Shown piece by piece: positions 1-26,549 of a DNA stretch of 26,549 nt. The DNA lies in IMG/VR virus record IMGVR_UViG_3300034356_000191, positions 1 through 26,549 of that record; one strand, written 5' to 3'. The stretch comes from a virus. How positions within the stretch are numbered: the first letter of the stretch is position 1; each line of letters starts with the position of its first letter. The notes under the pieces were generated by a model. That model did not search any database, had not been told where the DNA came from, and saw only the letters and a list, made by a program, of their open reading frames with translations. The position numbers and the translations under genes were made by a program.

Positions 1-330
1 GTCGTTACCAACAAGGGTGTTGCCCGTGCCAGCGGTGAAGACCACATCGTTTGCTGCATTGTCACCAAGGTTGATGAAAGCGCAGTCAAATGTTGAGCCA
101 ACTTTAAGGCTGGGGAACGCAGCGTCAAGCAATGCGCCTGTGGGGAATACATAGGCTCCAGCGTCTGTGCCGCCTGAGTCCATAGTACACACACCAGCAG
201 CCAAATTGTCTGCTGTGATGGTGACAGCCGCGCCAGTCAAAGCAACTGGAGTGCTGGTGTTGGAGAAACTAATTTCGCCAAGATTGCCGTCACCAACTTG
301 GTAACCGCCTGCGCCGTTTGGGAGTGCCAT
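1..330 (-). CDS. Structural-type protein of unknown function, 3' part outside the window
   Basis: The minus-strand frame opens with ATG at 330 and stays open for 110 codons to the window edge, so the C-terminus is missing. A Shine-Dalgarno-like AAGGAAA lies just upstream of the ATG. The product is rich in Gly, Ala, Thr and Asn with alternating hydrophobic residues (starting MALPNGAGGY, later VTITADNLAAG), which suggests a beta-rich virion protein. It is the first gene after the coat protein and is separated from it by a short gap holding a hairpin. In P22-like phages this position often holds head-completion or decoration proteins, but I do not recognise the family and assign no function. Confidence 0.7.
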   Translation of the reverse strand, partial: MALPNGAGGYQVGDGNLGEISFSNTSTPVALTGAAVTITADNLAAGVCTMDSGGTDAGAYVFPTGALLDAAFPSLKVGSTFDCAFINLGDNAANDVVFTAGTGNTLVGND

Positions 331-361
331 GATAATTTCCTTTTAAAGTGGTTTGAAAGCA

Positions 362-375
362 GGGGCCGAAGCCCC
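362..375 (-). terminator. UUCG-tetraloop hairpin behind the coat gene
   Basis: On the minus strand the sequence reads GGGGC-TTCG-GCCCC, a perfect 5-bp GC stem capped by the very stable UUCG loop. It starts 10 nt after the coat stop and is followed by TGCTTT, a weak T-run. It may be a leaky terminator that lowers expression of the downstream gene, or a 3'-end stabiliser for the abundant coat mRNA. Which of these it is cannot be told from sequence. Confidence 0.6.
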
Positions 376-384
376 CGGTTCGAT

Positions 385-1584
385 TTAGCCGAAGATGCGG
401 CAAGCCATTTGTGGACGAATGGTGTTGAAGCCATACAACACGTCAACACGGCAAGGCATACGGTCGTTGTTGATGTCGTACTGACGAACAACACGCAGGC
501 TGATACCGTTGTGAACGGCACGGCTTGCCATGTCAACGCCTTGTGGCAGCAACAGGTCGGCGGTAGCGAATGCGATGGCATCCTTGTGGTACACCAAGTT
601 CTGGGGGAACGAACCACTAGCGGCACCAACGAAGATGACAGCTTTGCCGGTCAAAGGCAGGCTGACCATAGTGCACAGGGCGTTACCAGCCGAGTACATT
701 GGGGCAACAGTCACAGTAGCTGTGGTAGTGCTGGTGGAGGACGAGATCGCCACGAACTGGAACAACGAACCTGTGGACTCACGAGTCTGTGGGTTGGCTG
801 CAAAGCAGTCAGCGATTGTGAACACGTCACCAGGGTTGATGGTTTCGCCAGAGCCGACAGTCAGAGTCAGAGTGGTTGCGCCTTCAGCGGTCACGCTGGC
901 ACCAGTGGTGTTGCCAGTAGCAGCACGGGTGCCGCAGGTGTGGACCTTGATCGACTGGCTCATGTTGACTTCTTCGTAACCCAACACTTGCTCACCCATC
1001 ATGCCGTTCTTGAACTGGCGCGAGATGACATCTGTGGGGTTGAAGAAACCAGACAGACCGTTGACCAAAGCAGCGTTAGCGGCAGGGTTCACGGTAGCGT
1101 AGCGAGGCGACATGGTGGCGGCGTTCTCGTTCAGCTTCTGCTGGGCTTGCAACAGCACCAGGGCGGTCGATGGGGCATTGCCGGGGGAGCCGACAGAGTT
1201 ACCGACCAGCTTGTATGCGTTGGCAACGTCAGCGTCCACGGTGGAGGCCAACTGGCTGATACGTGGCTTCAAGACACGCTCTGCGAAGTCGTCCATCTGC
1301 ATGGTCAATTCAGCGGATGTGAAGTTGATGCCGATGTGCTTTTGGCTGGAAACAGTCAAAGTGGTGAACTGTTCGTTGTCGTCCTGAACTTGCAGGGCGG
1401 CACCGTCAGTGACCAAAGCGCGGTCGGGCAAACGGATACGCAGTGTAGAACCGATCTTGGCACCTGAGACAGCGAAGCTGTCGTCGTACTGACGGTTCAC
1501 GTTGCGGGTGATCACCAAGTTGTTCTCGAGGATTTCGAGAGACTTGCGGGTGATCATGTCAATGGTAAGGATCGAATTGCTCAT
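385..1584 (-). CDS. Major capsid protein, P22 coat-like
   Basis: This 399-aa protein should form the icosahedral shell. The N-terminus has a helix (ITRKSLEILENN) followed by a P22 coat-type region with a GSTLRIRLP segment near residue 46 and a Gln/Asp-rich strand region near residues 65-75. A Thr/Gly-rich insertion lies around residues 240-300, comparable in place to the I-domain of P22 coat. Length is close to P22 gp5 (430 aa). The gene follows the scaffold gene by 16 nt, the order expected for scaffold-assisted assembly, and has AGGAAA before its ATG. Family assignment to the P22_CoatProtein group is from remembered motifs. A similar HK97-fold coat from another podovirus lineage is the main alternative. 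Confidence 0.85.
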   Translation of the reverse strand: MSNSILTIDMITRKSLEILENNLVITRNVNRQYDDSFAVSGAKIGSTLRIRLPDRALVTDGAALQVQDDNEQFTTLTVSSQKHIGINFTSAELTMQMDDFAERVLKPRISQLASTVDADVANAYKLVGNSVGSPGNAPSTALVLLQAQQKLNENAATMSPRYATVNPAANAALVNGLSGFFNPTDVISRQFKNGMMGEQVLGYEEVNMSQSIKVHTCGTRAATGNTTGASVTAEGATTLTLTVGSGETINPGDVFTIADCFAANPQTRESTGSLFQFVAISSSTSTTTATVTVAPMYSAGNALCTMVSLPLTGKAVIFVGAASGSFPQNLVYHKDAIAFATADLLLPQGVDMASRAVHNGISLRVVRQYDINNDRMPCRVDVLYGFNTIRPQMACRIFG

Positions 1585-1600
1585 GATGATGATTTCCTAT

Positions 1601-2395
1601 TTAGCGGTTGCGGGTTGCCCGTGCTTTGTCGATTTGTCTTTGGCGCTCGGCAGCAATCCAGTCCGATACATTCAAAGTCTTGGTAGACCGAGGATCGGTG
1701 GTGTCAGTGACACCAGGATTGGTTGCTCGTGCGGTTACCGGACGAATCGGGTCTGGCGCAGACGATGTTTTCTTTTGGAAAGGCTCGGCAGTTAATTTAG
1801 CCTCGACTTTTCCAATCTCACGCGCTTGCAACAGTGGCGACAAGCGAGATATGCGGTCAGCTTCCTTGGGGTTACTACCTAGCCAATAGGCCAGATCAGG
1901 TCCAAGGTCAGACGCTTTGATGGTTTCAGCCATCGCATCGGTGACTCGAAGATTCGGGTTATACGCAACTTGGTCAAAGTCATCGTATTTAGACCGGGCT
2001 TCTTCCTCACGCTCTGCAAAGGTTTCTTCAATCTCAGCGCGTTGTTTCTGGATTTCCCGATGTTGGACCAGTTTTTCAGCCTCATCACGGATGAAATTAC
2101 CGTAGGCTTGAGGGCTGTCAAATTGATCTGCTGTCGGAATTTCCGTTGGCGTGGCTGGCACGGGTGCCTGCTTTGCCTGCTGCTCACGTTCCCATTTGCG
2201 CTGTTCTCTTGCGAGGCGCTTGCCAATCATCGCGTCGATTTCAGCCTGCGAGTACTTCTTTTCCTCTTGGGTGCTACCGTCTTGATTCTCAGCTACTACC
2301 GGCGCATTTTGTGCATTGTCCGTGGTGGCCGTCACCTCGGGTGCTTGCGCGGAGTCAACTTCCGCTAAGGTTTGGACTTCATCAGTCATTTGCAT
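1601..2395 (-). CDS. Capsid scaffolding protein
   Basis: A 264-aa highly charged protein directly upstream of the coat gene. It has an acidic, Gln/Glu/Thr-rich N-terminus (residues 1-45), a Lys/Glu/Arg-rich helical section (about 46-75, GKRLAREQRKWEREQQ), a second coiled-coil-like stretch (about 105-135, with many Glu) and a basic C-terminus ending in KARATRNR. Acidic N-terminal half, coiled-coil middle and a basic C-terminal coat-binding tail are the usual scaffold layout in P22-like phages. There is no sequence motif that proves it, so the call rests on composition and position. A good promoter lies about 40 nt upstream. Confidence 0.75.
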   Translation of the reverse strand: MQMTDEVQTLAEVDSAQAPEVTATTDNAQNAPVVAENQDGSTQEEKKYSQAEIDAMIGKRLAREQRKWEREQQAKQAPVPATPTEIPTADQFDSPQAYGNFIRDEAEKLVQHREIQKQRAEIEETFAEREEEARSKYDDFDQVAYNPNLRVTDAMAETIKASDLGPDLAYWLGSNPKEADRISRLSPLLQAREIGKVEAKLTAEPFQKKTSSAPDPIRPVTARATNPGVTDTTDPRSTKTLNVSDWIAAERQRQIDKARATRNR

Positions 2396-2437
2396 GTTCC
2401 ATTGGAACCCCGGTCTACTGGGCCGGTACAGTGGTTT

Positions 2438-2465
2438 ATCTTACAACAAAGCAGCAAGGTGTCAA
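2438..2465 (-). promoter_or_regulatory. Sigma70-type promoter for scaffold and coat
   Basis: The minus strand carries a perfect -35 TTGACA (2465-2460), a 16-bp spacer and -10 TAAGAT (2443-2438, five of six). The -35 overlaps the stop of the upstream gene. It reads into the scaffold gene with a leader of roughly 35 nt. This gives the scaffold/coat pair its own host-polymerase promoter inside the long leftward late operon. Confidence 0.65.
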
Positions 2466-2887
2466 ACACCCAAGTTGCCTGCCGCGATAAAGGTGTCGGC
2501 CACAGGGCTGATCAAAGAGATCACAGCATACTGACCCATTGTGCTGAACAGGCCAGAGTACGAGTTGAGGGTGGCAGCGCCAGCGGCCACTGTGACCTTG
2601 CCCGCACCGCCTTGGATAATGGTGCAGTTAAAGCCCAAGCCAAGGCCCGTGGCGCAGGTGATCGTGACAGCAGAGCCGCTGGTGCAGTGGATCACCTTTT
2701 GGTTGTCTGCTGCGGTCAGGGTACGCGAGGTGCCCGCTTCAGTGACGATGTTGGCCGCAAGCTGGGCGGCGATCATCTGATCGACCGTGACCTTTTTGGT
2801 TGTGCTCGATTGCACGATGGGCAACACCTCTGTTCCGGCAAGCGGGGTGGTGACTGCGGTCAGTTGGGAAATTTTTAAGTCGGCCAT
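2462..2887 (-). CDS. Probable virion or tail-fibre-like small protein
   Basis: A 141-aa protein. Its N-terminus (MADLKISQLTAVTTPLAGTE, then VLPIVQSSTTKKVTVDQM) matches a module I recognise at the start of many phage fibre or virion-associated proteins. The rest is beta-rich with repeated Thr/Gly/Val, for example SAVTITCATGLGLGF and GKVTVAAGAATLNSY, which suggests a small beta domain. It sits 3 nt after the 100-aa gene and is the last gene before the scaffold promoter. A role in the adsorption apparatus is an inference from the N-terminal module and its neighbours (two large fibre-type genes). No enzymatic motif is seen. Confidence 0.7.
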   Translation of the reverse strand: MADLKISQLTAVTTPLAGTEVLPIVQSSTTKKVTVDQMIAAQLAANIVTEAGTSRTLTAADNQKVIHCTSGSAVTITCATGLGLGFNCTIIQGGAGKVTVAAGAATLNSYSGLFSTMGQYAVISLISPVADTFIAAGNLGV

Positions 2888-2890
2888 GAT

Positions 2891-3193
2891 TTAGTCCCAA
2901 ATGCGGTACGGTGTACCAGTTACAGTGATTTTATATGGGGTGATTGCCTCGGGCAATTCACCGCGCATATTGACGTGCCAGCCACCGACATCAGCCATCT
3001 CGGGGTACTCCATGCCTTCTTCATCGGTCAGCATGGTTCCTGTGGCTTTGTAGATCAGACCAATAATGTCGATCATCTGACCCTCGCCTTGGACAACTTG
3101 ATCTCCAAATTGAGCCAGCAAGCTGGTTTCTAGCATCAACCTGGTGGCTGTTGCTTCATTTGGAAACTTGAGGTGAACATCAAGAGCGTTCAT
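2891..3193 (-). CDS. Small protein of unknown function in the tail-gene cluster
   Basis: A 100-aa acidic protein, not recognised. It begins MNALDVHLKFPNEATATRLM and ends with a Tyr/Trp-containing tail (TPYRIWD). It contains a helical section (about residues 12-35) and a Gly/Glu-rich middle. The start is 3 nt downstream of the stop of the 405-aa gene, with AAAGGAT as ribosome site, so both are probably translated from one message. Proteins of this size beside fibre genes may be chaperones or connectors, but nothing in the sequence shows that. Confidence 0.65.
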   Translation of the reverse strand: MNALDVHLKFPNEATATRLMLETSLLAQFGDQVVQGEGQMIDIIGLIYKATGTMLTDEEGMEYPEMADVGGWHVNMRGELPEAITPYKITVTGTPYRIWD

Positions 3194-3196
3194 GCT

Positions 3197-4414
3197 TTAT
3201 CCTTTTGAAAACGCTTGAACTTCAGCGTTAATGATTCGTTGAGGCCAATAACGCACGGTTTGGAGTTGCCCGTTTAAGTAGTTCGTGCCGTCTGAGCCTA
3301 AGCGTGCCTGAGTGACTGTTGGAATGGTTGCCGCAGTGTCTGTCGCCGCAGCACCGCCGTTTACAGCAGCGGCACAGTTGTCTGTGTTCCACGCCGCACC
3401 AAGGTTATAGGCCGTGTTCGCAGCAATAGTGCCAGCGTCAATTTGGGCCTGTGGTGCGCCGCCGTCAACAATAACCAACTCAGGGTTTGTCGTGCTACCA
3501 CGCAATGTAATAACTTCATTGGCAGTCGCATCATCAAACTGCAAAGCAGGTCGAGTACCCGACACAGTAGAAGGCAGCACGCGAGCAACAACACCGCCAG
3601 CACCCGCGCTGTACCAATCGCTGAAGTTCGTACTTGTCATCGTAGCCACATCGGCAGTGCGTGTAACTTGGGATGCAACTGTTGGGATAAAGCTAGTGGA
3701 AAAAGAACCAGCCTCTACTTGAGCGCCCCAGATGTAAAAACCATTTGAGCCGTTTCCTGTCGTTCCGGTCTGGTCGTAAACGTAAACTGCGTTTGTACCT
3801 GTAAGATCACAAGTTGCAGTAACCGCAATCCGATACCAGCCTCCACCAGCATCACTGACTACAACTGTACCCACGTTACTTACCACAGCGCCTGTGGAAA
3901 GGTTTACAGCGGCAGACGCCCATCCTGCAATTCCAATTATGCGCAATCGAACAACATTTCGCTCCCCTGCTTTTGCATAGCAGCTATAGGTGTAAGTTGT
4001 GCCTGAAATTAAAACAAGAGATGAAACAATATTCCCAGCAGATGAACCATTATTTAGAATTAACTTGTCCGCAGTCTGTGTCCCACTTGGAGATGTAATT
4101 CCAACAAAATTGGCAGATACGCTAGCGTTGCTTGTCACCCAAACAATATTGTTAAATTCTTCAGAATAGCTGCGAAGGTTTGTTCTAGCTTCTTCGATCA
4201 ACAATCCCTTACAAACCACTGTCACTGGGTCAAAATCAAAACGCGGTGTGTCAGCAGCCATTGTCTCAACATACCCGCTACTGTTTACACGGGTTGCTGT
4301 TGCACCTGATCGCGTGAAAGTGATTCTGCTGTCAAGTGAGGCAGTTGTAAAATCAAGCGCAAGCCGTGGCAACACTCGTTCTGTGGCGGTAAGGGTAAAA
4401 GACGGAGTAATCAT
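3197..4414 (-). CDS. Tail-fibre or receptor-binding type protein with carbohydrate-binding-like domains
   Basis: A 405-aa protein. Residues about 1-80 form an N-terminal module ending in LLIEEARTNL, a phrase common in phage proteins with a following jelly-roll domain. Residues about 80-240 look like a CBM-type beta-sandwich (YTYSCYAKAGERNVVRLRI, then GGGWYRIAVTATCDL, then FYIWGAQVEAGSF). Residues about 270-405 look like a LamG/concanavalin-type domain ending in LNGQLQTVRYWPQRI. Such architecture suggests binding of host surface glycans. AAGGTG precedes the ATG. It lies 9 nt after the tailspike gene, so the two probably form one adsorption unit. Domain calls are by eye. Confidence 0.75.
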   Translation of the reverse strand: MITPSFTLTATERVLPRLALDFTTASLDSRITFTRSGATATRVNSSGYVETMAADTPRFDFDPVTVVCKGLLIEEARTNLRSYSEEFNNIVWVTSNASVSANFVGITSPSGTQTADKLILNNGSSAGNIVSSLVLISGTTYTYSCYAKAGERNVVRLRIIGIAGWASAAVNLSTGAVVSNVGTVVVSDAGGGWYRIAVTATCDLTGTNAVYVYDQTGTTGNGSNGFYIWGAQVEAGSFSTSFIPTVASQVTRTADVATMTSTNFSDWYSAGAGGVVARVLPSTVSGTRPALQFDDATANEVITLRGSTTNPELVIVDGGAPQAQIDAGTIAANTAYNLGAAWNTDNCAAAVNGGAAATDTAATIPTVTQARLGSDGTNYLNGQLQTVRYWPQRIINAEVQAFSKG

Positions 4415-4423
4415 TTTCGCACC

Positions 4424-6214
4424 TTAAATTCCAATAAAGGTCGCTACAGCAAAGCCATTAGCGCCACTTTTGTTGATGCGTAAGAAACCGCCGTTGTTGT
4501 CAAAGGTAAATGTCTGCGTGGCGTCTCCTGCAATCGTACCCATCAATGTTGCTGCCACGTCTGCGCCAGTCCCACCAGATCGTTTAATGGCAACTGTGTA
4601 AATCGCACAGAACGACTCACCAGCAAAAGACGAACCACGAATAATGCAAAGTGTGCCACCATTGTTTGCGCTGACTGGAATATTTGTGGTGACAGCCGTT
4701 GTACCACTACCGGGAAAAGTAAACGGTCCTCGGACTGAGTTGGTGCCGTTTGCGACTAAGTTTCCGGTAATCGTTGCGTCACCCGTGACAGAAGCATCAC
4801 CAGACGCAGCAAAACTCGTCGTTGTAATCCCAGTGCCAAAGTTTGCCGGGTCATCAGCGGACGATGGGATACCTGCGTTTGTCGAATAAACGCCATAATA
4901 GGCAACGATTTTTGCTGAACCTGAATTTTTGACAGTTAAGGCACAGTTGCCGCCAGCAATCAGACAGTTCGTAAACGTCAGGTTTGCGTTTGATGTGTTG
5001 TCAAAATCAATAAGCGCGTCTGTGGGAAACGCACCCGGATCAAAAATGCAGTTGTCTACATTCAAAACAACAGCGTCTATTCCACTCAAAAGCGATGTTT
5101 TGATGTAGCTTTTACAGTCGTTGTCCTCAAACCAGCAGTTACTGAATGTCGGGTAATAGACTCCGTCTGTGTATACAACAGACTCGTTGACGTTAATTTT
5201 CTCAAACACACAGGTATCAAAGATAACCTTGATGCCGGACGAAAACTCAACGGCATAGTCTACGTTTTCTACCCTTGCAAATTCGCAAGCAGAGAACTTG
5301 TTGATGTTTGTCGCACGCAACGGAGAAAACGAGCCGCGAGAGCGAACTGGTTGAAAGTTCAAACCCGCAGAGGCGTGAAAACCAAACATGGTGCGAGAAA
5401 CTTCGCAGGCAATCATGTTTGCATCAATGCCAAAACGAAGCCTTGAATTGAAAACACAGTCGTTAATTGTCCAATGTGCCAGATAGACGTTGGCTGCCGA
5501 TGCTGGTGGGATTGGCGTAAAAATGCCAGTACCCGTTCCGTCGGTAGTCGTAGAAAACTCGATGCCGTAAATCTGCGCGTCTTGTCCCAGAAAATCGCTG
5601 GTTACGCCAAATATCGCGTTGTCAGACGTTGCTTTAAGGATTGTTTTTCCCTTGACACCAATGACGCTAAAGTCCTGCTTTACAAAATCAATCATTGTAC
5701 CGATGAGGTATTCCCCGGCGGGAATGAACACTGACCCTGCGGCATCAATAGCGGCTTGAAAAGCTGCGCTGTCATCCGTCACCCCGTCACCCACAGCCCC
5801 AAAGTCCATGACGCTGACTGTCTGAGCCAGTTTGTCTTGTACCGTGTAGCCGCTAGTTACGGCACCTGCAAACGGTGGGTCGTATTCAACAAGGCTTGCG
5901 TTTGTTGCAATGCCTGTACCATTAATGCCGGTAATGTTGTCCCAAGTTGCAATCGTAACCTCGGTCGAGGTCTTCAACACAAACTTGTAATTTTGACCAG
6001 CGGTCACCCAAATTTCACCCGTTGCCACACGACCAGCAGAGTTTAGAACAATCGGATTAGTGTGCGCTGTTGCGCCACTGACACTCGTGTAAGTGGCTTG
6101 CGGTGTGGTGGTACCAGCCTCGTATGTGTACAGTTTTCCACCAGACAACGGGTTGCCGTTGTCGTCAAAAAATTGTTGACCGGCACCAGCCAGCGCAGAA
6201 AGGTTGACCGTCAT
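4424..6214 (-). CDS. Tailspike with pectate-lyase-like beta-helix
   Basis: A 596-aa protein. Residues 1-105 are a head-binding module of P22-tailspike type (FFDDNGNPLSGGKLYTYEAG, then PIVLNSAGRV and YKFVLKTS). At about 133-160 comes VMDFGAVGDGVTDDSAAFQA, the entry signature of Pectate_lyase_3 beta-helices. The next 300 residues have the short strand/turn rhythm of a right-handed parallel beta-helix. The last 100 residues are a Gly/Thr-rich beta domain that could trimerise the spike. The protein probably binds and cleaves or deacetylates surface polysaccharide. No catalytic residues can be fixed by eye. GGAG lies 6 nt before the ATG. Confidence 0.88.
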   Translation of the reverse strand: MTVNLSALAGAGQQFFDDNGNPLSGGKLYTYEAGTTTPQATYTSVSGATAHTNPIVLNSAGRVATGEIWVTAGQNYKFVLKTSTEVTIATWDNITGINGTGIATNASLVEYDPPFAGAVTSGYTVQDKLAQTVSVMDFGAVGDGVTDDSAAFQAAIDAAGSVFIPAGEYLIGTMIDFVKQDFSVIGVKGKTILKATSDNAIFGVTSDFLGQDAQIYGIEFSTTTDGTGTGIFTPIPPASAANVYLAHWTINDCVFNSRLRFGIDANMIACEVSRTMFGFHASAGLNFQPVRSRGSFSPLRATNINKFSACEFARVENVDYAVEFSSGIKVIFDTCVFEKINVNESVVYTDGVYYPTFSNCWFEDNDCKSYIKTSLLSGIDAVVLNVDNCIFDPGAFPTDALIDFDNTSNANLTFTNCLIAGGNCALTVKNSGSAKIVAYYGVYSTNAGIPSSADDPANFGTGITTTSFAASGDASVTGDATITGNLVANGTNSVRGPFTFPGSGTTAVTTNIPVSANNGGTLCIIRGSSFAGESFCAIYTVAIKRSGGTGADVAATLMGTIAGDATQTFTFDNNGGFLRINKSGANGFAVATFIGI

Positions 6215-6217
6215 GTC

Positions 6218-6376
6218 TTACTCCAGCAAAATAAAACCGCCGTCCTCTTGCACGAGGTTTGCGCCGGACTCGGTGAGAAGGTTGCTCTGTGCCTGTTCGC
6301 TGCCGCGACCGCCGAACAGCGAAATAATGCCACCCAGTCCAATGCCAACAGCGTTGCGAACAGCAAGGAAGCTCAT
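6218..6376 (-). CDS. Small hydrophobic protein of unknown function
   Basis: A 52-aa protein starting MSFLAVRNAVGIGLGGIISL. I place the start at 6376 because this ATG overlaps the TGA of the upstream gene (ATGA). A longer frame starting at 6442 would run deep inside that gene. The first 25 residues are hydrophobic and Gly-rich, so a membrane or packing helix is possible. The remainder is polar with an acidic end (EDGGFILLE). It sits 3 nt before the tailspike. Function unknown. Confidence 0.6.
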   Translation of the reverse strand: MSFLAVRNAVGIGLGGIISLFGGRGSEQAQSNLLTESGANLVQEDGGFILLE

Positions 6377-6675
6377 TTTGTGTTCATCGGTTTGCAGTAC
6401 ACCACGCCAGCAGATGAGATCTGGATGGCACTGACTCTCCACAGACCGCTGGTGCTGATTGCCACTTTAAACGGGATGGGTGTGAATGCGGGGATCGGTG
6501 TGCTGGCAGTGGTTGCCACAGCGCCTTCGCCCACCTCAACGTAGCAAGGCTGGTCGGACCAGACCATGACACCTTCAGGACCAGCGGGCCAGCCAGCAGT
6601 GTTGGCTGCGGTGCCTGTGAAAGAAGCAGTTTGAGCCGGGAAATTGGCTTTGGTGAGGGGGTTCAAGAGTTCCAT
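6373..6675 (-). CDS. Small beta-rich virion-type protein, unknown
   Basis: A 100-aa protein rich in Ala, Thr, Pro and Val (starting MELLNPLTKANFPAQTASF). It has several predicted strands such as GVMVWSDQPCYVEVG and IPFKVAISTSGLWRV. A good ribosome site (AAAGGAA) lies 6 nt upstream. The gene lies between the Dps-like gene and the small hydrophobic gene, with ATGA overlap to the latter. Composition and place suggest a small structural component, but no family is recognised. Confidence 0.65.
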   Translation of the reverse strand: MELLNPLTKANFPAQTASFTGTAANTAGWPAGPEGVMVWSDQPCYVEVGEGAVATTASTPIPAFTPIPFKVAISTSGLWRVSAIQISSAGVVYCKPMNTK

Positions 6676-6685
6676 AACGGTTCCT

Positions 6686-7048
6686 TTATGCCAAGAATTT
6701 TAACTTGTACAGGGTGGACAGGTAAAGCCCAACGATTTCATCAATGATGTTCTGGATCGCGGTGTCGGTTTTGCTCACCACCTCGTACCGCATGTCCTCA
6801 ATGTCTTTGAGGGACTGCTCCAGAAACTCAATGATGTTTGTGGTCTTCTTGGCGCTCATCAGGCTGATGGGACCAATTAGACCATGACGGCCTTGGTATG
6901 CCTCGGCAAACTTGTCGGCCAAGTCGATCACTTCGTCGTAGAACGTGTTCAGCGCCGAGTGCTTGGAGAAGCTGCGGGTGTTCAGGTGAACCGAGTGGGC
7001 CACGTCACGGGCCAAGAACAGTTCGCCTACGAAATCAGCGCATTTCAT
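6686..7048 (-). CDS. Dps/ferritin-like small protein (DUF5856-type)
   Basis: A 120-aa, all-alpha protein. I think it belongs to the phage family DUF5856, although this is from memory. Residues H18, H30, D45 and E49 fall at exactly the spacing (12, 15, 4) of the ferroxidase ligands H31, H43, D58 and E62 in Listeria Dps. The local text HLNTRSF and DEVIDLADKFAEAY also resembles Dps. Three or four helices can be drawn (about 5-25, 30-55, 62-85, 87-115), so it is a shortened bundle compared with Dps (about 160 aa). It overlaps the portal stop by 14 nt and has AAGGAG inside the portal gene. Iron or DNA binding is inference. Confidence 0.6.
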   Translation of the reverse strand: MKCADFVGELFLARDVAHSVHLNTRSFSKHSALNTFYDEVIDLADKFAEAYQGRHGLIGPISLMSAKKTTNIIEFLEQSLKDIEDMRYEVVSKTDTAIQNIIDEIVGLYLSTLYKLKFLA

Positions 7049-9233
7049 TCATGTCTCCTTGGGGTGGCATCATCTCGGGCATCATCTCAGGCTGCATTTC
7101 GGGCATCTGACGCTGCTCATTCATCATGACCATATTGTCGTTGCTTTCCATCGCAGCCGCCACAACACCCATAGCGATGTCTTGAATCTGCTGCTCAGTC
7201 ATACCAGCCTGCACGGCGCTGATACGCTTAGTCTCAGCATCAAATGCTTTGATCTGGTTGGCCTGTTCCTTGATTTCCAAGTCACGGACTTCCATGCTCT
7301 GGTTGACGTTTTGCAACATCTGGAACATGTTCTCCATCTCAGCCTGCATGGCCTGCATCTGCTGGTTGGCAGCGGCCAAGGCTGGATCATCTTCGTCGGC
7401 CAGCACTTTGGGGTCGATGGTTTTCTTGAACCGCTTGGCAAGGTCTTGGGCGCCGGGCCAGTCCATGTTCTTGACAAACAGGTCGCCAGCGACTTGCCAC
7501 AACTGTGGGTTGCCTTGCAGCAACTGGGCCATGCTCTCCAAAGCCTCTTGACGCTTGGTGGCGTAGCCAGGACCGGTAATCACGCGCACATCGTACTTGC
7601 CAACGCCGGGGTTGTAGATCTTCTCGATCAACGTACCCTCTTGGTCCACGATGCGCTTGACTGGTTCCTCTTGCATTGGGTTCATCCTGACGGTCGATGG
7701 CTCACCATCTTCACCAATGATGCGGGCAATGCGCTCAGTGTCGTAAATCTTGGGGATCAGATCCACGAGTTGACGACCAATGTGACGGATCGCACGGGCC
7801 AGGTTGTCAACGTAGTGGTAGGTGCCGATGTCGCCTTCGCGCTGACGGGCCAAGATGGCTTTGCCGCTACGCTCGTTGCTGGTCATGCCCAGCGATGCGT
7901 TGTACTGGCCGGTGGCCGACTTGATGTCCTCGGCAGCACCCGCCTTGGCTTGCAGCAGGCCGCTGGAGGCCATTGGAGGTTGTGCCCGCTGGGGTAGTGG
8001 CAACACAGCGCCTTGACCGTCTGTAACGTCTGGATTGACCTCCAGATAGGGCCAGTTGTTCGTGTTGGCAGTCTTCCACTGCTGCTCGTAGCCTTCAAAC
8101 TGGCCGCCGTACCCGATGAACGGGGCTTTGGGGGCCAGCGCCAGCATCTCAGCTTCCTGCGACACCCAGTAGTTGTACATGCGCTGGGCATCCTTGGCGT
8201 TGCGCACCAAGCCCGACACGTACATCTGGCCGTCAACCTCAAACTCGTTACCGACCACGCGCACCACGGGGATGTAGGAGCCAGCCCAATCGCGTTCTTC
8301 AAGGATGTCGTAGCCGTTGATCTTGCACCACTTGACCTTTTTGCGGTCAGCTTCGCGGGTGCGGATCGGCTTGCCGAACATCTCACGCAGCATCTTGTCC
8401 TCGGGCGTACCGCTAAACGCAGTCTGGTTACCGGGGTACAGGTTGAGCGTGTGCTTTTCGTACTCGATGTAGAAGTACTCGGCGATGCGGATGGTGTTCT
8501 CACCGATCCACTGGGCGATGGACTGATCGCCCACGCCAAGGCTCATGAGGGTGCTGATAGGCGCTGCATCGGGGTACAAACGCTCATACTCATCTTTGGG
8601 GATGTCTTCCGTGATGAAGCACCAGCGGGCATCTGCGCCTGCGGGGTCTTGGATCAAGGGGTCCATGTAGACGCTGAAGCTGTTGCGGATGCGCCCAATC
8701 TTGATGTCTTGATCGAACGACTTGTCGTCGCAATACTCGGTCAAGACCCGGATGTAGCCTTCGCCGTAGGACACTTGGTTCTCGCAGGCGGTGTCGTAGG
8801 CCACGTCAGCATCGGAGATGTACTCAATGTGGCGAATCACGCCGTTGAACACGTCTGCCATGTCCACATCGGCCTTGTCGTCAGCCGGGATCACCTTGAT
8901 GCCGGGACGGTTCATGCGCTGCTCGTTCGTCACTTGGTGAACGTGCTGCGGCAGCTTGTTGATGGTTAGGCAGGGGCGGGCGTTGATCGTTTGGCCCTGC
9001 AAAGAGCCACGGGTCTGGAGCACATCAGCGGGCCACTGCCACTGGTTGTCTGGAGAGCCAGCGTAGAACCGCAAATCGTCGAGTTCGTCTTCCCGAGTCT
9101 CGGAAAACGCAGTCATCGCTGTGTTCAAACGTGAACGGGCAACGGTCAGAATTTCCTCGGAACCGCCTTTTGACGAGTTTGGTCCGTTTTTTGCCACATT
9201 TGCTGCGGCTACGATTCCGGTGGTGTCTTTCAT
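7035..9233 (-). CDS. Portal protein, P22-like
   Basis: A 732-aa protein that should form the dodecameric ring at the packaging vertex. Length matches P22 gp1 (725 aa). Recognisable parts are DELDDLRFYAGSPDNQW near residue 50, PCLTINKLPQHVHQVTNEQR near 90-105, SYGEGYIRV near 155 and SVYMDPLIQDPAGADARW near 185. The C-terminal part (about 620-732) is Gln/Met/Glu-rich and coiled-coil-like, consistent with the barrel region of P22 portal. The ATG overlaps the stop of the GroES-like gene (ATGA). The C-terminal barrel is shorter than P22's may be; otherwise nothing is odd. Confidence 0.93.
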   Translation of the reverse strand: MKDTTGIVAAANVAKNGPNSSKGGSEEILTVARSRLNTAMTAFSETREDELDDLRFYAGSPDNQWQWPADVLQTRGSLQGQTINARPCLTINKLPQHVHQVTNEQRMNRPGIKVIPADDKADVDMADVFNGVIRHIEYISDADVAYDTACENQVSYGEGYIRVLTEYCDDKSFDQDIKIGRIRNSFSVYMDPLIQDPAGADARWCFITEDIPKDEYERLYPDAAPISTLMSLGVGDQSIAQWIGENTIRIAEYFYIEYEKHTLNLYPGNQTAFSGTPEDKMLREMFGKPIRTREADRKKVKWCKINGYDILEERDWAGSYIPVVRVVGNEFEVDGQMYVSGLVRNAKDAQRMYNYWVSQEAEMLALAPKAPFIGYGGQFEGYEQQWKTANTNNWPYLEVNPDVTDGQGAVLPLPQRAQPPMASSGLLQAKAGAAEDIKSATGQYNASLGMTSNERSGKAILARQREGDIGTYHYVDNLARAIRHIGRQLVDLIPKIYDTERIARIIGEDGEPSTVRMNPMQEEPVKRIVDQEGTLIEKIYNPGVGKYDVRVITGPGYATKRQEALESMAQLLQGNPQLWQVAGDLFVKNMDWPGAQDLAKRFKKTIDPKVLADEDDPALAAANQQMQAMQAEMENMFQMLQNVNQSMEVRDLEIKEQANQIKAFDAETKRISAVQAGMTEQQIQDIAMGVVAAAMESNDNMVMMNEQRQMPEMQPEMMPEMMPPQGDMNEMR

Positions 9234-9478
9234 GCGTCAAATACTCCGAGGGTGTGTGATTCCCTCATGACCAGAAGGTTGTCACCCTCGTATTTTAGGT
9301 CTTGGCCGATGGAATCACCAAATAGCACTTTGTCGCCGACTTTCACGTCCTTGGCTTCAGGCCCAACGGAGATTACCACACCCGTGCCAGTTTGTTTCTG
9401 TCTCAAAAGGATAAACAACTCGTGTTTTTCCATGTCTGGACGCACGATCAGGCAGTCTTGCAGGGCTTGGAGGCTCAT
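9230..9478 (-). CDS. GroES-like co-chaperonin (Cpn10)
   Basis: An 82-aa protein with the Cpn10 pattern: N-terminal strand LQDCLIVRPD, then a loop segment with LFILL (position of the GroES mobile loop and its I-V-L tripeptide), then TGTGVVISVGP, VKVGDKVLFGDSIG and the C-terminal GDNLLVMRESHTLGVFDA. Bacterial GroES is about 97 aa, and this version is shortened in the mobile-loop/roof area. It should cap host GroEL, helping fold capsid or other phage proteins, as T4 gp31 does. Tight linkage to the portal and terminase genes fits this. The start overlaps the stop of the next upstream gene. Confidence 0.85.
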   Translation of the reverse strand: MSLQALQDCLIVRPDMEKHELFILLRQKQTGTGVVISVGPEAKDVKVGDKVLFGDSIGQDLKYEGDNLLVMRESHTLGVFDA

Positions 9479-9627
9479 TTTTTGGTCTTCATTGTTGGTT
9501 TTTTGGCAGCTTCACGTTTGACGGCATACGCGATTGCCACACTTTGGGCTACGGGTTTACCCGCAGACACTTCGGCCTTGACGTTCTTGCGAAATGCCTC
9601 TTTTGAGGGTGACTTGACGAGTGGCAT
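9475..9627 (-). CDS. Small basic phage protein (50 aa)
   Basis: This short gene encodes 50 residues starting MPLVKSPSKEAFRKNVKAEV, then AGKPVAQSVAIAYAVKREAA and a Lys-rich tail. The pattern 'SKxAFxxNVxxExxAGKPxxQAxAIAY' is one I know from small uncharacterised proteins beside portal and terminase genes of podoviruses. It overlaps both neighbours: its TGA overlaps the GroES ATG, and its ATG overlaps the stop of the upstream gene. Such chaining supports real translation. Function unknown. DNA binding is possible from its charge. Confidence 0.7.
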   Translation of the reverse strand: MPLVKSPSKEAFRKNVKAEVSAGKPVAQSVAIAYAVKREAAKKPTMKTKK

Positions 9628-9791
9628 CACTTGGCCTTTTTAGCAGGTTTTGCAGTCTTGGCCGACTCCTTAAAGTCCTTGGCCGTAGGTGCACCGGCAG
9701 CGCCGGGTTTGCGCATCTTCTCGCCAGAGCCAGCAGCGATACGCTCGCGCTTGGCGTTGATGTTTGCATAGAGTCCGGGTTTTGTAGCCAT
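9627..9791 (-). CDS. Small basic phage protein (54 aa)
   Basis: Encodes 54 residues beginning MATKPGLYANINAKRERIAA, then GSGEKMRKPGAAGAPTAKDF and a Lys/Ala tail. The 'KPGLYANIxAKRxRIxxGSGEKMRKPGxxGAPT' text is a recurring signature of a small uncharacterised protein in many podovirus and cyanophage genomes. It lies in a chain of three short basic genes between terminase and portal and overlaps the next gene by one base (TGATG). No function is known to me. It is likely soluble and may bind DNA. Confidence 0.72.
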   Translation of the reverse strand: MATKPGLYANINAKRERIAAGSGEKMRKPGAAGAPTAKDFKESAKTAKPAKKAK

Positions 9792-9793
9792 GA

Positions 9794-10057
9794 TCAGCAC
9801 TTCCATCTTTTAAGTGATGCCTTGGCCCGTTCTGCTGGACCTTTGGCGTTTTTGACAACCCCTTCCATGCGGGCACAGAACGAATCTTTACGGCCCTGGT
9901 CGGCCTTTGTCTTGGGGCTGGGCGCTGGCGCTTTGAGATTGCTGCCAGTAGCTGCGTTGTACTTTGCACGGCCCTTCTCTGTCAAGCCCGCGCCCTTGGA
10001 TGCAGGCAGCTTCTCGCCACGACCGACAGAGAGGGAAACACTTTTCTTGGTAGCCAT
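9794..10057 (-). CDS. DUF6321-like small basic protein
   Basis: An 87-aa protein with the block GLTEKGRAKYNAATGSNLKA, then PSPKTKADQGRKDSFCARM and a terminal LKRWKC. I associate this with DUF6321, a family frequent in phages and lying close to terminase genes. I place the start at 10057, where ATG overlaps the large terminase stop (TGATG). A five-codon longer start at 10072 is possible but lies inside the terminase. The conserved Cys residues (in FCARM and at the C-terminus) are part of the family pattern. Function unknown. Confidence 0.75.
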   Translation of the reverse strand: MATKKSVSLSVGRGEKLPASKGAGLTEKGRAKYNAATGSNLKAPAPSPKTKADQGRKDSFCARMEGVVKNAKGPAERAKASLKRWKC

Positions 10058-11583
10058 CACGAACCCATCCATGAATTTGTGGCAGCACCGTTTTGAGCGT
10101 TGCGCCTAGTGAGTGGTTGCTCAGTGTACTCTCTGTGAGCCACAGGGAACGCGAAAGTCACGCAAATGGCGTCAGCAGCATCGGGTGACGCCAAGCCACG
10201 GGCTTTCATGTCCTTCTTGCTCTCCAGAAAAATCGTACCTCTTGAATCAGGCTTGATCATAGGCGAAACCAGATCAGTCTTCAAGAACCTGTCCTTTGGA
10301 ATGCTGGCAGATCTCAGCCAATCTTTCATCTTGCCCCACATCTCAGCACGCTTATTGCCGTACATGATGGGGTTCGCACTCTTGTTGCCAAAGTTGACAC
10401 CCTTGATCTTGTACCGCTGCTCTTTCAGCCGGTCAACAATGCCAGCGCCAAGACCTCCCTCATCAATCACCACCAGGGCAGGCTTGAACTCCTCAATGGC
10501 CTCAATGATGTGTCCCACCACCGTCATGGTGTCATCCCCTCGATGCCGGTCAATGCGCACAATGTCACGGCCCTGCCTGATGGCAATCACCGTGGCATCT
10601 GCTCCAAACCTAGCTGGGTCAACTCCAATGATGATCGGCGCTGTCTGGTCCTTGTACTTAGACCTGCCCATCGCTTCATCCACAATGTTTGACGGAATGA
10701 ACTGGTCGTCACCAGCGTTCGGGAACTGCCCGTAAACCTCGACGTGAGCCTGGCTGCTGTCTGGTCCATACTCGTCAATGATGTTCTGGTACACAGCCTT
10801 GTCAGTGCCTTCCACCGTCCGGGCATCCACCACCTTGGTGTTCCAGAAATCCCTCTTGCTGTGAAAGGTTTCGTAGAAGTACCCCGTGTTTCGCCGTGGG
10901 TTGGAAAAAGCCAGCCACAAGCGATTAGGTGTGTTTTCGGTAAAGAATCCAGCAGTCACTGCCCAGATGCTGTCCTCAATACCGGATGCTTCGTCGAAGA
11001 TCACCATCACACCATCAAAGTTGTGAACTCCAGCATAGGCATCTGGGTTTTCGGCTGACCACAGCCTGCCCTCAACAGCCCAATAGCGTGTGCCTTTTTT
11101 CAGGTCTTTTTCCACCAGCTCAGTGAGCCAGTTGGCAGGGGTGATCTTGGTCGCCGCAACTTCAAACCAGTGGCTGTTAATGCTCATCGCCAACCACTTG
11201 GTGATCTCGGCCCATGTCACCGCACGAAGCTGCGACTCTGAGTTGGCCGAAATGATGGTGGTCGAGCCAATCCTGGTGGACAGCATCCAGATGGTGAGCC
11301 ACGACACCAGTGCAGACTTGCCAATACCACGGCCAGAAGACACAGCATTGCGCAGTGTCTCAAAGTCTATGCGGCCACCCTGGCGCTTGATGTGCTCAGT
11401 GATCTCACGCAGCACCTCCCTCTGCCACTTCCTTGGCCCCTTGAAGTTCGCCAGTGGCGTGTTCTCTTGGCCCCAAGGAAAAGCAAACAGCACAAAGGCT
11501 TCGGGGTCATCGGCAATCGCCGGTGTCCACAGCGTTGCCATTAACTCCTGTTCGTCTTCGGGCTTGTAGATGGTGGTTTGCAT
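10057..11583 (-). CDS. terL: Terminase large subunit (packaging ATPase/nuclease)
   Basis: A 508-aa protein that drives DNA into the prohead and cuts it. Walker A is SSGRGIGKSA at residues 82-91, Walker B VMVIFDEAS at 192-200, and the coupling motif SNP at 227-229. The C-terminal RNase-H-like nuclease has GVDPARFGAD (D322), VVIDEGG (D374) and SPDAADA (about 466-472). The order is complete. The ATG at 11583 has no ribosome site. An in-frame ATG at 11541 has AGGAG three bases upstream and may be used instead. The gene is far from the small subunit (about 2 kb, see there). An operator-like dyad lies 5 nt upstream of the first ATG. Confidence 0.92.
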   Translation of the reverse strand: MQTTIYKPEDEQELMATLWTPAIADDPEAFVLFAFPWGQENTPLANFKGPRKWQREVLREITEHIKRQGGRIDFETLRNAVSSGRGIGKSALVSWLTIWMLSTRIGSTTIISANSESQLRAVTWAEITKWLAMSINSHWFEVAATKITPANWLTELVEKDLKKGTRYWAVEGRLWSAENPDAYAGVHNFDGVMVIFDEASGIEDSIWAVTAGFFTENTPNRLWLAFSNPRRNTGYFYETFHSKRDFWNTKVVDARTVEGTDKAVYQNIIDEYGPDSSQAHVEVYGQFPNAGDDQFIPSNIVDEAMGRSKYKDQTAPIIIGVDPARFGADATVIAIRQGRDIVRIDRHRGDDTMTVVGHIIEAIEEFKPALVVIDEGGLGAGIVDRLKEQRYKIKGVNFGNKSANPIMYGNKRAEMWGKMKDWLRSASIPKDRFLKTDLVSPMIKPDSRGTIFLESKKDMKARGLASPDAADAICVTFAFPVAHREYTEQPLTRRNAQNGAATNSWMGS

Positions 11584-11605
11584 TTATCTAGCGTTTTGAT
11601 AGAAT
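11578..11605 (+). promoter_or_regulatory. Weak rightward promoter overlapping an operator-like dyad
   Basis: A -35-like TTGCAT (11578-11583), a 16-bp spacer and TAGAAT (11600-11605) have the same geometry, relative to the dyad, as the promoter at 17185-17212. Transcription would start close to 11612, the ATG of the small plus-strand ORF, giving an almost leaderless message. The -35 matches only three of six bases, so this is tentative. Confidence 0.35.
11588..11602. promoter_or_regulatory. Operator-like dyad upstream of terL
   Basis: CTAGC-GTTTT-GATAG, matching the CTAGC-N5-GCTAG dyad seen elsewhere in the window with one mismatch. It lies in the gap between terL and the small plus-strand ORF. 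It is one of five such sites, all between or at the edge of genes. Confidence 0.5.
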
Positions 11606-11611
11606 GGAGCC

Positions 11612-11818
11612 ATGATTCTATCTCCAATTGTCAACACCGACATCAAGATGCCAAAGCAAATGCTTGACGCACTTGGCTTGCATGAAACCAGGTGCGTTGT
11701 CACCGGCGTAAGCGTTGTCACCGAAGAATCGGTGCGGGCATTCCTGTCTGCTCGGTACGGTGAAAAATTCGCCAGCAAATTTAACCCCAAATTCCTGTTC
11801 AGTATCCCAGGCGCTTGA
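11612..11818 (+). CDS. Small ORF of unknown function on the opposite strand
   Basis: A 68-aa frame (MILSPIVNTDIKMPKQMLDA ... FNPKFLFSIPGA) lying in the terL/470-aa-gene gap, reading against its neighbours and overlapping the end of the 470-aa gene by 20 nt. The composition looks protein-like (a helix near residues 12-22 and EESVRAFLSARYGEKFASKF at about 38-57). GGAG lies only 2 nt before the ATG, so translation from a leaderless message is the better fit. A competing minus-strand frame at 11584-11790 has a poorer composition. No family is recognised. It may be non-coding. Confidence 0.4.
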   Translation: MILSPIVNTDIKMPKQMLDALGLHETRCVVTGVSVVTEESVRAFLSARYGEKFASKFNPKFLFSIPGA

Positions 11819-13211
11819 GCAACTGGTTGGTGATGACTCCCGCGTAAGGGTGCATTTGCATCGCCCTTAAATCTGATGCCCTCGGATTTTTTGGGTCCGG
11901 TATGCCACGGCCTTGAACCACTTGCGGCAACAACTCAAACACATTGACATCTTCAGCCAAGGTGCCAATGCCCTGACCCGGCACCCCACCTGGGTACGCC
12001 GGATGCGTCGATCTCAACAACGGGCTTCCAGCAAAGATCTCACCCACGTTCATCACACCACCCTCTTGCGCAGCCAATTGCGCAGGGTCAGACACGGCCA
12101 ACCTTGCGCCACCAATGTTCAGACCTCCAGTATTGCGGAAATTGGTGTCCATCATATTTTTCACGGCCTTGCGCACCTTGTCTGGCGCATCGCGGAACTG
12201 CTGCACACTGGCCGGATCTGACACACCAGACCAATCAGGAATCATCTTCTTGATCGACTTGTCTAGGCTTCTCTTTTGAATTTTCCCCATCGCGCTGTCA
12301 GCATACGCCAACATCGTCTCACCCGTCATTTGCGCAAAATCACCACCAGTTGGCGCCATGCGATACGGCAAATACAAAGGATTCTGACCCGTTGCGCTCT
12401 TGACCTCTTCCGCATACTTCATCAAAGCCTTGGCCGGCCCTTGTCCAGATGCCCACACCTGACCAGGATTGCTGAACATGTAGTCCTGACCGCCACGCAA
12501 CTCCACCGGCCTGTTAAACCGCACATCATTGATGCCCACCAACTTACCACCAGCAGCCGTCCTGTCAGCCATGCTCGTGATAAACGGCCTGCCCTCAAAA
12601 TCAGCCAGTGAAACAGCCGGTGCATTCGCCGCACCAGGATTCAACTGAATGTCCCGAGTCATGCCACGCAAACGCTCTTGCTCCAACACCCTCGGGTCAT
12701 ACCTCGGGTCAAATGCACCAAACCCACTGCGGCCAGATGGCGGCACAGCAAAGTTCACAGGCGATGGCGCAAACGCAGCCGGCACGCCAGGTATCGTTGA
12801 CTGCCCAGACATCATGCGTGCAGCCAACTCCTCGCCAGCCATACGGCCACCAGCCATCGCAGCCCTGCGTGCCTGCCTTGCCGCCTCCAGCGTCGCCATC
12901 GTCACCGGTTGCGCCAGTGGTGCTACGGCCATTGCCGCCTCAATTGCCTCTGGCCTGATCTGGGTGGTCATCCCTCTGCCAGTGGTCAGTGGCTCACCAT
13001 AGGACAGCCGGTCCAGCGTCTGACTCACCGCTGGCAGTGACAAGAACTGCGCCATGCCCTGCATCTGCTGCGTGCGCTGCGGTGCGTAAGACGCAGCCGC
13101 CAAATCAGCCAAGTACCCAAGCACCTGGTTGCGCGGGGTCGCACTCATGGTGTCTTGGTACGCCAGCCTGTTGGCTGGACGCTGGGCTAAAGCGTTTTGG
13201 TAGATCGGCAT
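11799..13211 (-). CDS. Phage protein of unknown function, 470 aa
   Basis: Ala/Pro/Gly/Met-rich protein with many helices: Gln/Ala-rich residues 35-70, an Ala/Met/Arg-rich helix at about 85-135, and conserved-looking text later (GQDYMFSNPGQVWASGQGPA, then ALMKYAEEV, then GGDFAQMTGETMLAYA). The C-terminal part ends HPYAGVITNQLLKRLGY. Composition and place beside terminase recall internal or ejected virion proteins, or polyvalent proteins, but I cannot name the family. There is no ribosome site before the ATG at 13211; a run of seven C precedes it on this strand. An alternative start at 13148 also lacks one. Confidence 0.7.
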   Translation of the reverse strand: MPIYQNALAQRPANRLAYQDTMSATPRNQVLGYLADLAAASYAPQRTQQMQGMAQFLSLPAVSQTLDRLSYGEPLTTGRGMTTQIRPEAIEAAMAVAPLAQPVTMATLEAARQARRAAMAGGRMAGEELAARMMSGQSTIPGVPAAFAPSPVNFAVPPSGRSGFGAFDPRYDPRVLEQERLRGMTRDIQLNPGAANAPAVSLADFEGRPFITSMADRTAAGGKLVGINDVRFNRPVELRGGQDYMFSNPGQVWASGQGPAKALMKYAEEVKSATGQNPLYLPYRMAPTGGDFAQMTGETMLAYADSAMGKIQKRSLDKSIKKMIPDWSGVSDPASVQQFRDAPDKVRKAVKNMMDTNFRNTGGLNIGGARLAVSDPAQLAAQEGGVMNVGEIFAGSPLLRSTHPAYPGGVPGQGIGTLAEDVNVFELLPQVVQGRGIPDPKNPRASDLRAMQMHPYAGVITNQLLKRLGY

Positions 13212-13220
13212 GGGGGGGAT

Positions 13221-13260
13221 GTTAATTGATTTTTAAAAAAACAAAAAATTAAAAAATGTT
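13221..13260. other. AT-rich tract, possible DNA unwinding element
   Basis: Almost entirely A and T, with homopolymer runs of A and T (GATTTTTAAAAAAACAAAAA within it). It lies about 80 bp from the DnaA-box cluster. A-tracts may also bend the DNA. It is the only long stretch of this kind in the window. Confidence 0.5.
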
Positions 13261-13289
13261 CGTGGGGGTACCGTCACCGTGACCCTTCG

Positions 13290-13323
13290 CCGCCGGCCCT
13301 CCCCCCCCCGCCCTTGCCGGCGG
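13290..13323. repeat. GC-rich inverted repeat around a C10 tract
   Basis: Arms CCGCCGGC (13290-13297) and GCCGGCGG (13316-13323) are perfect. The 18-nt loop contains ten consecutive C. On the other strand this is a G10 run that could stack or pause a polymerase. It lacks a T-run, so it is not a standard terminator. Confidence 0.55.
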
Positions 13324-13339
13324 GACGGCCAGCCACGGG

Positions 13340-13428
13340 TTGTCCACAGGGTTTTTGCGCGGGTTATCCACACCAGCCTGTGGATAACTAGGAATGTAGG
13401 CAGTCGGTGTTAATTTTTCTGTGGATAA
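13340..13428. other. Cluster of four DnaA boxes
   Basis: Boxes: TTGTCCACA at 13340-13348 (one mismatch), TTATCCACA at 13364-13372 (perfect), and the reverse complement TGTGGATAA at 13379-13387 and 13420-13428 (both perfect). The first two and the last two point toward each other. Spacings are 24, 15 and 41 bp. Three perfect 9-mers within 65 bp is very unlikely by chance, and no gene explains them. Confidence 0.7.
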
Positions 13429-13481
13429 CTTGGCATCGACTTTACATAATGGACGTTGTATGAAGTAGACGTACGTTTTTG

Positions 13482-13497
13482 TCAGGGTTAACCCTGA
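13482..13497. repeat. Perfect 16-bp palindrome
   Basis: TCAGGGTTAACCCTGA is its own reverse complement over all 16 bases. It lies between the DnaA boxes and the TGCGTA repeats in the origin-like region. It may be a binding site for a dimeric protein. Confidence 0.6.
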
Positions 13498-13546
13498 TGC
13501 GTAGCCGGTTGGGCGCGTGTGCGTAACTGTACAAAATCTATGCGTA
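13498..13546. repeat. Three TGCGTA direct repeats at two-turn spacing
   Basis: TGCGTA occurs at 13498, 13520 and 13541, spaced 22 and 21 bp, about two helical turns, so all copies face the same side. The last copy is part of an inverted repeat ATGCG-TAAAG-CGCAT (13540-13554). Short iterons of this kind are seen at replication origins. Here it is suggestive only. Confidence 0.4.
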
Positions 13547-13613
13547 AAGCGCATAACCCTGCCCCTAACAACACCTAATCCAGCCAAACCCCAACCGATT
13601 ACCTCACCAAATG

Positions 13614-14129
13614 TCACGAATCGACAGCCTTACTCTCCACATCCACAACATTGCTTTCATCCTTGAGAACACGCTGCTTTGCTTCTTTGAGCGCATCCAT
13701 GACGCTAATGCGGGTGTCGGTCACGGCAACGTCGATGCGATCACCATATCGTTTGGCGTACAGCTTTGACGCTACCCACTTGCGTGCGTCCACTTGCATA
13801 CGTTTTTGCTGAACCCAAGCAGACGCCATTGGTCCTTCCAAGTGTGCTGGCATCTCTTCATCGGACAACTCGATGATCTCTTCAGCCAGTCGATCAGCAC
13901 GGCTTTCGGTTGCTCGTTCGTACATGGCGCGGAACTCTGGATTGTTCCGAATCATGAGCATGGCGCATTGGTAGCTGGGCATACCAGGCTGCTTGAGGGT
14001 GCTGGTGATGCTTTTACCAGTTGAGATCTGTTTGCATATCTCAGCCCAGATTGGGTGCTCAATCGGATACAGCATTGGCCTGCCTGGACGATTCTTCACT
14101 GTCATTTCTGACGCCAAGTTTTCAGTCAC
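13614..14129 (-). CDS. terS: Terminase small subunit, Sf6-like
   Basis: A 171-aa DNA-recognition subunit. It has the Sf6-type pattern: an N-terminal helix-turn-helix region with ICKQISTGKSITSTLKQPGM and PSYQCAMLMIRNNPEFRAMY, then RATESRADRLAEEIIELSDE, then MQVDARKWVASKLYAKRYGD at about 110-130. The C-terminus is charged. It starts with GTG at 14129 (AGGAG seven bases upstream supports it). The stop lies at the edge of the origin-like region. It is separated from terL by that region and a 470-aa gene, whereas in most phages the two are adjacent. Confidence 0.85.
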   Translation of the reverse strand: MTENLASEMTVKNRPGRPMLYPIEHPIWAEICKQISTGKSITSTLKQPGMPSYQCAMLMIRNNPEFRAMYERATESRADRLAEEIIELSDEEMPAHLEGPMASAWVQQKRMQVDARKWVASKLYAKRYGDRIDVAVTDTRISVMDALKEAKQRVLKDESNVVDVESKAVDS

Positions 14130-14215
14130 TTGTAGACTCCTAAAAAATAAGGGTACTCACACCGGTGCGGTGCTTTCCCCGAAAGTGCGGCAACTGCATT
14201 TGCACACGCCATCAT
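14126..14215 (-). CDS. Possible 29-aa micro-protein between RusA and TerS
   Basis: A 29-codon frame (MMACANAVAALSGKAPHRCE, then YPYFLGVYK) whose ATG overlaps the RusA stop (ATGA) and whose TGA overlaps the TerS GTG start (GTGA). It may serve mainly to carry ribosomes from RusA to TerS. There is no homology argument, only this exact fit at both ends. Confidence 0.35.
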   Translation of the reverse strand: MMACANAVAALSGKAPHRCEYPYFLGVYK

Positions 14216-14550
14216 GCTATCACCTCAATCTCAACCTTGTAAGTCTTAACCGTACCCGGTCGCTGCCTATACTGCCATTCAACCAACTGGCTGCCATCAT
14301 CAATGCCAAGCCAGTCAGCCACCCCATCACGCACAGCCTTAAATCCAGATTGCAGATTATCCCCATCCAAAGCCCTAGGAGCCACTCTGGTGAGCACAAT
14401 CGTGCAAGGTGGGGCCGGAGGTGCAGCAACACTTGCCAGCGCGTTAAACGCCTTCTGGCGCTGACTCTTCACCAACTTCGCCTTCACTGCCCAGTGCATC
14501 CTCATGTTCGCCATGCTGACCACCTTCATGTCCATTTCAACTTCAATCAT
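14212..14550 (-). CDS. RusA-like Holliday-junction resolvase
   Basis: A 112-aa protein of RusA size (about 120 aa). The key block LDGDNLQSGFKAVRDGVADW (residues 61-80) contains D62 and D64, followed by GIDDGSQLVEWQ with D84/D85. In E. coli RusA the catalytic Asp are D70, D72 and D91, with similar spacing. A basic N-terminal half (KAKLVKSQRQK) fits DNA binding. It should cut branched replication or recombination intermediates before packaging, matching its place next to TerS. AAGGGG lies 6-7 nt before the ATG. Confidence 0.82.
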   Translation of the reverse strand: MIEVEMDMKVVSMANMRMHWAVKAKLVKSQRQKAFNALASVAAPPAPPCTIVLTRVAPRALDGDNLQSGFKAVRDGVADWLGIDDGSQLVEWQYRQRPGTVKTYKVEIEVIA

Positions 14551-14842
14551 TCCAACCCCTTAAAAACCCAAATCCCATGTACCGAAGGTTCGACCCGACT
14601 TTGTGTACCGAACCGAAGGGGGTATATATACCCCTTCGGTACGTTTCGGTACAACGGGCAAGTCGGGCATCGGTACGTTTCGGTACGTTTCGGTACATCG
14701 GTACATGGTTTCGGTACACTTGGACTGTACCGAACGAACCGAAATCGGTACAGATCGGTACGGTTCGGTACATTTCACCCTCAAAATAATTGCCGTTTCG
14801 GTACATCGGTACATCAATTCTGGCTGTTTCTGGCATGGTCAT
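14543..14842 (-). CDS. Doubtful ORF across the CGGTAC repeat array
   Basis: A 99-codon frame fits neatly between the primase-helicase stop (3-nt gap) and the RusA start (8-nt overlap), as for a real operon gene. However its residues follow the DNA repeat (MYRN, YRNVPKRT, CTETYRR occur because GTACCGAAAC repeats), and there is no ribosome site close to the ATG. I consider it more likely that the DNA repeat is what is selected here. If translated, the product would be a basic repetitive peptide. Confidence 0.25.
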   Translation of the reverse strand: MTMPETARIDVPMYRNGNYFEGEMYRTVPICTDFGSFGTVQVYRNHVPMYRNVPKRTDARLARCTETYRRGIYTPFGSVHKVGSNLRYMGFGFLRGWND

Positions 14843-14888
14843 TGCTTAAATTGCCTCAGAATTTGGTGCCTTCGGTACGGTTCGGTAC
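14579..14888. repeat. Array of 17 CGGTAC motifs (iteron-like)
   Basis: CGGTAC or its complement occurs at 14579(-), 14605(-), 14637, 14647, 14671, 14681, 14691, 14699, 14712, 14727(-), 14746, 14756, 14766, 14799, 14807, 14873 and 14883. The extended unit is (T/A)TCGGTAC(A/G). Runs at exact 10-bp spacing (14637/14647; 14671/81/91; 14746/56/66; 14873/83) put copies on one face of the helix. The last two lie inside the end of the primase-helicase gene. Three of the copies are inverted. It resembles a binding array for a replication initiator. Confidence 0.8.
14612..14640. repeat. Inverted repeat with TATA-rich centre
   Basis: Arms ACCGAAGGGG (14612-14621) and CCCCTTCGGT (14631-14640) are perfectly complementary over 10 bp around GTATATATA. 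It lies inside the CGGTAC array. It could form a cruciform or be an easily melted point with protein sites on both sides. Confidence 0.65.
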
Positions 14889-16891
14889 ACGTCATTGCGC
14901 ACGTTGACCATATCCTTTTTAGTCAAACCCTCAACCGATTCTTTGAATCTTCTGGAGTTCAGCCCGTGGCTCTTGGCAGATTCCCGCCACTCATCGTAGT
15001 TCGCTGACACGGCCATACCGTCCAAGCCATCAGCCTGCTTCTTGACCTCAATGGCGACAAGGCAGTTAAGTGCAATCAACTGGTTACCTGGCAAGATGGT
15101 CCGCTTTTGCACACTGCTGACCAGCCCAGAGATGTCCACGCTGGTGAGGTACGCACCCTTGACTGCATTGCCGTGCTTGTCGAGGATGGGCAGATCCACT
15201 TGGGTAATCTGGAAGTTCTTGGCCGCTGGCATCTCTGCGTCCTTCATCTTCTTGGACTCAAACTGGATGGTTTTGGTGCCCGAATCCAACTGGCACTTGT
15301 ACTCCGCATCCAGTGCGCCTTTCAGGGCTGTGCTGCCCCTGCTTCTGTCCTTGTCCATCGCCCCACTGTGATGGACCACCAGCACGCAGCACTTGTAATC
15401 TTGGCGCAGATACGTGTCCAAGTGCTGAATAAAGCTGTTCATGTCTTGGGTTGAGTTCTCATCCCCGCCCATGTTCCGAGCCAAGGTATCGATCACGATC
15501 ATGGACGGGATGTGCCCACACTCTGCCGACAAGGTTTTGATGGAGTCAGCCACTAGAGCAGCCTCTGTTGCGTCATACAGTTGCGCTGCCCTGTGGCTTT
15601 TGAACAACGGTGCCCCGTCCAATGTGGCCCCATTGCCCAACTCCCAACCCTTAAAGCGCCGAGCCAGTCCGTTGTGGCCTTCGCCGGCAATGTAGAACAC
15701 TGCCCCTTGCTGCACTTGGTGACCGTGCCAATCCTTGCCGGTTGCCACGCAGCAGGCCAAGTCAATGCTCACAAATGACTTTCCCCCACCTGGATCACCG
15801 AACACCTGCGCCAGCGAATCTGCCTCAATGTAATCATCGACCACCCACTTGATCTCGCTGAGAGTCAAGGCATCTGCTCTCGTGAACTCAAACGCCAGCT
15901 TGTCACGCACAGGCCCAGCCACGCGCTCGATTTGTTCTTTCACGGCATCCAGTCCTTGCAGGCAGTGCAGGTCATTCCAGTCTGTTGGCTTGTTGTCCAC
16001 CATGTCAGCATCCCCGAATGATGGATACACAATCTCGCCAAACACCATCGCTGCCGCTGCTCGGCCCTTGGTCACACCAGGGTTGCCCTCAGTGAACTGG
16101 TCATTGTCAGCGCCGATCACAATCTTGGAGCCGGGGAACATCTCTTTGGCTGCCTTGGCTACCTTGGACAGGTTGCCACAGTCAAACGCCACCATGACGG
16201 TGTACCCCGTAGCCTCATGAATACTGGCACAAGTGGCAAAGCCCTCACCCACGAACACAATCTTACGATTGCCGCGCAACTCAAAGAAACCACCCTCAAT
16301 CTTGCCACCCTTGAGAAACCGTTTGTTGCCTTCTGCGTCAATGGTCTGGTACGACAAGATCTCACCAGACTGGTTGATCACTGGCACCACCAACCGGCCA
16401 GCACGGTCAATCTTGATGCCATGTGCGCTGATGTGTTTCCTCACTAGGTAGGGATGATCATCGCTGGCATCAGCATAGGTGCCGACCTCATCCTCTGCAC
16501 GCTCTGCTGCCACTGCTTGGCTGGCAAGTCTCTCAGCATCCTTTTTGGCTTTTAGGTCTGCTACCCACTTGTCATGTTCAAACCTCTCGGTGAACGACAT
16601 GGTGCGGCCAATGTCAGCCACCCACTTGGCCTCAAACGTAGGCTCTTTCCAGCAGCCGGCAATGCCCACTGGCACCTTGCCACTGGTGTGCAAGATGTAC
16701 CACCCGTCAAGTGACCCCTTCTTGCTTGACACATGAGGCACCCTATGGATCTCGCCATCGGCAATCAGGTCTTTGATCAGCAGGCCACTAGCCTCACAGT
16801 GAGTCCTGAACGCAGCTTCAGGGTTGATCAGGTCTTGGCTTTCTGTTGCTGCCGCAAAGCCATTGGGGAAAATAGATGTAAGGCTGCTCAT
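14846..16891 (-). CDS. Toprim / RepA-like primase-helicase
   Basis: A 681-aa replication protein. Residues about 140-205 lead into a Toprim domain: VFVGEGFATC (E216), VIGADNDQ (D262, D264) and DWND (304-307). Then comes a RecA-fold, RepA/AAA_25-type ATPase: Walker A GDPGGGKS at 365-372, Walker B IVIDTLARN with D468, then CVLVVHHSG and SRGSTALKGA. This pairs primer synthesis and unwinding in one protein. I chose ATG 16891, which overlaps the HTH gene stop (ATGA), over one 17 codons earlier inside that gene. The C-terminal codons carry two copies of the CGGTAC repeat. Confidence 0.88.
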   Translation of the reverse strand: MSSLTSIFPNGFAAATESQDLINPEAAFRTHCEASGLLIKDLIADGEIHRVPHVSSKKGSLDGWYILHTSGKVPVGIAGCWKEPTFEAKWVADIGRTMSFTERFEHDKWVADLKAKKDAERLASQAVAAERAEDEVGTYADASDDHPYLVRKHISAHGIKIDRAGRLVVPVINQSGEILSYQTIDAEGNKRFLKGGKIEGGFFELRGNRKIVFVGEGFATCASIHEATGYTVMVAFDCGNLSKVAKAAKEMFPGSKIVIGADNDQFTEGNPGVTKGRAAAAMVFGEIVYPSFGDADMVDNKPTDWNDLHCLQGLDAVKEQIERVAGPVRDKLAFEFTRADALTLSEIKWVVDDYIEADSLAQVFGDPGGGKSFVSIDLACCVATGKDWHGHQVQQGAVFYIAGEGHNGLARRFKGWELGNGATLDGAPLFKSHRAAQLYDATEAALVADSIKTLSAECGHIPSMIVIDTLARNMGGDENSTQDMNSFIQHLDTYLRQDYKCCVLVVHHSGAMDKDRSRGSTALKGALDAEYKCQLDSGTKTIQFESKKMKDAEMPAAKNFQITQVDLPILDKHGNAVKGAYLTSVDISGLVSSVQKRTILPGNQLIALNCLVAIEVKKQADGLDGMAVSANYDEWRESAKSHGLNSRRFKESVEGLTKKDMVNVRNDVYRTVPKAPNSEAI

Positions 16892-17106
16892 GCCCGAGCC
16901 TCCACCAGTTCTGGCCAGATGGACTGCCAACTGCCTTGGCACACCATCTTGCGCCCCAACCGGCCACCTGTCTCTTGTTCTACCCTCACAGCCTCAGAGG
17001 CCGACATCTCTCTGCGGCCAGTCAGGCACTGGTAGAGATACTGTTCATTGATGCCAACTTTTTCTGCCAGTTGTCGGCGCTCGTCTGGTGTGATTTGTGT
17101 GTTCAT
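16888..17106 (-). CDS. Cro/YdaS-like helix-turn-helix regulator
   Basis: A 72-aa DNA-binding protein. Residues 7-40 give the HTH: DERRQLAEKVGINEQYLYQC, then LTGRREMSASEAVRVEQETG. The end, CQGSWQSIWPELVEA, is typical of YdaS/Cro-type phage repressors. It begins the leftward replication operon and sits beside three copies of the CTAGC-N5-GCTAG dyad, the likely operators. There is no Shine-Dalgarno before the ATG. A minus-strand -10 TAGACT ends 9 nt upstream, so the mRNA may be nearly leaderless, like cI from PRM in lambda. It is the only regulator seen. Confidence 0.82.
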   Translation of the reverse strand: MNTQITPDERRQLAEKVGINEQYLYQCLTGRREMSASEAVRVEQETGGRLGRKMVCQGSWQSIWPELVEARA

Positions 17107-17115
17107 AGGTGGCTG

Positions 17116-17133
17116 AGTCTAGCAGACTGCTTG
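17116..17133 (-). promoter_or_regulatory. Operator O1 with -10 for the HTH gene
   Basis: Dyad CTAGC-AGACT-GCTTG (17119-17133, one mismatch to the perfect form). On the minus strand its GCTAG runs into TAGACT (17121-17116), a -10-like hexamer with the start codon 9 nt further. A clear -35 is not seen, so this promoter would be weak or need activation. Confidence 0.5.
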
Positions 17134-17172
17134 AACAACAACGCATTAGGGAAAGCACCTATGATTTATTTT

Positions 17173-17187
17173 CTAGCAGGGGGCTTG
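17173..17187. promoter_or_regulatory. Operator O2 overlapping the -35 of the early promoter
   Basis: CTAGC-AGGGG-GCTTG, same one-base difference as O1. Its right end covers the first three bases of TTGACA. Centre-to-centre distance to O3 is 22 bp, two helical turns, suited to cooperative binding of two dimers. Confidence 0.6.
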
Positions 17188-17212
17188 ACAAGATCTAGCA
17201 TTACGCTAGAAT
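17185..17212 (+). promoter_or_regulatory. Rightward early promoter
   Basis: Perfect -35 TTGACA (17185-17190), a 16-bp spacer and -10 TAGAAT (17207-17212, five of six). It reads toward the plus-strand early operon with a leader of about 50 nt. Operators O2 and O3 overlap both hexamers, so a bound repressor would block RNA polymerase. Confidence 0.75.
17195..17209. promoter_or_regulatory. Operator O3, perfect dyad
   Basis: CTAGC-ATTAC-GCTAG, a perfect inverted repeat between the -35 and -10 and overlapping the -10. The best match together with the site at 22957. Confidence 0.7.
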
Positions 17213-17272
17213 TCATCACATGGCAGGGAAATAGTTCACTGACCATCACGCCAAAAGGCCAAAGGAAACAAA

Positions 17273-17473
17273 ATGAGCAAACCTAATATTTCCCGCATCA
17301 GCTCTGGTCTGTACTACATCACGGGCCACACTGCTGGTGGTTCATTGGTTCAGTACAGCATCCTTAAAACATCCAACGGTTGGACGCTCACAAATACATA
17401 CGGCAACGGCCTTGAGTTCTACACCGCTTTTGACACTAAGCGTGCAGCAGTCAACGCATTGAGCCTTGCTTAA
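17273..17473 (+). CDS. First early protein, unknown (66 aa)
   Basis: Encodes 66 residues (MSKPNISRISSGLYYITGHT, then AGGSLVQYSIL, then FDTKRAAVNALSLA). AAGGAAA lies 6 nt upstream of the ATG, and the gene is the first behind the early promoter. The pattern of short strands followed by a C-terminal helix (TKRAAVNALSLA) is seen in small alpha/beta phage proteins. No family is recognised. The first gene of an early operon often encodes a host-takeover factor, which is a possibility only. Confidence 0.7.
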   Translation: MSKPNISRISSGLYYITGHTAGGSLVQYSILKTSNGWTLTNTYGNGLEFYTAFDTKRAAVNALSLA

Positions 17474-17488
17474 AACCAAATCACCCAC

Positions 17489-17502
17489 GGGGCCACGGCC
17501 CC
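17489..17502 (+). terminator. Weak GC hairpin after the first early gene
   Basis: GGGGCC-AC-GGCCCC lies 15 nt after the stop. Because the loop is too small, the real stem is GGGG/CCCC plus partial pairs. No T-run follows. It could slow polymerase or protect an mRNA end. Similar in sequence to the hairpin at 362-375. Confidence 0.3.
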
Positions 17503-17521
17503 CTACCATTGAAAGCAAACC

Positions 17522-17689
17522 ATGAACGAAGAAACCAAAAGCAAAGACAAGAGGGTCATCAAGTTGACTCCAGAGGAATACAACGAATTGGAACGCGCCA
17601 TGCAATGGCCAGAGGACTTGCCTCAATGGGACAAGAACAACACGCCAACTAACTTTGGCGCTTTGTTTGGCAATTTAACAACCATCTGA
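17522..17689 (+). CDS. Small charged protein, unknown (55 aa)
   Basis: A 55-aa gene starting MNEETKSKDKRVIKLTPEEY and ending NFGALFGNLTTI. The first half is Lys/Glu-rich and helical (LTPEEYNELERAMQ). GAAAG lies 8 nt upstream of the ATG. It stands alone between two small genes of the early operon, without overlap. Function unknown. Confidence 0.55.
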   Translation: MNEETKSKDKRVIKLTPEEYNELERAMQWPEDLPQWDKNNTPTNFGALFGNLTTI

Positions 17690-17697
17690 GGCAAACC

Positions 17698-17841
17698 ATG
17701 AAACACCACAAATACCACTACCACCCACAAGTCAAAGCAGCCAAGTTGCACGCACGCGCAGAGGCTGCGCTTGACTTGGTGCTGGCCCTCGCCATTGGCA
17801 TTGGCTTGGCCGTTCTGCTTGTTGCTTGGTGGTCGTCATGA
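17698..17841 (+). CDS. Small single-span membrane protein with His/Tyr-rich start
   Basis: A 47-aa gene. Residues 2-9 are His/Lys/Tyr (MKHHKYHYHP), 10-24 are basic, and 25-45 form one transmembrane helix (LVLALAIGIGLAVLLVAWW). GAGG lies 7 nt before the ATG, and its TGA overlaps the next ATG (ATGA). A cytoplasmic basic N-terminus and a membrane anchor fit an inner-membrane peptide. Early membrane peptides of phages sometimes act in superinfection exclusion, but nothing here proves it. Confidence 0.6.
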   Translation: MKHHKYHYHPQVKAAKLHARAEAALDLVLALAIGIGLAVLLVAWWSS

Positions 17842-17948
17842 AAACCATTTGGATCAAACCAAAAACGCTGACACGTTGCCAAATTCTTGGCGTGTGTCAA
17901 TCAAAGCAAGCGCCATCTTGTGCCATGCAATGCCGGAGGTCATCATGA
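17838..17948 (+). CDS. Cys-containing micro-protein, 36 aa
   Basis: Frame of 36 codons starting MKTIWIKPKTLTRCQILGVC and ending QCRRSS. It overlaps the genes on both sides by 4 nt (ATGA). Four Cys (residues 14, 20, 28, 32) could bind zinc. It is short but the overlap chain suggests it is translated. Confidence 0.45.
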   Translation: MKTIWIKPKTLTRCQILGVCQSKQAPSCAMQCRRSS

Positions 17949-18322
17949 TGGACGACAGCACCATTATCCGTCTGGCCCACCAAGCCGCACACGACGAGTT
18001 GTCCATTGCTGTGTTCACCGTCAACGAGTTGCACCGCTTTGCTGAACTGGTGATTGAAGAGCACTGCAAGGCTCCCCAACAACCCCGAGGTGTCATGGTC
18101 ATGCCCATGAGTTTTGAGGGTGACATCAATCTGATCTGCCACCTTGACTACGAGCCAGCCTTTGCGGGTTCACGTGACGAGCCTGGTTGCCCTGAAAGTA
18201 TCACCCTCGACAGCGCCTACCACTACGGTCGGGATATCGCTCACTTGCTGTCAGAGGATATCGTTGAGGAAATTGAGCAAGCCGCATTAAAACAAATCGA
18301 GGAAGACCAAAATGATTTCTGA
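17945..18322 (+). CDS. Early protein of unknown function (125 aa)
   Basis: A 125-aa protein. I chose the ATG at 17945, which overlaps the previous stop, over a frame start at 17771 lying across two other genes. It has a helical N-terminal half (LAHQAAHDELSIAV, HRFAELVIEEHCKA) and a C-terminal part with LDYEPAFAGSRDEPGCPESI, a motif I know from small phage proteins where 'DYEPAxxGSRDEPGCPE' links to a beta section. The end is acidic and helical. It overlaps the following gene by 11 nt. No function known. Confidence 0.7.
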   Translation: MMDDSTIIRLAHQAAHDELSIAVFTVNELHRFAELVIEEHCKAPQQPRGVMVMPMSFEGDINLICHLDYEPAFAGSRDEPGCPESITLDSAYHYGRDIAHLLSEDIVEEIEQAALKQIEEDQNDF

Positions 18323-18677
18323 ACTGACCGCACAACTGCGTCAAGCCAAGCTGGCCGAAGCCACCGCCAAGGCCGAGCGCCTGCGCCTTGAAGACCTGAT
18401 TGAAAAGCAATTCACCAAGCCAGATGGCGGTGAAGGCACACACACCGACGAGGAGGTCAAGATCACCTGGAAGATCAACCGCACGGTTGACACGGCCAAG
18501 GTGCAAGCCGGCTGGGACACACTGAAACCCAACGCCCAGAGTGCTTTCCGCTGGAAGGCCGAGGTAGACCTGACGCACCTGCGTGCCTTAAAAGATTTGG
18601 ATTCGGCAGCCTACGCACAAGCCGCTGAATACATCACTAGCAAACCTGCAAAACCCACCATTGAACTCAAGGACTGA
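18312..18677 (+). CDS. Protein of unknown function next to the recombinase (121 aa)
   Basis: An early protein with a long N-terminal coiled-coil-like helix (ISELTAQLRQAKLAEATAKA, then ERLRLEDLIEKQF, residues 2-34). A middle with ITWKINRTVDTAKVQAGWDT and a helical C-terminus (ALKDLDSAAYAQAAEYITSK) follow. Similar proteins lie directly before AAA_24/Sak4-type ATPases in other phages, which I recall as an uncharacterised family. The start overlaps the previous stop region by 11 nt, and the next ATG follows the stop by one base. It may be a helper of the recombination module. Confidence 0.7.
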   Translation: MISELTAQLRQAKLAEATAKAERLRLEDLIEKQFTKPDGGEGTHTDEEVKITWKINRTVDTAKVQAGWDTLKPNAQSAFRWKAEVDLTHLRALKDLDSAAYAQAAEYITSKPAKPTIELKD

Positions 18678-18678
18678 T

Positions 18679-19422
18679 ATGTTTGATTTGAAATCCATCT
18701 CTAAGACGCGCCGAGTGCGCAGCCCCAAAATCGTGATCGTTGGTCAAGGCAAGATCGGCAAGACCACCTTTGCCGCTATGGCGCCAAACGCCATTGGCAT
18801 TTTGACCGAGGACGGCGCTGACGCTGTGGATGCCAACGCATTCCCACTGGCGACCAGCTTGGCCGAGGTTTACACGGCCATTGATACGCTGATCAACCAA
18901 GACCATGAGTTCCAGACTCTGTTTATTGACTCGCTCGATTGGCTTGAGCCACTGGTGCAAGACCATGTGTGCAAGGCCAACAACTGGAAGAACATTGAGC
19001 AGCCAGGATTTGGCAAGGGCTACATTGCCGCAGCCGAAGAGTGGCGCAACCTGTTGTCTGGTCTTGAGGTGCTGCGCTCCAGCAAGGGCATGGGCATCAT
19101 TTTGATTGCTCACGACAAGATCAAGAGAGTTGAAGACCCGTTGACAGAGGGCTATGACAGCCATGTTTTGAAGCTGCATGACCGTGCTGCTGGCTTGGTC
19201 CAAGAATGGGCTGACGTTGTTGGCTACGCAGGGTATCGCATCTTTACCAGTAAAACAGACGCTGGCTTTGGCAACAAAGAAACCAAGGCCACCACCACTG
19301 GTGAGCGCATCTTGCACGTTGAACCTCACCCGGCTCATTGCGGTGGCAACCGCTTTGGCCTTACCAATATGCCGCTTGACTGGGCGGCATTCCAAGACGC
19401 ACTGACCACAGCGCAGTCTTGA
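18679..19422 (+). CDS. Sak4/AAA_24-like ATPase of the recombination module
   Basis: A 247-aa protein with a RecA-type core: Walker A VGQGKIGKTT at residues 21-30, Walker B TLFIDSLDWL at 80-89 (D84), and a later strand MGIILIAHDKIK at about 144-155. AAA_24 phage proteins include Sak4, a Rad51-like ATPase promoting single-strand annealing. The following DUF669-like SSB gene and nuclease gene support this role. The start at 18679 is one base after the previous stop. A longer frame from 18661 would lie inside the previous gene. Confidence 0.82.
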   Translation: MFDLKSISKTRRVRSPKIVIVGQGKIGKTTFAAMAPNAIGILTEDGADAVDANAFPLATSLAEVYTAIDTLINQDHEFQTLFIDSLDWLEPLVQDHVCKANNWKNIEQPGFGKGYIAAAEEWRNLLSGLEVLRSSKGMGIILIAHDKIKRVEDPLTEGYDSHVLKLHDRAAGLVQEWADVVGYAGYRIFTSKTDAGFGNKETKATTTGERILHVEPHPAHCGGNRFGLTNMPLDWAAFQDALTTAQS

Positions 19423-19458
19423 TCACTCAGTTCGTAACTTTAACTTTGAAAGAAAACA

Positions 19459-19938
19459 ATGGCACATTTTAATTTTGACGCCTCGCAAGTGGCACCCCAG
19501 GCATCCAACGGCCCAATCCCTGCTGGCACTTATCTGGCACACATCACAGAGTCTGACGTTGCGCCCTTGCGCTCGGGCAACGGCACTGGCTTGAAGCTGA
19601 CGTTTGAGATCATTGACGGCCAGTACAAGGGCCGCAAGGTGTGGGACAACTTGAACATCCAGCACAGCAACGAAGACACGCAGCGCATTGCCCAGTCGCA
19701 ACTGTCTGCGCTGTGTCACGCCGTGAACGTGATCAAGCTGCAAGACACTGCTGCCCTGCATATGAAGCCGGTCAGCATCAAGGTGGTGGTGCGTGAGGCC
19801 AAGGGTGAGTATCAGGCCAGCAACAACATCAAAGGCTACGAAGCCGCTGGTGGTATTCGTCCGGCTGCACCAGCCTTTGTGGCGCAGGCCGAAGAAGCAC
19901 AAGCCAAGCCGAGCGCACCAGCCTGGGCCAAGAAGTAA
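19459..19938 (+). CDS. DUF669-like single-strand DNA-binding protein
   Basis: A 159-aa protein with the DUF669 pattern: N-terminal FNFDASQVAP, then IPAGTYLAHITESDV, then GTGLKLTFEIIDGQYKGRKV, then WDNLNIQHSN and AQSQLSALCHAV. The C-terminal tail (about 125-159) is Ala/Pro/Glu/Gln-rich and flexible, ending AWAKK. DUF669 proteins accompany Sak4-type ATPases and are thought to be OB-fold SSBs. This placement, directly after the ATPase gene and before the nuclease, fits. The 36-nt gap upstream has GAAAG near the ATG. Confidence 0.8.
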   Translation: MAHFNFDASQVAPQASNGPIPAGTYLAHITESDVAPLRSGNGTGLKLTFEIIDGQYKGRKVWDNLNIQHSNEDTQRIAQSQLSALCHAVNVIKLQDTAALHMKPVSIKVVVREAKGEYQASNNIKGYEAAGGIRPAAPAFVAQAEEAQAKPSAPAWAKK

Positions 19939-19941
19939 ATC

Positions 19942-21024
19942 ATGGCCGCACTTCCACAATCTGTTGTGGACCCTGTGGCCGATGCCATCTTTGCCAGTTA
20001 CAAGGCAAAGTATGGCGCCGAGTCACAGCGCCCCTATCTTGGTGCCAGTGCGATTGGCAAGCCCTGCTTGCGCCAGCACTGGTACAGTTTTCGGTGGTCC
20101 AAGCCTGCCGAGTTTTCTGGCCGCTTGTATCGAGTTTTCCAGACGGGTCACCTGCAAGAGCCGCGCATCTACGCTGACCTGGCTGCGATTGGCTGCACCG
20201 TGTATGACATGGATCCATCGACCGGCAAGCAGTGGTCGTTCACAGAACCAACCAGTGGCAACCATTTCAAGGGCAATGCTGACGGCATTGTGACTGGCCT
20301 GCCGCAAGCGCCGAAGTCGCCGCATGTGCTGGAGATCAAGACGGCATCAGACAAGATGTTCAAGGAGATGCAAAAGTCTGGAGTCAAGAAGGCCAAGCCC
20401 GAGCACTACGCGCAGATGCAGATGTACATGAAGTGGAGCATTGACCTGTACGGTGAGAACGGCTGCACCCGCGCCATCTACATTGTGGTCAACAAGAACG
20501 ATGAAGACATTTACACCGAGCGCCTTGAGTTTGACAAGGACGAAGCCAAAGCCATCATTGAAAAAGCCGTGGCGGTGATCACGGCCACCGAGCCGCCGGT
20601 GGGGATCAGCCAAGACCCGTCATGGTACGAGTGCAAGTTCTGCGATTACCACAGCATCTGCCACGGCACTGATGTGCCAGCGCCCACTTGCCGGTCATGC
20701 GCCCATGCCACGCCAGAGATGGATGGCAATGCACGCTGGTCTTGCATGGAGCACCGAGCCGATTTGCCTGTTGACATTCAGCGCACTGGCTGTGACTTGC
20801 ACCGATACATTCCGATCTTGCTGTCCAAGAGCGCCACGCCAGTTGACCTAGTGCCTGGTGGTGTGGTGTATGAGATGGATGGCAAAAGGTTTGTCAACGG
20901 CACGCCAGCCAACCATGCAACGCACATCAGCAGTGCTGAGATCCACGCTTGCAATGACAAGACGGTTTTGGTTGATGAGTTTGCCTTGGATCTCAGACTT
21001 CAACACGGAGGACGATTTGTATGA
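19942..21024 (+). CDS. Cas4-like PD-(D/E)XK nuclease with extra Cys cluster
   Basis: A 360-aa protein. The nuclease core has H70 (VFQTGH), D114 in GNADGIV, and E131/K133 in VLEIKTA, with QMQMY at 159-163 as the usual last motif. Four Cys (C42, then C231, C234, C240 in ECKFCDYHSICHG) match the Cas4/AddB type iron-sulfur arrangement. A second cluster, C250, C253, C268 and C284, with an added domain to residue 360, lies beyond the Cas4 length. It likely makes 3' single strands for the annealing system. Its stop overlaps the next ATG. Confidence 0.85.
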   Translation: MAALPQSVVDPVADAIFASYKAKYGAESQRPYLGASAIGKPCLRQHWYSFRWSKPAEFSGRLYRVFQTGHLQEPRIYADLAAIGCTVYDMDPSTGKQWSFTEPTSGNHFKGNADGIVTGLPQAPKSPHVLEIKTASDKMFKEMQKSGVKKAKPEHYAQMQMYMKWSIDLYGENGCTRAIYIVVNKNDEDIYTERLEFDKDEAKAIIEKAVAVITATEPPVGISQDPSWYECKFCDYHSICHGTDVPAPTCRSCAHATPEMDGNARWSCMEHRADLPVDIQRTGCDLHRYIPILLSKSATPVDLVPGGVVYEMDGKRFVNGTPANHATHISSAEIHACNDKTVLVDEFALDLRLQHGGRFV

Positions 21025-21179
21025 CACCCCCACCCATCCAAGACATCACCTTGCGTGACTATTTCGCCGCTGCTGCATTGACTGGTTTGCTTGCCAACGG
21101 TGATCGTTTGACCGCAGTTAAACAAGCCTTGAAGTTGGCCGATCAGATGATCAAGGAGCGTCAAAATGCAGCTTCGTGA
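21021..21179 (+). CDS. Small helical protein, unknown (52 aa)
   Basis: Encodes 52 residues (MTPPPIQDITLRDYFAAAAL, then TGLLANGDRLTAVKQALKLA, then DQMIKERQNAAS). It overlaps the nuclease stop by 4 nt and the helicase start by 14 nt. Pattern 'LRDYFAAxALTGLLA' is common in small proteins of phages and prophages from many proteobacteria. The rest is a single amphipathic helix. Function unknown. Confidence 0.7.
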   Translation: MTPPPIQDITLRDYFAAAALTGLLANGDRLTAVKQALKLADQMIKERQNAAS

Positions 21180-22818
21180 ATATCAAAACCGCACGATCAG
21201 TGACCTGTTTGATTGGTGGACCAAGCACCAGAGCCATGAAGAGATCCCCTTGCTGGTGCTGCCCACTGGCTCTGGCAAGTCGGTGATCTGCGCTGAGATC
21301 GTGCGCCAGATGTGGGACCAGTGGCCTGAGTACCGGCCACGCACGGTGGTGTTGGTGCCCAGCAAGGAGTTGGCCGAGCAGAACGCAGCCAAGTTGCAGG
21401 CATTGCTGCCTGACAACATCCATGTGGGCTTTGTCAGCGCCAGCCTGGGCAAGAAGCAGCACCACGCTGACGTGATTGTTGCCACCATTGGCAGCATCCA
21501 CAAATCAGCACACCTGCTGGGTGACATCAAGGTGGTGATCATTGACGAGGCCCACCTTGTCAGCACCAAGGCGTCTGACGCTGGCATGTACCGCACGTTT
21601 CTGTCCAAGCTGGGCGAGATCTGCCAGTTCCGCACGGTGGGCATGACGGCTACACCGTTCAGAGGTAACCAGGTGTGGCTGACCGATGGCGATGAGCCGC
21701 TGTTTACTGGCATTGCGTCCAACGTCACCATGCGTGAGTTGCTGGACCAGAAGTTTCTGTCACCACTGGTGCCACCGCCAGTGCAGATGGTCACCAAGAT
21801 TGACGCCAGCCAAGTGGGCATCTCCAATGGTGACTACAAGATTGGCGAACTGTCTGAGGTGGTGGACAGCTATCTGCTGCAAGTGGCGCAAGAAGCCGTT
21901 GTAATGGCCCAGCATCGACGCAAATGGATTGCCTTTACACCAAGTGTTGCCAACGCTGAAAGCCTGTCAGACAAGCTGAATGAGCGAGGCATTGTCAGCG
22001 CCGTGGTTTGTGGCGAGACACCGGCACAAGAGCGTGAAGACTTGATCCGTGACTTTAAGGCGCATCAGGTCCATTGCTTGGTGACTGTGCTGGCGCTGTC
22101 CACTGGCTTTGATGTGCCGGACGTTGACTGCATCATCTGGTGCCGGCCCACCAAGTCGCCAGTGCTGTATGTGCAGGGCATGGGCAGGGGCACACGTATT
22201 TCAGATGGCAAGGATGATTGCTTGGTGCTGGACTTTACTGACACCGTTGAGCGCCTTGGCCCCGTTGACATCATCAAGGGCAAAAGCCGTGGCAAGAGAA
22301 CTGGTGACCAGTCTGCACCGTTTTGCATCTGCCCAGAGTGCGGTGAGCGCAACGCACCGGCAGCACTGGTGTGCGCTGCTTGTGGTGGCACGATCAAAGA
22401 GCCAGAGGTGGCAAAGCCGATAGATGCCAAGCTGTCTTACGCTGCCTTGTTGTCAGCGCAACAGCAGGCCGTTAACACTTGGCACGATGTCACCAGGGTT
22501 GAGTACAAGCTGCACCGCAAACCCGGCAAGCCCGACAGCGTGCGAGTGGATTACTACGATGGCCTGCTGCGCTGCGCCAGTGAGTGGGTGTGCTTAGATC
22601 ATGGTGGCTTTGCAAGAAGCAAGGCGCTGAACTGGTGCGACCAACGCAATGGATGCCAAACCACCACCGAAGAATTGCTTGACACCGGCTACACACTGAA
22701 AACACCCACCCGCATTTCCACCCGCAAGAACGGAAAATTTACAGAGGTTAAAGAATATGAATTTAGTCGAACTGAACGCTATCAAAACGCATTTGAAGAA
22801 GCAACTGAAGGACATTGA
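21166..22818 (+). CDS. SF2 DEAH helicase with zinc ribbon
   Basis: A 550-aa UvsW/RecG/SSL2-like DNA helicase. Motif I PTGSGKS at 33-39, Ia VVLVPSKELAEQ at 61-72, II DEAH at 127-130, III TAT at 161-163, V LSTGFDVPDVD at 311-321 and VI QGMGRGTR at 337-344 are all present. After residue 380 there is a zinc ribbon, C389-x2-C392 and C403-x2-C406, then a C-terminal domain of 140 residues. It probably remodels replication or recombination forks beside the nuclease/annealing set. The last 62 nt are shared with the next gene in another frame. Confidence 0.88.
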   Translation: MQLREYQNRTISDLFDWWTKHQSHEEIPLLVLPTGSGKSVICAEIVRQMWDQWPEYRPRTVVLVPSKELAEQNAAKLQALLPDNIHVGFVSASLGKKQHHADVIVATIGSIHKSAHLLGDIKVVIIDEAHLVSTKASDAGMYRTFLSKLGEICQFRTVGMTATPFRGNQVWLTDGDEPLFTGIASNVTMRELLDQKFLSPLVPPPVQMVTKIDASQVGISNGDYKIGELSEVVDSYLLQVAQEAVVMAQHRRKWIAFTPSVANAESLSDKLNERGIVSAVVCGETPAQEREDLIRDFKAHQVHCLVTVLALSTGFDVPDVDCIIWCRPTKSPVLYVQGMGRGTRISDGKDDCLVLDFTDTVERLGPVDIIKGKSRGKRTGDQSAPFCICPECGERNAPAALVCAACGGTIKEPEVAKPIDAKLSYAALLSAQQQAVNTWHDVTRVEYKLHRKPGKPDSVRVDYYDGLLRCASEWVCLDHGGFARSKALNWCDQRNGCQTTTEELLDTGYTLKTPTRISTRKNGKFTEVKEYEFSRTERYQNAFEEATEGH

Positions 22819-22960
22819 GTCCATCCAAGTCACTTGCCTGCGCTGTGAGCATTTGCAATCTGGCAACGTATGCCAAAAGTTTGATGCCAGGCCACCGGCT
22901 GAGTGGTTGCACGGCACCGTGGACTGTGAGCACTGGGCATGGGATAACATCCCGTTCTAG
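22757..22960 (+). CDS. Small Cys-containing protein, possible zinc finger (67 aa)
   Basis: Encodes 67 residues: a helical start (NLVELNAIKTHLKKQLKDIE) and then C27-x2-C30, C39 and C57 with H32 and H51/H58 nearby, which suggests zinc binding. It overlaps the helicase C-terminal region by 62 nt in another frame. An AGAGG site lies 9 nt before the ATG. The end lies close to the operator at 22957. A nucleic-acid-binding helper is possible, but no family is known to me. Confidence 0.65.
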   Translation: MNLVELNAIKTHLKKQLKDIESIQVTCLRCEHLQSGNVCQKFDARPPAEWLHGTVDCEHWAWDNIPF

Positions 22961-22974
22961 CAATATGCTAGACT
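22957..22974 (+). promoter_or_regulatory. Perfect operator and -10 before DUF3310
   Basis: CTAGC-AATAT-GCTAG (22957-22971), a perfect dyad, with TAGACT (22969-22974) overlapping its right arm, the same geometry as at 17207. The -35 region is poor. The position overlaps the last codon of the small Cys protein, and a second early transcription unit (23008-24924) probably starts here. Confidence 0.6.
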
Positions 22975-23007
22975 GTATGCGTGTCAACCAAACATAGGAG
23001 CAAACAC

Positions 23008-23268
23008 ATGAATGATTTACCCATCACGATGGAAGAAGACGAAGCATTTAATGCGTTGGACAAGCAAGTCGCTGGCAACCATTACAAGGATCTGCCGATC
23101 CAGCCAGTTGAGTACATACACGCCAATGCACTGGGTTACTTTGAGGGCAACGTGGTCAAGTACATCAGCCGCTGGCGCAAAAAGAACGGCATGGCTGATT
23201 TGGAGAAGGCCAAGCACTACATCGAGTTGTTGATCGAACTAGAGACACGCCACCAAGGAGCCAAATAA
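23008..23268 (+). CDS. DUF3310 protein
   Basis: An 86-aa protein with the clear DUF3310 pattern: QVAGNHYKDLPIQPVEYIHA, then NALGYFEGNVVKYISRWRKK and KAKHYIELLIELE. This family is widespread in phages and is sometimes annotated as nucleotide kinase, though its function is not established. I chose the ATG at 23008 because AGGAG lies 7 nt upstream. A GTG at 22981 would give nine more codons and lies where the transcript probably begins. Its stop overlaps the next start by one base. Confidence 0.88.
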   Translation: MNDLPITMEEDEAFNALDKQVAGNHYKDLPIQPVEYIHANALGYFEGNVVKYISRWRKKNGMADLEKAKHYIELLIELETRHQGAK

Positions 23269-23477
23269 TGATCCGTCAAACCATTGAGTGGGTGAAAAGC
23301 GCCTACGCCACACCGACCGCTGAATCGCTGGCGCTGCGTGAACTGGAGGACAGCAAGCGCAGGCTGCTGGAGGCCCAGACAGCGCGTGAATACGCCGACA
23401 GCATGTGCAAGTACCGCGAGGCGCAGATCAAGCGCCTGACGGCCTATTTGCACAAGGCCACTGAGGAGCAGGCATGA
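23268..23477 (+). CDS. Coiled-coil small protein (69 aa)
   Basis: A 69-aa protein, mostly one charged helix (ESLALRELEDSKRRLLEAQT, then AREYADSMCKYREAQIKRLT). 'SLALRELEDSKRxLLEAQTAxEYA' is a recurrent text in phage small proteins. Start and stop overlap the neighbouring genes by 1 and 4 nt. It is probably dimeric. Function unknown. Confidence 0.72.
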   Translation: MIRQTIEWVKSAYATPTAESLALRELEDSKRRLLEAQTAREYADSMCKYREAQIKRLTAYLHKATEEQA

Positions 23478-23692
23478 AAGACGAAGCACTACGCATGGCG
23501 CTGGAGGCGTTGGAAGCTGCAACACGATACGGCGCTGGGGGATTTGAGAATGCAAAAGACGCCCTGCGAGAAGCACAGGCTGCACAGCCAGCCGTGCCTG
23601 ATGCGTTTGGAACGCGAGAGGGTGAGCATCCCCAATATGTGCAGGGCTGGAACGATTGCAGGGCAGAGATGCTGAAAGGAATGAAACCATGA
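23474..23692 (+). CDS. Small early protein, unknown (72 aa)
   Basis: Encodes 72 residues: MKDEALRMALEALEAATRYG, then NAKDALREAQAAQPAVPDAF and a C-terminal WNDCRAEMLKGMKP. The paired helices 'ALRxALEALE' and 'GWNxCRxxML' occur in many small proteins of tailed phages and prophages. Overlaps of 4 nt on both sides. No function known. Confidence 0.72.
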   Translation: MKDEALRMALEALEAATRYGAGGFENAKDALREAQAAQPAVPDAFGTREGEHPQYVQGWNDCRAEMLKGMKP

Positions 23693-23808
23693 ACCAATGT
23701 AAACACCGCTGGATACTGACCCCAGTGCCAGACCGCAACCACTACCGTTACCAATGCGCCAAGTGCAACGAAACGGCATGGGCCATGCTGAAGGGGAAGA
23801 CTGAATGA
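23689..23808 (+). CDS. Zinc-ribbon micro-protein (39 aa)
   Basis: This 39-codon gene starts at ATG 23689 in the previous stop (ATGA) and ends in the next start (ATGA). The product, MNQCKHRWILTPVPDRNHYR, continues with YQCAKCNETAWAMLKGKTE. C4 and H6 together with C28-x2-C31 form a credible zinc-binding set. Similar tiny Cys-rich proteins are common in early phage regions. Confidence 0.65.
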   Translation: MNQCKHRWILTPVPDRNHYRYQCAKCNETAWAMLKGKTE

Positions 23809-24449
23809 GCTACATCATTGCATCGCTGCCACCACTCAAGTGCTTTGTGCGCCGCGAGTTCTTGTACAACCACACCAAAGGCTTTGGCGAGTTGGAGCCT
23901 GCCATCTGGGTCAGCATCAAGGCGCTGCGCGGCCAAGTGTTCCGCATCGAGTCGCTGCTGCCCAACTACGGCGCTCTGTACGACAAGTTGCCCTTACACG
24001 CTTACGTGTGGCGTGAGGACTACGATGCCACTGAAGACGGTGACCTGCCCATTGACGCCCTGCAACTGTGGGATTGCATGGGCTACCGCTTCACTGTCTG
24101 CGAGAAGATTGGCCTGCGCAACCTCGGGGTCAAGTTCTTGGGCAAGGACAAGCAGTGGCACCACGGGCGCTACCTGTTCACTGTGGACTTCTGCGCTGAC
24201 GGCCAGGATCTCGACACAGGGTTTACCGAGCAGGCTGAGGAGCACAAGAGCTTCAACTTCATCCAACTGGAGAACGGCCAGTTCGCCTGTCAGCCCAACA
24301 ACCGGTGCCTCTGGTACGACCAGAGCCTGATCCCTGCGGAGGTGAAGTTCCCTGACTTCCATGCTGCCAAAACATTCTGGACCGTAGACGGCACACGCAA
24401 GTGGTCCGCGGGCGACGATTGGTTTTACGACATCCAAGAGCGCACATGA
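23805..24449 (+). CDS. Early protein of unknown function (214 aa)
   Basis: A 214-aa protein starting MSYIIASLPPLKCFVRREFL. It is rich in aromatic residues, with segments LEPAIWVSIKALRGQVFRIE, then YGALYDKLPLHAYVWRED, then LQLWDCMGYRFTV, then NNRCLWYDQSLIPAEVKFPD. It seems a mixed alpha/beta, probably globular cytoplasmic protein. Phages from fresh and sea water carry similar uncharacterised proteins in early regions. I see no catalytic motif that I trust. Start and stop overlap neighbours by 4 nt. Confidence 0.75.
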   Translation: MSYIIASLPPLKCFVRREFLYNHTKGFGELEPAIWVSIKALRGQVFRIESLLPNYGALYDKLPLHAYVWREDYDATEDGDLPIDALQLWDCMGYRFTVCEKIGLRNLGVKFLGKDKQWHHGRYLFTVDFCADGQDLDTGFTEQAEEHKSFNFIQLENGQFACQPNNRCLWYDQSLIPAEVKFPDFHAAKTFWTVDGTRKWSAGDDWFYDIQERT

Positions 24450-24703
24450 CAGCCAAACTCTACCGTGCCCCGGTCGTCACGCTGGCGCTGACCGAGGCCC
24501 AAGTCGCAGCGATCACCGAGCCTGCGCTTGCGGGCCTACGCAAAGAGCATGAGCGCATCCTAAAGCGTGAGGCTAGGAAGCTGGACAAGGCGATCGCAGC
24601 GGCCAAAGAAGCCGCTGCTGACTACCAACGCACCCGTACCTTGGCACTTAAGGCGCAGGGCGAGATACGCGATCTGAAACACAAACTGAGGGAGTTCCAA
24701 TGA
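24446..24703 (+). CDS. Coiled-coil basic protein, unknown (85 aa)
   Basis: An 85-aa protein with a strand-like start (KLYRAPVVTLALTEAQVAA) and then a continuous Lys/Ala/Glu-rich helix (about 30-85, LRKEHERILKREARKLDKAI). I use ATG 24446, which overlaps the previous stop, rather than an earlier one at 24401 inside that gene. It overlaps the following gene by 4 nt. Unknown function. Confidence 0.65.
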   Translation: MTAKLYRAPVVTLALTEAQVAAITEPALAGLRKEHERILKREARKLDKAIAAAKEAAADYQRTRTLALKAQGEIRDLKHKLREFQ

Positions 24704-24924
24704 ATTGCTGCGATGAATACTGTGCAAACTACGGATGCAACCAAGGCCGCAACTGCCCGGTGCGTGTGGCTAAGTACAAGCCCGTGATGCGGGCCGCTGA
24801 CCCGCTGCCCACGTCTGTCTGGCGTCAGCAGCTTCGATACTTGGCCGAGTGGATGCTGCTGGGCATTGTTGGCGTGGTGTGGCTGACGTTCTTGGCAACT
24901 TGCGTGTACTTTTACGCAAACTGA
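24700..24924 (+). CDS. Cys-rich, single-span membrane protein
   Basis: A 74-aa protein. The N-terminus has five Cys (MNCCDEYCANYGCNQGRNCP; positions 3, 4, 8, 13, 19), a possible metal site. Residues about 50-72 form a transmembrane helix (WMLLGIVGVVWLTFLATCVY). 'CDEYCANYGCNQGRxCPxR' is a text I have seen in phages and prophages of Comamonadaceae and relatives, which gives some hint of the host. It is the last plus-strand gene. Its end overlaps the convergent endolysin gene by 13 nt. Function unknown. Confidence 0.72.
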   Translation: MNCCDEYCANYGCNQGRNCPVRVAKYKPVMRAADPLPTSVWRQQLRYLAEWMLLGIVGVVWLTFLATCVYFYAN

Positions 24925-25349
24925 CGCGCTCCAGCCTTGTCGATGATAAGCGCCTGCTTGCGGGGGCTGGTGTCCACGCTGTTGGGGATGCTGATGTGTG
25001 TCCAGCGGTCGAACTCTCGGATCACCTGATCGTAACTGATACCACTGGCGATGACCTTGCGCACCACTTCGTCTGGGGTCATACCGGGCACACGGATGTC
25101 AGCAGCGCATCCAATGCGGTGCTGGCTGGTGTCCTTGCTGCCCACGGCATCGTTGACCTTTTTGGACCGAAAGGCCGAATTGATCATGACCGGCTTGCCG
25201 CCCAGCACCACTTTGACCTGCTCCAGAAAGTCAGCCAGTCGCTTGAGGTTCTCAAGTTCTGCATCGTTGGGGCTGTTGTCCCAGCCGTTGCGCTCGGCTG
25301 ACTCGGAAGCCGTCAACTCGTCAAGGGTGAAGTTGGGTGTCAGGTTCAT
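24912..25349 (-). CDS. Endolysin, M15-type D-Ala-D-Ala peptidase
   Basis: A 145-aa protein of Peptidase_M15_3 type. The zinc and active residues are visible: R61 (SAFRSKKVN), H77 and D84 in SQHRIGCAADI, and H118 in RWTHIS. There is no signal peptide, so it would need the holin to reach peptidoglycan, where it would cut peptide bonds. It is the final gene of the leftward lysis cassette, overlapping the holin stop by 4 nt. Lysis by an M15 peptidase is common in phages of Gram-negatives. Length is normal for the minimal domain. Confidence 0.85.
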   Translation of the reverse strand: MNLTPNFTLDELTASESAERNGWDNSPNDAELENLKRLADFLEQVKVVLGGKPVMINSAFRSKKVNDAVGSKDTSQHRIGCAADIRVPGMTPDEVVRKVIASGISYDQVIREFDRWTHISIPNSVDTSPRKQALIIDKAGARQFA

Positions 25350-25837
25350 TTTGCTGTTCTTGAGAGAATGTCAGTCTTGGCCTGGGAGCCAGCAGACGAT
25401 CCGAAGTAGTAGGCAATGATGCCCGTCCACGCAGTACCCAAGCTGCCCAGCATCATCAAGATCGCCGGGTTGCCGCTGTCGATCTGGTTGAAGAACATCA
25501 TGACCATGATGCCAAAGAAGCCAATGGTGACTGCGCCAGCCAAGATGGGTGGCATCAGGCTGCGAGTGGTGGCCTGCATGTCCCTGGCTGACTTGCGGTC
25601 CTCAACTTCCAGCTTCTCAAAGTTCAGGCCCAGTTCCTGCGCTTGTTTTTGCAATTCGATCTCTGCGATCTTGACCTGGGCAATCTGCTCGGCTGACAGT
25701 TTGTTGTTGGAGATCATGTCTCCCACTTTGTCAGGGTCAACCCCAATGGCCTTGGAGATGGCCGACACAGCCATGCCTGCCAGTGGGCCACCCATCGCCG
25801 TAGCGATGGTGGGTGCAATTTGTTTGAGCCAGTCCAT
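25346..25837 (-). CDS. Holin, GTA-holin-3TM-like
   Basis: A 163-aa protein: a hydrophobic N-terminal segment (PTIATAMGGPLAGMAVSAIS, about 9-28), a charged helical middle (about 38-90, AEQIAQVKIAEIELQKQAQE), and two strong membrane helices (about 95-115, ILAGAVTIGFFGIMVMMFF; about 125-147, ILMMLGSLGTAWTGIIAYYF). This three-segment layout resembles the GTA holin family. It probably forms the pores that release the endolysin. The order holin then endolysin with overlapping stop/start supports the call. Confidence 0.75.
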   Translation of the reverse strand: MDWLKQIAPTIATAMGGPLAGMAVSAISKAIGVDPDKVGDMISNNKLSAEQIAQVKIAEIELQKQAQELGLNFEKLEVEDRKSARDMQATTRSLMPPILAGAVTIGFFGIMVMMFFNQIDSGNPAILMMLGSLGTAWTGIIAYYFGSSAGSQAKTDILSRTAK

Positions 25838-25839
25838 GC

Positions 25840-26295
25840 TTACCCCTTTAGGTCAAAACTTAGGTTTGGATGGCGGGGATACTGAACCACTCGCTCGCCC
25901 TCTGGGCATTTGTATTTAATCGTCGCCAGCAAAGTGGCCCTGCCATCAGCGATCTTTTCTTTTTGCACCATCGTAAGCTGGTACGTGAAGGTGTCAATTT
26001 CTGGCCCTGCTGGGCCGCTAAACTTGCTGGCCGTGGTAGTCGCTGCATGGACCATGCCCGCAGCATCTCGAATGCTTGGGGTAAAACTTTCAACAGAGCA
26101 ATCGTCGCGCTTTTTGATCCGCGCAACGGTGACGTTAATTGGCTCACCGGCCTGCGCCACGATCTTGAAGTTCTCAGGAGACCATTCGATGATGGCCCTG
26201 TCAAGCCAACCAAATTTGTCGGCCAGCGTGTAACTGCCGCCTAGCGCGGCAACGCTTGCGGCAACTGCTCCGATGGCCTTGGTAAGGTCAACCAT
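25840..26295 (-). CDS. Membrane-anchored protein of the lysis cassette, unknown
   Basis: A 151-aa protein with one N-terminal hydrophobic segment (about 6-24, AIGAVAASVAALGGSYTLA) and then a beta-rich domain (PINVTVARI, IDTFTYQLTMVQ, ATLLATIKYKCPEG). Two Cys (about 69 and 132) might form a disulphide in the periplasm. This type II membrane layout and the position between two lysis-type genes suggest a spanin-like or lysis-control role, but it has no typical i-spanin coiled coil. It lies 2 nt upstream of the holin. Confidence 0.65.
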   Translation of the reverse strand: MVDLTKAIGAVAASVAALGGSYTLADKFGWLDRAIIEWSPENFKIVAQAGEPINVTVARIKKRDDCSVESFTPSIRDAAGMVHAATTTASKFSGPAGPEIDTFTYQLTMVQKEKIADGRATLLATIKYKCPEGERVVQYPRHPNLSFDLKG

Positions 26296-26296
26296 C

Positions 26297-26542
26297 TCAG
26301 TGCCCTTTGATCCAGCTTAAGGTAAACCCTACTCCACTGGAAATGAATGACACAAAAGCCATTCCAGCCCAAAACCCACCACGGCCTTGGTTCGCAAGGG
26401 CCACCAGTTTCTCGACATGACTTTCCATCTTGTCGATCTTGGTGCTCATCTCATCGAAGCGGCGTTCGTAACCCTTGACGCGCTCCCACAAGACTCCGTA
26501 CTTCACTGGGTCGATCTCGGCCATTTCTGCTGATTCCATCAT
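26297..26542 (-). CDS. Small coiled-coil/TM protein, XhlA-like
   Basis: An 81-aa protein: residues 10-50 a charged coiled coil (GYERRFDEMSTKIDKMESHV, then EKLVALANQ) and 56-77 one transmembrane helix (FWAGMAFVSFISSGVGFTLSW). This matches haemolysin XhlA-type accessory proteins found beside holins. The start could be 26542 or the in-frame ATG at 26524. No clear ribosome site is visible in the last seven bases of the window. It is the first gene of the cassette seen here. Confidence 0.7.
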   Translation of the reverse strand: MMESAEMAEIDPVKYGVLWERVKGYERRFDEMSTKIDKMESHVEKLVALANQGRGGFWAGMAFVSFISSGVGFTLSWIKGH

Positions 26543-26549
26543 GAAAGTT

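Follow-up and report, generated by a model that had tools for sequence, protein, structure and literature searches.

A Conserved DnaA-Box Cassette of Uncultured P22-Like Podoviruses as a Possible Half of a Two-Part Replication Origin

The Locus and Its Surroundings

The window (the whole stretch of DNA that was analysed, 26,549 bases long and recorded in IMG/VR) is part of a P22-like podovirus, with a terminase small subunit (TerS) of the Sf6 type, TerL, a P22-type portal, and a coat protein. Between TerS (13614–14129, minus strand) and a gene for a protein of 470 amino acids, to which no family was assigned, lies a gap of 402 bp which contains a cluster of DnaA boxes and an AT-rich tract. The gene for the 470 amino acids protein is missing from many relatives, in which TerL is located directly next to the gap. 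At 11799–13211 it forms an optional insert in the interval between TerS and TerL, has a 67% relative elsewhere in the phage G036 (27376–28638), and seems to be mobile. The features discussed below are the following.

13222–13261, no strand: AT-rich tract, candidate duplex-unwinding element (DUE), least stable 40-mer of the window
13340–13348, plus strand: DnaA box 4, TTGTCCACA, by sequence match and conservation
13341–13468, minus strand: stretch alignable with a second phage lineage, about 76% over 130 bp, neighbour genes unrelated
13354–13362, plus strand: slot of box 3b, which most relatives have 10 bp after box 3 and the window has lost
13364–13372, plus strand: DnaA box 3, TTATCCACA, inverted relative to box 2 and 15 bp on
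13379–13387, minus strand: DnaA box 2, TTATCCACA, 41 bp from box 1
13420–13428, minus strand: DnaA box 1, TTATCCACA, by sequence match and conservation
13436–13451, minus strand: conserved element CATTATGTAAAGTCGA, at a fixed 7 bp from box 1, candidate binding element
13538–13556, minus strand: terminator-like hairpin after TerS, one half of it a TGCGTA repeat
13614–14129, minus strand: TerS, Sf6 type, by protein family match
14579–14888, no strand: array of 17 TCGGTAC iterons, in groups, spacing mostly 8–13 bp
14846–16942, minus strand: primase-helicase with Toprim, AAA_25 (RepA-like), and C-terminal winged helix, by domain matches and predicted structure
14879–15088, minus strand: C-terminal winged helix, residues about 619–688, proposed iteron reader, by structure prediction
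14951–14959, minus strand: codons for Asn-Ser-Arg, residues 662–664, start of the recognition helix; the tripeptide tracks the iteron sequence

The DnaA Boxes and Their Conservation

The original prediction, made from the letters of the window, had pointed to three perfect DnaA boxes and one near match, and these are indeed present: three copies of TTATCCACA at 13364 (plus), 13379 (minus), and 13420 (minus) and one TTGTCCACA, the actinobacterial form of the box, at 13340 (plus), all four within 89 bp (13340–13428). The three perfect boxes, which lie within 65 bp, are far above chance expectation. Simulated windows contained a mean of 0.10 perfect boxes, three in 100 bp were encountered in 0 of 300 simulations, and an analytic estimate for the cluster yields about 1e-8. 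Perfect boxes are scarce in the near-complete relatives, and where the full cluster is present they fall inside it. The AT-rich tract near the boxes (13222–13261) was likewise recovered, and so was the lack of a credible gene: the sole open reading frame spanning the boxes (13249–13617, with a GTG start) is closed early in most relatives, on which ground a hidden gene was rejected. A palindrome of 16 bp (TCAGGGTTAACCCTGA, 13482–13497) and three TGCGTA repeats (13498, 13520, and 13541) do exist as described, but they are poorly conserved, being found in 11 and 2 of 68 relatives, respectively, and were discarded as functional parts for lack of conservation.

To gather relatives independently of the boxes, phages were selected by protein similarity of TerS alone (n=80). 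In 79 of these the same gap contains at least two boxes with at most one mismatch each; the single exception, L063, is explained by a contig end which cuts the locus. The exact spacing of 41, 15, and 24 bp is retained in 45 of 66 distinct gaps, the full geometry in these being CATTATGTWAAGTYGA, 7 bp, box 1, and then boxes at +41, +56, and +80. It is partly lost or shifted in the other 21 distinct modules, where two boxes 38 bp apart often remain. Box set and adjoining easily melted DNA together occupy a stretch of 230 bp.

Substitutions within the boxes of the 66 distinct modules occur mainly at positions 3 and 5 (121 of 156), where true DnaA sites would be expected to vary, and box columns are better conserved than spacers (0.82 versus 0.60). 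As compared to the DnaA consensus TTWTNCACA (PMC5835720), the common change from A to G at position 3 falls outside, and the remaining pattern agrees. A larger set of 115 modules, biased because it was partly collected with the box pattern itself, agrees with these results. Comparative sequence evidence strongly supports the boxes as genuine DnaA sites under selection. A phage-encoded DnaA domain IV was searched for in eleven relatives and not found, which makes the host protein the likely binder.

Three further candidates were rejected. An RNA hairpin joining boxes 2 and 3 is not under pairing constraint, as 68 of the 115 modules have a mismatch at position 3; a GC-rich hairpin in the interval separating box 4 from the AT tract was no better than shuffles; and the likeness of the CATTATGT element to a Fis site, with one mismatch to the published consensus, concerns a motif too degenerate to count.

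The AT-Rich Tract

Duplex stability was calculated by the nearest-neighbour method for 40-mers. The AT tract of the window ranked first, and in eight of ten other genomes a tract offset by +158 to +191 relative to box 1 did so too. The remaining two are G034, where it ranks third, and G018, where the site of rank 1 lies close to the module, on the opposite side of a match with a weak score. Rank 1 was also found in 63 of 85 loci of clade A and 16 of 27 loci of clade B, and the contig L233 has no AT tract at the usual offset from the boxes. These ranks strongly support the AT tract as the DNA of lowest stability. About 70–100 bp of GC-rich DNA separate it from the last box, and in the window it abuts the next start codon. 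The cumulative GC skew, which had been proposed as a check, could be calculated but proved uninformative for origin position: its extremes vary among relatives and do not lie consistently at the boxes, and it was rejected as an origin marker.

Distribution of the Cassette

Two lineages of phages whose genes are unrelated also carry the cassette. Phages of the second lineage were retrieved by a pattern scan for the cassette, and their TerL is 26–31% identical to that of the window phage. One of them, G033, has a primase of the PriCT_2 type in place of Toprim and a TerS which is about 26% identical, and still carries the cassette. Sequences of the second lineage diverge directly past the AT tract. 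L233 carries the cassette in reverse orientation, between a tandem-repeat array and TerS and beside a PrimPol-type helicase, and this TerS has no family match. Conversely, the cassette is absent (best score at most 31 of 52) from phages whose TerL is 81–84% identical but which have another block of primase-helicase and TerS, and nearly all phages with the block of the window carry it. The cassette therefore follows the replication/TerS block and not TerL; within the main clade TerS and the replication genes are inseparable.

The phages of the second lineage are mosaics; a small number of other genes and a further non-coding stretch are common to them and the window lineage, which suggests a common host pool. 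A stretch of about 150 bp where the rightward early genes begin (17693–17843) is 75–78% identical to G033 6075–6225 and G036 25928–26077 and is a second regulatory stretch common to the window phage and the divergent lineage.

A copy of a host oriC was rejected as an explanation. Only eight matches were found in 84,980 species genomes, from Cytophagaceae, Acholeplasmatales, and Chloroflexi metagenome-assembled genomes, and these are box-dense DNA without the CATTATGT element. A search for the module in plasmids and isolated phages gave no real match, and the literature searched, which left out most subscription journals, contained no description of such a cassette.

Iterons and the Primase-Helicase

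A second candidate for an origin lies 1.2 kb from the boxes. The array of TCGGTAC iterons sits after the primase-helicase gene, between it and TerS, and an array occupies this position in all relatives that could be examined, with the core switching as a whole. Six cores occur, GTACCGA, GCACCGA, AACCGAA, ATCCGAA, ATCCGGA, and GTCCGGA. They are tracked by the tripeptide with which the recognition helix begins in the C-terminal winged helix of the primase-helicase, a predicted fold with a local pLDDT above 90: NSR/NAR/NPR, DYR, KSN, KNN/ANN, ANN, and ARN, with ANN paired with both ATCCGA and ATCCGG. Iteron class and tripeptide correspond in 215 of 215 scorable loci, two of 217 arrays being unclassed. 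On a tree built from the helicase body without the winged-helix domain, about 15 changes of class are seen, and six of six independent pairs on supported branches agree. That iterons and winged helix change together is therefore strongly supported at the level of sequence. As the helix codons adjoin the array, both may be exchanged as one piece by a single recombination, which leaves the co-variation strong yet inconclusive evidence for recognition of the iterons by this domain.

Repeats after the primase were also observed in isolated marine phages with related Toprim-AAA_25 proteins, namely, CGGTACA (eight copies) in Idiomarinaceae phage 1N2-2, TGAACCA (eight) in Alteromonas phage PB15, and GCTGGAA (seven) in Roseobacter phage CRP-406, none of which has a DnaA-box cluster. 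Iterons without boxes in these isolates suggest that the iterons are probably the core replicator, general to the Toprim-AAA_25 helicase type, and that the DnaA cassette with its DUE is probably an opening step added in freshwater lineages.

Some details of this region may be mentioned. In phage 1N2-2 (L398, 34001–34600) the CGGTACA core is the same as in the window, yet the C-terminal domain looks unrelated. An open reading frame of 99 amino acids (14543–14842, minus) consists mostly of iteron repeats (MYRNVP, YRTVP) and is probably a by-product of the array, not a gene. A small Cro/YdaS-like regulator gene (16888–17106) overlaps the start of the primase-helicase, a pairing which recurs in phages of Alteromonas, Idiomarina, and Salicola.

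A Proposed Two-Part Origin and Its Alternatives

Conservation, substitution pattern, and the rank of the DUE make a DnaA-binding, origin-like cassette well supported. The more specific proposal is that of a two-part replication origin of the phage, of which the cassette, with host DnaA bound and a duplex-unwinding element of its own, would be one half; it is judged to have about an even chance of being right. Host DnaA would bind the four to five fixed boxes and help to open the AT tract at 13222–13261, while the primase-helicase would bind the iterons 1.2 kb off via its C-terminal winged helix and so be brought to the origin region. DnaA binding in the cell, melting, initiation at this place, and communication between the two sites are inferred. 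Against the proposal stand the distance of 1.2 kb with genes between boxes and iterons, the related isolates which replicate with iterons and no box cluster, and a geometry partly lost or shifted in about a third of the distinct relatives. The scattered GC-skew extremes, the 70–100 bp of GC-rich DNA ahead of the AT tract, L233 with no such tract at the usual offset, and the possible joint exchange of winged helix and array also count against it. Of the originally suggested DnaA-dependent origin, then, the identity of the boxes and the origin-like cassette stand, but a dependence on DnaA stays hypothetical in view of the isolates, and the prediction had overlooked the stronger replicator candidate, the iterons which co-vary with the primase-helicase.

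If the two-part origin is real, an abundant group of uncultured freshwater phages joins host DnaA with a self-recruiting primase-helicase. That lineages so different in their genes carry the same cassette hints at a host factor common to them, and the code of six classes, with one tripeptide for each, that links iterons and winged helix is testable and could predict origins in phages with the Toprim-AAA_25 helicase type.

The iteron array alone might instead be the origin read by the primase-helicase, with DnaA on the cassette serving as transcription factor for a promoter of TerL and later genes. This is suggested by the isolated phages with post-primase iterons and no boxes, by the terminator-like hairpin which would stop TerS transcription just ahead of the cassette, so that genes beyond require a promoter, and by the AT tract touching the next start codon in the window. 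It is nevertheless unlikely, as a scan of the gap found no promoter on the late strand and sites no more numerous than in shuffles, the second lineage diverges immediately past the AT tract, L233 has the cassette reversed on the opposite side of TerS, and a promoter has no need of a rank-1 melting site.

The cassette could also alter the nucleotide state of host DnaA in the manner of the reactivating DARS or the inactivating datA of E. coli, tuning host initiation or the phage's supply of ATP-DnaA. Boxes 2, 3, and 3b form a head-to-head pair and a tandem third box at fixed spacing, as in the core of E. coli DARS1 and DARS2 and of the ColE1 DARS, and 70 of 115 modules show this topology (box I opposite II and III). 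The boxes of E. coli DARS1 and of the DARS2 region are placed at 0>, 14<, 26< and those of ColE1-type origins at 0>, 14<, whereas the phage boxes are placed at 0>, 15<, 25<, that is, 15/25 instead of 14/26 bp. The phage cassette moreover has extra boxes, the CATTATGT element, and a linked AT tract, the DUE being no feature of DARS; the window is devoid of box 3b; and box 3, half of the head-to-head pair, is lost in about a third of lineages. The topology is alike, but the spacings depart from those of DARS, and a function of this kind is quite improbable. A combined version, in which a phage-borne element of DARS topology recharges or reprograms host DnaA in the course of infection and passes ATP-DnaA to the unwinding tract, coupled to the iteron-finding primase-helicase, is a long shot.

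According to a review, DnaA of E. coli is titrated when good boxes are clustered on DNA present in many copies, and numerous phage copies might act as a decoy which absorbs DnaA and halts host initiation; fixed spacing, linked AT tract, and CATTATGT element are all unneeded for this and a tie to the replication block is not expected, which renders it very improbable. Scarcely credible is a packaging (pac/cos) site bound by the adjoining TerS with accidental likeness to DnaA boxes, since the cassette, albeit always beside TerS and missing where the TerS type differs, has identical boxes next to a TerS just 26% alike or, in L233, without family match, and its substitutions follow the DnaA-box pattern.

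Comparison with Known Systems

The elements of the proposed two-part origin are familiar from plasmids. In RK2, DnaA boxes, iterons, and an AT-rich unwinding element are laid out together (PMC4980987). As in RK2 oriV, P1 oriR, and F oriS, the phage has boxes, iterons for a winged-helix initiator, and an AT-rich unwinding element. It differs from these origins in that 1.2 kb separate boxes and AT tract from the iterons, that the primase-helicase itself seems to read the iterons, and that the replicon, a phage, has no partition genes. The three elements are not contiguous in either the window or the second lineage, the 1.2 kb applying to both, and boxes and repeats are adjacent only in L233.

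The alpha protein of the phage/satellite P4 unites primase, helicase, and a C-terminal iteron-binding domain and acts on two separated cis sites, ori and crr. In the window, a single protein with Toprim, AAA_25, and winged helix likewise combines primase and helicase with a DNA-binding domain at its C terminus; this protein, however, is of the Toprim and RepA-like AAA_25 type, and the second site consists of DnaA boxes, not iterons. Bacterial oriC and the cassette share DnaA boxes of consensus type close to the DNA of lowest stability, but the cassette has fewer boxes, a head-to-head pair, no dnaA gene nearby, and GC-rich DNA that separates the boxes from the AT tract, and the tract lies farther from the last box (about 70–100 bp) than in E. 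coli.

Further Observations on the Phage Genomes

A phage-plasmid state, which had been considered along with the origin, is unsupported: genes for partition, plasmid maintenance, and integration were not found in ten near-complete relatives, integrase, ParA, and resolvase being searched for as PF00589, PF13614, and PF00239. All phages with the cassette are known only as metagenomic contigs. Several relatives form circles of about 37 kb, with overlaps of 55–181 bp and differing break points. One contig of 39,996 bp (L214 and L219), linear according to IMG/VR, contains the box cassette in two copies 36.3 kb apart, which shows that the assembly is terminally redundant and the genome 36.3 kb long. 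In the window, a short open reading frame for a GroES-like co-chaperonin (9230–9478), recognised by eye and by an annotated equivalent in DSL-LC05, adjoins the portal gene, and the early region encodes at 23805–24449 a protein matching PHROG 3704, labelled ferredoxin, with an E value of 2.7e-73.
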